Of a stretch of DNA of 59,449 nucleotides, positions 1-59,449 are shown piece by piece. Each line of letters begins with the position of its first letter. Position 1 is the first letter of the stretch. Origin of the DNA: a virus. The notes beneath the pieces were generated by a model. It was not told the DNA's origin and did not search any database. It saw only the letters and a program-made list of their open reading frames with translations. Position numbers and translations under genes: made by a program. The stretch spans positions 1 through 59,449 of the IMG/VR virus record IMGVR_UViG_3300020202_000084, one strand, 5' to 3'.

Positions 1-127
1 TGGCACGTCAGATCGAGTCATTGTTACTAATTCTAAAACTACGCCTCCAGATTTTCTTAACGCTGGCGAGTTGTTGGTTAAGTTCTGTGCAGAGGAGATG
101 AGAGATGCTGCGAGACAACAAAGGGAA
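1..127. repeat. terminal direct repeat, left copy (identical to 59323-59449)
   Basis: The first 127 bases equal the last 127 bases without a mismatch. The length equals a common largest k-mer of short-read assemblers, so it is more likely the overlap of a circular contig than a biological terminal repeat. Confidence 0.95.
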
Positions 128-172
128 GCCCAAGAGCTTCAAGTCTTTCCGAGAGTTTTTCCTGGCCTATAA
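1..172 (+). CDS. 3' part of the 90-aa protein that starts at 59222
   Basis: These codons continue the gene that begins at 59222 and crosses the end of the window; the first base is the third base of a Tyr codon. Across the 127-base duplicated end the reading frame stays open and stops at 170-172. The full product is about 90 residues, hydrophilic, with no domain I recognise. Its uninterrupted frame is good evidence that the two window ends join in nature. Confidence 0.6.
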   Translation, partial: GTSDRVIVTNSKTTPPDFLNAGELLVKFCAEEMRDAARQQREAQELQVFPRVFPGL

Positions 173-191
173 GCAGGCTCGAGGGTGGTGA
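105..191 (+). CDS. possible 28-aa basic peptide
   Basis: A short frame starts at ATG 105 with GGAG placed about 8 bases upstream. It overlaps the end of the gene before it in another frame and ends TGATG, sharing bases with the next start. The peptide is basic and aromatic. The coupling at both ends is the only support for translation. Confidence 0.3.
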   Translation: MLRDNKGKPKSFKSFREFFLAYKQARGW

Positions 192-265
192 TGGATAGAA
201 AAGAGCTGAAGAGAGTGCTTCGAGAATACGCGGTGGAGGCTTTATTTGGTTCTTCCTTACCTTAG
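191..265 (+). CDS. possible 24-aa peptide
   Basis: ATG 191 overlaps the preceding stop (TGATG) and the frame runs 24 residues to TAG 263-265. The upstream GAGGGTGG can act as a ribosome site. It resembles the coupled mini-genes elsewhere in this rightward series, but it is too short to judge. Confidence 0.25.
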   Translation: MDRKELKRVLREYAVEALFGSSLP

Positions 266-283
266 TCGTCTCTTTCTGCATAG

Positions 284-312
284 TTGCAGAGCAGCATTAG
301 CTATGCTATAAG
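284..312 (+). promoter_or_regulatory. candidate sigma70-type promoter
   Basis: TTGCAG (284-289), a 17-base spacer and TATAAG (307-312) stand 28 bases before the lipoprotein start at 340. The -10 is near consensus, the -35 matches four of six. It would serve the small genes at 340-966 and possibly the cluster beyond the terminator. Confidence 0.5.
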
Positions 313-339
313 CATTCCCAGTTCAACTAGGAGGGAGTC

Positions 340-489
340 ATGCGTATCGTCTTTGCGTTGCTCATTGTGGGCTTGCTCGCAGCGTGTGCAGGAGATGGCG
401 GAAGTTCGATTATTCAGCCATCATCCCACCCCGGCAAGATCGGTGGTGAGCAGGCTGCCAAGCAGAACAACTTGCAGCCCATCGAATAG
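340..489 (+). CDS. 49-aa lipoprotein
   Basis: The start at 340 has a strong AGGAGGGAG ribosome site. The N-terminus is a lipoprotein signal: a short basic start, a hydrophobic run, and the lipobox LLAAC near residue 15, after which a short Gly/Ser/Gln-rich tail of about 34 residues follows. The mature peptide would be lipid-anchored in the envelope. It looks like a small o-spanin or an exclusion lipoprotein, but a full spanin pair exists at 27 kb, so lysis is not its obvious role. A terminator follows it. The function is unknown. Confidence 0.7.
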   Translation: MRIVFALLIVGLLAACAGDGGSSIIQPSSHPGKIGGEQAAKQNNLQPIE

Positions 490-529
490 AACACAGAGGC
501 ACCGCTTCCCCTCATTGGAAGCGAAACTT

Positions 530-563
530 AGGCCCTAGGGGAAACTCTGGGGCCTTTTCTTTT
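530..563 (+). terminator. rho-independent terminator
   Basis: AGGCCC (530-535) pairs with GGGCCT (550-555) and is followed by TTTTCTTTT. It closes the small lipoprotein unit and stands just before the gene at 577. Confidence 0.65.
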
Positions 564-576
564 GGGGAAATTGGAT

Positions 577-966
577 ATGAGAAAGTTTTGGCTAGGACTG
601 ATGGCTGTCACTTGTTTGGCAGCTGGTGTTGCTGCTTGTGAACGTGACGCTGACGTAGCGTCCCGAAACCTGAGCTATGCTGCTGACCAGTTTCAAATCA
701 TGCGCCGCGTGGTGTTCTATAACGGAATCACCGGAGAATACATGCTGACGATTGAGGGACTGTGTTCTCTCGATAATAACAGCACTTCGGTGCAGCTGGC
801 CCTCACCTGTAAGACTGGGCCTGATACTTACAAAAAACACTTCCTTGGGCTGTCTGACAATGTCACCTACTTTGTTGAACAGTTGGAACCTAAGGGTGTT
901 AGTGTCTATCACTATAAAGTTAGCTTTAAGCCTTCCACCATCATCCCCGATATTGACCTTAACTAA
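577..966 (+). CDS. secreted or lipid-anchored 129-aa protein
   Basis: I chose ATG 577 because the next residues form a clear signal sequence (basic start, hydrophobic run) ending in GVAAC, a possible lipobox. The mature part of about 110 residues contains several Cys and Tyr residues and looks like a small beta-rich periplasmic domain. No family is recognised. It lies between a terminator and the 1.0 kb regulatory motif, so it may be transcribed separately from the amidoligase cluster. Confidence 0.65.
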   Translation: MRKFWLGLMAVTCLAAGVAACERDADVASRNLSYAADQFQIMRRVVFYNGITGEYMLTIEGLCSLDNNSTSVQLALTCKTGPDTYKKHFLGLSDNVTYFVEQLEPKGVSVYHYKVSFKPSTIIPDIDLN

Positions 967-1020
967 AAGCTCTCTAGGAGACTATCTGTCGATATAGATA
1001 GATATATACTCTCCGGGGGA

Positions 1021-1058
1021 CACTATATAGTTAAGACTAACTTTCGTCACTTTGTGAC
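1021..1058 (-). promoter_or_regulatory. GTCACA-N13-TAGTCTTA motif, leftward copy
   Basis: On the minus strand GTCACA (1058-1053), 13 bases, then TAGTCTTA (1039-1032) and ACTATATAG. The spacing is identical to the copies at 8.9, 17.4 and 51.7 kb. The GTCACA box here is also part of a palindrome, GTCAC-TTT-GTGAC. It points left, against the neighbouring genes, so it may be an operator or may make antisense RNA. Confidence 0.5.
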
Positions 1059-1112
1059 ATTCCCATTAAAATTTTGTCTGGAGAACCTTCTTACTCTAGG
1101 AAGGATAAGAAA

Positions 1113-1502
1113 ATGGAAGTTTATGAGTTCCCTATGTGCTGTGCTGCTACTGTGTTTGCTAATTTTGGCAGCACTCTAGTAGTCCATAATCCGGACGAGA
1201 ATAAAGAACTCGTCTTTGAGAAGAATGAGATTAGACACTGGTTGAGCAAGCATCTTGCACCTTATGCGATGGCCGGTAATGGCGAGCATTATATTAAGAA
1301 AGATGCCTTTGTCTGCATTACCCTCAATGACGAACAACGTTCAAAGTTCGGAGATGTAATAGAAGAATTTGGTTTCAAGGAAGTGGCAAGAGGGACTAAT
1401 GCAAAATACTTGCACAATCATGTGACGCTATTTGTCAAAATCATCAACTCGGCCCCTCCATTCGTTAAAGCGGGAAGCGCTAATGACCAAATTACTTATT
1501 GA
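1113..1502 (+). CDS. 129-aa protein of unknown function, first gene of the amidoligase cluster
   Basis: ATG 1113 follows AGGAAGGA at good spacing. The product begins MEVYEFPMCCAA, has paired Cys near its start and a mixed alpha/beta pattern with no membrane segment. I do not recognise a family. It overlaps the next gene by 20 bases, which ties it to the gamma-glutamylcyclotransferase and the rest of the peptide-chemistry cluster. It could be a modification substrate or a small accessory subunit, but that is only inference from position. Confidence 0.65.
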   Translation: MEVYEFPMCCAATVFANFGSTLVVHNPDENKELVFEKNEIRHWLSKHLAPYAMAGNGEHYIKKDAFVCITLNDEQRSKFGDVIEEFGFKEVARGTNAKYLHNHVTLFVKIINSAPPFVKAGSANDQITY

Positions 1503-2202
1503 CACCATCCGGGATGAGCTTCGGCCAGGCGATGGTGTTTTAGTAGAATTGACGTATAACGAGTGGGATTGGGGATATGTCACTATGGTGACTGAGACCG
1601 GTTTTATGGTGGAGTTCTGGCCGAAAGATGGACAGAAGTTTCAACAGCTTTGCCCTAGGGACACCGTCTATCCAGATGACTGGAACTTCCCCGACTATAA
1701 AGGAGAGGCACCTAAGAATAAGGTGTCTGCTGTTCCTTCTACGGCAGTAGCGATTTATCAGAACGCCAGCAACACCAGCAGTTTTCATCCCACTGAGCTT
1801 CCTGATGACGACATGTATGTCTTTGTCTATGGCACTCTGAAGAAGGGCGGTCGATTGAACAAGGCGTTGGCAGAATGCCAATTTATTCAGAAGGACATTA
1901 CAGCTGACAAGAAGTTCAACATGTTCAGCTGCGCGGACAGGTTCCCTGCTGTGTCCACTTGGAAGGGTAAATACCATATTGCTGGAGAGATTTACAAGAT
2001 CACTCCGGAAGTTCTGAAGCGCTTGGATGCGCTTGAGGGTGTTCCTCATCTCTACAGGCGTGACACCGTTTGGACTAAGGGGTTTGACAAGCTCTGCTAC
2101 ATCTACATGTCCAGCCTCAAACTAGAGAACGTATACGAAAACGAATACGGCTCCAAGATTTTCCTTGACGAAGAGAACCATGCACAATTCTGGGTGAACT
2201 AG
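1483..2202 (+). CDS. gamma-glutamylcyclotransferase-like protein with an extra N-terminal domain
   Basis: The C-terminal half (about residues 110-239) is a gamma-glutamylcyclotransferase (AIG2/GGCT) domain: the substrate loop YGTL is at 116-119 and the catalytic Glu is E185 in LDALEGVPHLY. Such enzymes release 5-oxoproline from gamma-glutamyl amines or peptides. The first 100 residues form a separate small domain that I do not recognise. ATG 1483 lies inside the previous gene and follows GGGAAG. Neighbours are amidotransferases and ATP-dependent COOH-NH2 ligases; in such gene sets this enzyme is thought to trim or recycle gamma-glutamyl linkages made by the ligases. Confidence 0.85.
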   Translation: MTKLLIDTIRDELRPGDGVLVELTYNEWDWGYVTMVTETGFMVEFWPKDGQKFQQLCPRDTVYPDDWNFPDYKGEAPKNKVSAVPSTAVAIYQNASNTSSFHPTELPDDDMYVFVYGTLKKGGRLNKALAECQFIQKDITADKKFNMFSCADRFPAVSTWKGKYHIAGEIYKITPEVLKRLDALEGVPHLYRRDTVWTKGFDKLCYIYMSSLKLENVYENEYGSKIFLDEENHAQFWVN

Positions 2203-2454
2203 ATGGTCACTTGGCAGACTAGCAAAGAGTGGTGGGGCAAATCCGCTGTTGCCTACCATAAGGATATGAAGGCTTCTATTCAGGAGATGGATGGCAAGTG
2301 CTTCTGGTATATCCGAGAAGATGAGGAAGTTGTAGCTAGAGGCGTCATTCAGAACACGCTAGAAGCAGCAATGGACTACGTTGCTGGCAAGCTCTCGTGG
2401 CTTTCTTGGAAACACAATTTACGGAGACTCATTCATGGACCTTCCGCAGCTTAA
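2203..2454 (+). CDS. 83-aa hypothetical protein
   Basis: ATG 2203 follows directly after the stop of the cyclotransferase gene, with no free spacing, so translation is probably coupled. The product is Trp-rich at its start and has a strand-rich middle that may be a small barrel-like fold. No family is recognised. It overlaps the next gene by 20 bases and is transcribed with the amidoligase cluster. Confidence 0.6.
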   Translation: MVTWQTSKEWWGKSAVAYHKDMKASIQEMDGKCFWYIREDEEVVARGVIQNTLEAAMDYVAGKLSWLSWKHNLRRLIHGPSAA

Positions 2455-3382
2455 GAAGCTCCCCACTTTTCATCGCCATGTGCAGCATCCCAATAAGATG
2501 GGTCCGTGGGATAATAACTTCAAATACGACTGTTACGAATCTACTCATAAGGGTAAGAAGCGTATCAGTAAGAAGGAACTGATGCAGCGCACGGAAGAGG
2601 CGTTGGCCTGGCTGCGCTCCAACGCTGGCTATAGTCCCTTCGGTTTCGTGTTCACTGACGGAACTTACGACTGCTACCCCAGCAATGAATGTCTGGGGCT
2701 TATCAATTGCACAGAACGTATCTGCCGTGACAAGCCGGTTGCATATTTCATCACAGCTGTGGGCAATCATAAAAGCACCGATGCTGCCTATATTAGAGGT
2801 GTTGATTGGCTGATTAATCGCAGCCCGTATGCCAAGGTGTTCGTCACCAAAGACGCCAAGAGTGCCATTGATAACGGCGTCATCATGAACACTGAGCACA
2901 ACGTGGCCCTTAATGTTGCGTCTGCTGCGATCTACCGTAACATGTATGGCATTGCCAAGAACATGTCTTGCTGGTGGGACCATATCCCCGAGGATATCGC
3001 CTTCCTCTTTGCACATTATTTTCATCCTATTAGTGAGACTGCTGTTCGCTTCTCCGACGAATACGATTGGAGCAGCACGCTTGGTAAGAACATCGGTGTG
3101 GATGGCATCAAGCGTTTCGTTACTAGGGACTGCTCGCTTCATGACACCACGCCTATGAGGGATAAACCCTATCGTTATGGTGACTTTATGCATCTCTGGC
3201 GCACTACTGATAGCAAGGTGCGAAAGCCATTCAAGCCTAAGACTTCTACACTAAAAGTCACTCACGAAGGCTGGGGAGGGAAGCAGTATACCTACACATA
3301 TGAAAATGCCATCGATCTAACTGACATGAAGAAAGCGTGTGACAGCTTGATGGAGCAGATTGGATATCCGTATGCCAGCTAA
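2435..3382 (+). CDS. 315-aa unknown protein of the amidoligase cluster
   Basis: ATG 2435 has GGAG at good spacing and gives a 315-residue soluble protein. It contains FTDGTYDCYPSNECLG near residue 75, several His-rich stretches (CSLHDTT, AHYFHP) and a beta-rich C-terminus. I cannot place it in a family. Its overlap with genes on both sides and its position between a cyclotransferase and a class I amidotransferase make it a probable working part of the same pathway, perhaps a transferase or a substrate-binding subunit. It is the largest unassigned protein of the cluster. Confidence 0.75.
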   Translation: MDLPQLKKLPTFHRHVQHPNKMGPWDNNFKYDCYESTHKGKKRISKKELMQRTEEALAWLRSNAGYSPFGFVFTDGTYDCYPSNECLGLINCTERICRDKPVAYFITAVGNHKSTDAAYIRGVDWLINRSPYAKVFVTKDAKSAIDNGVIMNTEHNVALNVASAAIYRNMYGIAKNMSCWWDHIPEDIAFLFAHYFHPISETAVRFSDEYDWSSTLGKNIGVDGIKRFVTRDCSLHDTTPMRDKPYRYGDFMHLWRTTDSKVRKPFKPKTSTLKVTHEGWGGKQYTYTYENAIDLTDMKKACDSLMEQIGYPYAS

Positions 3383-4037
3383 AAAAGTATTCATCATCAA
3401 TAGCGACGAAGCTACTGATAAGATGTTCCTGAGCATGAAGTGGGAGATAGTGAGCAACCCTACTCAGGCAGACATATTCCAGTTCACTGGCAGTGGTAAC
3501 AGCGATGTTGATCCTGCGCTTTATAATGAGCTGCAACATAAAGCCACTTTCACCGATCCTGGTAGAGACAAGCAGGAAGCCATCTATTACAAGATTGCTA
3601 AGCAGCGTGGCATCCCAATGGCTGGCATCTGCCGGGGTGCTCAGTTCCTTTGCGTCATGAATGGCGGTTGGTGTTGGCAGCATGTCAACAACCACGACAA
3701 CAAAGAGCACTACGTCACTGACTGGGATACAGGGGAGATCTACCTAGCCAACTCAGTGCATCATCAGATGATGCGGCTCCCTCGCAACAGGGCCACCATC
3801 CTTGCTACAGCTGGTGAAGCCACTTGGAAGGAATGGGTGAATAGCAGGGGTAATGAATGCACATTTACCTGCAATCCCAAGCATGTGGCCGATCCGGAGG
3901 TTGTCTTATTTAAGGACACCAAATGTCTGTGTGTGCAGTATCATCCTGAATATTCAGGCTGGAGTGCCTTAGTGTCTCGGTATTTTAACCTGATTGAGCA
4001 ACATCTATTCTCTAAGGAAGAATCATGTGCGGCATAG
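3372..4037 (+). CDS. class I glutamine amidotransferase / gamma-glutamyl hydrolase-like protein
   Basis: The 221-residue product has the class I amidotransferase triad: C87 in GICRGAQ and H191/E193 in QYHPEYS. It lies nearest the peptidase C26 type, which cleaves gamma-glutamyl amides or supplies ammonia. ATG 3372 overlaps the preceding gene by 11 bases; the 3' end overlaps the class II amidotransferase gene by 13 bases. Having both a class I and a class II glutaminase-type enzyme together suggests two distinct gamma-glutamyl steps, for example ammonia supply and hydrolysis of a gamma-glutamyl intermediate. Confidence 0.85.
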   Translation: MPAKKVFIINSDEATDKMFLSMKWEIVSNPTQADIFQFTGSGNSDVDPALYNELQHKATFTDPGRDKQEAIYYKIAKQRGIPMAGICRGAQFLCVMNGGWCWQHVNNHDNKEHYVTDWDTGEIYLANSVHHQMMRLPRNRATILATAGEATWKEWVNSRGNECTFTCNPKHVADPEVVLFKDTKCLCVQYHPEYSGWSALVSRYFNLIEQHLFSKEESCAA

Positions 4038-5236
4038 TCGGAGTGCTGGGTAAGATTGGAAAGTCTAGGCTCAGCATGTTTGAGGATATGCTGACGATGG
4101 ATGCAGTGCGGGGGAATGATAGCACTGGAGTGGCTGTCATTAATAAAGAAGATGTTTGGTGGGGCAAGGATGTTGTGCTGCCCAACGGCATCTTTGATTG
4201 GCAGGACTACAAGGATGCCAAGAAGGCCAAGCCCTTTTGCCTGATCGGACACAACAGAGCTGCTACTCGTGGCGCTATTAAGTCCGATAATGCTCATCCG
4301 TTTCAGCACGGACACATTACTCTTGTCCATAACGGCACGTTAGATGCAGCTTGGCGTCTTCCTAATTACTGGAAGTTTGGCACGGATAGTGAAGCTATCG
4401 CCTATGCTATTAGCCAACACGGGATTGAGACGGTGTGGCCTGTCATTGACGGTGCTGCTACCTTGGTATTCTGGGATGACAAAGAGAAATCCCTGAATGT
4501 CATCAGTAACAATAAGAGACCGTTCTTTATGCAGCCATTCCCCGGTTCAACCGGGATTGTGTGGTCTTCTGAGAGATGGACCTTGCTCACCGCCGCTGCA
4601 AGGACAGGAGTGGTGCTGGATAAAACAGAAGAAATATTCACCACTAAGTCAGATGTCTTATATACCTTTCTGTATGATCCCGATACAGACAAACTAAAGT
4701 ATCGGGAGAAGAAGCTGGAGCCTTATAAGGTAGGTAATAGTATCCCTGGATATCAGGCTCATGTTCCTGCATCTTATAAAAAAAAGAAAAAGAAAAGGGC
4801 GAAAAGTGCTACTGCGGATATTATACCGTTCAAGAGTGCGAGAGCATCTGCGGAGGTGTTTGGTAGTGCAGAGTGTTTTGCTGAGTGGCAGCAGCGTCAG
4901 CTAGATAAGGTGCAACCTAAGGACAACGGGACGGACGCGGACTTAGACACCCGCGCTGTGCCCTTTCGCGGTCCATACAAACAAACCGAGAAACCTACTC
5001 GAACGGCTGAAGAGTTTTTTCGGCTATTTGATTTGACAGAACTAAACCCTAAGAGCTGCACTCCAGAGTGGTTTATGGCTGCCTATCCCAATTGCTTTGG
5101 CTGTGACGGTAGCATGGACTATTCAGATTATTTCACTGCAAAGATTATGAGTTCTACTGCTGCTCTATGCAGCGATTGCCAGTGCGATATTTGGGTTACA
5201 TCCGGTATCGACCCTAATAACATCCGACAACACTGA
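4025..5236 (+). CDS. class II (Ntn) glutamine amidotransferase with Cys-rich C-terminal extension
   Basis: The start MCGIVGVLG puts the catalytic Cys at position 2, as required after Met removal. GHNRAATRG and LVHNGTLDA are the usual glutamine-loop motifs of the GlmS/AsnB N-terminal domain, spanning about residues 1-245. A Lys-rich linker follows, and then a 130-residue tail with CFGC and CSDCQC clusters that could bind zinc. No AsnB synthetase or GlmS isomerase domain is present, so this is a stand-alone glutaminase that would hand ammonia or a glutamyl group to a partner ligase encoded nearby. A typical AAGGA ribosome site precedes it. Confidence 0.85.
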   Translation: MCGIVGVLGKIGKSRLSMFEDMLTMDAVRGNDSTGVAVINKEDVWWGKDVVLPNGIFDWQDYKDAKKAKPFCLIGHNRAATRGAIKSDNAHPFQHGHITLVHNGTLDAAWRLPNYWKFGTDSEAIAYAISQHGIETVWPVIDGAATLVFWDDKEKSLNVISNNKRPFFMQPFPGSTGIVWSSERWTLLTAAARTGVVLDKTEEIFTTKSDVLYTFLYDPDTDKLKYREKKLEPYKVGNSIPGYQAHVPASYKKKKKKRAKSATADIIPFKSARASAEVFGSAECFAEWQQRQLDKVQPKDNGTDADLDTRAVPFRGPYKQTEKPTRTAEEFFRLFDLTELNPKSCTPEWFMAAYPNCFGCDGSMDYSDYFTAKIMSSTAALCSDCQCDIWVTSGIDPNNIRQH

Positions 5237-5243
5237 GGTAAGT

Positions 5244-6050
5244 ATGACTCCTGAGCTACTAATCGGAGCGGACCCTGAGCTGTTCCTCCGAGAGAAAGGT
5301 CTATTGGTTTCTGCGCATACTCTTTTGCCAGGCAGTAAGCAGTATCCGCATGAAGTTCCGTTGGGTGCAGTGCAGGTGGATGGAACTGCTGCCGAGTTCA
5401 ACATTACTCCAGCTGCTTGCGAGGACGAATTTGTCCTGCATATTAGTCAAGTGTTGGGCACACTTCAAGAGATGCTTAAGCCGGGGGTAGAATTGGACAT
5501 CTCCCCTGTGGCTGAGTATCCAGAAGAATATATGTCGTCGCTGCCCGGCTATGTAAAGAAGCTGGGCTGTGATCCTGACTTCAATGCATACACCAAGGAT
5601 GCCAATCCAAAGCCGAATGAACACCCAACTATGAGAACTGCCGCTGGTCACATTCATGTTGGCTGGGGTAAAGACCTTGACACTCGGGATTGGAAGCACT
5701 TTGAAGCGTGCTGTGTTCTCGCCAAGCAAATGGACTTCTGGGTAGGTCTGCCTAGCACCATTCTTGATCCAGACACCAAGCGCAAGCAGATGTATGGAAA
5801 GGCAGGAGCCTTCCGTCCTAAGCGCTACGGTATGGAGTATCGAGTAGCCTCTAACTGGTGGCTGAAGGATAGCGGCACCATGAGGCTGGTCTATTCAAAT
5901 ACCAAGTGGGCTTTCAACACACTGAATGACGGCATCATGCTGTGCCAAGAGCATGGAGATGTAGCCCGAGACATCATTAATAATAATCAAGTAGACGAAG
6001 CTAAGAAGCTTTGTGACAAGCTGGATATCCCTTATTGGCCTTTGGTTTAA
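5244..6050 (+). CDS. phiEco32-type COOH-NH2 ligase (type 2 amidoligase)
   Basis: The opening GADPELFLREKG and the later HIHVGWGKD and YRVASNWWLKD are hallmarks of the phage COOH-NH2 ligase type 2 family, a glutamine-synthetase-like fold that uses ATP to join a carboxylate and an amine. The acidic and His residues in these motifs are the expected metal and phosphate ligands. The 268-residue length fits a single-domain member. It sits 7 bases after the amidotransferase gene. The substrate is unknown; the family was named from phage phiEco32, which also carries its own ECF sigma factor, as this phage does. Confidence 0.88.
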   Translation: MTPELLIGADPELFLREKGLLVSAHTLLPGSKQYPHEVPLGAVQVDGTAAEFNITPAACEDEFVLHISQVLGTLQEMLKPGVELDISPVAEYPEEYMSSLPGYVKKLGCDPDFNAYTKDANPKPNEHPTMRTAAGHIHVGWGKDLDTRDWKHFEACCVLAKQMDFWVGLPSTILDPDTKRKQMYGKAGAFRPKRYGMEYRVASNWWLKDSGTMRLVYSNTKWAFNTLNDGIMLCQEHGDVARDIINNNQVDEAKKLCDKLDIPYWPLV

Positions 6051-6052
6051 AC

Positions 6053-6670
6053 ATGCGAAACAAGAAGTGGTATAATGCTGGACACGCAGAGAACTATCTG
6101 AGCGGTAGTGTCATCCGGATAGATAATGTCCCTTGTTATGTTTGCAGTGTTGGCGAATCTAAGATGGAGTATTACCCGATTACCGAGAAGAACAATCATC
6201 GGGTTATTGATCTAGACCATCCTGCTATTGATCTAAATCCCATGCCTCTGGGGTTTCTCTCTCTTAGAGAGACTGATAATTTCCACTCTTCCTCCTATCT
6301 TAAGCGTGGTCCGTATCGCCAATGGAAGGTAGGGACAACTGCTCGTAACACCATCTCTGCCAATCCTTTCAAGCACGCGATTAAAAGCAGCCCTATGATG
6401 CAATACATCCTGCGTAGTCAGGAGTTCTGCGATACGGTGGCTGGGAAGTATATCGATCCTGAGCAGGCCCATGCTTTGAGCGCTAAGAACGAGCAGGGAG
6501 CGTTTGCTTTCAGCAGGCGCTTTGCCGTGTTTAAAGACTTTCTCCTATATAAAGACCTGCAAGAGCCTGTCGGAACTGTGAGTAAGGACGGCACTGTCTT
6601 GCTACATGAGGACTTCACTTATTTGACCGATATGTTGAATGAGGATTTAGATGCGTGCGGTCACCATTAA
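6053..6670 (+). CDS. 205-aa unknown protein between the two ligases
   Basis: ATG 6053 lies two bases after the stop of the first ligase, without an obvious ribosome site, so it is probably translated by coupling. The 205-residue product is soluble, with Tyr- and Asn-rich stretches and a strand pair near PVGTVSKDGTVLL. No family is recognised. It ends inside the start of the second ligase gene (20-base overlap). Its fixed place between two ATP-dependent ligases suggests it is part of the same system, possibly a substrate or scaffold protein. Confidence 0.7.
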   Translation: MRNKKWYNAGHAENYLSGSVIRIDNVPCYVCSVGESKMEYYPITEKNNHRVIDLDHPAIDLNPMPLGFLSLRETDNFHSSSYLKRGPYRQWKVGTTARNTISANPFKHAIKSSPMMQYILRSQEFCDTVAGKYIDPEQAHALSAKNEQGAFAFSRRFAVFKDFLLYKDLQEPVGTVSKDGTVLLHEDFTYLTDMLNEDLDACGHH

Positions 6671-7874
6671 AGACCATTATGAGTTGACTCCAGTAGATGG
6701 GGAGATTGGACTAGAGATTGAGATGGAGGGGGGAGTCTCATATCCGGACGGAAGCAAGCCGGTGTCAGATTACTGGGTGGGAAAAGCCGATCCCTCCATG
6801 CAAGGTCCTGGTGTAGAGTATGTTCTAAAACAACCAATTCCTAGGACAGAAGTAAGGCCCGCGCTACTAGCCCTTAAGGGGTTCTGGAAAACTACCAAAG
6901 CTAAGCTTACTCCTACTGACAGAGATGGGGTGCACATCCATTTTAACTGTCAGAACCTAATGCAAGAACAAGTGATGACCTTTATCCTCATGCTTGTGTT
7001 GCTGGAGGATGTGCTGGTCCGATGGTGCGGTGAGAGCAGGGAGGGAAACATCTTCTGTCTCCGCTCCCGAGATGCTGAAGAATTTCTGAGCAGGCTTAGG
7101 GACATCTTGATTAAAAAGACCTTTAGCGGTCTGGACTACGAAGTATTGAAGTATGCCGCCATCAACATTGCTCCGCTCTGCTCGTATGGTTCTGTAGAGA
7201 TACGCTGCATGGAAACACCTAAGGATATTATGCGAGTAGAAACCTGGGTGCGTATCCTGTGCTGTGTCTATGACGCTGCTCTTAAACTCCAGAGCGTGAG
7301 GGATGTAGCTGACCAGCTAGCCTTCTCTCGGGGGGAAGAACTAATCTGGCAAATCTTTGGAGATTTGGCCCCTGAATTGCTGGAGCCTGCTGGTGGTGAA
7401 CTCGATCTGATGCTGATGGAAGGTCGCAGGCGGGTTAAGGAGGTGGTTTATTCCAGCTACATCTATAAAGAGCGCAAGAAGAATAAGACACTTATTGCTC
7501 CGCCCCCTCCGGCCAGGAAGAAAATTAGTAAGTCAGAGGCGCTAGCGGCTTATGGTGGAGGTCTGGTTGCTGGATCAGAAGTATCCCTTTCTTCCGTGGG
7601 TAACTACTTTAGTGAGCTGAACGATACAGAAGTAGTAGAAGTTTCTCCTGACTATGCAGTTGCACCAGGGCACCCGTCATTGGGAGATGTTACCCCTAAC
7701 ATGGATTGGTCTGGTTATGTGCAGATAGCTACTCCTCCTGGGACCACGGTGAAGCTGCTTCAAAGCCAGTGGCATTTTGTGGCAATTTCTAATACCGGGA
7801 AATATTGGGTTTATAGTCAGAAGCCCGATTCGCTCAATATTGTAGAGCAGTTTGGTCAACATGCTTTCGCATAA
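6651..7874 (+). CDS. amidoligase-family enzyme with C-terminal extension
   Basis: EIGLEIEMEGG near residue 18 and VHIHFNCQN near residue 95 match the putative amidoligase family (glutamine-synthetase-like, metal-binding Glu and His). VEIRCMETP near 180 is the conserved third motif. The ligase core spans roughly residues 10-230; the remaining 170 residues include a Lys/Pro-rich linker and a small beta domain of unknown role. ATG 6651 lies within the end of the previous gene. With the type 2 ligase at 5.2 kb this gives two glutamine-synthetase-like ligases in one cluster, suggesting successive couplings. Confidence 0.82.
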   Translation: MRAVTIKDHYELTPVDGEIGLEIEMEGGVSYPDGSKPVSDYWVGKADPSMQGPGVEYVLKQPIPRTEVRPALLALKGFWKTTKAKLTPTDRDGVHIHFNCQNLMQEQVMTFILMLVLLEDVLVRWCGESREGNIFCLRSRDAEEFLSRLRDILIKKTFSGLDYEVLKYAAINIAPLCSYGSVEIRCMETPKDIMRVETWVRILCCVYDAALKLQSVRDVADQLAFSRGEELIWQIFGDLAPELLEPAGGELDLMLMEGRRRVKEVVYSSYIYKERKKNKTLIAPPPPARKKISKSEALAAYGGGLVAGSEVSLSSVGNYFSELNDTEVVEVSPDYAVAPGHPSLGDVTPNMDWSGYVQIATPPGTTVKLLQSQWHFVAISNTGKYWVYSQKPDSLNIVEQFGQHAFA

Positions 7875-7884
7875 GGACACTCTA

Positions 7885-8706
7885 ATGAAGGCTTATCTGT
7901 TCCGTCCTGAAGATATGGGCAAGAAGAGTTGCGAGGGCATCGCTAAGTATTCCAAGACCGGAATCTTTGTGGTGCAGAGCCAGCACGACAGGCATCCTGA
8001 AGAACCTCATCTGTGTATCCGATATGGCTGCCGATCGAGAGTGCCTCAGGGAAGGAATGTTCTGAATAAGCTGGGTAACATGGACAGCACTATGAACAAG
8101 GGGGGGTTCAGGAAGAAACTACAGGAGCATGGTCTGTGCCCTCCCAGCTGGGGTAGTAATTGGGGGGCCGCTCCAGAGTTTCCTTGTGTGGTGCGACCAG
8201 GCTTCCATGCCAAGTCCCAGCACTTCTATCTGTGCCACAGCCTAGAGGATATTGCTGGCGCTGCTCGGTATTGTGGGGATGACTTCTATTGCAGTAAGTT
8301 CATCGATAAGAAGGCTGAGTATCGCATCAATGTCCTTCAGGGCCGAGTTCTTTGTGTCATTGAGAAGAGCGCCAAGGATCAGACAGACATCACCTTCTCT
8401 CGGGGAGCTACGGAAATCCTGTATTGGTCGGAATGGCCTATTGCGGGTGTGTCTAAAGCCATTAAAGCTGTAGCTGTTAGCGGACTGGACTTTGCTGGTG
8501 TGGACGTAATCGAGGGTAAGGACGGGGAGTGCTACGTTCTAGAGCTTAATACCTGTCCCTATTTGGAAGGTTCCTATCAGCAACAGTGCTTTGCCAGAGG
8601 TTTTGATTGGGTGGTGGAGAAGGGTAGGGATCACTTCTCTGTCCAGCATACAGAGAGTTGGAAGAATTATATTCATCCGTGTATGTCAGAACTAGCTAGG
8701 GTGTGA
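7885..8706 (+). CDS. ATP-grasp ligase
   Basis: ATG 7885 follows ATAAGGAC; an upstream ATG at 7861 is possible but has no ribosome site. The 273-residue product is an ATP-grasp enzyme: VVRPGFHAKS forms the nucleotide loop near residue 105, KFIDKKAEYRINVLQGRV is the central-strand region, and YVLELNTCP carries the Glu and Asn that bind magnesium. These enzymes form amide bonds through acyl-phosphates (RimK-like). It is the third ATP-dependent ligase of the cluster and is followed by a coupled 52-residue gene. Confidence 0.85.
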   Translation: MKAYLFRPEDMGKKSCEGIAKYSKTGIFVVQSQHDRHPEEPHLCIRYGCRSRVPQGRNVLNKLGNMDSTMNKGGFRKKLQEHGLCPPSWGSNWGAAPEFPCVVRPGFHAKSQHFYLCHSLEDIAGAARYCGDDFYCSKFIDKKAEYRINVLQGRVLCVIEKSAKDQTDITFSRGATEILYWSEWPIAGVSKAIKAVAVSGLDFAGVDVIEGKDGECYVLELNTCPYLEGSYQQQCFARGFDWVVEKGRDHFSVQHTESWKNYIHPCMSELARV

Positions 8707-8864
8707 TGGAGGTTGTTGTATCTTTTAAGGACGGTGAGAAAGCGATCCATCGTGCCGTCTTATATACTCAGTATGGAAATTCCTTCTACTCTGTAGTGAC
8801 CGTAAATAAGACCTATCGCTATAACACCGATACGATTAGTTGGGTTTCGGAAAACAAAATGTGA
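8706..8864 (+). CDS. 52-aa small protein coupled to the ATP-grasp gene
   Basis: The start overlaps the ATP-grasp stop (TGATG). The product is 52 residues with alternating polar and aromatic residues and ends in a Lys-Met. It is the last gene before a promoter-like region. Its size and coupling would fit a small peptide substrate or a chaperone, but there is no direct evidence for either. Confidence 0.5.
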   Translation: MEVVVSFKDGEKAIHRAVLYTQYGNSFYSVVTVNKTYRYNTDTISWVSENKM

Positions 8865-8889
8865 CACGATAAAAATAAAAAATTTCTAA

Positions 8890-8931
8890 GTCACAGTCCC
8901 CTACAATTTAATCTTTAGTCTTATATAGGAG
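8890..8931 (+). promoter_or_regulatory. GTCACA-N13-TAATCTT/TAGTCTTA motif, rightward
   Basis: GTCACA (8890-8895), 13 bases, TAATCTTT, directly followed by a second box TAGTCTTA (8916-8923) and TATAGG. It stands in the only gap for kilobases and ends at the ribosome site AGGAG of the gene at 8940, so the transcript leader would be very short. It is probably the promoter of the envelope module. Confidence 0.65.
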
Positions 8932-8939
8932 AAGTCTCT

Positions 8940-9290
8940 ATGATTAGAGCGCTGCTGTTGATTGCTGCTGCCTTGGGTTTAATGTGGTGGCTGGGGAGTG
9001 TTGCTAAGGCAGAAGAATTGCCGCCTGCTATGCACTCTAAACCGTTTCCATTGCCGTGCTTTACGTCCGACATAAGCAAAGAACTGGAGACATACGAAAT
9101 AGTATTCGAGGGAGTATTGCAAGGGATGACTTTGTATTCCCTATATGTCCGGGATGATGGCAAGTTCATTATGACTATGCGGACCACCATATTCCCCGAT
9201 GTTTGCGTTGTGGCCGCTGGTGACCAACACAATCTAATTGGCATTGTTGCTCCAAATACTGAACCCGAACAACCGGAGAGTGGCTCATGA
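8940..9290 (+). CDS. 116-aa exported protein, first gene of the envelope module
   Basis: The start has TAGGAGA upstream. Residues 1-24 form a signal sequence or anchor ending in AKAEE; the remaining 90 residues form a small beta-rich periplasmic domain with two Cys residues. No family is recognised. It overlaps the ExbB-like gene by four bases (ATGA), so the two are probably made together. Confidence 0.7.
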   Translation: MIRALLLIAAALGLMWWLGSVAKAEELPPAMHSKPFPLPCFTSDISKELETYEIVFEGVLQGMTLYSLYVRDDGKFIMTMRTTIFPDVCVVAAGDQHNLIGIVAPNTEPEQPESGS

Positions 9291-9658
9291 TCGGAAGGTT
9301 TATCGTTCTCAACACTATCGGAGCGGGCCTGCTGGTAGCTGCTTATTTTCTAGGCATCCTCCCGCAACTACTATCAGTGGACAAGTGGTTCGCCATGCCA
9401 GGTATGGGTGTTGTAACGCTCGTAGGGCTGGTGCTGGTGGCTCGTAAGCGCCTTGATGACGCCGAGTGGCTCCACAATCACATGCCCCTCCTTGGCCTTC
9501 TATTGACCGTTCTGGGCACTGTTGTGGGAGCCATTCATTTTCGCACTACGGGGGACTACAAGGCATTCCAGATGGATGTCATTACGGCCATGCTGGGAAC
9601 TCTCTCGGGGATGCTCAGCTATCTCTGGCTCAATCTTAACTTAAAGGTGCTGAGATGA
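9287..9658 (+). CDS. ExbB/TolQ/MotA-like inner-membrane protein
   Basis: The 123 residues contain four hydrophobic segments (about 5-25, 38-52, 66-84, 93-112). The third carries PLLGLLLTVLGTVVGAI, close to the PLLGLLGTV signature of ExbB/TolQ/MotA proton channels, and the fourth has the small-residue pattern ITAMLGTLSGML seen in their last helix. It is shorter than bacterial ExbB. The following genes encode a 29-residue membrane peptide and a single-span protein with a membrane Asp, matching the usual channel-partner order. Motor function is inference. Confidence 0.65.
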   Translation: MIGRFIVLNTIGAGLLVAAYFLGILPQLLSVDKWFAMPGMGVVTLVGLVLVARKRLDDAEWLHNHMPLLGLLLTVLGTVVGAIHFRTTGDYKAFQMDVITAMLGTLSGMLSYLWLNLNLKVLR

Positions 9659-9744
9659 TGAGTGTCTGGGTTTTAGTTGGTTTACTAGTTATTGCCGTTT
9701 TTCTTTTAGTCGCGTTGCCGCTTTATCTAGGATTGAGAAAATGA
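9655..9744 (+). CDS. 29-aa single-span membrane peptide
   Basis: ATG 9655 overlaps the previous stop and TGA 9742-9744 overlaps the next ATG (ATGA on both sides). The peptide is almost wholly one transmembrane helix with a basic end. It may be a small subunit of the ExbB/ExbD-like complex. Confidence 0.6.
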   Translation: MMSVWVLVGLLVIAVFLLVALPLYLGLRK

Positions 9745-10322
9745 AACTCTGGTCCCCACAGGCCATTGCTACAATCGACATGCTCTATTGCCTAGTGGCT
9801 GGGCTAATTGTGCTGATGGCGGAGCCCTCTCCTAAGATTGCCGCCGCAGACAAGCCCATCTGTCAGCTGGCTGTGGATGTTAGCTGGCCCAATGGAACTC
9901 CGGTGGATGTAGACCTGTGGGTGAGGGCACCTAGTGACAAACCTGTTGGGTATTCCGCCAAGGATGGGGCTGTCTTTAATCTGGTGAGGGATGATCTTGG
10001 GACTATTTACACGGCTGACGAAAGCAACTCTGAGAGAGCTTGTGCTCGCTTCCTTGCTGATGGCGAGTGGGTTGTTAATCTGCATCTATACAATTCCGGG
10101 ATTGATCCCCCTATTCCGGTGGATATTACCGTTTCCCTTGTTGATCCATCGGCAGCTACCATGACCCCTATCTTAGAACGTCATGTAGTCCTCCAGAAGA
10201 AGGGGCAGGAACTTACTGTAATAAGGTGGAAGATGAAGGACGGGAGAGTAGTGTCCGGTAGTGAACACGATATCCCTGTGCCATTGCGGCATGGGAGTAA
10301 TAATCCAGGAGTGCACCCATGA
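9741..10322 (+). CDS. ExbD/MotB-like single-span protein with periplasmic beta domain
   Basis: The 193-residue protein has one N-terminal membrane helix, ATIDMLYCLVAGLIVLM, with Asp13 near its start, as in ExbD, TolR, MotB and ZorB where this Asp carries protons. The periplasmic part from residue 40 contains VDVDLWVRAP, which resembles the DUF2135/YfaP beta-sandwich rather than a peptidoglycan-binding OmpA domain. It follows the ExbB-like gene and a 29-residue membrane peptide with ATGA overlaps. A phage-encoded ion-driven envelope machine is the most attractive reading; a simple exclusion protein is the alternative. Confidence 0.65.
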   Translation: MKLWSPQAIATIDMLYCLVAGLIVLMAEPSPKIAAADKPICQLAVDVSWPNGTPVDVDLWVRAPSDKPVGYSAKDGAVFNLVRDDLGTIYTADESNSERACARFLADGEWVVNLHLYNSGIDPPIPVDITVSLVDPSAATMTPILERHVVLQKKGQELTVIRWKMKDGRVVSGSEHDIPVPLRHGSNNPGVHP

Positions 10323-10369
10323 CCACGCAAGAGGATGCCTTGCTGCCGTGCCATAGGAGGATGAGATGA
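10319..10369 (+). CDS. possible 16-aa remnant peptide
   Basis: ATG 10319 overlaps the previous stop and TGA 10367-10369 overlaps the next ATG. The peptide contains DALLPCH, similar to the first residues of Lar-type zinc proteins such as the gene at 10541. It may be only a translational bridge or a truncated duplicate. Confidence 0.25.
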   Translation: MTTQEDALLPCHRRMR

Positions 10370-10548
10370 AACACGCTGTTCACCGCACCAGTCCGAAGGG
10401 GCCTGGCCAGAAGTTCATCGGCCGATGTGTCAACTGCGGGATGCAGAACCTACCAGCATCGGCGGCGCTTGAGGACTGTCCGAACTTGCGCGGCGTCACT
10501 CAGGATGAGGCGCTGATCGAGGCTATCACCGGAGAGACCCATGAGTGA
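10366..10548 (+). CDS. 60-aa Cys-containing protein
   Basis: AGGAGGATGAG precedes ATG 10366. The product has CVNCG and one further Cys (DCPN), a half zinc-finger arrangement often seen in small phage proteins. It overlaps the Lar-like gene by 8 bases. The stretch 10.36-11.2 kb is visibly richer in GC than its surroundings, which suggests recent acquisition. Confidence 0.6.
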   Translation: MKHAVHRTSPKGPGQKFIGRCVNCGMQNLPASAALEDCPNLRGVTQDEALIEAITGETHE

Positions 10549-11215
10549 TGGGCTTCTGGCGTGTCCCTGCTGCGGAGAGCCTGATTGTTTCACAGATATG
10601 GCTGAAGCTGTTGCCGCATGGAATAGTCGCGTCACCCCGCCAGTCGGACAGGCGGCGGATGTGGAGCGGCTACCGGAATGGCAGCGCGATTTTGTCCGAA
10701 GACTGCAGAATATTTCGGACGCTGGATTGAAGATAACGCAGTCCGAGGCTCGCATGCTGCTGGCGATTATGCAGTCTGCCCTCGCCCCCACACCCCAGGC
10801 TCCCGCATCGCAGGAGGTGGAAAAGATGGTGACGGCGCTTGAGCACATTTACAAAAACCACTGTGCCAGTAGGTGTCTCATAGAAGCCGCCACGATGCTG
10901 CGCCGCCTCGATGCGGAGCGTGGTGAGTTGTTGGCGGAATGCCAAGCTGTGGGAGCACATAACATGGAGCAGGCCATAACCATAGCTAACCTCACCGCCC
11001 AGCTGCGGGCCGCGTCTCAGGCTGACGTGCGGAGCGCGCTGGAACCGTTGCTTACGCAGGTCGAAGAAGAAGAGAATCGTGTTTGGGCGCGGCGCTATGA
11101 TGAACCACAGGACGCAGAAACGCTATTCGTCAAACTTACATGGGAACAGGTTAATACGATCAAAGCCGCCCTATCCACCCTCCCAACAGCCGCAGCCGTG
11201 GAGAAGAAGTCGTGA
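10541..11215 (+). CDS. Lar-like restriction-alleviation family protein with coiled-coil extension
   Basis: The first 35 residues, with ACPCCGEPDCF and AVAAWNSR, are typical of the Lar family zinc domain, which in Rac prophage and relatives moderates host type I restriction. The rest (about 190 residues) is helical and Gln/Ala-rich, and ends in a segment (LTWEQVNTIKAAL) common in long phage members of this family. GC content is higher than in the flanking genes. Function is by family only; many phage proteins share the zinc domain without a tested role. Confidence 0.6.
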   Translation: MSDGLLACPCCGEPDCFTDMAEAVAAWNSRVTPPVGQAADVERLPEWQRDFVRRLQNISDAGLKITQSEARMLLAIMQSALAPTPQAPASQEVEKMVTALEHIYKNHCASRCLIEAATMLRRLDAERGELLAECQAVGAHNMEQAITIANLTAQLRAASQADVRSALEPLLTQVEEEENRVWARRYDEPQDAETLFVKLTWEQVNTIKAALSTLPTAAAVEKKS

Positions 11216-11640
11216 CCCTTTCCATCCTCGCCTTCATACTTGCTGTAGTTCTTCTCGGTATTCACACCTTTGTTGTTCTCCCTACCCATGGATGGAGGAA
11301 ATATGCTGGTTCTATCGGCTTCAGTATTGTTTGCCTCTCTGCTCTATTTGGTTTTTCACAAACACTTGGGAGCTGTCTCCCTGAATTTGCAGCCAAAGGC
11401 ACTAAGATGGATGTGCTGGCTATTCTTTATGATCAACCTAATCATATTTATCTATGGGGTATTGATGGGAATAGTCCAAAGTGTGTAGCTCTCCCTTGGA
11501 ATGAAGAGCAGGCTATCCAGATCAGAGGCCATGAAGGGGACGGGGAGCAACTAGAATATGTCTGGGGAGATGGCCCAGAGAGTGAAGGGGCGGTGCATCC
11601 CAAGCCGCAGGAAGCTTTGCCACCGAAGGATATGCAATGA
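11212..11640 (+). CDS. 142-aa membrane protein
   Basis: A GTG start overlaps the previous stop (GTGA). Two hydrophobic segments lie at about residues 3-24 and 30-50, followed by a soluble acidic tail of 90 residues. The tail contains AILYDQPNHIYLWG and ends in a Pro-rich stretch. It belongs to the envelope module but has no recognised family. RIIB-like or exclusion roles cannot be tested from sequence. Confidence 0.6.
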   Translation: MTLSILAFILAVVLLGIHTFVVLPTHGWRKYAGSIGFSIVCLSALFGFSQTLGSCLPEFAAKGTKMDVLAILYDQPNHIYLWGIDGNSPKCVALPWNEEQAIQIRGHEGDGEQLEYVWGDGPESEGAVHPKPQEALPPKDMQ

Positions 11641-11831
11641 ATCGATTACCAGAAGAGCCTACTAAGAGGATGATCTTGGCAGGAGAAACAGAGTTAGAGA
11701 ACTGTATGGATACAGACTACGACTCCTGTGAGGATGGGGGTTGTTATCAATATACTACTGTGCACAGCGATGCGCCAGCTAAGATATGGCGAGCAATGGT
11801 GAAGGCTTGGCAGGAAGAGTGTGACGAATGA
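11637..11831 (+). CDS. 64-aa acidic protein
   Basis: ATG 11637 overlaps the previous stop. The product is strongly acidic with four Cys residues, two of them in DSCEDGGC. Nothing else is recognisable. It is coupled to the next gene by ATGA. Confidence 0.5.
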   Translation: MNRLPEEPTKRMILAGETELENCMDTDYDSCEDGGCYQYTTVHSDAPAKIWRAMVKAWQEECDE

Positions 11832-12049
11832 GAAACCCAAACCCAGTAATCAACAAGCGCACTCCCAACGGTAGGACCCTCTCGCACCTTACCAAGATTG
11901 ACGAGAAGAATGACCGTTACGAATACTACCACGCCACTAAAGGGTGGCGGTCTAGGCGTGCAATGGGTAAGGACGACTACCAGCTGAGGGAAGAACAAAA
12001 TGTCACCAAAGATACTAAGTCCTCTGAGGGACCCTCGCCCACACCGTAA
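11828..12049 (+). CDS. 73-aa basic protein
   Basis: The start overlaps the preceding stop. The product is rich in Arg, Lys and Tyr, resembling small DNA- or RNA-binding phage proteins. It overlaps the next frame by 50 bases. Confidence 0.5.
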   Translation: MRNPNPVINKRTPNGRTLSHLTKIDEKNDRYEYYHATKGWRSRRAMGKDDYQLREEQNVTKDTKSSEGPSPTP

Positions 12050-12215
12050 AGACTGGCGCTGGCAGTATTGCCGGTTAGGCGTAATGAACGACTATGAACC
12101 AAAGAACTCCATCCCAGATATTATTGATAGGGTGTGGAGTGATCGTAAGGAAGAAGAAAGGTGGAGGAATCAAAAGCGTGCTTTCGAATGGAAAGAGCGC
12201 TTGAGATGGATTTAG
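12000..12215 (+). CDS. 71-aa basic protein
   Basis: The frame opens at ATG 12000, overlapping the preceding gene by 50 bases; an internal ATG at 12084 would avoid the overlap. The C-terminus is a charged helix rich in Arg, Lys and Trp. No family is recognised. Confidence 0.45.
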   Translation: MSPKILSPLRDPRPHRKDWRWQYCRLGVMNDYEPKNSIPDIIDRVWSDRKEEERWRNQKRAFEWKERLRWI

Positions 12216-12304
12216 AAAATTCTCCTACACGATTTGATTATTGGATTACTCGTATATGTGTCCCGCTGATTATTCTATCAGCACTACTTGAAATTTTTAT
12301 TTAA
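12206..12304 (+). CDS. 32-aa single-span membrane peptide
   Basis: ATG 12206 overlaps the end of the previous gene. After a polar start of 15 residues the peptide is one hydrophobic helix ending in an Ile/Phe tail. It is followed by the ribosome site of the primase gene. Confidence 0.45.
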   Translation: MDLENSPTRFDYWITRICVPLIILSALLEIFI

Positions 12305-12313
12305 GGAACTATA

Positions 12314-13978
12314 TTGGGAAGTTGCGTGGAGAAGTTGCCGCATAAGACGGCGACTTGCGATAGCAGCGATGCGCTGCAAGTGTTTGTAGAGGACGGGAAG
12401 TATACTGGTTATTGTTTTAGTTGCCACACCTACGTGCCCGATCCTTATGGGGGCAATCCCCCCAAATCTCTCCCCCCTAAGATCACTAAGACGCCAGAGC
12501 AGATTGAGGCAGAGCTTCAAGAAATCGATGAGCTAGTTGCTGTTGATCTTCCTGACCGTGTTCTCCGTAAAGAAACCCTAGACTATTTCGGTATTAAGGT
12601 AGCTGTCTCAGAAGAGGACGGTAAGACACCTACTGCCCACTTCTATCCCTACACCAAGCAGGGTAAGAGGGTGGGATATAAGGGCCGAGTAGTGGAGACA
12701 AAACAGTTCTTCGCTGTTGGCAACACTAAGGGCGACGTGGACCTGTTCGGTTGGCAGCAGGCTATTGCCTCTGGAGCAAAACGACTCATCATCACAGAAG
12801 GAGAGTTGGATGCCCCGTCAGTCTTCCAAGCCCTCAAAGACAAGAATCGAAATACTCAATATGCTGATCGTAACCCAGCCGTTGTGTCACTCATCAATGG
12901 TAGCGGGAGTGCAGGCAAGGCTCTTGCAGATAAAGCAGCAGAAATCAGGGCGCACTTTGAAGAAGTAATTCTCGCCTTCGATATGGACAAGCCAGGTAAG
13001 GAAGCTACCACAGCTGCCCTGCTGTCTTATCCCACAGCCAAGTCTGTTGTCCTTCCTGATCATGACCCTAACAAGTGTTTGCAAGAGGGCAAGGCATTGG
13101 CTCTGGCTAATGCTGTATTGTTCCGAGCAGACGCTCCGAAGAACACTAGGCTGGTCTGGGGGCCTACACTTTACGCCGAGGCTAAGAAGCCTGCTGAATG
13201 GGGCCTGTCATATCCTTGGCCTACTCTCACTAGGCTCACCCGAGGGATGCGTTACGGAGAAACGCACTATTGGGGCGCTGGTGTGAAGATGGGGAAGTCC
13301 ACACTAGTGGACGAATTGGCTGCCCACTTCATGATGGAGCATGGACTGCGAGTGTTCCTCGCTAAGCCCGAAGAAGCCAACCCCAAGACAGTCAAGAAGA
13401 TACTCGGCACTGTCGCTAGCCGGGTGTTCCATGATCCTACTGTAGAGTTTGACCATGAGGCATACGATGAAGCAGCCAAGAAGGTTGGAGACAAGCTGTG
13501 TATGCTGTCTCTCTATCAGCAACTTGATTGGCAGATACTCAGACAAGATATCGTCGCAGCAGTCAATGCCGGATGCAAAGTTGTCTTTATTGATCCCATT
13601 ACCAACCTCACGAATGGCATCTCAGCAGGAGAGGCAAATACGGAATTGCAAGGTATTGCTCAGGACTTGTCCGCGCTGTCTATGGACCTTAACTTTGCCG
13701 CGCATATCTTCTGCCACTTGAAGGCCCCTACCTCTGGCGACCCTCATGAGCGTGGAGGGGAAGTGCTTTCCAATCAGTTTGCTGGCAGCCGTGCCATGAT
13801 GCGCTCATGCAATTACATGATTGGCATGGAAGGCAACAAGCATCCTAACTTGACCGAGGAAGAGCGCAACTGTCGTGACCTTGTCATTCTGGAGGATAGA
13901 GAATTTGGGGCTAGTGGCAAGGTGCCTCTCTATTATAACCCAAAGACTGGAAGATTGTTAGAACGACCGGAGGGATAG
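12314..13978 (+). CDS. T7-type primase-helicase
   Basis: TTG 12314 is the start, preceded by TTAAGGA. The 554-residue product has a zinc-binding N-terminus (Cys/His at 4, 10, 15, 34, 37, with CFSC), a Toprim primase core (E162 in ITEGELDA, AFDMDKPG at 221-228) and a RecA-like helicase domain with Walker A GAGVKMGKST at 321-330 and VVFIDPI as Walker B. It would unwind DNA and make primers for the polymerase at 15.4 kb. The length is close to T7 gp4. The zinc motif is less regular than in T7, where two CxxC pairs occur. Confidence 0.92.
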   Translation: MGSCVEKLPHKTATCDSSDALQVFVEDGKYTGYCFSCHTYVPDPYGGNPPKSLPPKITKTPEQIEAELQEIDELVAVDLPDRVLRKETLDYFGIKVAVSEEDGKTPTAHFYPYTKQGKRVGYKGRVVETKQFFAVGNTKGDVDLFGWQQAIASGAKRLIITEGELDAPSVFQALKDKNRNTQYADRNPAVVSLINGSGSAGKALADKAAEIRAHFEEVILAFDMDKPGKEATTAALLSYPTAKSVVLPDHDPNKCLQEGKALALANAVLFRADAPKNTRLVWGPTLYAEAKKPAEWGLSYPWPTLTRLTRGMRYGETHYWGAGVKMGKSTLVDELAAHFMMEHGLRVFLAKPEEANPKTVKKILGTVASRVFHDPTVEFDHEAYDEAAKKVGDKLCMLSLYQQLDWQILRQDIVAAVNAGCKVVFIDPITNLTNGISAGEANTELQGIAQDLSALSMDLNFAAHIFCHLKAPTSGDPHERGGEVLSNQFAGSRAMMRSCNYMIGMEGNKHPNLTEEERNCRDLVILEDREFGASGKVPLYYNPKTGRLLERPEG

Positions 13979-13979
13979 A

Positions 13980-14171
13980 ATGGATTGGTATGAGAATCGT
14001 GATGAACTAAGTCCCGATCAGGTCTTTCTCACACAGAACGGCAGCCTTGTAAAATTAGATCGCCCTGTGCCGGGAGACTCCACTAAATGGTATGTCGCCG
14101 ACTGGTGGAATGGTAGTTGGGCTTATATGGACAGCACAATTGAACCCGGAGACTTAAAGGAGATGCTATGA
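13980..14171 (+). CDS. 63-aa hypothetical protein
   Basis: ATG 13980 follows the helicase stop by one base with GGAGG upstream. The product is acidic, Trp-rich and probably beta-stranded. It overlaps the zinc-ribbon gene by four bases. Function is unknown. Confidence 0.55.
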   Translation: MDWYENRDELSPDQVFLTQNGSLVKLDRPVPGDSTKWYVADWWNGSWAYMDSTIEPGDLKEML

Positions 14172-14413
14172 AGCTAGCCCACTATCAATGCTGCCAGTGC
14201 TTTCATGAATTTACTGGACCGCCTGGCCCCATCACTTGTCCCAATTGTAATTTCATTTATGTGAAGTGGACTAATTATGACACTGACTTTGGTCGTGGAC
14301 AATCACGCGACACAAGCCCAGACGTATCAGACAATCGAGAAACACTACAGGGCAAACTCGGAGAACTTGGTGAGCAAATACAGCAAGTTCTTAAACTCGA
14401 AGGAACGGGCTGA
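14168..14413 (+). CDS. zinc-ribbon protein overlapping the sigma gene
   Basis: The first 40 residues hold two CxxC pairs (CCQC and CPNC), a clear zinc ribbon. After residue 36 the frame continues for another 45 residues inside the sigma-factor gene in a different frame, and that part has low-complexity character. The functional part is probably the N-terminal ribbon. The 137-base overlap with the sigma gene is unusual in this genome. Confidence 0.6.
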   Translation: MKLAHYQCCQCFHEFTGPPGPITCPNCNFIYVKWTNYDTDFGRGQSRDTSPDVSDNRETLQGKLGELGEQIQQVLKLEGTG

Positions 14414-14813
14414 GGATGTTGTGCAGGAGGCATATACAGCCGCTCTGCACTACTGGCCAGCTGCGCCTAGCAATCCTACAGAGTTTTCCAAGTGGTTCGC
14501 TACCATCCTAGGTAATTGCCTGAAGGCCAATCATAGGGATGAGATTACCAAGGGCACTACCAATCGTGAAGAGAACGACAGCACTGAAGAGGGGATGGAG
14601 GGAGCAGCTATTCCTTCTATCATTTTTAAGCAGGTTGTCTCTCGAATGAATTCCAAGTCAGAGGGACCTGCTCGCATCCTTCATCTTGCGCTAGTCCAGC
14701 AAGACCGTCCAGCAGAGATTGCAGCGGTCACAGGGCAGAGCGAGGAAGCAATCAGGCAGACGGTGAGCAGATTCCGGAAAGAGATCAGAGAGGAATTTGG
14801 GTGGGAGATATGA
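14277..14813 (+). CDS. ECF-family sigma factor
   Basis: The 178-residue product has the two domains of an extracytoplasmic-function sigma factor: region 2 with RAEDVVQEAYTAALHYW (about residues 43-60, the -10 binding helix), and region 4 at about 125-172 with an HTH, PAEIAAVTGQSEEAIRQTV. It would direct host RNA polymerase to phage promoters. There is no phage RNA polymerase gene in the window, so this is the main candidate for switching middle and late transcription. The repeated GTCACA-N13-TAGTCTTA motif is its probable target. Phage phiEco32 uses an ECF-type sigma in this way. Confidence 0.85.
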   Translation: MTLTLVVDNHATQAQTYQTIEKHYRANSENLVSKYSKFLNSKERAEDVVQEAYTAALHYWPAAPSNPTEFSKWFATILGNCLKANHRDEITKGTTNREENDSTEEGMEGAAIPSIIFKQVVSRMNSKSEGPARILHLALVQQDRPAEIAAVTGQSEEAIRQTVSRFRKEIREEFGWEI

Positions 14814-15016
14814 AGATAGATGTAATGCCAGGAGCCGAGGCTTTCATTTCTACTATGGATGCTCTACGTCCTGAGCCAGAACCTAATTGGCGCAGTATGT
14901 ATGAGCAATTGCGCCAAGCCGCCGAAAAGGTTTTCGATGCAAAGGGCAGGTATCATACGCAATTAGCTATGTGCGAACTTGGGGAACTTATTGGAAAAAA
15001 GGTAACACGTCCGTAA
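14810..15016 (+). CDS. 68-aa hypothetical protein
   Basis: ATG 14810 overlaps the sigma stop (ATGA). The product has a central helix resembling short phage proteins with PEPNWRSMYEQLRQAAE. No function is recognised. Its stop overlaps the next start. Confidence 0.55.
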   Translation: MKIDVMPGAEAFISTMDALRPEPEPNWRSMYEQLRQAAEKVFDAKGRYHTQLAMCELGELIGKKVTRP

Positions 15017-15246
15017 TGGTTAAACTTATTGAACCTCTCGACCTTATGCTTAAGGACATCCTGCCGTATTGCCAGCAGTTTATCCAGAGCAAGCTTCAGA
15101 CTCCAGTTGATATCATTTTCATTACGAAGGTGGGAGATCAGGTGCAGATGCGAGACACCTTCACGAAGGACTCCGTCGATATGCAGATTATGATGTTGGA
15201 TGGCATTCTCGCTTCGCTTAGGGCTAAGAAGATTGTGGTGAACTGA
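15016..15246 (+). CDS. 76-aa hypothetical protein
   Basis: ATG 15016 shares a base with the preceding stop. The product is a mixed alpha/beta peptide, hydrophobic at both ends of the first helix. The next gene starts within its stop. No family is recognised. Confidence 0.55.
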   Translation: MVKLIEPLDLMLKDILPYCQQFIQSKLQTPVDIIFITKVGDQVQMRDTFTKDSVDMQIMMLDGILASLRAKKIVVN

Positions 15247-15425
15247 TGAAGCGCTACATGGTCCTAGCTGGAGAAAGCTATTATCCAAGTGGTTTCGATG
15301 ACTACTTAGGTATGTATGTCACTCTAGAAGAAGCTCACGAAGCAGGTAAGACGGCTGTAACGAAGAAGGGTTGGTTTGTAGAAGAAGAGAAGGTGGTATA
15401 TCCTGTTAAAGATAGCTACGTTTGA
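15246..15425 (+). CDS. 59-aa hypothetical protein
   Basis: ATG 15246 overlaps the preceding stop. The product begins MKRYMVLAGESYYPSG and continues with EEAHEAGK, typical of small phage proteins that fold as a strand-helix unit. Its end overlaps the beginning of the polymerase frame by about 20 bases, which may help initiate the polymerase by coupling. Confidence 0.6.
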   Translation: MKRYMVLAGESYYPSGFDDYLGMYVTLEEAHEAGKTAVTKKGWFVEEEKVVYPVKDSYV

Positions 15426-17316
15426 CACAGAAACAGACGGGCTATTAGAAGAAGCTACAGTAGTTCATTGTATAGTAATTCTGGACCACTCTGGTAAGAA
15501 GATATACACCTACCGTCCAGATGAAATTGAGAATGCTATTGTTCATCTGAGCTCGTTTGATGTCCTGATTGGACACAATTCCATCGGGTATGACTTTCCT
15601 CTCTTGCGTAAGCTGTATGGCTGGGAATTTACAGGTGAGAAGATCGATACGCTTCTCATGTCCCGTATGCAGCGACCCGAACGCAAACTCCCCCCTATGT
15701 GTCCCAAGTTCGATGCTCATGGAAAGCCCACTGGTCCACACAGTGTGCTGGCATGGAGCTACCGACTTGGAGGTAACCTGAAGCTAGATCACGAGGACTG
15801 GTCTCAATTTAGCGAGGACATGTTAGCTCGCTGTGTGCGTGACTGTGAACTTCAATACGATATTTACGAGGCCCTTCTAGAAGAAGGGAAGGATGAGGGC
15901 TGGGAACGTGCTCACAAACTCAATCATAAGCTCTTCCACTATCTCCAGATGCAGGAGGAATATGGTTGGCTTATTGACAAGAAATGGTTCGAGTTCTGCA
16001 TCAGGGTGCTGGATAGATACATTGCCCTCATTGACAAGAGGGTGGTCCCGCAGCTGCCGTTGGTGACGGAGATTCTAGAGACTAAAAAGGACGGCGAATA
16101 TGGATACATCCGAAAGCCATTCAAAAAGGATGGCAGTTATTCGGAAGCTGCTAAGGAATTTCTCGGAGAGCGAGTTACGGATTGTGCTGGGCCTTTCTCT
16201 CGAATGGAGTTTCGCCCGACCGATATTAACTCAAATTCGGAAACAAAAGATTTCCTATTAGCCCAAGGCTGGGAGCCTGCTGAATGGAACACCAATAACG
16301 AAGGCAAGCGCACTTCTCCTAAGCTCTCTAAGGATGATCCCTTTGAGGGTATTGAGGGTGAGCTAGGCCGGGCTGTTGCTAGACGTGTCCAAGCCAGACA
16401 TCGCAAGAGCCAGATTACAGGCTGGCTAGAGGGCATTAGACCCGATGGCAGGTTGACACCTGAAGTGGGTGGAGTGGCCACCACAGGCCGTCTAAAGCAC
16501 AAGAACATTGTGAATGTCCCGAACACTGACAGCTTCTTCGGAAAGCAGATGCGTAAGGGATTTATCTGTAAGCCTGGCTGGGTGCTGGTTGGCACGGACA
16601 GCAAGGGCAATCAGATGCGTCAGCTGATTGGTAGGTTGAAGGCATTGGATGGAGTAGGGGACACAGCACTAGAACAAGCTGAGTTGAATGGAAAGAAGGA
16701 ACTTGGAACCGACACCCATACGCTTAACCAGAAGCGAAGCGGAGTGGCTACTAGAACTCTTGCTAAGAACTTCTTCTATGGATGTATCCTCTTTGGAGCA
16801 GGTGATAAGAAAACTGCTAAAATCCTTGGGAGCAACATTGAGCGAGCCCGAGAAAAGAAAGCTGAGTTCTTCAATGAAATGCCGCTCCTTCGACGTTTGC
16901 TAGATACGGAGATAGAGAAGTGGAGAAACACTGCTAACAAGTGGTGGGATAAGCGCCGACAGAAATGGAATTACGAGAATGGCTATATCACTGGTCTGGA
17001 TGGCCGCCCCATCCTTGTCCAATACGAGAAGGACATCCTCGTTTATTACTTGCAGTCCGATGAAGCTATTCAAATGGCCGCTGCCTATTGTGTTCTTCAT
17101 AAGTGGTTGGAGCGGGCTGGTTATAAATGGAAAGAGGATTACGGTTTTGTCATTTGGATGCATGACGAATATGTCATCGAATGCAGAGAGGAAATAGCAG
17201 AGCATGTCGCAGAACTATCTCGCAGGGCTATTGCGTGGGCTGGGGAGTATTTTCGGATACAGTGCCCGCACGAAGGAGCGAGCAAGATCGGGAAGAACTG
17301 GAAAGAAGTGCACTAA
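15403..17316 (+). CDS. family A DNA polymerase with 3'-5' exonuclease (non-canonical start)
   Basis: The product is about 637 residues. Exonuclease motifs are FDTETDGL near residue 7 and HNSIGYDF at 58-65. Polymerase motifs are A at D399 (TDSKGNQMR), B at about 451-467 (RTLAKNFFYGCILFGAG) and C at 587-589 (HDE). The frame is open from just after TAG 15379-15381, and no ATG, GTG or TTG occurs before the exonuclease motif; the next usable start would delete it. CTG 15403, 9 bases after AAGG, gives the expected beginning (MLKIATFDTETD); ATC 15400 is an alternative. A sequencing error is possible but the frame is otherwise perfect. Confidence 0.9.
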   Translation: MLKIATFDTETDGLLEEATVVHCIVILDHSGKKIYTYRPDEIENAIVHLSSFDVLIGHNSIGYDFPLLRKLYGWEFTGEKIDTLLMSRMQRPERKLPPMCPKFDAHGKPTGPHSVLAWSYRLGGNLKLDHEDWSQFSEDMLARCVRDCELQYDIYEALLEEGKDEGWERAHKLNHKLFHYLQMQEEYGWLIDKKWFEFCIRVLDRYIALIDKRVVPQLPLVTEILETKKDGEYGYIRKPFKKDGSYSEAAKEFLGERVTDCAGPFSRMEFRPTDINSNSETKDFLLAQGWEPAEWNTNNEGKRTSPKLSKDDPFEGIEGELGRAVARRVQARHRKSQITGWLEGIRPDGRLTPEVGGVATTGRLKHKNIVNVPNTDSFFGKQMRKGFICKPGWVLVGTDSKGNQMRQLIGRLKALDGVGDTALEQAELNGKKELGTDTHTLNQKRSGVATRTLAKNFFYGCILFGAGDKKTAKILGSNIERAREKKAEFFNEMPLLRRLLDTEIEKWRNTANKWWDKRRQKWNYENGYITGLDGRPILVQYEKDILVYYLQSDEAIQMAAAYCVLHKWLERAGYKWKEDYGFVIWMHDEYVIECREEIAEHVAELSRRAIAWAGEYFRIQCPHEGASKIGKNWKEVH

Positions 17317-17413
17317 GCATAGTCCCTATATTTGTATAGATCGACAGCTTAGGTGCTTTGATTGCAAGTCTATTTATACGTCTGGGGTGTGGGTGGACGA
17401 CCAAACCTATTAA
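17204..17413 (+). CDS. possible small zinc-finger protein overlapping the polymerase end
   Basis: The frame starts at ATG 17204 inside the polymerase gene and runs 69 residues. The part beyond the polymerase stop has KCTKH and LRCFDCK, a plausible zinc site, so the C-terminal half looks coding. The long overlap makes the real start uncertain. Confidence 0.4.
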   Translation: MSQNYLAGLLRGLGSIFGYSARTKERARSGRTGKKCTKHSPYICIDRQLRCFDCKSIYTSGVWVDDQTY

Positions 17414-17431
17414 TAGAATTTAAGCGAGACC

Positions 17432-17468
17432 GTCACAATACCCCTCAATTTAGTCTTATACTATATGT
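17432..17468 (+). promoter_or_regulatory. GTCACA-N13-TAGTCTTA motif, rightward
   Basis: GTCACA (17432-17437), 13 bases, TAGTCTTA (17451-17458), then TACTATATGTA, ending directly at the AAGGAG ribosome site of the gene at 17482. This is the cleanest copy of the motif and probably the promoter of the 17.5-27 kb replication and modification operon. Confidence 0.68.
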
Positions 17469-17481
17469 AAGGAGAACATGC

Positions 17482-17745
17482 ATGTGTCTTACTGACATGC
17501 AAGGAACGTTTGTTGCCATCTTGGACAACATGTCCGGCAGAGCCACTAACAAGGCCATGAAGCAGGAACTTGGCTGGGAAGAGGGCCAATATCTACAGGT
17601 GCGCTCTGAGCTAGTTAAAGCCGGTGTCATCCAGCTGGGCCGTTGCCGGGGTGGCATGGTGATGTTTAAGGAACCAGATGAACAATCCGATTACCCGGCT
17701 ATGGGAGCAGCGAGCACTGTTGCCGATCCCTTCCCCAAATTCTAG
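17482..17745 (+). CDS. winged-helix DNA-binding protein
   Basis: ATG 17482 is 7 bases after AAGGAG. The 87 residues form a compact winged helix: TNKAMKQELGWEEGQYLQV is a helix-turn-helix and LGRCRGGMVMF the wing. It is the first gene after a probable phage promoter, so it may be a regulator or replication accessory protein. A similar GRGxGG wing occurs in the leftward gene at 58365-58721. Confidence 0.6.
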   Translation: MCLTDMQGTFVAILDNMSGRATNKAMKQELGWEEGQYLQVRSELVKAGVIQLGRCRGGMVMFKEPDEQSDYPAMGAASTVADPFPKF

Positions 17746-17842
17746 CGAATTAGAGTTGCTAGATTTCCTCGATGGGATGCTAGATGGCTACCATCATATT
17801 ATGAACCAAGAACTAGGAGCGATAGACGATAAAAATGTTTAA
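17678..17842 (+). CDS. 54-aa hypothetical protein
   Basis: ATG 17678 follows TTTAAGGAAC at normal spacing, lies inside the end of the winged-helix gene, and overlaps the next start by 8 bases. The product is acidic and Leu-rich. No family is recognised. Confidence 0.5.
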   Translation: MNNPITRLWEQRALLPIPSPNSSELELLDFLDGMLDGYHHIMNQELGAIDDKNV

Positions 17843-18041
17843 GACTAAAACTGCTGACCAGATTATGTCTGGCTTTACTAAGGTGTTTAAGGAGCTTGAG
17901 CAAGCTGCTGTGAAGGCTCAGGCTGAGGCTGATCGTGAGGAAGCTGAGGCCGCGGCTGCTCGCCAGCGTGCTGAGGCTGCTAAGGACGAAGTGGCTAAGG
18001 CTACTAAGTTCAAGGCTAAGCTGGAAGCGCTGTTTGCCTAA
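17835..18041 (+). CDS. 68-aa coiled-coil protein
   Basis: The product is one long charged helix rich in Ala, Glu and Lys from residue 18 to 65, a coiled coil. It lies just before the probable single-strand DNA-binding protein. Its role is unknown; a structural or replisome-tethering helix is possible. Confidence 0.6.
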   Translation: MFKTKTADQIMSGFTKVFKELEQAAVKAQAEADREEAEAAAARQRAEAAKDEVAKATKFKAKLEALFA

Positions 18042-18196
18042 TGACTGATTACGAATACAAACACATTATGCTGCTTGAGCGTATTGCTAACGCTCTCGAA
18101 GAACAAAACCGATATACTGCCGATTTTGAAGAGCGTTCTAAAGCTCGACATGAGGCAGAAATGAAATATCTTAAGGAGAATACTGTTGGCGCTTAA
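18041..18196 (+). CDS. 51-aa helical protein
   Basis: ATG 18041 shares a base with the preceding stop. The 51 residues are a second charged helical peptide. It contains the TTG start of the next gene near its own end. Confidence 0.5.
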   Translation: MTDYEYKHIMLLERIANALEEQNRYTADFEERSKARHEAEMKYLKENTVGA

Positions 18197-18869
18197 TGCC
18201 AGTAAGCTACCGAGTAAGCGTAAAGAAATCCCTGTTCTCCCCATCGCGACTTATCCAACCTACTTGGTTCAAGTCATCGATATGGGCCTTCATCCGAACA
18301 TCTATAAGGGTGAGGATAAGGGACCCGCTCGTAAGATTAGGCTCACTTATGAGTTTGCAGATGAGTTCTTGAAGGACGATGATGGTCAGGACATGCCTGA
18401 CAAGCCTCGCTGGCTTAGTGAGGAAATCAATCTGTTCCCTCTCAAGAGCGAGCGTGCAATCAGCACTATCCGTTACAAGACCCTAGACCCTAACTTGGTG
18501 CATGGCGGTGACTTTGTTGCCTGCCTTGGCACCCCTGTATTGCTGTCTGTGGGGCATCGTAAGGGTGGTGGCAAGTGGGAAGGCCGAGTGTTTGAAGAAG
18601 TGCTGGGCATCAGCGGTGTCCGTCCAAAGGATGCGGCTAAGATGACTGGTCCGGTGAATAAGCCGGTGTTCTTCGACTTGGACGATCCCGACTTGGAAGT
18701 GTTTAAGACGTTGCCCAGCTTTGTCCAGGACACTATTAAGAAGAACCTGGAATACACTGGCAGCAAGTTGGAAGCTCTGCTCAAGACTGTGGACACTACG
18801 ACTCCTGCGAAGCAGCAGACTAATAGTGCTCCCACGGCTGAAGAGCTAGACGACGAGAATCCGTATTAG
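18186..18869 (+). CDS. probable single-stranded DNA-binding protein
   Basis: TTG 18186 follows AAGGAG by 9 bases. The 227-residue product has a beta-rich core, then a low-complexity Thr/Ala/Gln linker and an acidic aromatic C-terminus (EELDDENPY), the layout of phage SSB proteins such as T7 gp2.5, in which the acidic tail contacts replication partners. Position among polymerase, exonuclease and helicase genes agrees. I see no diagnostic motif, so this rests on layout and context. Confidence 0.6.
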   Translation: MALNASKLPSKRKEIPVLPIATYPTYLVQVIDMGLHPNIYKGEDKGPARKIRLTYEFADEFLKDDDGQDMPDKPRWLSEEINLFPLKSERAISTIRYKTLDPNLVHGGDFVACLGTPVLLSVGHRKGGGKWEGRVFEEVLGISGVRPKDAAKMTGPVNKPVFFDLDDPDLEVFKTLPSFVQDTIKKNLEYTGSKLEALLKTVDTTTPAKQQTNSAPTAEELDDENPY

Positions 18870-19431
18870 GGTTCTGGTAGCCTGTGAATTTAGTGGCCGA
18901 GTAAGACAGGCATTTAGGGACAGGGGTCATGACGCTTGGAGTTGTGACCTGCTCCCTGCGGAGGACGGTAGTCCGTATCATATTCTAGAAGATGTTTATT
19001 ATCATCTAGAGAGGGGGTGGGACCTGATGATTGCTCATCCTCCCTGCACCCATCTAGCTAGCTCTGGTGCTAGGTGGTGGCCTAACAAAGAGTTAGAACA
19101 ACAAGAAGCAATTCTCTTTGTTAAGATGCTAGCGATTGCACCTATTCCCCGCATCGCTATAGAAAATCCCATCGGTAAATTATCTAAAGCATGGCGTAAA
19201 CCTGACCAGATTATCCAGCCGTGGATGTTTGGACATGGCGAGACTAAGGCCACTTGTCTGTGGCTTAAGAACCTTCCTCTATTGCAGCCCACCAACATCG
19301 TAGATGGCAGAGAGCCAAAGGTGCATTGGATGAGCCCTAGCAAGGATCGATGGAAGGAACGAAGCAGAACCTATCAAGGCATAGCAGATGCTATGGCAGA
19401 ACAGTGGGGGACTATTGACACTAGTAATTAA
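18865..19431 (+). CDS. cytosine methyltransferase-like protein (AUU start)
   Basis: The frame encodes LVACEFSGRVRQAF (a nucleotide-binding start), SCDLLP and then MIAHPPCTHLA with a PPC motif, as in 5-methylcytosine methyltransferases; it is short (about 188 residues) and lacks a clear target-recognition domain. The expected first residues MRVLVACE require ATT 18865 as start, overlapping the SSB stop (ATTAG). The in-frame stop at 18847-18849 and the absence of ATG/GTG/TTG before 19027 leave no canonical start that keeps the first motif. Catalytic activity is uncertain. Confidence 0.72.
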   Translation: MRVLVACEFSGRVRQAFRDRGHDAWSCDLLPAEDGSPYHILEDVYYHLERGWDLMIAHPPCTHLASSGARWWPNKELEQQEAILFVKMLAIAPIPRIAIENPIGKLSKAWRKPDQIIQPWMFGHGETKATCLWLKNLPLLQPTNIVDGREPKVHWMSPSKDRWKERSRTYQGIADAMAEQWGTIDTSN

Positions 19432-19942
19432 TTTATTCGCTGGCCCCGGCGCTGGCAAATCTACTACCCGAGCCGGTGTATTTCATAAGCTCAAACTTGA
19501 GGGATATAATGTTGAAGAAGCTCCTGAGTTTGCTAAAGAACTCACATGGGAGAAGCGAGACATGGCATTCACCTGCCAGACTTATATCTTCGCTAACCAG
19601 CTATACACCCTGCATCGATTACAGGGACAGGTTGCCGCCATCGTAACTGACAGTCCGTTGCTTCTCAGCAACATCTATGCATCTCCGAAAGAACCAGAAA
19701 GTCTTAGACAGCTGGCTATCGATAAGTTCAACGAGTTCGATAATATTAACTTCTTCATCAACCGAGTGAAGCCATACAATCCGAAGGGTCGCAATCAAAC
19801 GGAGAAAGAGGCTTGGACTAAGGACGATGAAGTGTATTCCTATCTCTGCAATAACAACATCCCGTTTGGTTCTGTGGATGGAAACGAGAGGGCACCAGAG
19901 ATTATCTGTAAGCGTGTGAGGAAACTTCTTGCTTCCTCCTAA
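19415..19942 (+). CDS. P-loop NTPase, kinase-like
   Basis: TTG 19415 follows GTGGGGG and overlaps the methylase gene. The 175-residue product has Walker A FAGPGAGKST near residue 7 and a DSP motif (VTDSPLLLS) typical of nucleotide kinases and the AAA_28/NadR-like group. It might phosphorylate a deoxynucleotide or a cofactor precursor. It overlaps the exonuclease start. Confidence 0.7.
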   Translation: MTLVINLFAGPGAGKSTTRAGVFHKLKLEGYNVEEAPEFAKELTWEKRDMAFTCQTYIFANQLYTLHRLQGQVAAIVTDSPLLLSNIYASPKEPESLRQLAIDKFNEFDNINFFINRVKPYNPKGRNQTEKEAWTKDDEVYSYLCNNNIPFGSVDGNERAPEIICKRVRKLLASS

Positions 19943-20786
19943 TCTCCTTCCGTTAGTGGATGGAGACATTCTCAGATACGAAATCGGGTATGCCTCAGAG
20001 ACGGGATGGAGGGCTAAGACACAAAGACAAGAGAGCCCTCCGTTCTCCTACGTGGAGAGTGTCTTGCAACAGCGGCTAGCAGACATATGTTCCGCTCTCA
20101 ACACTAACCAGACACCGAAGATATATTTTACTGAAGGCCGCACCTTCCGTTACGACATTGCCAAGAAGAAGCCCTATAAAGGATCGCGTGTAGAAAAGAA
20201 GCCAGACCACTTCGATAATCTGACTTGCTACATGCGGGACATCTTGGGAGCAGAGGTAGTTACAGGGATAGAGGCAGATGATCGTTTGGCAATTGATCAT
20301 TACAGCAGTGCTGGGACTACTGTTCTGTGCAGCCGTGACAAAGACCTCAGACAAGTTCCAGGGTGGTTCTACAGCTGGGAACTGGATAGACAGCCGTCCT
20401 TTGGTCCGACCAAGATCACAAAAGAGGGCACACTTGCCCTTACACCGGCTAAACCGGAATTAAAGAAGCCAGCCAAGTTAATGGGCACAGGACTGAGTTG
20501 GTTCTATGCTCAGGTGCTTATGGGAGATCCGGTAGATAACATTCCCGGATTGCCCCAATGCGGGCCTGTGGCAGCCTTTGAGCTGTTGCAGGGTAGGACA
20601 CCAGCCGAGCAGCTAGAGACCGTCCTGAGGGCTTATACGGACTACTACGAGGGGTGTATTTCCCCGAATAGTTTCCCGTTTAATCCTGATGCTGAACTTC
20701 TAGAACAAGGACGTCTCTGCTGGCTCACTAGGAGACTTAATGAGGATGGGACGCCAGAACTCTGGCAGATAGGGATGGAGGAATAA
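19929..20786 (+). CDS. T7 gp6-type 5'-3' exonuclease
   Basis: TTG 19929 follows GAGGA. The 285-residue product has the FEN-family acidic residues: D11 and D13 in LVDGDILRY, GIEADDRLA near 117, CSRDKDLRQ near 133 and GDPVDNIPG near 200. Such enzymes remove primers and degrade host DNA. The gene order polymerase, SSB, exonuclease recalls T7. Confidence 0.88.
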   Translation: MLPPNLLPLVDGDILRYEIGYASETGWRAKTQRQESPPFSYVESVLQQRLADICSALNTNQTPKIYFTEGRTFRYDIAKKKPYKGSRVEKKPDHFDNLTCYMRDILGAEVVTGIEADDRLAIDHYSSAGTTVLCSRDKDLRQVPGWFYSWELDRQPSFGPTKITKEGTLALTPAKPELKKPAKLMGTGLSWFYAQVLMGDPVDNIPGLPQCGPVAAFELLQGRTPAEQLETVLRAYTDYYEGCISPNSFPFNPDAELLEQGRLCWLTRRLNEDGTPELWQIGMEE

Positions 20787-20869
20787 TGTTTAAAGATGTC
20801 ATAACGCAAGTAGCTGTATGGGTTCTGATTGCAGTAGTATTTTTTGTGGCAGGCGCTTGGATATTCTAA
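20786..20869 (+). CDS. 27-aa membrane peptide
   Basis: ATG 20786 overlaps the exonuclease stop (TAATG). Nearly all residues form one hydrophobic helix. It resembles the other mini membrane genes of this phage. Confidence 0.45.
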   Translation: MFKDVITQVAVWVLIAVVFFVAGAWIF

Positions 20870-20870
20870 T

Positions 20871-21044
20871 ATGAAGTTCAGGATTGTCCCGATCAAACAT
20901 GACGGTGGTTACAAGTGGGAGCTTCAGAGGTATATCGAACAGTATGCTGGGTGGTATAGAGTTAGCTGTTACACTTGGAAGTGGCAAGCCAAGCGTATGG
21001 CTAAACACCTAGCTACCGCTCCTGAAGAGTTCACTGTTGGCTGA
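20871..21044 (+). CDS. 57-aa hypothetical protein
   Basis: ATG 20871 follows the preceding stop by one base. The product starts MKFRIVPIKHDGGYKWELQR, a strand pair rich in Trp and Tyr, then a basic helix. This pattern is common in small phage proteins. It overlaps the HNH gene by 8 bases. Confidence 0.55.
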   Translation: MKFRIVPIKHDGGYKWELQRYIEQYAGWYRVSCYTWKWQAKRMAKHLATAPEEFTVG

Positions 21045-21408
21045 GTGGACACAGAGCCGTCTTAACGCATTTATCAAATCGGCACTGAGAGCAGCGTCTA
21101 ATCGCTACCCTCCCAAGTTTGAATGCAAGAAGAACGCTAGAGTAGAACGAGGCATCTATCTCTGCGCTGGCTATAAGCACAAGGCCCATCGGGTGCCTGC
21201 CTCCCTCCCACCTCTACCCGGTAAAAAACGAAGAATAGACAATGCAGTAGTTGACCACATTATTCCTGTAGGTGGCCCAGATGATCCAGGCGGATGGAAT
21301 GGAGTCATTGAGAGGATGTTCTGCGGAGCAGAGGGACTACAGGTGCTATGCCATGAGTGCCATAGCAGAAAGACAGCAGATGAAAGGGAGCAAAGGAGGC
21401 AGAAGTGA
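21037..21408 (+). CDS. HNH endonuclease
   Basis: The 123-residue product has the HNH core VVDHIIPVGG with CHECHSRKT, and earlier Cys residues that complete a zinc site. The N-terminus is basic. TTG 21037 overlaps the gene before. It sits beside replication genes, where T7-like phages often place a recombination or nicking nuclease, so it need not be a homing enzyme. Confidence 0.82.
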   Translation: MAEWTQSRLNAFIKSALRAASNRYPPKFECKKNARVERGIYLCAGYKHKAHRVPASLPPLPGKKRRIDNAVVDHIIPVGGPDDPGGWNGVIERMFCGAEGLQVLCHECHSRKTADEREQRRQK

Positions 21409-21977
21409 AAAAGTTTTTAGCACCAATTGCGTATCTGACATCAATAGTAGGAGTTAACGTTCTATTCGCCAGCTGGCCTGAACTCTCATGGCTTTGGGCT
21501 ATTATTGTGGGTGGCATTTTCGTTACCCGAGACTACGCTCAGAAAGCTATAGGGCATTGGGTTTTGCCTCTTATGGCACTTGCTGGAATACTGACTTGGT
21601 TTATGGCTAGCCCGTTCATTGCCATTGCCTCCATTGCAGCCTTTGCTGTGGCAGAGCTGGTGGACTGGGCAGTGTATTCGTTCACTAAGAAGACGTTTAG
21701 CCAACGTGTTCTGTATAGTTCAGCACTTAGCGTTCCGTTAGATAGTGCAGTGTTTTTGTTAGTGGCCGGGTTCTTCTCTTGGCCTGTGTTCCTTGCACAG
21801 ATCGCCGCCAAGATGGCTGTGGCTTGGTTTATTTGGGCACGCCTCTCTTGCAAGCTAGGTCATGATTTTAGAACGGTCCCTTGTGAAAATCAGGAGCTTA
21901 TTGGTTGGAGCGTTTGGTGCGGTAGATGTTCTCGTTGCGATAAGAAAACTAGTTATAGAGGTTCATTAGTAGGATAA
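21405..21977 (+). CDS. YhhQ/VUT-type queuosine-precursor transporter with Cys-rich tail
   Basis: The first 150 residues contain about five membrane helices with the VUT family features: NVLFASWP near the start, RDYAQKAIG, and SIAAFAVAELVDWAVYS. Members import preQ0, preQ1 or related 7-deazaguanines. The last 40 residues add VWCGRCSRCDK, a zinc-ribbon-like tail not needed for transport. GTG 21405 overlaps the HNH stop. A DpdA-like enzyme lies 0.7 kb downstream, so import of base precursors for DNA modification is the likely role. Confidence 0.78.
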   Translation: MKKFLAPIAYLTSIVGVNVLFASWPELSWLWAIIVGGIFVTRDYAQKAIGHWVLPLMALAGILTWFMASPFIAIASIAAFAVAELVDWAVYSFTKKTFSQRVLYSSALSVPLDSAVFLLVAGFFSWPVFLAQIAAKMAVAWFIWARLSCKLGHDFRTVPCENQELIGWSVWCGRCSRCDKKTSYRGSLVG

Positions 21978-22382
21978 ATGAAAACGTATTTATGTGGTCC
22001 GATTAATGGTTGCACCGATGATGAGGCAAAGGGTTGGCGCGAGGTAGCTACAGAACTATTGGGTGGTGAGGTGTATGACCCGATGGTTCGTGACTATCGT
22101 GGCCGAGAACTCGAACCCGGCATCGCTGCTGAGATTGTGGAGAATGATAAAGAGGACATCCTCATGTGTGGCTACGTCCTCGTCATGTATGAGAAGCCGT
22201 CTGTCGGCACCAGCATGGAAGTGTTTTATGCCTGGGAGCGAGAGATTGAAGTGATTGTAGTGGACAAGAGCGGTAAACCTTTGAGTCCATGGCTTCTGTA
22301 TCACTCTCATAAGGTTGTTTCTACATTGCAAGAGGCTTGTGACTACATCAATGAACGTAACGCACGAACTAAAGGTAACTAA
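21978..22382 (+). CDS. nucleoside 2-deoxyribosyltransferase-like protein
   Basis: The start MKTYLCGPINGCTDDE and the later YEKPSVGTSMEVFYAW fit the nucleoside 2-deoxyribosyltransferase superfamily (Rossmann-like, a Glu nucleophile in the second motif). Such enzymes exchange bases on deoxyribose or hydrolyse nucleoside monophosphates. It is the first of three related proteins in this operon (also 25265 and 26146) and is adjacent to the transporter gene. Confidence 0.75.
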   Translation: MKTYLCGPINGCTDDEAKGWREVATELLGGEVYDPMVRDYRGRELEPGIAAEIVENDKEDILMCGYVLVMYEKPSVGTSMEVFYAWEREIEVIVVDKSGKPLSPWLLYHSHKVVSTLQEACDYINERNARTKGN

Positions 22383-22653
22383 GCGCTGTCCTGTTAATGG
22401 CGCAGAAGATATTTATGATGTTACCATCGAGACAGATGCCCTAGTAAATGTTGAGCGTATTATGGAAATCGTTGATGCCTTGCCGGAGACAATCTTCCAA
22501 GAACACTTAACTGAAAGGTTAGCGACTGAACTGGCAAGTGAGGCTGCCGCATATCATCACTTTCGTGTGCAGACAGTAGGTTTTCACTCTGGGATTAAGA
22601 CCACTTGTGTTGCTTCCTACGGCATGTCGCAGCCACAAGGCTATCCGCTCTAA
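22351..22653 (+). CDS. 100-aa unknown protein before dpdA-like gene
   Basis: ATG 22351 lies inside the end of the preceding gene. The product has KRCPVNGAEDIYDVTIETD and later VGFHSGIKTTCVASYG, a mixed fold with two Cys. I do not recognise the family. Its position between a deoxyribosyltransferase and a DpdA-like gene, with overlaps on both sides, suggests a role in the same base-modification pathway. Confidence 0.6.
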   Translation: MNVTHELKVTKRCPVNGAEDIYDVTIETDALVNVERIMEIVDALPETIFQEHLTERLATELASEAAAYHHFRVQTVGFHSGIKTTCVASYGMSQPQGYPL

Positions 22654-23333
22654 TGATCCACTATCACGGCACTCCCATCACCCCGAGAGGCGTCCTAAAG
22701 ACCTTGAAGGGTAGAAATTTCTGCGTGAGCTATGCTCGTCCAGAGGATGTGGAATGGGTGCATGAATACGGACAGAGCGTCATGCTAGACAACGGTGCGT
22801 TTAGTTTCTGGCGCACTGGTAAGCAAGTGGACTGGGAGGGATACTACAAGTGGGCTGAGCAATGGCTACGCTATCACACCACTTGGGCGGTCATCCCAGA
22901 CATTATTGATGGGACGGAAGAGCAGAATGATCAGCTGGTTGAGCAATGGCCGTATGGGCAAAAGGGCGCACCAGTTTGGCACATTAACGAAAGCACGGAT
23001 CGTCTGAAGCACCTGTGCCAACATTTTAATAGGGTGTGTGTTGGCAGCGCTGGCGAATACGCCACAGTGGCAGATAAGAAGTGGCACGCCAGAATGAGTC
23101 AAGTTTTTGACGAACTATGTATCGATGGCGTCCCTCCCGTATGGTTGCACATGCTGAGAGGTATGCGAGTGTCTAAATATAACTATCCGTTCGCATCAGC
23201 AGACTCCACAGACATTGCTCGCAACCATGCTGCTCCGCAGAACGACGCGGTAAGTATGGCTAATAGATGGGACAGAGTTAATCCTCCCGCCGTGTGGATT
23301 GGTAGTTATAAGAGAGTAACAAAGGAAGCGTAA
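22653..23333 (+). CDS. dpdA: DpdA-like DNA 7-deazaguanine transglycosylase
   Basis: ATG 22653 shares a base with the previous stop. The 226 residues resemble phage DpdA proteins, TGT-like barrels that exchange guanine in DNA for a 7-deazaguanine: IHYHGTPITPRG at the start, FCVSYARPEDV, LDNGAFSFW with a candidate Asp nucleophile, AVIPDIIDG and the LHMLRGMR segment. It is shorter than tRNA-guanine transglycosylases and lacks their zinc site, as phage DpdA does. The neighbouring transporter could bring in the base. No biosynthesis genes (folE, queD, queE, queC) are seen, so this looks like a salvage type. Confidence 0.75.
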   Translation: MIHYHGTPITPRGVLKTLKGRNFCVSYARPEDVEWVHEYGQSVMLDNGAFSFWRTGKQVDWEGYYKWAEQWLRYHTTWAVIPDIIDGTEEQNDQLVEQWPYGQKGAPVWHINESTDRLKHLCQHFNRVCVGSAGEYATVADKKWHARMSQVFDELCIDGVPPVWLHMLRGMRVSKYNYPFASADSTDIARNHAAPQNDAVSMANRWDRVNPPAVWIGSYKRVTKEA

Positions 23334-23597
23334 GTGAACAAAGAAGTGCATGTAGAGGACACTACTAACGAAAACTACACAGACCTTATTGCAGTGGAGA
23401 TGGCCGAGGCTTTCGAGGACAATTCCAAGTGGCACATGGGGGCTGTCTATCTGACACAGGAGGGTATGGACGAACTAGCAGACATCTTTGAAGAAGTGCC
23501 TATTCCCTTGCGAGGCATTGTGTTTGGGAAGTTCCTGAACGAACTAGATAATCGGGGAGTGAAGTATGACAAAGAGCAATTTCAGAGGCCGCATTAA
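23334..23597 (+). CDS. 87-aa acidic protein
   Basis: GTG 23334 directly follows the DpdA stop. The product is acidic, soluble and helical, with no family I recognise. It overlaps the phosphoesterase start by one base. Confidence 0.55.
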   Translation: MNKEVHVEDTTNENYTDLIAVEMAEAFEDNSKWHMGAVYLTQEGMDELADIFEEVPIPLRGIVFGKFLNELDNRGVKYDKEQFQRPH

Positions 23598-24358
23598 TGA
23601 CTTCTCACCTGTTCATCCCCGATCCCCACGCAACCCCGGAGCACAACAATAAGCGCTTTGGCTGGCTGGGAGAGCTAGTTGTAGACCTGAAGCCAGACGT
23701 TGTTATCTGTGCTGGCGACTGGGCCGATATGAATGCTCTGTGCTCTTATGACAAAGGCACCAAGGGCTATGAGGGAAGGCGATATAAGCACGATGTAGAC
23801 GCAGTCATTGATGCTCAGGAACGGTTCTTTGCTCCCATTAAGCGGGCCAAGAAGAAGCTCCCTCGGTTTGTAATGCTAGAGGGAAATCATGAGCATAGAA
23901 TTGAGCGTGCTATTTCCTTGGATGCTGCTCATCTGGACGGTGTTATTGGTCAGGATGATTTGGCTTACGAGGACTTCGGGTGGGAGTATGTCAGATATGA
24001 AGGCTCCACTCCTGGTATCATCGTTATTGATGGCATTGCTTACGCTCACTTTTTCACTTCGGGTGTCATGAACCGTCCGATTAGTGGCAACCATCCTGCC
24101 TATCAACTGATCGTAAAGCAGTTCATGTCCTGCACTCAGGGACACGCTCATGTGCTCGACTATTGTATTCGCACTAACGCTGATGGCAGGCATATTCGTG
24201 GGCTTGTTGCTGGCTGCTATACTGACCAGCGTCCTGATTATGCGGGTGTTGCTAATGATCTTTGGTGGAGAGGGGTAGTGTTCAAGCAGGGTGTAGATAA
24301 TGGCGTCTATGAGCCCACCTTCATCGGTTTGGATCAAATCAGGGAGGCATATGCGTGA
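23597..24358 (+). CDS. calcineurin-like metallophosphoesterase
   Basis: All metal-binding motifs are present: DPH near residue 9, GDWADM near 41, GNHEHR near 93 and GHAHVLD near 180. The 253-residue length is normal for a phage phosphoesterase of this type. It could act on nucleotides, RNA ends or cyclic messengers; the substrate cannot be read from sequence. It sits between the DpdA-like and nucleotide genes. Confidence 0.88.
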   Translation: MTSHLFIPDPHATPEHNNKRFGWLGELVVDLKPDVVICAGDWADMNALCSYDKGTKGYEGRRYKHDVDAVIDAQERFFAPIKRAKKKLPRFVMLEGNHEHRIERAISLDAAHLDGVIGQDDLAYEDFGWEYVRYEGSTPGIIVIDGIAYAHFFTSGVMNRPISGNHPAYQLIVKQFMSCTQGHAHVLDYCIRTNADGRHIRGLVAGCYTDQRPDYAGVANDLWWRGVVFKQGVDNGVYEPTFIGLDQIREAYA

Positions 24359-24705
24359 GTGAAACTAAAATTCCGACTGGGTTTCAGGTCGGCGAGGTAG
24401 TGTATTTCTCTACAGGAGGCTACAGCGACTACAGTGTTGATGGTGTGTTCTCGGTCGAGAAAAACTTCGAATTAGACGATGTAGTCAGCACCTATCGTGA
24501 GAAATACTGCACCAAGCACGAGTATCCTAGTTACTTCGACAAGACACAAACCGTAGTTACTTGGAAGATTACCAATCATTATTCAGATGATCATGTCAGC
24601 TTCATAGCTTGGCTTACTAAGGAGGGCTATATTTCCCCGGTAGACTCCAAAGAAATCCATATTGGCGATTACGGACAGTGTGACCCGTATATCGCAGGAT
24701 GGTGA
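24355..24705 (+). CDS. 116-aa hypothetical protein
   Basis: GTG 24355 overlaps the previous stop. The product is soluble and rich in Tyr, Ser and Asp, probably beta-stranded, with no recognised family. Its stop precedes the peptidase start by one base. Confidence 0.55.
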   Translation: MSETKIPTGFQVGEVVYFSTGGYSDYSVDGVFSVEKNFELDDVVSTYREKYCTKHEYPSYFDKTQTVVTWKITNHYSDDHVSFIAWLTKEGYISPVDSKEIHIGDYGQCDPYIAGW

Positions 24706-24706
24706 C

Positions 24707-25123
24707 ATGACGTGCGTAGCATATCGCGATGGTGTGATTGCCGCCGATAGCATGTCTGTGGTCGAAGAAGTTAAGATGGATAACGAAGTGAAGGTGGCTA
24801 AGCGTAAAGGCCACCTCTTCGGACTAGCGGGAAATGCCTTGCCGCCTATGGATAAGGCGATTGCATGGTATTTCAATAAGAACAGAGGGCCATTCAAGCC
24901 CTACAAGTTCTCCCTGCTAGTCATTACACCTGACAAGAAGGTCTATGACATTGACCAGAACAACGGACAAGTCGCTGTCACTGCGCCTTTCTATGCAGTG
25001 GGTAGTGGGGCTATCGGGGCTATATGCGCAATGGAGATTGGTGCCACGGCAGAGCAAGCCGTAGCAGCCTGTATTAAATGGTGCCCAGAAGTGGGTGGGA
25101 AGGTAGTGACGAGGAAGCTGTAA
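24707..25123 (+). CDS. HslV/proteasome-beta-like Ntn hydrolase
   Basis: ATG 24707 with GGATGGTG upstream gives MTCVAYRDGVIAADSM: after Met removal Thr2 would be the N-terminal nucleophile, as in HslV and proteasome beta subunits. VAKRKGHLFGLAGN holds the conserved Lys and the G-rich turn. The 138 residues match a trimmed single-domain member. No HslU-like unfoldase is encoded, so it may use a host ATPase, act on peptides, or be an Ntn amidase. Confidence 0.7.
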   Translation: MTCVAYRDGVIAADSMSVVEEVKMDNEVKVAKRKGHLFGLAGNALPPMDKAIAWYFNKNRGPFKPYKFSLLVITPDKKVYDIDQNNGQVAVTAPFYAVGSGAIGAICAMEIGATAEQAVAACIKWCPEVGGKVVTRKL

Positions 25124-25272
25124 TGGAGTGGCAATTCTATTGGAAGTCCTGGGGGCTTAGCCGGACAAAGACTTGGGACAATGCTTGGTGTGTTTATTGG
25201 AACTATCTAATTATAGGACCGCTACAATTACGATGGGTGTCTTTGCGAAAGAAGAATTGGAATAATGCTTAA
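25123..25272 (+). CDS. 49-aa Trp-rich protein
   Basis: ATG 25123 shares a base with the preceding stop. The product is unusually rich in Trp and aromatic residues (about nine Trp in 49). It overlaps the next gene by 8 bases. Function is unknown. Confidence 0.5.
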   Translation: MEWQFYWKSWGLSRTKTWDNAWCVYWNYLIIGPLQLRWVSLRKKNWNNA

Positions 25273-25696
25273 AGGACAAATCTATCTCATCGGGTCCCTC
25301 CGCAATCCTCTAGTCACTGATCTGGGAAACGCCCTCCGCAAAGAGGGCTTTTCTATATTCGATGATTGGATGGCGGCTGGGCCAGAAGCAGACGACTACT
25401 GGCAGAAGTATGAAACAGAAAAGGGCCACACCTATGGTGAAGCCCTGAGGGGAGCAGCTGCTCGGAATGTGTTTGAGTTCGATAAGCGCCATCTGGACGC
25501 CTCAGCTGGTGCTGTATTGGTTATGCCTGCTGGCCGCTCAGGTCATCTGGAGCTTGGGTATATGGTTGGCTCTGGAAAGTGGACGGCAATCTACTTTGAT
25601 AAGACGCCTGAGCGTTATGACGTTATGTATCAGTTTGCCGACAACATTTGTTTTAATTACGATGAGTTGCTAGGAGCACTAAAGAATGCCAAGTGA
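25265..25696 (+). CDS. second nucleoside 2-deoxyribosyltransferase-like protein
   Basis: The 143-residue product starts IYLIGSLRNPLVTDLG and has FDDWMAAGPEADDYW and VMPAGRSGHLELGYMVG, the fold and Glu motif of the deoxyribosyltransferase group, nearest to the phage members that handle modified bases or act as nucleotide hydrolases. It is the second of three such genes within 5 kb. Confidence 0.75.
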   Translation: MLKGQIYLIGSLRNPLVTDLGNALRKEGFSIFDDWMAAGPEADDYWQKYETEKGHTYGEALRGAAARNVFEFDKRHLDASAGAVLVMPAGRSGHLELGYMVGSGKWTAIYFDKTPERYDVMYQFADNICFNYDELLGALKNAK

Positions 25697-25943
25697 TTAT
25701 TCTGTCGAGTGTCCTGATTGGATGACTGACGCACTCTATGATGTTGTCGAGGAATTAGAAAAGGCCACTAAGAAATTCGGTTCCTTCAGTAACATGCACG
25801 AGGGCTATGCGGTGTTGCTAGAAGAAGTAGATGAACTCTGGGATGAAGTGAAGGGTAACGACAAAGAAAAGGCGCTCAAGGAAGCTGTGCAGGTTGCTGC
25901 AATGGCACTTCGGTTTATTATTGACCTTAAGTATAAGGACTAA
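25686..25943 (+). CDS. MazG-like NTP pyrophosphohydrolase
   Basis: The 85-residue product is a helical MazG-type domain with LLEEVDELWDEVKG, the acidic metal-binding helix, and a following helix EAVQVAAMALRFI. It would hydrolyse (d)NTPs or (p)ppGpp. Phages often carry it to shape the nucleotide pool or blunt the stringent response. It overlaps the preceding gene by 11 bases. Confidence 0.75.
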   Translation: MPSDYSVECPDWMTDALYDVVEELEKATKKFGSFSNMHEGYAVLLEEVDELWDEVKGNDKEKALKEAVQVAAMALRFIIDLKYKD

Positions 25944-25944
25944 C

Positions 25945-26145
25945 ATGCAGCTTAAAGATATTACCATCACCAGCCTCTCCATCACCAGCAATCAGGATGG
26001 CAGCGAGAATCTCTACATCGCTGCTGCCTATGGTGCGCCAGGTGCAGAGGTATTTATCACTAAGACCATCTCCAAGTCTACCATCACTGCACAGACGTTG
26101 ATGGATGCGCTTGAGAGTATTTCCGAAACAGCAGGAGTGAAGTAG
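25945..26145 (+). CDS. 66-aa hypothetical protein
   Basis: ATG 25945 follows the MazG stop. The product is Thr/Ser/Ile-rich with strands at both ends. No family is recognised. Confidence 0.5.
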   Translation: MQLKDITITSLSITSNQDGSENLYIAAAYGAPGAEVFITKTISKSTITAQTLMDALESISETAGVK

Positions 26146-26514
26146 TTGAACGGTTATTATTATCTCGCTAGTCCGTATAGTAAATTTGCTACTGGTATTG
26201 AACAGGCTTGGATTGACGTCTGTAAGCAGGCTGCCATTTTGATTGAGGCAGGTATCCCTGTTTATTCCCCTATCGCCCATACTCACCCTATCGCTGTGCA
26301 TGGCGGGATCGATCCGTATGCACATGCTATCTGGCTTCCAGCTGATCTTCCTTTGATGCAGGGTGCTAAGGGCTTAATCATTTGCATGATGCAAGGGTGG
26401 GAAGAAAGTTATGGTATTAGCGAAGAGATTAAGGAGTTCGAGAAGGCTGGTAAGCAAATCATCTTCATGACCCCCGGTATTGTTCCAGAACACATTCTTG
26501 CAAAGGCTGCCTAA
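26146..26514 (+). CDS. third deoxyribosyltransferase-like protein (DUF1937 type)
   Basis: TTG 26146 follows the previous stop directly. YYLASPYSKFATGIEQAW and LPADLPLMQGAKGLIICMMQGW with EESYGISEEI are the DUF1937/deoxyribosyltransferase pattern. The protein is 122 residues. With those at 21978 and 25265 the phage has three diverged members, suggesting separate substrates in nucleotide or modified-base handling. Confidence 0.75.
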   Translation: MNGYYYLASPYSKFATGIEQAWIDVCKQAAILIEAGIPVYSPIAHTHPIAVHGGIDPYAHAIWLPADLPLMQGAKGLIICMMQGWEESYGISEEIKEFEKAGKQIIFMTPGIVPEHILAKAA

Positions 26515-27075
26515 TTGAACATTACTAAAGACACTAATCCAAAAGACGCAGTAGGTATTCGTAAGGCCCCTATGTCCTGTGTCCCTAGTCAGCCTGTGCT
26601 AGAGATGGGGTTAGCAATGATGGAGGGTGCCAGGAAGTATGGGAGACATAATTATCGGATTGCTGGTGTTAGGGCAAGTGTTTACTATGATGCTTGTCTT
26701 AGACACCTTATGGCGTGGTATGAAGGCGAGGACATTGATCCGGACTCTGGGCTACCGCATCTCGCCAAAGCTATGGCTTGTCTCTGTGTCATTCGTGACA
26801 GTGTCATTCGTGACAACTGGGTTGACGATAGGCCACCTTCTATGCGAGCTGGTTGGCAGATAGACCTAAACAAAAAGGCAAGCGATCTGATTGACCGCCT
26901 GCCTGTTTCTAAAGAGCCGTATGTTAAAGAGAGTGTTATTCAGGATTTCCGGACTTTGCGGGAGTTGACTGATTGTTCCACAATCGATCCCAAACAGAAC
27001 CCTCTTCCTCCTGTTTGGACTCCGGAGTATCAGTCTTGGTTGAATTCTCAGGTGACGGAGGAACGTGACGCCTAG
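26515..27075 (+). CDS. dATP/dGTP diphosphohydrolase-like protein (DUF5664 type)
   Basis: TTG 26515 follows the preceding stop. TNPKDAVGIRKAPMSCVP, GARKYGRHNYR and HLAKAMACL match phage dATP/dGTP diphosphohydrolases (DUF5664 type), which remove dATP or dGTP so that modified nucleotides can be used. A perfect tandem 15-base duplication (26786-26815) gives DSVIRDSVIRD. The last 140 bases overlap the leftward o-spanin gene tail to tail. Confidence 0.75.
   Translation: MNITKDTNPKDAVGIRKAPMSCVPSQPVLEMGLAMMEGARKYGRHNYRIAGVRASVYYDACLRHLMAWYEGEDIDPDSGLPHLAKAMACLCVIRDSVIRDNWVDDRPPSMRAGWQIDLNKKASDLIDRLPVSKEPYVKESVIQDFRTLRELTDCSTIDPKQNPLPPVWTPEYQSWLNSQVTEERDA
26786..26815 (+). repeat. tandem 15-base duplication
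   Basis: Two perfect copies of GTGTCATTCGTGACA stand side by side inside the phosphohydrolase gene and keep the frame. Each copy is itself a partial palindrome. Confidence 0.9.
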
Positions 27076-27325
27076 TCCATTCCCGACCACCATTCACCTT
27101 CCCCTCACAGTCGTTCCCGTAGCGCTTCAATTCTAGCTGGTAGTCCTTCCAAGCTTTATTGGAAGCGCCTACAGGGGGCGGAGAGGGCTCTGTGAGACAG
27201 TGCTGGTAGATTTCCGGCTCAGTCACATAGATAGTCTGATGTTCAATGATTACGTCCCGACTTACGCAACCGCTCACCAAGAGCGTCCCAATAAGGGCCA
27301 GCGGGATCGTTAGCGCCTTGAACAT
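26936..27325 (-). CDS. o-spanin, outer-membrane lipoprotein (Rz1-type)
   Basis: The 129-residue product has a lipoprotein signal with lipobox VSGC near residue 18, then a Pro/Glu-rich periplasmic part. It starts inside the i-spanin gene (83-base overlap), the classic overlapped Rz/Rz1 layout. Together with the inner-membrane partner it would fuse the membranes at lysis. Its 3' end overlaps the rightward gene 26515-27075 by 140 bases. Confidence 0.8.
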   Translation of the reverse strand: MFKALTIPLALIGTLLVSGCVSRDVIIEHQTIYVTEPEIYQHCLTEPSPPPVGASNKAWKDYQLELKRYGNDCEGKVNGGREWTRRHVPPSPENSTKTDTPESKQEEEGSVWDRLWNNQSTPAKSGNPE

Positions 27326-27614
27326 TGTCCATATCCTTCTTAATCTCGTCTATAGCGGTAGCTCTCTTCTGGGCTTCCGCTATTTCTTTTTCTGTAGCCT
27401 TGCGCTCTTCAGCAGCTTGCTTCTCCATCCGTTTGATAGTGGCACTCTGCTTCTTGTTAGTTTCTACAGCAAGGGACAAAGCCTTCTCTACTCGCTTCAC
27501 TTCAGCAGTGGCTTGAATGGCTTCAGAGCGGTACCAGAGGGCTGTGCCTACAGCACCTAGGAAAGCTACTAGAGCGAGCAGGGCCAGAATGGCTTTTACT
27601 TTAAGCCCAAACAT
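27243..27614 (-). CDS. i-spanin (Rz-type)
   Basis: The 123-residue product has one N-terminal membrane helix (about residues 7-27) and a long coiled coil of Lys, Glu and Ala, as in inner-membrane spanins. It overlaps the endolysin gene by 19 bases upstream and contains the start of the o-spanin gene. Confidence 0.82.
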   Translation of the reverse strand: MFGLKVKAILALLALVAFLGAVGTALWYRSEAIQATAEVKRVEKALSLAVETNKKQSATIKRMEKQAAEERKATEKEIAEAQKRATAIDEIKKDMDNVQGANDPAGPYWDALGERLRKSGRNH

Positions 27615-28057
27615 AGTTCCATTTCCGCTTGTCGTCTATTGACAAGCCCTCTTAGTTTTTTTCCTTTAGCATAAACCCACTTAGGAAGCTCATGACAAGC
27701 ATCACGCCATTTACCTTCATTGACAAGCTTAAGAAGTGTAGATCTTTTAAGATTTGTAATTCCGACATTATACGTAAAAGAGATCATTGCCGCCTTTGTA
27801 TATTCGGGTATCTCAACCTTAACGAGACGACTGACAGCATCAGAAGCAATTCTGAGGTCAGATACCAAGAGTTGATGGCAAGCCTCCGCAGAGAACTCGG
27901 TTCCGACAGCCACTACGTCAGGGACCACATGACCGTAGCATACAGTGGGTATACCTACTGGATCAATGTAGACTTTCCGCTCATATCCCTCCCAAGCAGT
28001 GACAACACCGAGAGCAAGAACAAGTGCCCCTGCTGCGGCTCTACTCTTTAGTCCCAT
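27596..28057 (-). CDS. SAR endolysin, GH24 lysozyme
   Basis: The 153-residue product is a phage-type lysozyme: E23 in AWEGYERKVYIDPVGIP, followed by the Asp and Thr of the E-D-T triad (VCYGH). The N-terminus is a weakly hydrophobic, Gly/Ala-rich segment, typical of a signal-anchor-release domain, so the enzyme would reach the periplasm through the Sec system and wake when released. This pairs with a pinholin-type membrane protein upstream. Confidence 0.9.
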   Translation of the reverse strand: MGLKSRAAAGALVLALGVVTAWEGYERKVYIDPVGIPTVCYGHVVPDVVAVGTEFSAEACHQLLVSDLRIASDAVSRLVKVEIPEYTKAAMISFTYNVGITNLKRSTLLKLVNEGKWRDACHELPKWVYAKGKKLRGLVNRRQAEMELCLGLK

Positions 28058-28253
28058 TCTTCTTACCCTTAAATCTGTCTCGATACTTCAGGTAAACCAG
28101 ACCAAGCTGTCCCACCAGAAGCACGACAGTGAGGGCTCCGATGATATTATTGAGGGTCAGGTAGTAAGCCAATCCGGCTCCAGTAGTGACACTGGCTTGT
28201 GACTCGGGTTGAACAATAACGTCAGAAACTTTATGAAGAAACTCTTTAATCAT
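28041..28253 (-). CDS. probable holin/pinholin
   Basis: The start at 28253 overlaps the stop of the gene before it (ATGA). The 70 residues contain one strong membrane helix (NIIGALTVVLLVGQLGLVYL), a weaker one before it, and a basic tail. Position directly before a SAR endolysin and the spanins makes it the probable (pin)holin. Confidence 0.7.
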   Translation of the reverse strand: MIKEFLHKVSDVIVQPESQASVTTGAGLAYYLTLNNIIGALTVVLLVGQLGLVYLKYRDRFKGKKNGTKE

Positions 28254-28615
28254 GCTGAAAGTGTAGTTCCGAGAGTGAGCGTTACAGAAGTGGTGCCGAC
28301 AACAATATCTCCTGTAGTAGACACCCAATACAGGCGTCTGGCGTTGGTCGTGCCGCGAGCAACCAACACCATAGTTCCTGTTACAACATCCTCATTACCG
28401 TCCCAGTCTGGAGCACGCTCCCATGCTCCAGTCCGGACAATGTAAATGCCATTATCTGTAGTGCCGTTCTTATAGAGAACACGGTCACCGTCAGTGCACG
28501 CAATACCATCAATAGTCTGCTCACCAGAAAGCGTAAGCGTTCCAGTAGAGGCAGCTAGGACAGGGGCCTTCATACCGAGGAAGGGACTCGCATTGCTTCT
28601 ATCTTGCCACGTCAT
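28250..28615 (-). CDS. tail-fibre-associated or virion domain protein
   Basis: The 121 residues follow the pattern TGTLTLSGEQTIDGI ... DRVLYKNG ... NGIYIVRTGAWERAPDWDG, a small beta domain common near the N-terminus of phage tail fibres and spikes. Here it is a separate gene between the largest internal protein and the holin. It may bind to the tail or serve as an adaptor for a fibre. Confidence 0.65.
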   Translation of the reverse strand: MTWQDRSNASPFLGMKAPVLAASTGTLTLSGEQTIDGIACTDGDRVLYKNGTTDNGIYIVRTGAWERAPDWDGNEDVVTGTMVLVARGTTNARRLYWVSTTGDIVVGTTSVTLTLGTTLSA

Positions 28616-31600
28616 TATTCGCCCAACAATTGCTTGCGTTTAAGTTTCATAGCCTGTCGCATAATATCGTCAGGAGTATTCGCATACTGCCACATGATAT
28701 AGGTGCGGGCCGTTTCTCGCGCCTGATCGATACGGCTTTTAGCTACCTCTGCCCTAACACCCTCAGGAAGTTGACTCCATCCTGGTGCTGAGAAGAGGGT
28801 CTTAAGTTGCATATAGACTAGTCGGCCAGCAACACGCCGGTAGTCGTCTTCTTGCTTTCTAGTAAGCTCTACTCCCCTAATCTTTTTATCTACCTTAGCA
28901 GGCCATGCATTAAGAGCGTATAGCTCTTTGGCTACCGGATCAGACCTAATAAGATTAGGAAGAAGCTTGCTGTCTCGGGTAATTGCGTTACCGAAGATGT
29001 CCCTATAAGGATAAACTTCAGTGCTCTTACCGGGGAGCCTAGTCTTATAGGCTTCCAGAATAGTGCGAGCATCACGGAGATAGGGGTCCTCAGCCCGAGT
29101 GTATTGGCCTAGAGCAGCCGGAACCGGACGAGTAGATAAGTTCTCTAAGTAGTTCTGCATGAACCTTTCGGGATTATTAATAAATGCATCAGTAGCATCC
29201 GTTAGTCCCTTGAGGAACGTTTTATTGCTGATATTCTGACTAGCCGAATAGGCGATAAGTGTTGCAATCTCAGCACTCTCATCCGCTGTCAGCTTGTCCT
29301 GCATATAGGCGAAATCCGCAGAGATACCTAGGAGCGTAGCAATAGGCTCCACACGACCATAGGGAACCCAATAATCTCCTACTTTGATACTATACGGCTG
29401 ATTACCGCCACCTAACATCCAAGCGGCTCTCTCTGTAGGATCATCAGGACCAGAGCCAGTCATACGACCACTAGCGGCTGCCATATAAGCACCCATAGTG
29501 ATGGCAGTTCCTAGCACGATCTTGGCATAAGTTTCATCCCTGACAGCCGCACCGTGTTTACCACGAAGCTTGTCATAGATTTCCTTGTGCATGGGAGCGA
29601 GAATGGTGCGCTCCAGAGGGAACTTAATCAGGTTGATGGGAGTGCGAATAAACGGAGCAATCCATGCCTTAAGAATAGGGTGGCGCTCTCCTAGACGCTG
29701 TAGCTGCTTACCAGTCTTACCAAGCTCCTTAGTGAAGGTGACATAATCAGCCTCAGCACGAGCCGCTTCCATCATCTGCTTAGTCGGATTATTCACCAAC
29801 TTAGCAACATGGTCGGCAAAGTCCTGACCCTTTAATCCCTTCTTAGAAGCACTACGGTAGGCCAGAGCTTGCAAGTTGGCCCTATAAGCCATTGCCTGAA
29901 AGATTTCGTCTTCCATCATCAGGGCTGTGCCGGGCAGCCGAACAGCCGACCCGAAGGGGATAGTCTTGCCCTCCACCTTGATGTCCGGGATGGACTTACG
30001 GTTCTCGACAGGAACCTCTATGGTTTTGCCATCTGGCAGCGTCACCTTGCGGAGTCGCTTAGTCTCCAGCTTGGACACCGTAGAAGGGTCCCCAGTCCGG
30101 AGGGTGTTTACAGCTGCTTTTAGGCCCTCTGGGAGCCCTTGGATCATCCCGTAGAGCTTTGCCCCGGATTCTCCCATATAGACCCTATCGCCCGCTAATG
30201 CGGTTTTAGAGCCCATTGCCGCTCGACCTGCCCCGATAGCCCCAGCCACCCCCGTCTCAGCCACACGCCACAGCTGCGCCACCGTGTTACCGATGATGTT
30301 GGCCATATGAGTGGTGGGACCGGAGAGCATGGCGTTGTAGACATACTCAAGGGCCATATCGACAGCCCCCGGCTTGCTTAAGTCATGGACCAGCTTATTA
30401 ATCTGGCCAGGCTCAGCATTGTCCATCTTGCGGAGGGCTTCCATAATCTCATCGACATTAGCCTTCCCGCCAAGCGTATCGAGCGCCTTAGTCAGCTGAT
30501 CTAGTTCCTCCATCTCCTGCTTGTGTTTCTTCAGGATGTTGAGGGCACGACCAGCTTCGGTCTTAGCGCCAGTGACAGCTTCGTTATAAAGCGCAGCCTT
30601 ATGCCACGCCTCTACAGCCGCCATAGTATCTGCATCGGAGCCTGTAGCACGCGCCTTACGGCTAGCTTCAATAAGCTCCTTAGCTCCCTGCTTAAGTAGA
30701 TTGCGGGCACCCTCTAACTGAGTGCTGTTCCAAGCCTCACCAATGGCGCGCTTAAACAACATCTCCGGAGGAACACCCGCGTCAAGCGCGGCTGCCTCAG
30801 TCTCGGCCCATGTCACCTTCCCACGAGTGGCGAGAGGGGCAACACCAGGATTGGCTTGAGAGAGTTCCTCAATGGCCGAGTAAACGTCCTTGAGTTCTTG
30901 TATCTTGGCAGTGTCTACAGTGACACCGTCTGCCTTGACAAACTCCGGAGAGATGCCAATGGGTTTGGGAGGAATGGGCTGGGCCGGCGCTTTATCAGAA
31001 AAGATGATTTTACGTTCTCCAGCGACTTCACGTAGTTCCTCTAGTTGCTGTTGTGTTTCGTCAGAGTTCTTTTTAAGATTCTCTTCAATTTCTTTATACC
31101 TAGGATGATCTTCAGCTACGCCTGGCTTATCCAGCTTGCTTCGAGCCGCTTGCTTTTCAGCGCGTGCTAAAATAGCATCAGCAATATCATCACGTCCATT
31201 AGCCCTAGCCCATACGACTGCTGCCTTAGTTTCCACCAGTGTCATGCCTCCACCGAGAACACCAGAAGAAGAAGTGGCGCTGTGCAATGCCTTGACTAGC
31301 GGATCGCTAACGGATGCACCAGAGGTTTCAAGAGCATACCGCTCGTCAGCTAATGCATCTAGTTTAGTATTAAGGTCTATTACGTTAGTGCCAGGAGCTT
31401 CCGGAACAGCAATAGGGTCGGGGGTCTTAGCTTGCGGCTCCACTACTTCCCGGATAGCCTGTGTAGACTTCTGGGCCTTAGCAGTATTAATACCAGTGCC
31501 CATGAAGGCAGGCTCACCCATAGCGACAATGCCGCCGATGTTGATGAACTCTTCTACACTGGCTACAAAGCGCTCCTTGTCATGAGACTTATACTCGGTA

Positions 31601-32127
31601 GGAACAAGAGTTCCGCCAAAGGTAATACCCGTCTCAGGATCATAGGTTCCGCCAATTTGTTTATAACCAGGCTTAGTCTCATCAATAAGACCCATCTCTA
31701 CTCCAGCCTGCCCTAGACCGCTAGCAACGCTGCGAGCGGCCGCAGGGAAGAGACGAAAGAAACTATCCACACCAGCAGCGAGAGGACGAATAAGTCCCTC
31801 ATTAAAGGCACGCTGAGGCTCATAAAGATTAGGTCCGCTCTGCGAGAACAAGCCAACGTCCTTCAGAGCTTTCACACTCTCATCTGACAAACCCAGAGGC
31901 TCTGTGCCCCAGCCTTCAGCAGCCCCTTGACCGAAAGCATCTAGAATGCGTCCGACAGAAGTAGAGGACAGGAGTTGCTCTTGCGGAGTCATAGGCACAG
32001 CACCGCCCTTACCGCCAACCCATTTGACTGGCAGCTTAGCTGGAGCTTCCTCTTCGACAGGAATAGCTTGACTACGCCAGTTAGCAGTAGTCTCAGGGAT
32101 TGCTGTTTGACGCCAGTTATCAGTCAT
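28615..32127 (-). CDS. large internal virion protein (T7 gp16-like)
   Basis: At 1170 residues this is the largest core protein. It has a disordered start, long helical regions in the middle and hydrophobic stretches in the second half (for example near GTAITMGAYMAAA), as expected of the ejected core protein that forms a channel for DNA. I see no lysozyme motif at the N-terminus, unlike T7 gp16. It overlaps the gp15-like gene by one base. Confidence 0.75.
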   Translation of the reverse strand: MTDNWRQTAIPETTANWRSQAIPVEEEAPAKLPVKWVGGKGGAVPMTPQEQLLSSTSVGRILDAFGQGAAEGWGTEPLGLSDESVKALKDVGLFSQSGPNLYEPQRAFNEGLIRPLAAGVDSFFRLFPAAARSVASGLGQAGVEMGLIDETKPGYKQIGGTYDPETGITFGGTLVPTEYKSHDKERFVASVEEFINIGGIVAMGEPAFMGTGINTAKAQKSTQAIREVVEPQAKTPDPIAVPEAPGTNVIDLNTKLDALADERYALETSGASVSDPLVKALHSATSSSGVLGGGMTLVETKAAVVWARANGRDDIADAILARAEKQAARSKLDKPGVAEDHPRYKEIEENLKKNSDETQQQLEELREVAGERKIIFSDKAPAQPIPPKPIGISPEFVKADGVTVDTAKIQELKDVYSAIEELSQANPGVAPLATRGKVTWAETEAAALDAGVPPEMLFKRAIGEAWNSTQLEGARNLLKQGAKELIEASRKARATGSDADTMAAVEAWHKAALYNEAVTGAKTEAGRALNILKKHKQEMEELDQLTKALDTLGGKANVDEIMEALRKMDNAEPGQINKLVHDLSKPGAVDMALEYVYNAMLSGPTTHMANIIGNTVAQLWRVAETGVAGAIGAGRAAMGSKTALAGDRVYMGESGAKLYGMIQGLPEGLKAAVNTLRTGDPSTVSKLETKRLRKVTLPDGKTIEVPVENRKSIPDIKVEGKTIPFGSAVRLPGTALMMEDEIFQAMAYRANLQALAYRSASKKGLKGQDFADHVAKLVNNPTKQMMEAARAEADYVTFTKELGKTGKQLQRLGERHPILKAWIAPFIRTPINLIKFPLERTILAPMHKEIYDKLRGKHGAAVRDETYAKIVLGTAITMGAYMAAASGRMTGSGPDDPTERAAWMLGGGNQPYSIKVGDYWVPYGRVEPIATLLGISADFAYMQDKLTADESAEIATLIAYSASQNISNKTFLKGLTDATDAFINNPERFMQNYLENLSTRPVPAALGQYTRAEDPYLRDARTILEAYKTRLPGKSTEVYPYRDIFGNAITRDSKLLPNLIRSDPVAKELYALNAWPAKVDKKIRGVELTRKQEDDYRRVAGRLVYMQLKTLFSAPGWSQLPEGVRAEVAKSRIDQARETARTYIMWQYANTPDDIMRQAMKLKRKQLLGE

Positions 32128-33743
32128 TAGGGTTTAGTATATACCTTACCGTTTTCGTCTTTGAACTTAGCCCCCTTAGGGAGCTTGGCGAAATCTTCAT
32201 CAGTGACAATCACCGGCAACTCATCGCTCTGTGGGACAGCCCTAGCTCCGGGGCCACCAGGTGTAGCCTCATCAGCCTCCATAAATTCGCCCCCGACACT
32301 GTCATCCATAACATCCTTGATGACCTGATCGGGAGAACGCTTAAGCTGATTAATTATCTTGCCTACATAATTGGGATTATCCGGGTCTGTCATCTCGTAT
32401 GCTGACAGGCCCTTCTTTTTACCCTCATCAAAAGCTTTCAGGATATTATTATAAGCCCGAGTAAGAAGCTCTTGGCCCTTAGGGTCCTTCCATCCCAGCA
32501 TTTCATTCTCTGCTAGAAGCGTTCCCTTAGCGGCATCTAGGACACGCTGAAGCATGTCATTATCGGCCTTACCCTCAGGAGTTCCGTTCTTGATAACTTC
32601 TTGGCGCAACTGTTCCCAGTCACTAAACTTCATTTCCCGCTGAAGCGGAATTAGTTCATGCCAATCCGTAATCTTATCTGGATGACCTTCTGGATAGTGG
32701 ATGCGAGCAAAGGCATTATTCCAAGTAACGTGATTGGTAGTAGGCTCTTTATTAGCCCTAGCTTCCAAAGCATTCGCTAGAGCAAGCTTACTTTGGCCAT
32801 CTAAGCGACTATCCATAGCAATGGCCTTAGGATCGGCAGAGCCAGTTAGAATAGCCGTAGCGTGTTCCGTAAAAGCTGCTTTATCTAAATCCGCTAGGGC
32901 TTGTCTGCGCTCAGCTTCAGCCAAACGCTTCTCTACTTCCTCGGCCTTCTTTGCCTGCTTAATGTCCTGCTCAATCTCAATACGCAGGTCACCGTCAATC
33001 ATATCCTTGGTCTTGGCATATATCGCCTCTCCAGAGGCAGCATCGGTCAAGAGCGCATGATTGATGCGGGCACGAGCAGCCTTACTAATGGCCTTCTGGG
33101 TTTCCGTATTAATCGTCTCTTGCGACCAACCCTGCTCATCGCCTAGAGAGGCTACCTCATAGGCAATCCTATCTACTGCACCTTCCCACTTATTATCATC
33201 GCTGAAGTAGGTAGCAGCCTGCTGTTGGGCTTCTTCAATAGACGCCTGAGCGCTGAGGATATTTGCTTCTCTACGCTGAGCAATGGTGTAGCGATCCACT
33301 TGCTCCAGTTCACCTTGCAGGCTGGCATTAGAAGAAAGATCAAACGCTTCCTTAACTCGGCTGTTACCAGCCTTACCGAGTAATTGAGAGCGCGCCTTGT
33401 TAAGAGCCTCTTCTACACCCTTACGGTTATTAAGAGTATCCTCTCCCGAAGTGGAATAGAACCCTGGCTTATTGGGAGTGCCATCACCGAAGAGAATTTC
33501 CCTACGCTTTTTGGACCACTCTACTTCAAGGTTCTTTACGGCACGCTCTTCATCTTTTAGCTGCTCTTCATAGAGCGCATTGGAGGCTGCCTGTAGCCCT
33601 CTAGCAATGTCGTCATAACCATCCCCAACCGCTGCTGCACCGCGCCTGGTGAGGCTGATACCGGCAGAAGGATCGAAGGACGCCATACGTCGGGTAGGAC
33701 GGGGAACAGCACGCTCCCCGAGAGTAGACGGCATACGTGCCAT
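32127..33743 (-). CDS. internal virion protein (T7 gp15-like)
   Basis: The 538-residue product is almost wholly helical with long charged repeats rich in Ala, Glu and Lys. It begins with an Arg/Pro-rich tail, and the end is a short acidic-Lys segment. Size, order and helical content match the T7 core protein gp15. Confidence 0.72.
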   Translation of the reverse strand: MARMPSTLGERAVPRPTRRMASFDPSAGISLTRRGAAAVGDGYDDIARGLQAASNALYEEQLKDEERAVKNLEVEWSKKRREILFGDGTPNKPGFYSTSGEDTLNNRKGVEEALNKARSQLLGKAGNSRVKEAFDLSSNASLQGELEQVDRYTIAQRREANILSAQASIEEAQQQAATYFSDDNKWEGAVDRIAYEVASLGDEQGWSQETINTETQKAISKAARARINHALLTDAASGEAIYAKTKDMIDGDLRIEIEQDIKQAKKAEEVEKRLAEAERRQALADLDKAAFTEHATAILTGSADPKAIAMDSRLDGQSKLALANALEARANKEPTTNHVTWNNAFARIHYPEGHPDKITDWHELIPLQREMKFSDWEQLRQEVIKNGTPEGKADNDMLQRVLDAAKGTLLAENEMLGWKDPKGQELLTRAYNNILKAFDEGKKKGLSAYEMTDPDNPNYVGKIINQLKRSPDQVIKDVMDDSVGGEFMEADEATPGGPGARAVPQSDELPVIVTDEDFAKLPKGAKFKDENGKVYTKP

Positions 33744-33747
33744 TTAG

Positions 33748-34356
33748 TTATCCGTAAGCAACTTGACTTGAATATTTACCGAACTTACCGCTACCAGTGT
33801 AACTGCGGTTGGTAAGTGTATTACTAGATAGCTCTGTAGTAGCCTCTTCTGGCCAATACTTCTCATAGAAGCTGGCAGACCCTTGCAGGGCATTGCCAAC
33901 CGCAGAAAGGTAGGAAGCACGCCTGATATTCTTAGCGGCGTATCGCCCGGCAGCATTCGCATATTGCCCTTCAGCCTGACTTGCGGCTGCTTGGGCCTCC
34001 ATGCCTCGGGCTGCTTCCTCTCCTTCATAGATCGCAGCAGCAGCGTTCCAATCTCCCTCTGCGCGCAATCTACTCAGGATGTTCTGGACAGAACCACCAG
34101 TGCCGCCGCCAGAAGCAGCAGCAATCGCCTTGGCACGCGACATAGCCAGCCGTGCCTTACGCTGTTCCTCGATAGCCTGAAGCTGCGAAGTGGCCCGGTT
34201 CTGACCGGCCTGCTGCCTCAGCTGCGCAGCTTGGAAATTAGCTACAGTTTGCTGCGCCTTGCCCTCATACCTAGCCTGCGCAGCCTGAGCTTCGCCACCT
34301 ACTAGGGTGCCTACTGTGCTCACTGCTGTCGCTGCAATAGCTAGTGACTGTGCCAT
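33748..34356 (-). CDS. internal virion protein (T7 gp14-like)
   Basis: The 202 residues start with a hydrophobic Ala/Val-rich segment followed by long Gln/Ala-rich helices (QARYEGKAQQTVANFQAAQL) and a Gly-rich hinge near residue 85. This is the usual pattern of phage internal protein B. It stands between the acetyltransferase-like gene and the gp15-like gene. Confidence 0.75.
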   Translation of the reverse strand: MAQSLAIAATAVSTVGTLVGGEAQAAQARYEGKAQQTVANFQAAQLRQQAGQNRATSQLQAIEEQRKARLAMSRAKAIAAASGGGTGGSVQNILSRLRAEGDWNAAAAIYEGEEAARGMEAQAAASQAEGQYANAAGRYAAKNIRRASYLSAVGNALQGSASFYEKYWPEEATTELSSNTLTNRSYTGSGKFGKYSSQVAYG

Positions 34357-34700
34357 TTATAAACTCTACCTTGAGAATTAGTCATTACGTATTCAAATCC
34401 GCACCGCTCTAGGAACTCAGAAGAGGTAGGGATGCTGGGCTCTGCCACTGCTAGGACGGGCTTGTTTATCTCTTTTAGCAGTCTCAAAACCTTTATCGCA
34501 CCCCTACCTAGTCCTGCTTTCAGGTGGGCATATTCAGGAAGTATCTTCGAGAAGGCTACCACCTGATCGGGATAGTAATATACGCCAGCTACAGCCACGG
34601 CTGCCCCGTCACAGATAGCAGCATATGCCCTCATAGTTCTGAGGGGTCCATGACCATATACTGTGCGAATATCTGCTTCTGTAGCTGGACGTATTTCCAT
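34341..34700 (-). CDS. GNAT-like acetyltransferase fold, virion cluster
   Basis: The 119-residue product begins MEIRPATEADI, has a short beta core (AVAGVYYYPDQVVAF) and ends ERCGFEY, a degenerate GNAT N-acetyltransferase pattern without a clear acetyl-CoA loop. Such small proteins occur between the tail-tube and core genes of many podoviruses. It may be structural rather than enzymatic. Confidence 0.6.
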   Translation of the reverse strand: MEIRPATEADIRTVYGHGPLRTMRAYAAICDGAAVAVAGVYYYPDQVVAFSKILPEYAHLKAGLGRGAIKVLRLLKEINKPVLAVAEPSIPTSSEFLERCGFEYVMTNSQGRVYKWHSH

Positions 34701-37700
34701 TATCCCGTAGTCTCTAGTCCAAATGTCAGGCCCAAGATAGTAGCCGGTTTAGGAGCCGTAGCCTCTAAACAGATGCGACTATCTGTAGACCATTTGGTGT
34801 TATATGAAGTAGGTTCGTAATCAAGGGTGGCATGAATGGTGTCAGTGGCCACCGGCTTATTATCGATTATTGTAGGCAGGGCTCGGAGGAAACTATAACT
34901 ATCTCCAATCCGAAGTCCCTGATGGTGGGTATTGTAGAGAATTAAGCCAATGTTCTCGACACGCTTACGGCGGTTGAGAGCCGTGCCATTAGCAGCCGCA
35001 TAAGCCAGCTTAGTAGACTTATATCGGGCCGTATAAGGCAAGCCTACGATAGCATTAGACACAGATGAACTGAGTGTGATGCTTCCGCTAGCCACTGTGA
35101 AGGTGCCCTTGTAGACGCCATCGGCCCAGCAGACAACCGTTTCTCCTTCCAAGTGATCCAAGCCTGTGAGTGTGGCTGTGGAAACGGAAGTATATTCGAC
35201 AAAGCTGTCTGCTTGTTTGTTTTTGGTCCCACCTTGGCAATCCTCTTCAATGGCCCAGCGTTCCAAGTAGCGCATATCGACGCCGCCGATGTTACGCTTC
35301 ACTGTGTAGTAGACAGCATCTTCCGGTGTATCGGGAAGGACACAGACATCTTCAATGTCTCCGTCAGTCTCGATATTCACCCAGCAGATCGTATCTTCTT
35401 CTTTCTCAAAGACCAGCATTGCCACAGTGCCATCACCTAGAACGCAATGGATGCGTGTATCGGGACGACGCTGCACAGCGATACGCTCAATACCGCTCTC
35501 GGCAATCTCAGGCACCAACCTAGTCAACTCGCTGGCGCTATAGTCGTAAGTATCGAAGTTATAGATCAGCTGGAATAGACGCGTGCCAGTTCTGTCCACG
35601 AACGCACCACCGCTATCTACAATGACAGCCCCAACTGCAGCGCTGCCCTGTGTAGAGGCAGGCTTCATGTTGAAGTTATCTGGCGTAAGTGGTTCATCGA
35701 AAGATGTAGATCGGCAGCTTCTCTCGCTACCCTGAGCACCCACAATCAATCGCTGAAGCGGCAGGAGCCAATTGATATCATCAACCGGACCCTCACCAAT
35801 GGTGCGGGAGATAGGGCCACTATCACCCTCTACAGTGTCATCAAAGCTCTCGTATTCATCCGAGACTGACAACACCACTCGGTCATTACCTGCCCATGCT
35901 AGGCGGCTTTCATAGATAGCCACCGCAGAAGGATAACCTCTGTAGTCACTCCACATGCCTTCATTCCAGGTTTCAAATGCACTTGTGCCACCCATAGGGG
36001 ATAACACAATAGCATCGACCGAAGTGGTGCTATTAAACCCGGTAACGCGAGCAATGCCATCAATCGTGCCAGAGGCATATGACAGGCTGACAACAGCAGT
36101 TCCGCTGGTGTAGTTACCAGTCTTAATACCGATACGATAGTAGATTACTTGGTTGTCCAGACCATCATTGTAAGTAGCTGTGCCGTTGGCAGTGAATGTG
36201 GCTACATCCACCCAAGTGCCTGGCTCAGAGATGGAACGCTGAAGCGTAACTGTGGCAGTCCAAGTGCCGCTCCGGACAATCGTAATATCACGAGTGGTTC
36301 CGGTGCCAGTAACCTTAATAGCGCTACTAAATTGATTAGCGCCATTGAAGCTATCTTGCGTAGCTTGTCCGACTGAGGCGATGCGAAACAATGTTCCTAT
36401 CATCTCCTCTTTGAACAACTCTCGGCTTGCTGTGAGAGTAATGTCCCCTGTTAGCGCCGAAGCAGTTAGGGTAATCTGTGAGGTATTGACATCGCGCCAA
36501 GGGCCGTCTGCTGGAAGATAGTCAGCAATGCCCCAAGAATGTTCTCCATAACGCAATACCTTCATCTGCTTGACGCCATTACAGGCCAAGAACAAGACAT
36601 CACCGGACTGCCAATACCGGATGTTCTCCAAGTCGCTTGTGGTGTATGGTGTTGGCAAAACCATATCCCCAGAACCTTCGACTTGGATAGATGTTACTAT
36701 ACTAGAGTATTTCGTATTGGCCTTTATATCAATGAAAAACAGATTGCTATTAGGCGTAAAGGAGAAGGTATAAGTCCCCTTCTCCAAATTCTTTTGCCCC
36801 ACCAAATCATCACTATTAAACTCGGTGCCGACTGCAAAAGTGACTATCCCTTGATCTACGACCACTCGAAGAGAATGCTCTACCGTCTTATCCGTATTAA
36901 GAACGGAAATAGCCTCCACTCGCCGGGCCTCATTATATCCGGTGCCCACTAGGAACATACCGGTGCCGCCGTCCGCAGTATCAAGGACTTCTATCTTGGT
37001 CAGACCAGCCAAATCCCGGCTCATATCTGTATAACCGGTAGCATTGACAGTTCCACTGTCATCAGCCGCATTCTTGTAATACGCCTGCATCGCACTAGAT
37101 GCAGCGGTCTTTACCGAGAAGCCTTCACCAGTGTTGCTTACAGTATGAAAAGAGACAATGATATCGCTCCCATCGAAGTCAAAGACAATCTCATCCGATG
37201 CAAGCGTGTTGCCTCCATTTGTAATTGTGAACCCAGAGGAGCCGCCATTGAATGTGACTTGGGTAGGAGCAGAGGCAAAGTCATAAGCATCACCAGATGA
37301 TGCTGCCTTTCCGATGTAGCACTTATCGATGATAAAGTTTTGAGAACCACTTGTGGCGGACTTAAAAGTTAGTTTTACCTTGTCGCCCGTTCGCGTGAAT
37401 AACGAACTATCTATTACATTGCGAACGTTCATACCGCTAGCGCCCGCAGCCACCGGAGAAGCGCCCGTAATCGTCTGGGTAAATGCAGTCTCGAAACTTG
37501 CCGGGGCAACGCCGCCATAAGTGCTGCTCGCCCCGCTCCCATCCATGTCGAGCCACTGATAGGCTTGATAGAACGTATGGAATGGACTGGTCGGCCCTGT
37601 CGTGAACAGCAGGTTGTTGTTTGGAGAGAATGCTACTCCCTGACAGTCGTCATCAGGAAGTGTTGCTGGATTGGACTGTTTCGTCCAAGTGCCAGAGACA

Positions 37701-38893
37701 TTTCGATAGATGGATATGAATGGCGAGACATCGTGCCCCACGGCCAAGAACTGGTTATCGGAACTGAAAGCACAATCGAACGCACCGCCAGTAGGCAGTG
37801 TGGCCGGATCGGTTACCTTGGTGAACGTTGTCCCGGAGATAGAATAAATGGTAATGAAGCGAGACGTGCCGTGAGCAACGGCCATATAGTTGCCGTCCCT
37901 GCTGAACGTCACACCGTTGCCGTTGGCGTTCGGTAGCGTGCCAGGGTCACTTAGTTTTGTGAACGTAGTGCCGTTGACTTCATAGATGGTAACAAACGGT
38001 GTCGTCGTATGCGCCACGGCCAGAAACCTGCTGTCATACGACCAGCCCACACCATTTCCAGTGCCCGCAGGAAGGGTCGCTGGATTGGAGAGAAGCGTGA
38101 AGCTCGTTGATGCTCCGCTACCGCTAATCTGATAGATGCTGACAAATGGACTAACGGCATGTGCCAGGGCAAGGAACTGCCCATCCGGTGAAAATTCCAC
38201 GCCATTGACGGCATCGCCTGGATTGAGCGCTGGGGTGGTCAGAATGCTGAAGGTGGCGCTCGCCCCTGTGCCACTAATCGACCATGCATCCCAACCAGAA
38301 GCGCTATCATTACCAACGACAAGAACATCCCCGGCGGGGGAGAAGGCCACCGAAAGACCATTGGCCGTGGTACTGCCGCCCGTTGGATTTGTAAGTGCGG
38401 TAAGAGTGGTTCCGGAAACCGAGTAGCACGTAACCGTGCGGCTGCTGCCGTTGTTGTGGGCAACCGCCAGAATAGTCCCGTCTGGACTGAAAGCCACTTC
38501 GTTGCCGATCGCTGGAAATGCAGCAAGATCGGTCTGCTTGTTGAAATTAGTTACGTCGGCGGAGAAGTCACCGCCACGAACAGTCGTGCTAACGCTGTTA
38601 CGGGATACAATGTCGTCATCAACATAAACCCTCAAGCTCTCATTAGAGAACTCCAACAGCGCCGTATCGTCAGTGGACTTGATGAACTCGACATGATAAG
38701 CACGATTGTCGCCAAGGGTAGAGCCAAGATACTTCCACCCAGGACGCAGCATCATAGAACCAAGAACGCGTGGAACAAAATTCGTCTGCTCTTCAGCGGA
38801 CAATTCCACGCGTTCAATGTCAGTTCTGGAAAGTGCAAGGGGACTGACACGACCGCGATTGAACGCAAGTCGTGCTACATTCTGCTGAGCCAT
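34700..38893 (-). CDS. tail tubular protein B-like (gp12) with beta-propeller insertion
   Basis: The 1397-residue protein starts with the usual nozzle-protein region (FNRGRVSPLALSRTDIE ... LRPGWKYLG) and ends with beta-rich domains. Roughly residues 105-440 contain about seven repeats of some 47 residues with FSPDG-like turns and FVSIYQISG-like strands, a WD40/beta-propeller pattern. T7 gp12 is about 800 residues, so the insertion and extra beta domains explain the excess. The propeller could bind host-surface glycans or another tail protein. Confidence 0.75.
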   Translation of the reverse strand: MAQQNVARLAFNRGRVSPLALSRTDIERVELSAEEQTNFVPRVLGSMMLRPGWKYLGSTLGDNRAYHVEFIKSTDDTALLEFSNESLRVYVDDDIVSRNSVSTTVRGGDFSADVTNFNKQTDLAAFPAIGNEVAFSPDGTILAVAHNNGSSRTVTCYSVSGTTLTALTNPTGGSTTANGLSVAFSPAGDVLVVGNDSASGWDAWSISGTGASATFSILTTPALNPGDAVNGVEFSPDGQFLALAHAVSPFVSIYQISGSGASTSFTLLSNPATLPAGTGNGVGWSYDSRFLAVAHTTTPFVTIYEVNGTTFTKLSDPGTLPNANGNGVTFSRDGNYMAVAHGTSRFITIYSISGTTFTKVTDPATLPTGGAFDCAFSSDNQFLAVGHDVSPFISIYRNVSGTWTKQSNPATLPDDDCQGVAFSPNNNLLFTTGPTSPFHTFYQAYQWLDMDGSGASSTYGGVAPASFETAFTQTITGASPVAAGASGMNVRNVIDSSLFTRTGDKVKLTFKSATSGSQNFIIDKCYIGKAASSGDAYDFASAPTQVTFNGGSSGFTITNGGNTLASDEIVFDFDGSDIIVSFHTVSNTGEGFSVKTAASSAMQAYYKNAADDSGTVNATGYTDMSRDLAGLTKIEVLDTADGGTGMFLVGTGYNEARRVEAISVLNTDKTVEHSLRVVVDQGIVTFAVGTEFNSDDLVGQKNLEKGTYTFSFTPNSNLFFIDIKANTKYSSIVTSIQVEGSGDMVLPTPYTTSDLENIRYWQSGDVLFLACNGVKQMKVLRYGEHSWGIADYLPADGPWRDVNTSQITLTASALTGDITLTASRELFKEEMIGTLFRIASVGQATQDSFNGANQFSSAIKVTGTGTTRDITIVRSGTWTATVTLQRSISEPGTWVDVATFTANGTATYNDGLDNQVIYYRIGIKTGNYTSGTAVVSLSYASGTIDGIARVTGFNSTTSVDAIVLSPMGGTSAFETWNEGMWSDYRGYPSAVAIYESRLAWAGNDRVVLSVSDEYESFDDTVEGDSGPISRTIGEGPVDDINWLLPLQRLIVGAQGSERSCRSTSFDEPLTPDNFNMKPASTQGSAAVGAVIVDSGGAFVDRTGTRLFQLIYNFDTYDYSASELTRLVPEIAESGIERIAVQRRPDTRIHCVLGDGTVAMLVFEKEEDTICWVNIETDGDIEDVCVLPDTPEDAVYYTVKRNIGGVDMRYLERWAIEEDCQGGTKNKQADSFVEYTSVSTATLTGLDHLEGETVVCWADGVYKGTFTVASGSITLSSSVSNAIVGLPYTARYKSTKLAYAAANGTALNRRKRVENIGLILYNTHHQGLRIGDSYSFLRALPTIIDNKPVATDTIHATLDYEPTSYNTKWSTDSRICLEATAPKPATILGLTFGLETTG

Positions 38894-39531
38894 TACAATC
38901 CGCTATAATCTCGATTAGAACGCATTCCACGCCAGCCTCGACGGGAACGGTTCCAAGAAGTCTCAGGAGGGAACTTGGTGGGATCGCGCAGGGCGCATTC
39001 CGACCTAGCAATAGTTTTAAGTTTCCTTAAATCTTCCTCTAGCCGCTCTTTCTTGGTGTCACTCCCGCTGATACGAGGGAGTGCCCAGAAGCCCAGCTGT
39101 GCCTCTACAAACGTGACAAAGCTGCCTGGCCAGAGAGAGTAGTCTGCTCCGTAGCTGGCTCCATTGGAGACGTAGCGAATATAGAGCGTAGACTGATAAG
39201 AGTAGATGTAGTCGCCCTCGCTCTGGTATCCCAGATCGGGCTCTGTGAAACTAGGATCAGTGCTAACCTGTGCTATCTTGATAACGTCGCTAGGAAGCGT
39301 AAAGCGCTGCCAGCCAGCACCGAGAGGGTCCGTGTATCCGCTATCTGCATCAATCACAATCGTGCGGAAGGCAAACTTCCACAGACCCATCTCAAGCACT
39401 TTATCGATAAAGCTGTCATCCCAGATTTCATCCAAGACATAACGCTGCTCTACATCATCCGTCAGAGTGGAGATGCTTCTTTCTTCAGCAAATCGTAGGG
39501 CACCTTTATAGAGAGACAGCTTGGTGGTCAT
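38893..39531 (-). CDS. tail tubular protein A-like (gp11)
   Basis: The 212 residues begin TTKLSLYKGALRFAEER and end with a helical tail, the familiar pattern of T7 gp11-like adaptor proteins that join portal and nozzle. It overlaps the gp12-like gene by one base. Confidence 0.82.
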   Translation of the reverse strand: MTTKLSLYKGALRFAEERSISTLTDDVEQRYVLDEIWDDSFIDKVLEMGLWKFAFRTIVIDADSGYTDPLGAGWQRFTLPSDVIKIAQVSTDPSFTEPDLGYQSEGDYIYSYQSTLYIRYVSNGASYGADYSLWPGSFVTFVEAQLGFWALPRISGSDTKKERLEEDLRKLKTIARSECALRDPTKFPPETSWNRSRRGWRGMRSNRDYSGL

Positions 39532-39532
39532 A

Positions 39533-39976
39533 TTACTTCGCTAGTGATTTCCGATATTCAAACAGCCAGTCTTCAGCAGCCTTCTGGGTAGCGTGCCCCG
39601 AGGACATCACTTCGCCATCTGCCGTGCGAATAACACGATGCTTATGGAAGTTGCCGCCGAAAGTAATCTTGTATTCAGGAGTTCCCTGATTAGTCATGCC
39701 ATGCTGAGCAGCATTGGCACCAAATTCTTCAAAGCGAAGCAATCCAACCTTAGCCCAGTTAGAACCTGCCTCAAACACGTAGAGTTCGCAGAAGTAGGAG
39801 TTATCCTCGCAAGTAACCTCAATGCGATCTTTAGCTTTCAGGTTACGGGCTACATGGGACCAATAGGCGGGGTTCATCAAATCCACTAGGGTGTCACCCA
39901 CAGCGCTATCAGCATCCCAAACGGTTCGCTTATGTTCGCTATTGCCAAAACGCTTATTTTCAAGCACTCGTGCCAA
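39533..39976 (-). CDS. 147-aa late protein of unknown function
   Basis: ATG at 39976 has a normal ribosome site. The product is soluble and contains KITFGGNFHKHRVIRTADGEVM and a C-terminal helix. It lies just after the terminator behind the capsid genes. It is a likely minor virion protein, but no family is recognised. Confidence 0.6.
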   Translation of the reverse strand: MARVLENKRFGNSEHKRTVWDADSAVGDTLVDLMNPAYWSHVARNLKAKDRIEVTCEDNSYFCELYVFEAGSNWAKVGLLRFEEFGANAAQHGMTNQGTPEYKITFGGNFHKHRVIRTADGEVMSSGHATQKAAEDWLFEYRKSLAK

Positions 39977-40020
39977 GTTGTCTCTCCTTGAGGGTTGGCA
40001 TTGAGAAATAGAAGAAAGAA

Positions 40021-40045
40021 GGGGAGAGAGGGTTAGTCTCTCCCC
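40021..40045 (-). terminator. terminator after the capsid genes
   Basis: Nine perfect base pairs (GGGGAGAGA at 40021-40029 with TCTCTCCCC at 40037-40045), 7-base loop. Read leftward it is followed by TTCTTTCTTC. It would limit read-through from the strongly expressed capsid genes, like the T7 terminator after gene 10. Confidence 0.75.
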
Positions 40046-40053
40046 TACTTGTA

Positions 40054-40341
40054 CTAGTCGGAGTTGGTCGAGACGCCGATATCGGTGCCGTTAGCAGCAT
40101 CGATAGTCGTGCTGGAAGTATTCAGCACAGTATGGGCCGACCAAATCTTGTTGCCCGTGTCATAAACGAACAACAGGTCACCATCACGCATACCAAGGTT
40201 GTAGCCATCGGTAAAATAACCGGAGGCATCCACAGTGGCCTTGGCATCGGCCGAAGAGTAGACCCACAGATTACGCGGGGCTTCACCCATCAGACCAAGC
40301 TCAAGAACCTTACGCGGAGGATTAGTAGTTGCATATGCCAT
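40054..40341 (-). CDS. 95-aa capsid-associated protein
   Basis: The 95-residue product directly follows the capsid gene. Strand-rich parts such as DLLFVYDTGNKIWSAHTV and a Thr/Ser-rich end suggest a decoration or head-completion protein. The terminator just downstream points to high expression with the capsid. Confidence 0.6.
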   Translation of the reverse strand: MAYATTNPPRKVLELGLMGEAPRNLWVYSSADAKATVDASGYFTDGYNLGMRDGDLLFVYDTGNKIWSAHTVLNTSSTTIDAANGTDIGVSTNSD

Positions 40342-40359
40342 TAGCTATCTTCCTCCCTA

Positions 40360-41208
40360 TTAGCTAATATCCATTGCCGAACCGTCATGGAGCATCTGAG
40401 CAACGCCAGAGTTCTGGAGCAGCTTGGAGCCCATGTAGATCGACACGCGAGCGAACGAATAATCGTCCTCGTCGTTGTAACCGAGGACCACGTCCATGCC
40501 CGCGCTATTCACAGCGTGGCCAATGGCCGACTTGTGGAACATGTAGCACTTCTCAGAGCTAGTCCCGACGCCAGTCAGCTGGTTAGACACAATCCACTTA
40601 ACACCGTGCCAATCCCAGTAGCCCGGCTTATCAGCCCAAGCAGGACCGTTCTCATACGGCTGCTTGCTCACATAGTCAGCGGAAGTAAATTCCGTAGTCT
40701 CATAGAGGTAGCTCAAGAAGGCAGGGGTAATGACAGCCCAGATATTGCCATCGAAGGGCACGCCATTGTTGCCAAGGCCAGCAATAGCCTTGTTGACCAT
40801 ACGCACCGAAGCGGGAGCCGCAGCGCCAGTAGTCAGAGTAGCCGTGTCCAGCTGGGCGATAATGTCGGCATCGATCTTACGATTGATGACGGCCATCGCG
40901 TTCTTCTGCATAATCGCGTTACGGTCACCCTGGGACGCGAAGATGTTGAAACTGGTCACAACCGGCTTGTAGTGCCACTCGGCCAGCGTAGCGCTAGTCT
41001 GAGTGAGATTATCGACGCCATTCGGAATCTTGCCGTTGACGCCACGAGTGACGGCAGTAGCCGCATTGCTATCAGCAATGAGGAAGGTAGCCGTATTACC
41101 CTTAAGGACAGCCTCAGTAGTCACCGCATCACGGAGGACAGACTGACGCTGCTCAAAACCGGCAATGAACTCCTGCCGATAATGAGTTTGAAACGCGGTA
41201 GATGCCAC
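40360..41208 (-). CDS. major capsid protein
   Basis: The 282 residues start STAFQTHYRQEFIAGFEQRQSV and show the E-loop, spine helix and P-domain layout of a T7-like HK97-fold capsid protein, with GVPFDGNIWAVITPAFL and VVLGYNDEDDYSFARV near the end. It follows the scaffold gene and is close to the terminator at 40.0 kb. Confidence 0.85.
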   Translation of the reverse strand: MASTAFQTHYRQEFIAGFEQRQSVLRDAVTTEAVLKGNTATFLIADSNAATAVTRGVNGKIPNGVDNLTQTSATLAEWHYKPVVTSFNIFASQGDRNAIMQKNAMAVINRKIDADIIAQLDTATLTTGAAAPASVRMVNKAIAGLGNNGVPFDGNIWAVITPAFLSYLYETTEFTSADYVSKQPYENGPAWADKPGYWDWHGVKWIVSNQLTGVGTSSEKCYMFHKSAIGHAVNSAGMDVVLGYNDEDDYSFARVSIYMGSKLLQNSGVAQMLHDGSAMDIS

Positions 41209-41333
41209 GTTAGTTTCTCCAAAGTTGAGGGGAAACCTTCGCAGTTGGTTGTCTGAATTTAGATTGGCGGGTTGCCTGTGACGGGCCGCTTAGCTAAATG
41301 CAGGGCATTTGCTACGGTCTTAATTGATGGGAA

Positions 41334-41846
41334 TTAACTTCCCAGTAGTGTGCCGCCTGCACCAGCAAGCAGCTTAAAGCCTTTAGACAAAGGCTGTTTC
41401 TTATTCTTAATCTTGGCTTTGTTGGCAGCGTTCTGAGTAGCCGGGTCCATCATACGATTAGTGGAGTCGCTACCCTGAGCATAACCTGCTCCCACAGAAG
41501 GAACATCCCCCATAGGGCCAGAGAACGGATCAAGAGCCCCAGAGATAGGATTAGTGCCATTAGCTATAGCGTCAGCAGCCGAATAGCCACCAGCAATCAT
41601 GCTACCAACTGGTCCACCGACAAGGCCGCCCATAATGGTGCCGACCTTTGCTAAGTTTTCTAGGGAAGCCTCGTATTGTTTAGTTCGCTTACCCTTGGCA
41701 CCGGGATACTTATTGTCTAACAGACTAGGGGACATCCCCCCGCCGCGACCTGTGCCACCACCTAGCGCTCGCTCTCTTTCGTTCTGAGCACGAGATGAGC
41801 GCTCGCCACCTGTCCTCCCCGGATGGCTACCACTTGGACCTGCCAT
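41334..41846 (-). CDS. 170-aa Gly-rich late protein
   Basis: The first 45 residues are rich in Gly, Arg and Ser. A hydrophobic Gly-rich part (VGTIMGGLVGGPVGSMIAGG) follows, and the end is basic with another Gly-rich hydrophobic run. It lies between scaffold and capsid genes. It may be a virion membrane-active or head protein. The 125 bases between it and the capsid gene hold an inverted repeat, AAATGC-3-GCATTT, and no gene. Confidence 0.55.
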   Translation of the reverse strand: MAGPSGSHPGRTGGERSSRAQNERERALGGGTGRGGGMSPSLLDNKYPGAKGKRTKQYEASLENLAKVGTIMGGLVGGPVGSMIAGGYSAADAIANGTNPISGALDPFSGPMGDVPSVGAGYAQGSDSTNRMMDPATQNAANKAKIKNKKQPLSKGFKLLAGAGGTLLGS

Positions 41847-41859
41847 TAGTTAGTTTTCC

Positions 41860-42810
41860 TTAAACTTGGATGCCTAATTTCATAGCGGCATCAATCAATC
41901 GAGTATGCTCTTCGCGGCGAGACGCATTAGCAGGCGACTGCCACGCATTAATATTCTTCTTCATCTCTGCGAAGTTGGCATCAAGCTGTTGCTTAATAGT
42001 GGCCGTCTTGTCGCCACCAGTCTGGCCAGGCATGACCAATGCAGCCGGATTAATCTGAAGAGCCAAGCTGCCCATCCAACGCATGAAGCCCGGATGATTG
42101 AAGGCCAGCGAGCCATCGGCCAACTGCATACCTTCCACTAGCTCTTTTACTTCAGGGTCCATACCGTCAAACATCGTCTTAATCGAGTTGACAGTAGAGC
42201 GGTAATCCGCACCCCATTCCTTACGCAGAGCATCTTCTGTGGCCTGTCGCAGAGACTTCTGTGCCTCAATCATATCGGCATGGTTCTGCTCTTGAATCTT
42301 GTAGTAGACATCCACGACATCGGCCACAATGTCGGGAGAAACATTCTTAGCGTGAAGGCGTTCTGCCAGCATATTCATAGCTGGCTTGTCTTCCTCACCA
42401 ATCACCAGACCTTCTGGAAGCTTCTCGTAGTAACCTTCAAACTTCTCAGGCACACCCACCTGCTTACGGTATTCAGCAAGCTGCTCAGGTGTAGGATTCT
42501 CAGGGAGAGTAGGCGGCAGCTTCATGCTGCTCATCTTCTTCTCAAGCTCTCGATAGGACTTATGAAGAGCCTCGGGAGAAGCGATACGCTGTAGGCGCTC
42601 TAGTTCTTTCTGATCCCCATTCGCCATAGCCTGACGCCAATCATCGCGCCAAGTAGGGGTTACAGTAGTATTCGTATTCGTCTGTGTATTACCGGTCGTA
42701 TTAGTATTCGTCTCGGTAGCACCAGTCGTGTTATTCGTAGTGCCCTGTTCCGGGGTCTGGGTTGACTGAGTGTTATCCTCAGTGCCAGACGTTGCCGTCT
42801 GATCGGTCAT
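41860..42810 (-). CDS. scaffolding protein
   Basis: The 316 residues have a Thr/Asn/Gln-rich disordered start (about 45 residues), then helical regions and a basic helical C-terminus, the usual make-up of podovirus scaffolds. It stands between portal and capsid genes in the T7 order. Confidence 0.8.
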   Translation of the reverse strand: MTDQTATSGTEDNTQSTQTPEQGTTNNTTGATETNTNTTGNTQTNTNTTVTPTWRDDWRQAMANGDQKELERLQRIASPEALHKSYRELEKKMSSMKLPPTLPENPTPEQLAEYRKQVGVPEKFEGYYEKLPEGLVIGEEDKPAMNMLAERLHAKNVSPDIVADVVDVYYKIQEQNHADMIEAQKSLRQATEDALRKEWGADYRSTVNSIKTMFDGMDPEVKELVEGMQLADGSLAFNHPGFMRWMGSLALQINPAALVMPGQTGGDKTATIKQQLDANFAEMKKNINAWQSPANASRREEHTRLIDAAMKLGIQV

Positions 42811-42819
42811 TACTATTCC

Positions 42820-43095
42820 TTAGAAATTGTCTGGATTACTATTCAGTAGCTTTACTATCTGAAGTCCGACAAAGCGCTTGCCTTCAGCAAAGGCAGTCTC
42901 TCTGTCTCCCTCAGTCCCTCCGGGTCTGAATGACAACCCGTAAGTTTCACATATACGATTAACTATAAGATCGATTATGCGCTTCTGTTGGAAGTCTGTA
43001 GCCGCCCCCTGCGCTAAGGCAATGAGGGCGGTTACATCAGCTTTTTCATACTTAGGAGGCGCATACGTTGGAGTAGGCGTAGGCTTCTTCGGCAT
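42820..43095 (-). CDS. 91-aa late protein
   Basis: A Pro/Thr/Lys-rich start is followed by a short helical domain. It overlaps the portal stop by one base and precedes the scaffold. Similar-sized proteins at this position exist in many podoviruses, with unknown roles. Confidence 0.6.
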   Translation of the reverse strand: MPKKPTPTPTYAPPKYEKADVTALIALAQGAATDFQQKRIIDLIVNRICETYGLSFRPGGTEGDRETAFAEGKRFVGLQIVKLLNSNPDNF

Positions 43096-44780
43096 TAGAC
43101 AGCAGCATCCATGTTATTAATGGCAGCACCGGCATTGCCGACCTGTTCAGCCACAGCGCCACCTTGACCAATCATCGCAGCAGCCTTCATGACTTCCTGC
43201 TCTTCCTGAGCCTTGGCAGCAAGCTCCTCGTAGGTAGCTTCATCACGCAACCACACCGCAGGGGCACCAGCGCCGCGCAGAGCGTCACGTAGGGCCACAG
43301 TGGTATCGATCATATATTGAGCACCAGGATCGAGAGCGACAGCTGCATCGATCAACATGCGACTATCCATGAAGGTAGAAGCCAATTGCTGATCACGAGC
43401 CTCAATAAGCGGACTCTCAAACTTAAATTGAATTTCACTACCACGTAGGCTTTCAGGAATGTTCTGAATAGGGCCAAACGCATTGACACCCATCAGCAGC
43501 TCAAATGTCTGCTCACAGACTGGAGCGTTGTATTCCTGCTCTACAGGCTCAAAGAGAGGGAGAGCCTGACGGATATACTGCTGCACATGATACTTTACTT
43601 CTTCAGCCGTAACACGCTCACGGTTGCCCATAGAGGGCATCTGGAGCTTGTTCAGGTAGAAAGCATCGGCAATCATGGCCATCTGCTTCTGCTGAAGCTC
43701 TAAGCCCACAGGAAGACCGCGGTAGTCCGAAGGGATGGGCCGCAGAACTTCACCAGTCTTTTCGTCGTAGTCAGCATCAACCCATGTGACACCGCTTGGA
43801 TAGATGGCTAGGTCACTCCTAATCATCTCCTGCACAGCAATCATCGGAGGGTCTACAGCCTTCTCTCCAGCACGCAAGAGCGTGTAGGTCATTGCCTGAA
43901 TAAGCCGTGCATCCGGAAGGGCAGCGATGGTAGCAGGGGAATGTGCATACTGACTACCAGACACGGTCTGCCAACGCGGGATGATGTAGTAGCTTGTCAG
44001 GCGAGGGGCTTCCTCCATGACATGCTTATTCTTGCAATCAAGCCACAGGGAGATATAGGGGGCAACTCGGCCAGCCCTTACTCCAGCGGCATACTCATAA
44101 GCCTCAGCACGAAGAACAATGTGCAGAAACTCGCATAACTCATAAGCTCTATCGCCGTTATTGGCAGTGGCCAGCTTACTGACTTCAGGGTGGACACGGC
44201 CTTTGAAATACCTAATGGCATCGGCTGCCTTGCATTTCCATTTACGAGCAACTAGATCAATCTCGCCATTCTCATTCTCGCACCACACGACATCCCTAAG
44301 ATGCCAGTTGCGATAGAGAAGAGTGTTGGTATTGAAGTTCAACTCAGCACTAAGAACACATTGTCCGAAGGTGGCGTAGTCGTGATCTCCTTGCTTGGTT
44401 GCCTTGGTGAACTGCGCAAGCCGGTCATACATGGCCCGCTTCTGTGCTTTGGTGGCAGCCTCTAGGAAACGCCTACCGGCATTGTCAACTAGGCTGTCGT
44501 CTTTATTCACCTTAATCGCGAACCAATCCTGACCACTAGGACGCAACATACCGCCAATGCTATCGCCCAACTCGCGTCGTGCAAGAACTGGGTAAGAGGT
44601 TGAAAGATGGTCAGCAAACTCTTCTCCGAGAGAACGCGAGAGGGTAAAGTCAGCCCGCTCTGGATAGAAGTTATCAGCGATATTCTGCCACAGGCTGAGC
44701 AGCGACCCGCGATTAAACAGGTCATTCACTTTCTTCTCTAGGCTCTTGTGCCTCTCAGTCCAAACCAGAACATCAGCCAT
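43095..44780 (-). CDS. portal (head-to-tail connector)
   Basis: The 561-residue product matches the T7 gp8-type connector: TERHKSLEKKVNDLF at the start, DNFYPERADFT, and GDSIGGMLRPSGQDWFAI near residue 75. Length is normal for the family. It lies two genes after the large terminase. Confidence 0.9.
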   Translation of the reverse strand: MADVLVWTERHKSLEKKVNDLFNRGSLLSLWQNIADNFYPERADFTLSRSLGEEFADHLSTSYPVLARRELGDSIGGMLRPSGQDWFAIKVNKDDSLVDNAGRRFLEAATKAQKRAMYDRLAQFTKATKQGDHDYATFGQCVLSAELNFNTNTLLYRNWHLRDVVWCENENGEIDLVARKWKCKAADAIRYFKGRVHPEVSKLATANNGDRAYELCEFLHIVLRAEAYEYAAGVRAGRVAPYISLWLDCKNKHVMEEAPRLTSYYIIPRWQTVSGSQYAHSPATIAALPDARLIQAMTYTLLRAGEKAVDPPMIAVQEMIRSDLAIYPSGVTWVDADYDEKTGEVLRPIPSDYRGLPVGLELQQKQMAMIADAFYLNKLQMPSMGNRERVTAEEVKYHVQQYIRQALPLFEPVEQEYNAPVCEQTFELLMGVNAFGPIQNIPESLRGSEIQFKFESPLIEARDQQLASTFMDSRMLIDAAVALDPGAQYMIDTTVALRDALRGAGAPAVWLRDEATYEELAAKAQEEQEVMKAAAMIGQGGAVAEQVGNAGAAINNMDAAV

Positions 44781-44784
44781 TCAC

Positions 44785-44979
44785 TTAACCTAAATAATCT
44801 TCATCAGAGATAATAGTTGATGCTCTGCCAGACTTCTTGCGCCTAGCCTCATTCACCATAGCGTTCTTCTTCAGAACTTCAGGATCAGGAATTTCAGCAG
44901 GCTTCTCTGGCTCAGGCAGCTTAATCTCGGGGGTCTTTGGCCTACTGCCAAACCCCAGCACCTTCGCTACTTTCTTCAT
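44785..44979 (-). CDS. 64-aa late protein between terminase and portal
   Basis: The product is basic and Pro/Glu-rich with the end TIISDEDYLG. It overlaps the terminase stop by four bases and ends just before the portal start. Small genes of this type at this site may help portal or terminase assembly. Confidence 0.6.
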   Translation of the reverse strand: MKKVAKVLGFGSRPKTPEIKLPEPEKPAEIPDPEVLKKNAMVNEARRKKSGRASTIISDEDYLG

Positions 44980-46523
44980 CGTCTGGGCCTAGGACCTTTA
45001 GCAATAACTTTAGGAACAAAATGTTTTCTATTCTTCGATGCTTCATGGCTGCCCTCTGTGAGTGCATAAACCACAGCATCTCCCTTGTTAGGGGACCGAC
45101 CTAAGAGTTCTTTAATCTCATCCTTCGGCTGCAATCTAATCTTGCCATTAGGAGCGTCCCAACACACAGCAGTAAGGTCGGACTTAAGTTCTGTATCTGG
45201 AGGGAGCGCAATGATGCTGCCTCCCTCTTGGTTGGGATCAAGCGCCTCACGAAAGCGCCAATACGCTTCAGCCCTCTTATTGAGAAAGGGAAGGCTGCTA
45301 TTGATTGCTTTGCCGGTTGCGGCATTGTTTCCATTAAACCTAGCGAATGGGATGTTGTTGTCCTTCAGGCGCTCAATGATGGCACCGGCATAGCCGCCGC
45401 CAACATCCAGCACTACTGGGGCACCATCCCGACGCACCTGTAATAGCTCCATAGCCATCACCGTGCCGTCTTTAGTGTCCTTACCTTTAAGGCTGATTAG
45501 TTCGTTATACCAACCACCGTGCCTACGAGCGATTACAGCAGCGTCGTTACCGCCACCAGCAGGATCAAAGCCAATACTGGTCATGCTGTTCTCGCGCCAC
45601 CCATCGGGCTTCCAACGGGCTTGAGCAGCGACTACCCAGTCAGTAGGGATAACTTGGTTCGGAGCGTCTGCACGGACTGCCATGAAATTCCCGTCTCGCA
45701 CAGCACTACGAAGTGGCTCGGGTAGTGCGTCAAGCTTGGCTTCGTAATCGGTCCTCGCGAGATACGGGTTGTCCGAGAGACGGGCAGGTATAAAGGAACG
45801 AGACATCGGCCTAGCTGGCTTTTTCTGTCCAGGGAAATACACGGGCTCTGGTCCTGGGACTTCGACATCTTCACCATCAGGGTTAGTTACGAACCAACGG
45901 AGTTCTCCGGGCTTTGCCGGATTGGGATGAAGCGGATCGAGCCAAGGTCGGAACATTCCGACGATCCAGTCACCTTCGGCGCTGATAGGAGGATTAGTCC
46001 CGAGGATAATTCGACAACGCTGATTAGGTTCTGTAGTTCGCACCCACCCCATAAGAAGTCGGATTTGGGATTGAAGGAAGTGGGTTGCTTCATCGATATA
46101 CAAGAAATCATGAGCACGGCCCATCCACGCCATTTCATCTCCTGGCGTCTTGGCCGCACCAAATTCAATTAGTCTGCCATCCCTAGTGCGGAGAGTTCCG
46201 TGAGCACTCCCATTCCAGCCATCACGACTGCCATAGAAACGCAGGAGTTCTTCCTGCATTGCCGACAGGTCAACACCCTGACGGCGCATAAGTAGGGATC
46301 GCTTATGACAACAAAGTGCCAGTCCAATACCTAGAGCGGTCTTACCGCCACCAGCCTGCCCGCCATACAGAAGAACATCAGCCGGATGAAACCAAGCTTC
46401 AGTCTGCGGACCAGGATTGGGAATAAACTTGGGAGGGTCCTGAGAAAACTGTTGCGCGATTGCCTGTAATTCTTTTTGATCCAGTTTACTCAGTTTTTCG
46501 ACAATCGACGCAACAGTATCCAT
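44976..46523 (-). CDS. large terminase subunit
   Basis: The 515-residue product has the packaging ATPase motifs: Walker A GGQAGGGKT at 54-62 and Walker B LYIDEA ending near 146, and then the RNase H-like nuclease with D317 in GFDPAGGGNDA. Length fits the podovirus TerL group. Confidence 0.92.
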   Translation of the reverse strand: MDTVASIVEKLSKLDQKELQAIAQQFSQDPPKFIPNPGPQTEAWFHPADVLLYGGQAGGGKTALGIGLALCCHKRSLLMRRQGVDLSAMQEELLRFYGSRDGWNGSAHGTLRTRDGRLIEFGAAKTPGDEMAWMGRAHDFLYIDEATHFLQSQIRLLMGWVRTTEPNQRCRIILGTNPPISAEGDWIVGMFRPWLDPLHPNPAKPGELRWFVTNPDGEDVEVPGPEPVYFPGQKKPARPMSRSFIPARLSDNPYLARTDYEAKLDALPEPLRSAVRDGNFMAVRADAPNQVIPTDWVVAAQARWKPDGWRENSMTSIGFDPAGGGNDAAVIARRHGGWYNELISLKGKDTKDGTVMAMELLQVRRDGAPVVLDVGGGYAGAIIERLKDNNIPFARFNGNNAATGKAINSSLPFLNKRAEAYWRFREALDPNQEGGSIIALPPDTELKSDLTAVCWDAPNGKIRLQPKDEIKELLGRSPNKGDAVVYALTEGSHEASKNRKHFVPKVIAKGPRPRR

Positions 46524-46531
46524 ATTACCTA

Positions 46532-47065
46532 TTAAGAGACAGTAGCAGAGAAGGGGGTGGCTTCAGTGCCAGTAGCCGAAATAGCGCCACGAACCGAATA
46601 CAGGTCGCTAGCCACATCCTGAAGAATGAACCAGTCGCCCTTAAGACCACCAGTCGTGCTGCCATTCAGCGTGATCGTGTCATCCGTGGCCGCAGTGCCA
46701 AAGGCTTCAGCAGCGTTCGCAGCCGTATCACCATTCACCAGCACAATGCCCGACATGGTGTCAGTCGCATCAGCCACCTTAATGGTGGTCGTATTGGACG
46801 TAACAGTAGTGCCAACGAAGAAGGTGTAGATCGCACCAGTGCCCGTAGCGGCAGGAAGCGTCACGGCAATACCAGCCGCACGGTTCAGAGTAATCGTCTT
46901 ACCATCGTGCAGGTCGCGAGTGACGGTGAGAGTAGACGCAGTGACGTTGGTAATGTTGTTGTCAGGAGAGCGCACAACAGGCACTCCATCTTTACCAACC
47001 AAGTCACCAGTAGAAAGATCAATACCAAAGAAGCGCCCCAACAGGGACTTATACGCGACAGCCAT
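46532..47065 (-). CDS. probable capsid decoration protein
   Basis: The 177-residue product is rich in Thr, Ala and Gly with alternating strand patterns (TLTVTRDLHDGKTITL), typical of beta-rich decoration or spike proteins. It lies between the LamG gene and TerL. The 78-base gap upstream holds no gene. Confidence 0.55.
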   Translation of the reverse strand: MAVAYKSLLGRFFGIDLSTGDLVGKDGVPVVRSPDNNITNVTASTLTVTRDLHDGKTITLNRAAGIAVTLPAATGTGAIYTFFVGTTVTSNTTTIKVADATDTMSGIVLVNGDTAANAAEAFGTAATDDTITLNGSTTGGLKGDWFILQDVASDLYSVRGAISATGTEATPFSATVS

Positions 47066-47143
47066 AATATTTCCTTAAATGCTTATTGCTTTTACAACAT
47101 GTAGACCGACATGCGGCGGAGCCGGTTATCCTTGTGGGAGCGG

Positions 47144-47983
47144 CTAATCAGATGGACTGGTTGCAGCGGTAGTTAGAGAACCACCGGAAGCGTCCACAAA
47201 ATTGCCGCCACTACCGGCATTCACCTTGAAGTTCGCAGCAGTCTCACCATCGTCGATGTGCAGGTAAACGAGCGGCTGAGAGCCGGTGGGGATTGATCCC
47301 GTTGCACCCAAATCCACTGGCTTGCCCCCGGCGCTCCGGAACTTGGTGTGATCGGTCACATTCACGCCTGCGGTATACCAAAGCTCAGCCAAATCGAAGG
47401 GGTTGCTCGCATGGACAATACTCCAGTCGCCTGCGCTCGAAAGCGGAGCGCTGAAGGCAGACCCGGTATCGGAAATTATGTTGATCGTCTCGGAAACACC
47501 GTCCAACTTAATTCCGACTATGCGGGCGCCAGGAGCCGCATTCGTATCCCACCACATCAATACGTGATGCCAACCAGACAAGGCCGTAATGTCGGTTGAC
47601 CCTTTGATCCAGAACTCAGAGCTTCCATCCGTGGAGTATAACGCCACAGTGCCGTCTGCCTCCAAAAGGGCTTGCATCCCAAAATTGTTGGCCTGCAAAA
47701 AGATTGGCTGATCGCCGGCTACTGCGGATAGATTTGTCGGCTCAACCCAAAAGCTGATTGTTCCCTGACCGGAGTCCGTGATGCCAGTCAGGTCGCCGCT
47801 CCGCGCGAGGGCGTCGGGATCGCCTTCATCAAAGCCGCCACGAAAGGCAACAGCGTCGCACGAGAAAGACGCAGGAGCTTCGCTAACCGTCACCCGCATT
47901 AATCCACTAAATCTAATATCAAAAACGCGATCGTAATTGCCCATTCCACCACTATCTGAAAAAGAAGCACGCTTACTCTTCAT
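47144..47983 (-). CDS. LamG/concanavalin-like virion protein
   Basis: The 279-residue product has a LamG-type jelly-roll at about residues 60-200: GTISFWVEPTN, a middle strand region, and GWHHVLMWWDTNAAPGARI, the hallmark of phage LamG proteins. Such domains usually bind sugars or act as head fibres. It lies in a group of beta-rich genes between the terminase genes, so a capsid-surface role is likely. Confidence 0.7.
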   Translation of the reverse strand: MKSKRASFSDSGGMGNYDRVFDIRFSGLMRVTVSEAPASFSCDAVAFRGGFDEGDPDALARSGDLTGITDSGQGTISFWVEPTNLSAVAGDQPIFLQANNFGMQALLEADGTVALYSTDGSSEFWIKGSTDITALSGWHHVLMWWDTNAAPGARIVGIKLDGVSETINIISDTGSAFSAPLSSAGDWSIVHASNPFDLAELWYTAGVNVTDHTKFRSAGGKPVDLGATGSIPTGSQPLVYLHIDDGETAANFKVNAGSGGNFVDASGGSLTTAATSPSD

Positions 47984-48526
47984 TTAAACGGCCTTAAGCA
48001 GAGCAGCTAGCTTTTCAGCCTTAGCTTCACGCTCTGCAACAGCAGCTTCTCGAACAGCAAGCGCATCAACACGCTCGTCATGTTCCTTACTCAAGCGAGC
48101 CTCAATAGACTTTAGCTCAACCATGCGAGCATCAATCTCTCGCTCACGCACCTTTAATCGTGCAGACAATTCTTCTAGGTCGTTACCTCGGGCAAGAAGA
48201 TCAGCCTGCTGTTGGAGTCGAGTATTCTCCCAAGCCACTACGTTGGCCTTGAAGACTTCACGCTTATTATCAAACTCAGAAACTTCCTTAGCAAAACCCT
48301 CTTTGGCGCTATTAAATGCTGCCTCAGTTTCTGCCAGTTGGTTATTAAGTTTATTAAGAGACGCTACTTCATCCCTCACAGAGGCCTGTAGAGCCTCATA
48401 CTCCTTCCGGACCTGCTCATACCTAGCCCAAAGCTCAGCAGCCTTCTGTGGCTCGCTAATGAGCTTTACGAGGGCAGCTGTATCAAGTGCAGGAACCGAA
48501 TCAGGGAAACGATGATTAAATGCCAT
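47984..48526 (-). CDS. 180-aa coiled-coil late protein
   Basis: From residue 30 on the protein is one long heptad-rich coiled coil with Leu, Glu, Arg and Ala. A short globular start precedes it. It is followed by the LamG gene; a fibre-like virion protein carrying the jelly-roll partner is one possibility. No family is recognised. Confidence 0.6.
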   Translation of the reverse strand: MAFNHRFPDSVPALDTAALVKLISEPQKAAELWARYEQVRKEYEALQASVRDEVASLNKLNNQLAETEAAFNSAKEGFAKEVSEFDNKREVFKANVVAWENTRLQQQADLLARGNDLEELSARLKVREREIDARMVELKSIEARLSKEHDERVDALAVREAAVAEREAKAEKLAALLKAV

Positions 48527-48535
48527 GATGGTTCC

Positions 48536-48874
48536 TTAAGAGTAGAAGGTGACAGACAACTCGCAAGCTGCCTTGGCAATAACGCTAATCTCACCTACGC
48601 CATACAGATAACGAGTAGTGGGATTCACTTCATGGGCATTGTTGGGAGTGGCGTCACCGAAGGCAGCAGCATCAGTCCCGGCCGCCGTGGCGTTATATCG
48701 GGCCATAAACGAAGTGGAAGAACCGAAGATGGCATACTTGGCACCAGTAGGCACCGTAATGTATTCAGCCGTATCTGCAGCCAGTGTCTTAGTGACAGTG
48801 TAGGTGGTGGGACGAATGACCGGAGCAAAGCTGCCATCCGGCAAAATATGTAGATTATCGACAGTTCCAGCCAT
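48536..48874 (-). CDS. 112-aa beta-rich late protein
   Basis: The product has strand-rich segments (TTYTVTKTLAADTAEYITVP) and a Cys near its end. It overlaps the small terminase stop by one base. It is probably a capsid-surface or decoration protein with its neighbours. Confidence 0.55.
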   Translation of the reverse strand: MAGTVDNLHILPDGSFAPVIRPTTYTVTKTLAADTAEYITVPTGAKYAIFGSSTSFMARYNATAAGTDAAAFGDATPNNAHEVNPTTRYLYGVGEISVIAKAACELSVTFYS

Positions 48875-49320
48875 TATTCAGTCTTAGGTTTGGAGGTTTC
48901 AAAAAGAATGCGACGGGCAATAGATTCAAGATCGATATTGACTAGCGGGGAACCGTCTTTTCCCGTAACTTCATTAGTCACCTTGTCTCCCCACTTGCGA
49001 CCATTAATGCGGGCCAGATACCATTTAATCGTATCTACTCGGAGACGGGAGCGGTTGATGGCTTCATGATCGATAGAGCCATCTGCCCTACGATCAGCAG
49101 AACTATCACCAGCGATATCTAGGATTTCATCGCCAAGAAGCTCAGCCTGGATTTGGCGAGCAAAGTTATACATCTCAGCAAACTCGGGCTTCTTGAACAC
49201 CCAAGTCGTCACCGTGCGCTTATTGGGCATGCCCGGATCACGGCAAATCTTGGCTAGGCTTTCACCCTCAGCAATACGCAGGCAGATAGCCTCGCCAAGC
49301 TCAGGCGAGTATTCGACCAT
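48874..49320 (-). CDS. small terminase subunit
   Basis: The 148-residue product begins with a helix-turn-helix (ICLRIAEGESLAKICRDPGM) and then the central oligomerisation helices (KWYLARINGRKWGDK) found in TerS proteins. It would recognise the packaging site on the DNA. Five genes separate it from TerL, which is unusual. Confidence 0.8.
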   Translation of the reverse strand: MVEYSPELGEAICLRIAEGESLAKICRDPGMPNKRTVTTWVFKKPEFAEMYNFARQIQAELLGDEILDIAGDSSADRRADGSIDHEAINRSRLRVDTIKWYLARINGRKWGDKVTNEVTGKDGSPLVNIDLESIARRILFETSKPKTE

Positions 49321-49477
49321 TGAGAAACTTTCAGTAATGCGGCGAAGCCGCCGAGTTGGGATAAATTGGACTGGGGAGAATAAATTGGACTACGCTAAGT
49401 GCTTGACACTGCAGGAGAGGGAAATTCCGCCCCTGGGCACCTTACTACCCAGTAACGTATTGAACCACCGACACTTT
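49321..49477. promoter_or_regulatory. 157-base gap between terS and integrase with a 12-base direct repeat
   Basis: No gene is visible. ATAAATTGGACT occurs twice at 49361-49372 and 49380-49391, 19 bases apart; GTTGGACT recurs at 49486 and 49509. The repeats may be binding sites for the integrase, TerS or a regulator. This gap is also one candidate place for attP or a packaging site. Confidence 0.4.
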
Positions 49478-50539
49478 TTAGGCGTTGGACTTTTTTAAGG
49501 AGAGCAGTTGGACTATCTTACTGCTTCCCGATTGTGCAAGCTTGCTACGGTTCGCCTTTCGGGTGTAGACTCCAGCTTGCTTAGGAGAGGCCCAGCCGAA
49601 CAGAGACATAAGCTCTTGCTCGGTGCAGCCAGCCTCAGCTGCCTCGCAAGCAGCCGCCTTTCGCAACCCGTGGCAGGAACAATGCGGAAGCCCAGCCTCT
49701 ACACATCGATCCTTGAACCAATTGCCAAAGCCGTTAGACGTGAACGGCTCATTGAACGCAGTGACAAGATAAATCATCTCCCCGGTAGGGCACTTATCGA
49801 TAGCTTCCTGAAGGGGTGGGATGATTGGAACGAAGCGCTCAGTTCTGGTGCGCTTCTTGCCTCGGCCCTTCCAAGCAACGTAGTGGAAAGCGCCATCCTT
49901 CACCATCTGCCGCCCAAGTCGGACAACATCAGAACGCCTGCCGCCCCCATACATCAGGAGCATTAACGCGAGATATGGCTTGGTGCCGAGAGGGTGGCGT
50001 TGTATGAACAACGCTATTTCTTCTGGCGTCCACGTATGGAACCCATCGGGGTTATCGGCACTAAGGTAGGCTACTTCAGCAGCGGGGTTAGTCGAAACAT
50101 GCTTAGCTTCCTTCCCCCATTTAAACACCTGCCGCAAAGCCTTCACTACAGAGTTACCAGCTTCAGCGCCGCCATGAGACCACTTGTCCCGAATAGCCAT
50201 CACCCAGCCGGAGTCAATACTCTTAAACGGCTTGGAGCCATGCGTCTGACAGAGCCGATCTAGTATCTTCTTTCGGACTGTCTGGGTCTGCTTAGAGAGC
50301 TCTCTCGTGAACGCAGCACTATCCATGTAGGCTAGGCAGAGCCACCTCAGGGTCCCTTCGGTTTCTTCCTGCCGGGGCTGGGGATGGGCTGCTGCCTTAG
50401 CCATCGACAACTCTTCAAAGAATGAAGGGTGGTCGGGGGAGGGGAGCTTTATCTTCTTGCAGCCGGGAGCACGATAATACCAGCGGACGACTCCGTAACG
50501 ATCCACGTCTTTAATGACGTATTTGACCTTCAGGTCCAT
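49478..50539 (-). CDS. int: tyrosine recombinase (phage integrase)
   Basis: The 353-residue product has the catalytic set: R201 in GGGRRSDVV, H290 and R293 in HGLRK, W316 in FGWAS and the nucleophile Y325 in GVYTRK. The N-terminal third contains arm- and core-binding domains. I use ATG 50539 because a strong promoter at 50572-50600 would start the message near 50565, downstream of the ribosome site of an upstream TTG (50557). The gene lies inside the late leftward operon but has this own promoter, so it can be expressed without late transcription. Confidence 0.88.
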   Translation of the reverse strand: MDLKVKYVIKDVDRYGVVRWYYRAPGCKKIKLPSPDHPSFFEELSMAKAAAHPQPRQEETEGTLRWLCLAYMDSAAFTRELSKQTQTVRKKILDRLCQTHGSKPFKSIDSGWVMAIRDKWSHGGAEAGNSVVKALRQVFKWGKEAKHVSTNPAAEVAYLSADNPDGFHTWTPEEIALFIQRHPLGTKPYLALMLLMYGGGRRSDVVRLGRQMVKDGAFHYVAWKGRGKKRTRTERFVPIIPPLQEAIDKCPTGEMIYLVTAFNEPFTSNGFGNWFKDRCVEAGLPHCSCHGLRKAAACEAAEAGCTEQELMSLFGWASPKQAGVYTRKANRSKLAQSGSSKIVQLLSLKKSNA

Positions 50540-50571
50540 ACCGCTAATCGTCCCCAAACCGCGAATCCCTT

Positions 50572-50600
50572 CCTATACACTGTTCGTTAATACTTGTCAA
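50572..50600 (-). promoter_or_regulatory. sigma70-type promoter of the integrase
   Basis: Reading left: TTGACA (50600-50595), 17-base spacer, TATAGG (50577-50572). Consensus -35 and good spacing argue for host RNA polymerase. The expected RNA start is about 25 bases before ATG 50539. Confidence 0.65.
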
Positions 50601-50789
50601 ACGCAAGGGCACCGGAGCGGAGATATTGAACTCCAGCCCCTTGCTCTCATCGTGGCCCGCTATCTCCCTCGGGCCTCTAGAACTGAAGGGAGCACTTCTA
50701 TCCCGCATTACTCCCGCTGCGGACGCCCCAGAAGCGCTAACGGGGATAATAGCGCTTACCATGAGGCATTTGCGTCATAAGACGCCTTG
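50601..50789. promoter_or_regulatory. upstream region of the integrase gene
   Basis: No convincing gene. A perfect inverted repeat, AAGCGCT (50732-50738) and AGCGCTT (50751-50757), and a short one, GCGTC-4-GACGC at 50772-50785, may be binding sites for the integrase or a regulator. Confidence 0.35.
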
Positions 50790-50954
50790 TTATTTATCCA
50801 GAAGACCGCCAGCACCGAAGAGCTTCCCCCAGCCCTGCACCAGCAGACGATAGGGCCATTCCCATTCCATAGGAGCCGCCCCAGAAGTAACTAGCTTGGG
50901 CCAAGCCGCCTTAGCGACATAGACAACGCCAAGCATAAGAAGAAAACCAACCAT
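50790..50954 (-). CDS. 54-aa membrane-associated protein
   Basis: The start at 50954 follows the preceding stop directly (TAGATG). An N-terminal hydrophobic helix of about 17 residues is followed by a Trp-rich amphipathic part (PMEWEWPYRLL). It is the last of the small leftward genes before the integrase. Unknown function. Confidence 0.55.
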   Translation of the reverse strand: MVGFLLMLGVVYVAKAAWPKLVTSGAAPMEWEWPYRLLVQGWGKLFGAGGLLDK

Positions 50955-51116
50955 CTATCTAACCCACTCTTGCTTATCGCCGCATTCATCGCACTGGAGG
51001 TATCCCTCCCAATCGCAATAAATGCTGTTTTCCTGATATCGACCTTTGCAGCCCGGCTTAAAACACTTATAACCTCTGTCGCATTTTCGTTTAGGGGCAG
51101 ACTTATTCCTCACCAT
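50955..51116 (-). CDS. 53-aa zinc-binding protein
   Basis: The product is basic with six Cys: KCDRGYKCFKPGCK and YCDWEGYLQCDECG. Two CxxC-like pairs suggest one zinc ribbon. It starts inside the end of the previous gene. Probably a small nucleic-acid-binding regulator. Confidence 0.6.
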   Translation of the reverse strand: MVRNKSAPKRKCDRGYKCFKPGCKGRYQENSIYCDWEGYLQCDECGDKQEWVR

Positions 51117-51336
51117 TAAACCCTAATACATCCAACTTAGCCTGCTCTAGAAACCAGAGCATCTTATATCGATCACCTGTGGAGGACGCTAAGAACGCAC
51201 CCCCATCCTCTCTAACCCCGATAAGAACGATAGTATCAAGCTTTTCGTTCTGAATGATGGCAGAGAGTATATCGTTTACAGGGACATCTTCGATAATACC
51301 GACCTTAGGAAACTCAATAACGTTATCTTCGGTCAT
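51103..51336 (-). CDS. 77-aa protein of the DNVIEFPK type
   Basis: ATG 51336 is preceded by GAGGCATCTA, and lies inside the preceding gene. The start MTEDNVIEFPK recalls a group of small conserved phage proteins. The rest forms an alpha/beta unit (LDTIVLIGVREDGGAFLASS). Function is unknown. Confidence 0.6.
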   Translation of the reverse strand: MTEDNVIEFPKVGIIEDVPVNDILSAIIQNEKLDTIVLIGVREDGGAFLASSTGDRYKMLWFLEQAKLDVLGFNGEE

Positions 51337-51520
51337 TAGATGCCTCATCTAGTTGACGGATGATATCGGCATCCATCTCTCTACCCCAGCGCTCTAGCTT
51401 TTCCTTGTGAGCTTCAAAGAGCTTCTGTCGATATATCTTCTCGAAATCTAACTGAGCATTCTCTTGGAGTATCCGCTCTAGTAGCTTCTCATTACCAGTA
51501 ACGAAGACAGTATAAGCCAT
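51323..51520 (-). CDS. 65-aa helical protein, first gene of the leftward operon
   Basis: ATG 51520 follows AAGGATATT, a good site, so I reject the upstream start at 51550. The product is a charged helix, probably a coiled coil. It is the first gene after the phage-type promoter motif at 51.67 kb. Confidence 0.6.
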   Translation of the reverse strand: MAYTVFVTGNEKLLERILQENAQLDFEKIYRQKLFEAHKEKLERWGREMDADIIRQLDEASNDRR

Positions 51521-52136
51521 AATATCCTTAGAGACTCCCCCCTCCCCCATAGAAAGCTTCTAGAAGCGCTCTATAGTGTTCCGATATATCTTCTATCTAT
51601 CTGCTAACAAAGAACAGAAGAAACCCCCAAAAAGGGGAAAAGAAGAAAGAAACTGTTTACATATAGATTAAGACTAAAAGTAGGTGGTTTGTGACAAAGA
51701 ATTTTAAATAATTTTAAATTATTTTTAATTCCGAATACCATTAGTGTTATTTATCAATTACTTAGAAGAGTCCAACTTTAGTAGAAATTTTTAGAAAAAG
51801 TCTGTAGAGCTAGCAATAACGCATGGAGCGCTATTTGTCCCCCCCGTAGTCCTCCTGTAGCGCGCTAGGTAGTCGCCTGGCAGTTTTCCATAATGCATAT
51901 TATGCGTCCGGGAATAGCGTTTGATTTCAATATGTTAGCACACACCTAGTCCTATTAGCATTCTCTAGCGTTATCAATGACTTACTAGGTGCTACTAGAG
52001 TGCTACTTAGTCTGCTCGCGCGTATGCATGTAGGGAGGAGTAGGGGGCTATTTAGTCGCTACTCCTCTGGTAACACTCTGGTAGCTCTCTGAAGCCTTCC
52101 GAGCATCATCTAGGCAGGTATGAGCGTAAATAGGGC
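51521..52136. promoter_or_regulatory. 600-base divergent control region
   Basis: No gene is visible. It contains the leftward phage-type promoter, a very AT-rich stretch (51697-51740), inverted repeats CATAAT-4-ATTATG (around 51889-51904) and GAGGAGTAG-15-CTACTCCTC (52035-52067), and the rightward early promoter at its right end. It separates late and early transcription. Confidence 0.5.
51658..51695 (-). promoter_or_regulatory. GTCACA-N13-TAGTCTTA motif, leftward, head of the late operon
   Basis: Reading left: GTCACA (51695-51690), 13 bases, TAGTCTTA (51676-51669), then ATCTATATGTA. It closely matches the copy at 17.4 kb, including the tail CTATATGTA. It stands about 140 bases before the first leftward gene and is the only good candidate for a promoter of the 25-kb late region. 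Confidence 0.68.
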
Positions 52137-52167
52137 TTGACATGTCCTAACTAGCTCAGGCAATAAT
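52137..52167 (+). promoter_or_regulatory. sigma70-type early promoter
   Basis: TTGACA (52137-52142) with AATAAT (52162-52167) at 19-base or CAATAA at 18-base spacing, 52 bases before the first early gene. Probably used by host RNA polymerase at the start of infection. Confidence 0.55.
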
Positions 52168-52218
52168 GCAGCGTTTAACGAAACTGATACGCTCTAACCC
52201 AGGAAGGAAAACTGCCAA

Positions 52219-52722
52219 ATGACTACCTACGCTAACCTAGCAGCTGCCCACAGTGTGCTTCATAGCGCCATGATGGACCTTACCAATCACATCAAGGCAG
52301 AGACCAATCCAGAGGCTATCGCGGTCCTGTCAGCGGCACATACGGCACTCTATAAGGCTTCCGGGCGCGTGTTCGATACAGCTAGCAGAAGGAATAGAAC
52401 TATGACTAAGGATCAAATCGAGCGGACGGTAGAACGCAGAATGAACGCTTTAGACTATCAGCTGATAACCAAGAACACTCTGACACAGGCTCAATACGAT
52501 ATTGAGGTAAAGAAACTGAATGACTGGGCAGAATTGCAGTATGCCAAGCTGAACAAGCCCGCCAAGCGCTATCAGGTAGAAAATACGACTAGTGTTTTCG
52601 ATTTCTCCAACCACTATTCAGTGATAGACACTTGGACTAAACAGTGTAAAGGCGACTACGCTACCGAGTCACAGGCCCAAGCTAGAGCCCGCACTCTCAA
52701 TAGCAGGAACGGAGGGAAATAG
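52219..52722 (+). CDS. 167-aa early protein
   Basis: The start has GGAAGGAAAAC upstream and lies 50 bases after a sigma70-type promoter. The product is helical in its first 100 residues, has TKDQIERTVERRM and a C-terminal part with YATESQAQARARTLNS. As the first early gene it is a probable host-takeover protein, but the family is unknown. Confidence 0.65.
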   Translation: MTTYANLAAAHSVLHSAMMDLTNHIKAETNPEAIAVLSAAHTALYKASGRVFDTASRRNRTMTKDQIERTVERRMNALDYQLITKNTLTQAQYDIEVKKLNDWAELQYAKLNKPAKRYQVENTTSVFDFSNHYSVIDTWTKQCKGDYATESQAQARARTLNSRNGGK

Positions 52723-52724
52723 AC

Positions 52725-52961
52725 ATGGTATGGAAAACACTCCGCTATGACGCCATAGAGGCTTTCAAGCATTCATGGCCTTGTCATGGCCTACCGGATA
52801 ACTTGCACTCCCTATCATGCGACTTTGCCAGCAATGGTGATTTAGTCGATATAGAGGCATATGACAGTGACGGTAGACTGCTAGACACTCACGACTTTGA
52901 CGGACCAGCCCTGTTAGCTCTTACCCAAGACTGTCAGGCTAGTGGCGATACATCCGACTAG
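52725..52961 (+). CDS. 78-aa acidic early protein
   Basis: The start at 52725 follows the previous stop by two bases, with GGAGGGAAATAG upstream. It is acidic, soluble, with a strand-turn pattern (DLVDIEAYDSDGRLLD). It ends just before a strong terminator. An inhibitor of a host protein is conceivable. Confidence 0.6.
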   Translation: MVWKTLRYDAIEAFKHSWPCHGLPDNLHSLSCDFASNGDLVDIEAYDSDGRLLDTHDFDGPALLALTQDCQASGDTSD

Positions 52962-52983
52962 CACTCTCCCAACACCCGCCAGC

Positions 52984-53017
52984 AAGCCCCTTAGAGCGCT
53001 CTGAGGGGCTTTCTTAT
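52984..53017 (+). terminator. rho-independent terminator of the first early unit
   Basis: GCCCCTTAGAGC (52986-52997) pairs with GCTCTGAGGGGC (52998-53009) in a near-perfect 12-base stem, followed by TTTCTT. The left arm is identical to that of the terminator at 55.09 kb. Confidence 0.8.
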
Positions 53018-53142
53018 TGCCCTTAGCGAGCGTAGCTAGCGCTTTCGGTCTAGTCCAAACGCAGTACAACCCGTACGTGTACAGCTGCCCTGTGTGACTC
53101 GCAGAAAGAGTCAACCTGTTCTTAAGCAATACTGCCTATACC

Positions 53143-53349
53143 TGTGGATAGGTGACAGCACGTCACAGCAGATAGGCCGGAAGATATAGGTAAGAGTTGC
53201 CTAGTAATAGCGTGACACTAAGTCACGACTAAGACTATGACTTATCTAGACTAATTTAGTCGTGACATGTCGTAACAGAATGTGGATAAGTCAATTGACA
53301 GGGAGACTGAATAGGAGTAATGGTTAACCTGTGACATGGCAGTGTCACA
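53143..53349. other. candidate replication origin / operator array
   Basis: Two DnaA-like boxes lie here: TGTGGATAG (53143-53151, one mismatch) and TGTGGATAA (53281-53289, the exact reverse complement of TTATCCACA). Between and around them are four inverted repeats with GTGAC/GTCAC arms: 53152-53166, 53211-53227 (CGTGAC-5-GTCACG), 53262-53276 (one mismatch) and 53330-53349 (TGTGACA-6-TGTCACA), and the palindrome GACTAATTTAGTC at 53249-53261. A promoter lies inside at 53295-53323. No gene is present. Confidence 0.5.
53295..53323 (+). promoter_or_regulatory. sigma70-type promoter inside the operator array
   Basis: TTGACA (53295-53300), 17-base spacer, TAATGG (53318-53323). It lies between GTGAC/GTCAC inverted repeats at 53262-53276 and 53330-53349, so it may be repressed through them. 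The first downstream gene is at 53633. Confidence 0.55.
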
Positions 53350-53632
53350 TAGAGGCTAGAGCCTCACAGGGTGGCGGGTTCCCATAACTCGCAAAAAGAC
53401 GGGGACCAAAGGACTGGCAGGTCCGATGATCCCCTAGCCAAGCAACCGGGACACTTTTGGGAAAGCTTCCGTCACAAGGCTGGCAAGGGTCTAAACCTTT
53501 TCAGTCTAAAAGACAAGAGGGAATCAGGCTCAGTCATGCGGGAATAATCGCCCGTAATGCTGAAGCCTGTTTTCATTCATAAGGGGCAAACAATAGCGTC
53601 CTAGTTCTTGGCCTGTATGAAAGGCTAAGGCT
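53350..53632 (+). promoter_or_regulatory. structured leader before the 271-aa early gene
   Basis: About 280 bases without a gene. It contains GGACC-12-GGTCC (53403-53424) and a long hairpin at 53525-53569 followed by TTTTC. The RNA from the promoter at 53.3 kb would pass through this leader, so it may regulate the next gene by attenuation. Confidence 0.4.
53525..53574 (+). terminator. long hairpin with T tail (terminator or attenuator)
   Basis: CAGGCT, CAG, CAT and CGGG on the left arm pair in order with CCCG, ATG, CTG and AGCCTG on the right arm with single-base bulges; TTTTC follows. It lies 60 bases before the gene at 53633 with no gene between promoter and hairpin. Confidence 0.5.
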
Positions 53633-54448
53633 ATGACTATCCGTTCCTCTGAGACCTTTAGGTCTTCTCTGTCTTGCATGTTCACAGTGCAAGGCTTCAA
53701 TTACGATTGGATTGAGGCTAACAACCATCCTAGCCATACGTTCCCTAGGCTTGAACTACCTTCAAGCGGCTTTGAAAGTCTTCCTAGGAGCTATCAAGAG
53801 GCTTTGAAGCAAGAAGCCTATAAGGCGCTAGCGGCTAAAATGGCCACTAGTGCAGCTGAGATTGCCATTATGGCAAAGCAGCACAGGCTCGCATTGTCGG
53901 CTGAAGCTACCTTTGTGCGAGACACTGCGAACAGGCCCGACACTATCCCCAGCAACATGGAAGCAATGCGGGTTAGTCACTGGATTGAACCCAAGCGGGT
54001 GTTCATTCCGTTGCCTGCTAAGGCCGATGCTTCTCTGAAAGAGCTAGTCAAGGCTAACAGCAAGCCTGACGGGTTCATGATGGACCTACCCGGCACTCCA
54101 CAAGGCAAGGTGCTGGGCACTCTCAGCACAGAGGCTTGGCGCAAGGGGGAGGTGAATAGGATTGCTATTCACAACCCTGAGCCTCTACCGCCCTATCAGG
54201 TTCCCCAGCGTCCTATGACGGCCAGCGAACAGCAGGTTGCGGAATGGCTGGCACAGCCGGGACGCACTGTCACAACGTCTAAGCAGTCCAGCCGCCTTGC
54301 CAAGCTTATGGCGAAATTCTGGGAGCATGGGGACGGGAAGGACGGATTACAGCCTGTCATGGCGTCTAATGCGGCGCACAGGGCATTGGGCCGGATTGCC
54401 AAGGCGGAACGCTATAACGCTACTCCGCTTGCCGTTGCGGCACAGTAG
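53633..54448 (+). CDS. 271-aa early protein of unknown function
   Basis: ATG 53633 follows AAGGCT. The soluble product has no membrane segment, an Ala-rich helical middle (EALKQEAYKALAAKMATSAA), a Pro-rich segment (PEPLPPYQVPQRP) and a basic helical end. No family is recognised. It is the largest protein of the early region and follows a structured leader, so it is probably regulated tightly. Confidence 0.65.
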   Translation: MTIRSSETFRSSLSCMFTVQGFNYDWIEANNHPSHTFPRLELPSSGFESLPRSYQEALKQEAYKALAAKMATSAAEIAIMAKQHRLALSAEATFVRDTANRPDTIPSNMEAMRVSHWIEPKRVFIPLPAKADASLKELVKANSKPDGFMMDLPGTPQGKVLGTLSTEAWRKGEVNRIAIHNPEPLPPYQVPQRPMTASEQQVAEWLAQPGRTVTTSKQSSRLAKLMAKFWEHGDGKDGLQPVMASNAAHRALGRIAKAERYNATPLAVAAQ

Positions 54449-54463
54449 GGGGAGGGGCAAGCT

Positions 54464-54556
54464 ATGAAACGGATTGCCCTAACCCTGTTCTGTGGTGTCG
54501 TTCTATGGGGAGGTATTTGCCTAGGATGGTATCTGGCCTTTGGGGGGACACTATGA
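54464..54556 (+). CDS. 30-aa membrane peptide
   Basis: ATG 54464 follows GGGGGAGGGGC. The peptide is one hydrophobic helix with a basic start and ends ATGA, overlapping the next gene. A single-span peptide possibly acting on the host membrane. Confidence 0.55.
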   Translation: MKRIALTLFCGVVLWGGICLGWYLAFGGTL

Positions 54557-54765
54557 CCGTCCTACAGGCTGACATATCGCTCTATTGGAAGTGTTCCAAC
54601 GTCCTGAGGGGACACAGCTACACAGTAGCTCCCACGGTTGCTACTGACTTGCTGGACACTATCGCCAGAAACAACCCTAACACCCGCCTTGCCAAGCTTT
54701 CCCTGAGCAATGGCGAAAGCATGTGGAAGGAAGGGCAGGACGCTAAGGTTATCTCTATCGCCTAG
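54553..54765 (+). CDS. 70-aa early protein
   Basis: The start overlaps the previous stop (ATGA). The soluble product is a small alpha/beta peptide with two Lys-rich segments. A terminator follows directly. No family is recognised. Confidence 0.6.
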   Translation: MTVLQADISLYWKCSNVLRGHSYTVAPTVATDLLDTIARNNPNTRLAKLSLSNGESMWKEGQDAKVISIA

Positions 54766-54784
54766 CGACTAAGCTTGACTAACG

Positions 54785-54820
54785 GGGACTAGCGGGTTTA
54801 TAGCCTGCTAGTCCCTTTTC
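54785..54820 (+). terminator. rho-independent terminator
   Basis: GGGACTAGC (54785-54793) pairs perfectly with GCTAGTCCC (54807-54815), followed by TTTTC. It ends the 53.6-54.8 kb unit. Confidence 0.75.
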
Positions 54821-54834
54821 TATGGAGGTAGCTA

Positions 54835-55057
54835 ATGGCTAGCAAATTCCAACACAGACACTGTAAAGCGATTGCCGAAATTCTCATGAATAATACGCCA
54901 CTAGCTCAAGACGGCGAAACAGCTATGCGGCAATGGGCGTATACTGTGTAGGGAAATGGCGGGAATGTTCTTGAGGGATAATCCGCGGTTTAATCGTGAT
55001 AGGTTCATAGCGGCTTGCAATGGTGACTATCAGAACGGCAGGGACAAGCCACGCTAG
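54835..55057 (+). pseudogene. 71-aa protein split by a +1 shift at a UAG codon
   Basis: The first frame (54835-54951, 38 aa) starts after a strong GGAGG site with MASKFQHRHCKAIAEIL. It stops at TAG 54949-54951. In the +1 frame the sequence continues REMAGMFLRDNPRFNRDRF, then IAACNGD, to TAG 55055-55057. Together the parts match a common small phage protein (HRHYxAIA at one end, NPRFDRxRFxxAC at the other). Skipping the T of GTG-T-AGG joins them exactly. It may be a programmed +1 frameshift, a recent mutation or an assembly error; re-initiation at ATG 54956 is also possible. Confidence 0.6.
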
Positions 55058-55087
55058 CGCCCCCTATCCCTTTCCTCCCTAACCCCC

Positions 55088-55126
55088 AAAGCCCCTTAGA
55101 GCGTTTCTGAGGGGCTTTTTCTTTTC
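55088..55126 (+). terminator. rho-independent terminator
   Basis: GCCCCTTAGAGC (55091-55102) and CTGAGGGGC form a stem with a TTTTTCTTTT tail. Its left arm is identical to the terminator at 52.99 kb. Confidence 0.85.
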
Positions 55127-55441
55127 CCCTAGTCCAATACGTCCAAATAGCTCAAAAGCCGCTGGCGGGCTTCTATTGCGGATTGGCAGCTATTCCGACT
55201 TAGCAGCCTAGAGCTAGTCACAGCTGAAAACCTAGAATTATTCTAATTCTAAGTAAGAGGTTCTTACATTAACAGCTTGAACTATTCCAATAACCTGGCT
55301 AATCCATTGATATTACGTAGTTATTTTACTCTGGCTAATCGCAGTTAGTTTTGAGATACTAGTGACTGTTCGGAAGGCGGGTAGCAGAGAGTAAGGGGCT
55401 AGCCTTCCAGCCCTTCCTACCGTTTATCGGAGGTGACAGAG
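55127..55441. promoter_or_regulatory. AT-rich intergenic leader
   Basis: No gene is seen in these 315 bases. A weak promoter, TTGAAC-N17-TAATCC, lies at about 55276-55304. A possible leader hairpin (GGTAG with CTACC enclosing AAGGGGCT with AGCCCTT) lies at about 55378-55422, just before the ribosome site of the next gene. Confidence 0.35.
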
Positions 55442-55684
55442 ATGAAACTTGGCAAGCGCGAACGTCAAGCTAGGCGCGAATTAATGCGTGCTAGTGAGGC
55501 AATCCGGGCGCGTATTGCTAGGGCAGAAAACCCTGGCATTGACGCGGCGGCATGTTCTGGGCGCGTATCTAGTCCGCTGGCCGCTTTGTGGCCTAGCCAA
55601 TCGGCAAAGCCTAGAGTTCCAGCCGGATGGACTACTGAGCAGGCTAGAAAAGCCGCTCATTTGGGCGGCAAGGTTTACGCCTAG
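55442..55684 (+). CDS. 80-aa basic early protein
   Basis: GGAGGTG stands 7 bases before ATG 55442. The first 30 residues are a strongly basic helix (KRERQARRELMRASEAIRAR), the rest is Ala/Pro-rich. A nucleic-acid-binding early protein is possible. No family is recognised. Confidence 0.6.
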   Translation: MKLGKRERQARRELMRASEAIRARIARAENPGIDAAACSGRVSSPLAALWPSQSAKPRVPAGWTTEQARKAAHLGGKVYA

Positions 55685-56135
55685 GCCCATTGCCCCATTG
55701 CGGCAATGTGAGACTTAGCTGTTAGTGCGGGATTAGTGGCAGATTTTCCCGCACTAGCAGATACGTCTATCGTATCCCTTTAGATTTGTCCCGTGGCAGC
55801 GGGCATAGATACCTGTGTTTTGGGCGGATAGCTCATTACATGGCCTATTGGGTGTCGCTGTAATAAATACAGGCAGGCAGCCTGTATAATCCGGGGGAGG
55901 CTGATTAACGACGGCTAGGCTTATTGCTTAGGAAGAATTGTTAATCCCCTCTAAATGGTAGGTCGGGTGAGTTGTCTTACAAACAACTCTAGCCGAGAAA
56001 CCCACGCAAACCAGCAACCGCCTTTAGTGGCGCGTAGCTGAGGGTTGGACCGGCTCATAGCTAGGGCCTTGATTGGTTCCTAGCTGAATATGCCACTAAT
56101 ACCTCTGGCTATGGTTGCCTAGTAGCGGCAAACTA
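55685..56135 (+). ncRNA. structured non-coding block A
   Basis: About 450 bases without an open frame but with many strong local inverted repeats: CATTGCC/GGCAATG (55688-55708), a 14-bp stem (55719-55732 with 55747-55760), GATACG/CGTATC (55760-55776), ATACAGGC/GCCTGTAT (55867-55887), GATTAAC/GTTAATC (55903-55946), GAGTTGT/ACAACTC (55969-55989), AGCTAGG/CCTAGCT (56059-56085), TTGCC/GGCAA (56115-56131). Such density suggests a folded RNA. Confidence 0.45.
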
Positions 56136-56187
56136 ATTGACACATATTTTCCCTAGGTTTTGACTAGTGGCGCGGAAAGGATGCGCC

Positions 56188-56397
56188 ATGCTCAGTCCAG
56201 ATAAACTGCGAATTTACCGCAGTCACGGTGAACACTACCAGGCTTTGCAGCAAGAGTTGGCCAAAGCCAAGGCTCACATCATGGAATCCGAAATCGAAGC
56301 TGGGTTGCAAGTTGTAACTCAGACTGCACGGGGTTATCTCAAGCGTACAACAATCGCCTTGATTGGCCGTATGGCTATCAGGGACTACAGCCGATAA
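56188..56397 (+). CDS. 69-aa helical early protein
   Basis: ATG 56188 follows AAAGGATGCGCC. The product is mostly helical: LRIYRSHGEHYQALQQEL, then EAGLQVVTQTARGYLK and a basic end. No family is recognised. It lies between the two structured non-coding blocks. Confidence 0.55.
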   Translation: MLSPDKLRIYRSHGEHYQALQQELAKAKAHIMESEIEAGLQVVTQTARGYLKRTTIALIGRMAIRDYSR

Positions 56398-56487
56398 ACT
56401 TTCAATGGCGCCACTAATCTAAACCTAGGGAACAGCAAGCTAATTGCAATCTGCTAGCCCTTCTCACAGCTAGAAGGAATAGCAGAA

Positions 56488-57057
56488 ATGGAACGTGCGA
56501 TTTTTGACAAAAAGCGGGAATCTTTCCGCAAGTCCATCACTCGGACCAAGGATATGGCCATTGAGTTGGCCGTGGCCGCTCTTGCGCAGTTTAAGGCGCA
56601 TGGCGACCTGTCCTATGTCCAAGACTTCTATGGCGACCTGCGTGGTGCGGGCAAGAACGTGATTCGTTCGGCTCCGTTCCTCGCCTGGCTCACCACCTTT
56701 GCTCCGGTGGAGTTGAAGGAGAACAAGTTCGTGAAGGATCACGACTTGGCCGCCAAGCTCAAGTGGGACGAGAAGGACGCCGAAGGCAACTATCCGGCGC
56801 GTGAGGCGTTGTTCGCCAAGGCGCAGGAGAAGTCGTTCTTCGATTTCGCCCCTGAGCAGGTGGCGCAGAACTTCAAGGCCGGTGATTTGGTCGAAGCGGT
56901 CGAGAAGCTCATCAAGCGTTACGAGAACAGCAAGCATTTCGTGGCTGCCGATGAGGAAGCCAAGAACACGCTTGTTCGGCTGAAGGACGTGGCCAAGACG
57001 CTGCGTGCTCCGGCTGCCAACAGCAATGGCTCCCTGCCGATTGAGCAGGCTGCCTAG
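56488..57057 (+). CDS. 189-aa early protein
   Basis: GAAGGAATAGC precedes ATG 56488. The product is soluble, helical and charged, with KFVKDHDLAAKLKWDEKDAE and a Leu/Lys-rich C-terminal half. GC content rises strongly in its second half and codon choice is unlike the AT-richer neighbours, suggesting high expression or transfer. I recognise no domain. The structured RNA block starts directly behind it. Confidence 0.65.
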   Translation: MERAIFDKKRESFRKSITRTKDMAIELAVAALAQFKAHGDLSYVQDFYGDLRGAGKNVIRSAPFLAWLTTFAPVELKENKFVKDHDLAAKLKWDEKDAEGNYPAREALFAKAQEKSFFDFAPEQVAQNFKAGDLVEAVEKLIKRYENSKHFVAADEEAKNTLVRLKDVAKTLRAPAANSNGSLPIEQAA

Positions 57058-58160
57058 TTACCCTCACCAGGCATCTTAGGGTCGCGCCCTGAGCGACGAG
57101 TGAAATCGTGACAAGACGGGAGAGACCGTCACATCCATTGCACCCGAAAGGGGACTGGGCTATCCGGCCCCTAATTGGGCTAGCAGATTGCACTTGGCTT
57201 GTAGATGATGGCTTTCTCATTAAGGGCTGCTAAACAGCCTTATAAGCCAAGACCCTGATAGGAAATAGAACATGGGCAGCTACCGGCCCGTCAAGGCGAC
57301 TGTAACGGGTAGCACGGCCTAGCTGTAATGGAGCAGCTTATGCGAAGTAACTAATCCCTGATTTGTTATAGCTCAGATAGTTGTAAATTGAATCGCTGCT
57401 TTTGTTTGTGAGGCACCCGAGAGGAAACTTTGGACACTCTCGGGTGTTCTCTTGGTCATTCTCGCCAACACAGCTGGTAGCGTTTGCGTAACTCCACAAA
57501 CGCAAGTAACACAGATAGGGACTATAGCCGTTTCCAGTGGAAACCGATTCTGGGTAATAGCCCAAATGCTAGCTTCTGTGGCTGTGTTGGCGTGAGTGAC
57601 TAGCTATGCAACGGCAGTGAACCCGTTTGAGTCGGAAGCTGACCTAGATAGAAAGCGCTCTAGTCACTCTTCCTGTTAGGGAACGAATGCCGATGGGACT
57701 ACATGGCAAAAGAAGTCTCATCACCCTTAGTCGTTCCCTAGCTTTTGTGCCCGATGGTCCCACACCCAGAGTGTGACGAATGGACTGCTTTTATGTAAAG
57801 CTAGGCGATCTAGAGCGCACCTAGCCATCGGGCTCTTATTATGCGCAGGTGCCAGTGAGGCTGGCTTAAATCCAGATGACGCCGATGGAGCCTGCGAGGA
57901 TGACAACACAGGGTATTTACTCCTGCACACTTGGCTAGCGCGCCTCGTGTTCAACTGGTAATACGTCGTGGTATCCAGAAAAGCCGGTTATACTCGTGCC
58001 GGATACGTTAGGTGTGCAGGCGTAAGCATCCACTAGGGTGGCTGAGCGGGAAATGCCATCTAAATCATGCCTATTAACAACCGGCATAGCCCTAGTGTCG
58101 CGGTGCCCTCCGAGCCAAATGGGGTTGAGGGTTAAATGACTGATCTGATTCGCTAGTCAG
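57058..58160 (+). ncRNA. 1.1-kb structured non-coding block B, candidate large ornate RNA
   Basis: No convincing gene lies between 57058 and 58160, yet consecutive nested inverted repeats fill it: CTTGGCTT/AAGCCAAG (57193-57251, inner hairpin), 10 bp at 57414-57446, 12 bp CGCCAACACAGC (57463) with GCTGTGTTGGCG (57592) enclosing three hairpins, 10 bp at 57594-57669, 10 bp at 57677-57740 enclosing an 8-bp stem, 9 bp at 57749-57833 enclosing two or three hairpins, CGCAGG/CCTGCG (57844-57896), CACTAGGG/CCCTAGTG (58031-58097). A tRNA gene follows 11 bases later. This resembles phage GOLLD/ROOL-type RNAs, which also lie beside tRNA genes. Confidence 0.55.
57414..57453 (+). terminator. hairpin with pyrimidine tail inside block B
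   Basis: CACCCGAGAG (57414-57423) pairs perfectly with CTCTCGGGTG (57437-57446), followed by TTCTCTT. It can be a terminator or a helix of the large RNA. Confidence 0.45.
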
Positions 58161-58171
58161 CCGCAAGTCTT

Positions 58172-58247
58172 TGGGATGTAGCTCAGCAGGTAGAGCAGCA
58201 GACTGTTACTCTGTAGGTCCTAGGTTCGAGCCCTAGCTTCCCAGCCA
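58172..58247 (+). tRNA. tRNA-Asn (anticodon GTT)
   Basis: The 76 bases fold as a cloverleaf: T-G acceptor start with one U-U mismatch, D arm GCTCAGCAGGTAGAGC, anticodon stem GCAGA/TCTGT with loop CTGTTAC, variable loop, T arm with GGTTCGAGCC, and an encoded GCCA end. The anticodon GTT reads Asn codons; the sequence resembles bacterial tRNA-Asn. It could supplement the host or, with the integrase, be part of an attachment site. Confidence 0.92.
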
Positions 58248-58254
58248 AATAAAA

Positions 58255-58280
58255 AGGGGCACCTGTTAGGGCACCCCTCT
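58255..58280 (+). terminator. terminator after the tRNA
   Basis: AGGGG (58255-58259) pairs with CCCCT (58274-58278) across a 14-base loop, followed by CTTGTT. It closes the rightward early unit before the leftward regulator gene. Confidence 0.5.
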
Positions 58281-58364
58281 TGTTAGCTGTTCCTCAGAAT
58301 GACGCCAGAGGATTTAATGGGAGCAGGCGTATGCCTGTAGAAAAGGTGATAAAACTCCCAGCAG

Positions 58365-58721
58365 CTATTCCACCACTGCCACCACCATGTCATTGGTGAC
58401 AGCAAGCTCCCCGATCTTCATGGGCTTGCCCTGAGGTTTTCCCTCATTGTCCATGATGATGAGACGCTTGCCCGTCAGAGCCTCGTAGGAGCCCGTAGGG
58501 ACCTTCTTCTCCGGGAAAGGCTGGATAGCCATTGCTTGGTCCGCAAGCACCAGACGGCCACCAAAACCGCGTCCCGGCACCACTACGCCGCTCTTGAGGG
58601 CGGTCTTCTTAATCAGGTCCCATTCCTTGTCCTTCACCCCGAGAGCCTGCTTCAGATCGGGGTTGTTGGCCGAGCCTCCGAGTTCCTTCAGCTTGGCAAC
58701 CAAGTTCTCAACAGTAGCCAT
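58365..58721 (-). CDS. solitary leftward winged-helix-like protein, candidate regulator
   Basis: ATG at 58721 follows the strong site GGAGGTGAATA. The first 65 residues form a helix-turn-helix with a wing ([32 protein letters not shown]); the last 50 form a small beta part. It is the only leftward gene in this region, has its own sigma70-type promoter, and faces the early genes, an arrangement common for phage repressors. The assignment as repressor is inference; the wing resembles that of the 17.5 kb protein. Confidence 0.6.
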
Positions 58722-58754
58722 TATTCACCTCCTATGTGTTGGCTTACAGGTTGC

Positions 58755-58783
58755 CATATAGGCTAGTCGGGAGTCCCTGTCAA
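58755..58783 (-). promoter_or_regulatory. sigma70-type promoter of the solitary leftward gene
   Basis: Reading left: TTGACA (58783-58778), 17-base spacer, TATATG (58760-58755). Consensus -35, near-consensus -10, 34 bases before ATG 58721. Confidence 0.7.
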
Positions 58784-58798
58784 CTAGGAGTTTTAAAG

Positions 58799-58969
58799 AT
58801 GTTGTATTGGGCTTTGCTTTTCTTAGTTATTGCCATTGTTTCAGGTATCTTTGGATTTGGGGGTATCTCTGTGACTGTCGCTAATATCGCCCAAATTATG
58901 TTTTTTGTTTTCTTGGTCTTATTCATTGTCAGTCTGTTCTTCGGCTGGCGTGCAGGCAATTTGGATTAA
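58799..58969 (+). CDS. DUF1328-family membrane protein
   Basis: ATG 58799 follows AGGAG. The 56 residues match the small two-helix DUF1328 (YtjA) family: [20 protein letters not shown] followed by a second helix ending in SLFFGW. Function of the family is unknown. Its presence in a phage is uncommon and may reflect capture from a host. Confidence 0.78.
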
Positions 58970-58973
58970 AATT

Positions 58974-59222
58974 ATGACCAAATCTATTTCCATCCTCTCC
59001 CGTGCTGAACTTGCCACCCGTGCGGCTAAGTATGCCGATTCAGTTAAGTGGAGAGGTGGCCCTAATTTCATCTTCTGTTCCCGCTTTGGCTCCAAGAAGA
59101 GCAATAGCGGTGGTGGAGGTAGGGGACGTGCCCATTATTCCTGTGGCACCCCTAGGGCCTACATAGGGGACATCCGTAAGGAACTCCATGCCAGCTGGGT
59201 AGCTAGGTCTGGGAGGCACTGA
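58974..59222 (+). CDS. 82-aa basic protein
   Basis: ATG 58974 lies 4 bases after the preceding stop. The product is basic with a Gly/Ser-rich middle (KKSNSGGGGRGRAHYSCG) and two Cys. It shares its stop with the next start. No family is recognised. Confidence 0.55.
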   Translation: MTKSISILSRAELATRAAKYADSVKWRGGPNFIFCSRFGSKKSNSGGGGRGRAHYSCGTPRAYIGDIRKELHASWVARSGRH

Positions 59223-59449
59223 TGTTTGTCGTGTGGTTCATAGAGCAAAACAGTTGGCTGAAGTATAGAGAATACTCCAAACTAGATAACGCTTTAGATG
59301 CTGCGAAATTGGACGCACTCTATGGCACGTCAGATCGAGTCATTGTTACTAATTCTAAAACTACGCCTCCAGATTTTCTTAACGCTGGCGAGTTGTTGGT
59401 TAAGTTCTGTGCAGAGGAGATGAGAGATGCTGCGAGACAACAAAGGGAA
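59222..59449 (+). CDS. 5' part of a 90-aa protein that continues at position 1
   Basis: ATG 59222 overlaps the preceding stop (TGATG). The frame is open to the window end, and since 59323-59449 repeats 1-127 it continues in register to the stop at 170-172 in the left end. The product starts MFVVWFIEQNSWLKYREY and is otherwise hydrophilic. No family is recognised. Confidence 0.6.
   Translation, partial: MFVVWFIEQNSWLKYREYSKLDNALDAAKLDALYGTSDRVIVTNSKTTPPDFLNAGELLVKFCAEEMRDAARQQRE
59323..59449. repeat. terminal direct repeat, right copy (identical to 1-127)
   Basis: Exact copy of the first 127 bases. See the left copy for interpretation. Confidence 0.95.

Follow-up and report, generated by a model that had tools for sequence, protein, structure and literature searches.

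How a phage comes to carry more than a kilobase of densely folded sequence directly between a protein-coding gene and a tRNA gene is the question raised by positions 57058–58160 of the IMG/VR virus record IMGVR_UViG_3300020202_000084, the whole 59,449-nt stretch of which we analysed and refer to as the window. The interval starts at the first base after the stop codon of a gene for a 189-aa protein (56488–57057, + strand; phrog_1448, function unknown) and stops just short of a tRNA-Asn (GTT) gene (58172–58247, + strand), the last gene of the unit. A first-pass annotation had suggested that the interval is a gene-free giant phage RNA, either a member of the GOLLD or ROOL families or a new class, citing its length, its ornate folding, its phage origin and the adjoining tRNA. 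The phage origin is borne out by the viral record, the tRNA adjoins the interval as described, and we found no convincing coding frame on either strand: 3′ of the 189-aa gene there is no + strand open reading frame (ORF) of at least 50 codons with a good Shine-Dalgarno (SD) site, and the sole coding candidate is a 60-codon GTG ORF on the − strand.

The structure itself is dense and real. The interval contains 10 perfect stems of 8 bp or longer, with arms no more than 150 nt apart, against 1.8 expected from dinucleotide shuffles, and 4 of at least 10 bp against 0.1 expected, counts that none of 300 shuffles reached, and the bin 57201–58300 holds the most perfect stems among all 1.1-kb bins of the window. 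The 993 nt from 57058 to 58050 fold at −392.9 kcal/mol, compared with −334.8 ± 10.6 kcal/mol for shuffled sequences (z −5.5). Since native sequence folds somewhat better than shuffled sequence, we took the phage's own background from 78 windows, each 520 nt long, along its genome (mean z −1.04, SD 1.60). Against that background the gene-free first half on the + strand is extreme, with z −5.9 for 57140–57659 and −5.25 in another estimate for 57140–57660, whereas the second half (57651–58170) gives z −2.5, which falls within background. Only the first half of the ~1.1 kb is thus exceptionally folded.

All seven stems that the first-pass annotation listed, each of 8–12 perfect pairs, are found on the + strand at precisely the positions given there. 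Four of them lie in domains given pair probabilities of 0.93 or more when the whole transcript is folded: a 10-bp perfect hairpin, CACCCGAGAG/CTCTCGGGTG, at 57414–57446 (1.0); a long closing stem of 22 positions (19 Watson-Crick (WC) and 2 G-U) at 57453–57602 (mean 0.95), which holds a perfect 12-bp stem (57463–57474/57581–57592, span 57463–57592) and inner hairpins; a 12-pair closing stem at 57675–57742 (0.98), the perfect part of which is 10 bp at 57677–57740 and which encloses the hairpin GATGGGACT/AGTCTCATC; and a 9-bp closing stem around three possible hairpins at 57749–57833 (0.93), cloverleaf-like in outline and not a tRNA by the tRNA search. To these can be added the closing stem TTACTCCTGCACAC/GTGTGCAGGCGTAA with its extension at 57911–58031 (mean 0.84). 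The other three listed stems compete with longer ones and have probabilities of 0.04 or less once flanks are included. They are a perfect closing stem of 8 bp, CTTGGCTT/AAGCCAAG, around inner hairpins at 57193–57251 (0.04), the 5′ arm of which competes with a gene-enclosing repeat; the 10-bp closing stem with inner hairpins at 57594–57669 (~0), the 5′ arm of which overlaps the outer pairs of the 57453–57602 stem as an alternative pairing; and the 8-bp closing stem CACTAGGG/CCCTAGTG at 58031–58097 (0.02), which competes with its neighbours. The same fold mis-folds tRNA-Asn, so its stem probabilities serve as a guide only and the low values are weak evidence against these three stems.

Two observations indicate that the structure belongs to an RNA with the sequence of the + strand, on which the upstream genes and tRNA-Asn also lie. 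Within the stems of 57193–58097, scored with G-U and A-C given equal weight, 10 G-U pairs on the + strand stand against 1 A-C mismatch, and each of the six ORF-free segments tested between 51.5 and 58.2 kb folds better as + than as − strand. There are thus signs, at the level of sequence, that folding on the + (transcribed) strand is under selection.

The region is structured from 57058 on, as had been proposed, but 57058 is not where the structure begins: folding continues upstream through two ORFs. Four of the window's strongest inverted repeats (span at most 2.5 kb) lie within 51.8–57.6 kb. The strongest (56436–56460/57177–57201, + strand; 23 WC and 1 G-U of 25; mean pair probability 0.90) encloses the 189-aa gene together with the three-hairpin element described below, and its score exceeds those of all 60 shuffled windows. 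The second strongest (56149–56173/56408–56432, + strand; 23 WC of 25) encloses a 69-codon ORF (56188–56397) and was equalled in 1 of 60 shuffles; in the whole-transcript fold these two gene-enclosing stems reach 0.89–0.90. The fourth strongest (51866–51889/52206–52229, 24 nt, 21 WC) carries the start codon of an ORF (52219) in its second arm, a possible long-range translation switch. Two further + strand segments are as strongly folded as 57058–58160 itself, each beyond all 100 shuffles: the ORF-poor segment 55685–56187 of the same putative operon (z −4.55) and the ORF-free segment 53161–53632 (z −7.07), which even surpasses 57058–58160, has no Rfam match, and lies upstream of an intrinsic terminator-like hairpin (55088–55118, + strand) that separates the unit from the preceding genes. 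Three strongly folded stretches thus lie in ~5 kb, with small ORFs and terminators in between. The reported kilobase is therefore one of three such stretches and, because folding runs on upstream across ORFs, a giant RNA would have no natural 5′ end here. Far from this zone, the window also carries a cluster at 1432–6050 encoding a gamma-glutamyl cyclotransferase, glutamine amidotransferases and a carboxylate-amine ligase (phrog_2520, phrog_7218, phrog_3815), a possible cassette for base modification or peptide ligation.

Expression of GOLLD rises at lysis, and the RNA forms a 14-mer nanocage. ROOL and GOLLD are phage RNAs found near tRNA islands (PMC12286853), and the region studied here likewise lies in a virus record beside a tRNA gene. 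It is also large and ornate, as is GOLLD (RF02032), many examples of which exceed 800 nt, and it shares with ROOL (RF03087) the character of a large structured phage RNA. Membership in either family, however, is not supported. The GOLLD model, which represents the conserved 3′ region, has no match in the window at the gathering threshold or at E ≤ 10, and neither has the ROOL model, at E ≤ 10 or in a family search; in the region itself tRNA-Asn alone matches Rfam, whether the gathering threshold or a relaxed one is applied. A true GOLLD in another phage fragment (L011) is picked up at 190 bits by the same search, a positive control for that family, whereas the ROOL family search, having matched no genome, comes without one. 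Nor did we find a homologue of 57140–58171 in cultured phages (blastn), in 22 major-head-protein relatives or 6 DNA-polymerase relatives (DNA searches), or over 0.8 Mb of loci (nhmmer/blastn), bearing in mind that several of the head-protein relatives are fragments and that the collections may omit records very near the window. The head-protein relatives have structural genes in common with the window phage, and not the 57-kb zone; searches through the 189-aa protein and the carboxylate-amine ligase yielded no confirmed relatives. The kilobase is thus an orphan structured RNA region that resembles the large phage RNAs beside tRNA genes and stands outside the known families.

The first ~60 nt of the region, immediately 3′ of the stop codon that ends the 189-aa gene, are different. 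A weak blastn match of 53 nt in Rhizobium phage B1VFA, where it adjoins the 5′ side of a tRNA-Cys, led to a three-hairpin RNA element at 57068–57139 (+ strand; covariance model R1, 89.7 bits, E 4e-24), present once in the window. It consists of GGCAUC, hairpin A (57075–57093, loop UCGCG), an invariant core CGACGAGUGAAAUCGUGAC (57094–57112) within which lies hairpin B (57096–57109, loop GUGAAA), hairpin C (57115–57130, loop GAGAGA) and then AC. Pattern scans found it in 21 viral contigs; phage B1VFA and one Shinella plasmid that is likely a phage-plasmid carry it too. It occurs once per genome in about two dozen (24) phage or phage-plasmid records, and model R1 found one copy per record in 23 of 23. 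Because one of the search patterns contained the 19-nt core, the invariance of the core among those matches was imposed; the first pattern, which left the arms of hairpin B free, still returned the same arms in all seven true matches. Divergent copies with GUGAC and hairpin C but without hairpin B were seen in plasmid pLM21S1 of Sinorhizobium, in a jumbo phage record of 308 kb and in G029, which is related to the window phage through its major head protein. The jumbo phage record (L127) has several such copies among tRNAs and a permuted alphaproteobacterial-type tmRNA (727–1021). An exact core match in a bacterial genome (L094, the one found) lacks hairpins A and C and was set aside as chance.

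An alignment of 22 rows folds into the three hairpins, and 9 of their 15 pairs are changed on both sides with pairing kept; 97.1% of cells are paired, a value that falls to 26–51% when one side is slid by 1–3 columns. Hairpin A has many G-U cells and no A-C cells. Covariation with other phages, which had been proposed as a check on the whole region, is strong for the element, the part of the region for which related sequences were found. Covarying as it does across independent genomes, and having no Rfam match (E ≤ 10) and no exact counterpart in the literature searched, the element appears to represent a new class of phage RNA, one that comparison of aligned sequences supports solidly. Theta (HDV-like) ribozymes are likewise small RNA elements next to phage tRNA genes (PMC10879173), but they form a double pseudoknot, whereas the element folds as three simple hairpins by a method that predicts no pseudoknots, and it has no HDV-type Rfam match at E ≤ 10.

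The genes beside the element are unrelated from locus to locus (DNA polymerase, primase/helicase, ribonucleotide reductase, RIIA, major head protein, integrase, antirepressor), so the idea that a shared neighbour would name its function had to be given up. It lies mostly within early or replication gene clusters, often mid-operon rather than at an operon start, with no consistent promoter or terminator around it; in eight or nine records tRNA genes are close by. In 13 of 22 loci an upstream ORF stops 15–36 nt 5′ of the core, and in about eight a start codon preceded by an SD site lies 56–90 nt 3′ of it, counts that are suggestive only, since some of the ORFs are short. In L011 the element (10378–10449) follows the GOLLD RNA (9388–9849, with a tRNA-Arg inside) by ~530 nt, in a fragment that also has a twelve-tRNA cluster; their co-occurrence is a lead, not membership. 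The idea that strong RNA folding invariably follows the element was also rejected: in six other phages the sequence downstream of it gives z of +1.0 to −1.6. Since the ORF-free sequence 3′ of the element is mostly not unusually folded elsewhere, the element and a folded tail do not regularly go together, the strong folding of the kilobase is special to the window phage, and the element, which stands alone between unrelated genes in other phages, is not the signature of a giant RNA. A partial parallel is found in G029, where 246 nt near the divergent element give z −4.6.

Taken together, these findings lead us to favour, tentatively and at somewhat less than even odds, the reading that the kilobase forms the structured 3′ untranslated portion of a short operon that has tRNA-Asn as its last gene, with a conserved cis-acting RNA element at the head of the kilobase. 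Transcription of the + strand would run from the terminator at ~55.1 kb to just past tRNA-Asn at ~58.25 kb, and the transcript would fold into successive closed domains, at first two that enclose small ORFs and then gene-free ones, with the tRNA at the end. The put RNA of phage HK022 suppresses termination in cis by binding the zinc-binding domain of the RNA polymerase β′ subunit. It is a cis antiterminator RNA of ~70 nt that needs no protein factor (PMC9378689), and it is the closest working model for the element, which would likewise be a 60–70-nt hairpin RNA in phage early transcripts, positioned in cis; the differences are that put has two hairpins to the element's three and that the element sits within operons. 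Host factors tend to end transcription where translation stops. An element acting in cis on the transcribing polymerase or the nascent transcript, and so keeping polymerase going as put does, would explain a position right after a stop codon; polymerase could then continue past the translation stop, through the folded untranslated kilobase, to the tRNA, and the function of the element is perhaps antitermination-like by this analogy. Long inverted repeats enclose transcript units in rRNA operons too, where they act as processing stems; the repeats of the window enclose two small protein genes, and their cleavage by RNase III is putative. Host RNase III and RNase P may cut the long stems and the tRNA ends, releasing stable structured RNA pieces. 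The operon-tail reading draws on the excess of folding and its bias to the + strand, on an element that covaries, is widespread and lies after a stop codon here and in many other loci, on the gene-enclosing repeats and on the terminators that bound the preceding genes. Against it count the mid-operon position of the element in many phages, the fact that the folded tail is not its fixed partner, and the lack of a sigma-70 promoter close upstream. Counting against it as well, model R1 run over HK022 (25.0–40.7 kb) did not find the put sites (best hit 12.9 bits at ~35.2 kb, near Q and not at PL or PR), and by this measure the element shows no similarity of sequence or structure to putL or putR.

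A possible but somewhat less probable reading is that the region is, after all, a single functional noncoding RNA of ~1 kb, a new class in the manner of GOLLD and ROOL that would be abundant, stable, possibly self-assembling and made beside tRNA genes. Its length, its dense, closed, multi-branched domains with z −5.5, its phage origin and its tRNA neighbour count in favour of this reading, and the element at its 5′ end recurs near tRNA genes and after a real GOLLD. The absence of a homologue of 57140–58171 in anything searched, the unexceptional second half, the upstream continuation of folding and the solitary occurrence of the element in other phages all argue against it. We consider it unlikely that the whole 53–58.3-kb zone is a new-class multi-domain giant phage RNA, with ORFs held in loops closed by 25-bp stems, ordered untranslated domains and the three-hairpin element in the lead, an element that diverse phages (Rhizobiaceae phages and phage-plasmids included) place in tRNA or early regions and of which a jumbo phage has a divergent form.

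More doubtful still is a trans-acting small RNA, in which the ~60-nt element would be processed from the 3′ UTR to act on a host factor and the tail would be a passive spacer. One copy per genome, unrelated neighbours, a nearly invariant core and the position right after stop codons are consistent with such an RNA, as is a terminator-like hairpin with a run of T after the element in one locus (L007). The absence of a consistent promoter or terminator speaks against it, and the folding of the tail would be left unexplained. It is very unlikely that the repeats act at the level of DNA, as a replication origin, packaging site or recombination hot spot: there is one element per genome, often near replication genes, and an exact DnaA-box sequence lies at 53281–53289 within the folded segment 53161–53632, but base pairing follows the rules for RNA with the sequence of the + strand, and the turning points of the cumulative GC skew are at ~52 kb and ~26 kb rather than 57 kb. 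A near DnaA box is present at 53143–53151; boxes are not enriched in the window, and a DnaA-driven origin was rejected on that ground. The least probable source of the region is a set of decayed tRNA genes from a former tRNA array, a notion that several closed 64–85-nt domains with inner hairpins beside the tRNA, and T-arm-like fragments after the element in Rhizobiaceae phage-plasmids and related contigs, might suggest, but ARAGORN and the Rfam tRNA model find tRNA-Asn alone even at E 10 (the closed domains 57594–57669, 57749–57833 and 58031–58097 give no match) and perfect 8–12-bp stems would not survive decay. A separate repeated hairpin, TTTCGCCCGAATGGGCAAC, was seen beside tRNAs in stretches poor in ORFs, in one Rhizobiaceae phage-plasmid and in uncultivated phages (L096:6000–6900, L034:8060–8250, L041:7860), with T-arm-like fragments nearby; the exact 17-mer is found in 16 viral contigs, and in L040 its arms are changed yet pairing (GTCC GAAT GGAC).

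GOLLD and ROOL, the large phage RNAs near tRNA genes, are structurally spectacular and their function is unexplained. If the region is indeed a large RNA of this kind, it would be a third, unrelated one near phage tRNAs and would suggest a general phage strategy. The three-hairpin element, for its part, is a compact and testable RNA (single copy, near-invariant core, covarying arms, no Rfam entry), and Rhizobium phage B1VFA provides a cultured system that carries it.
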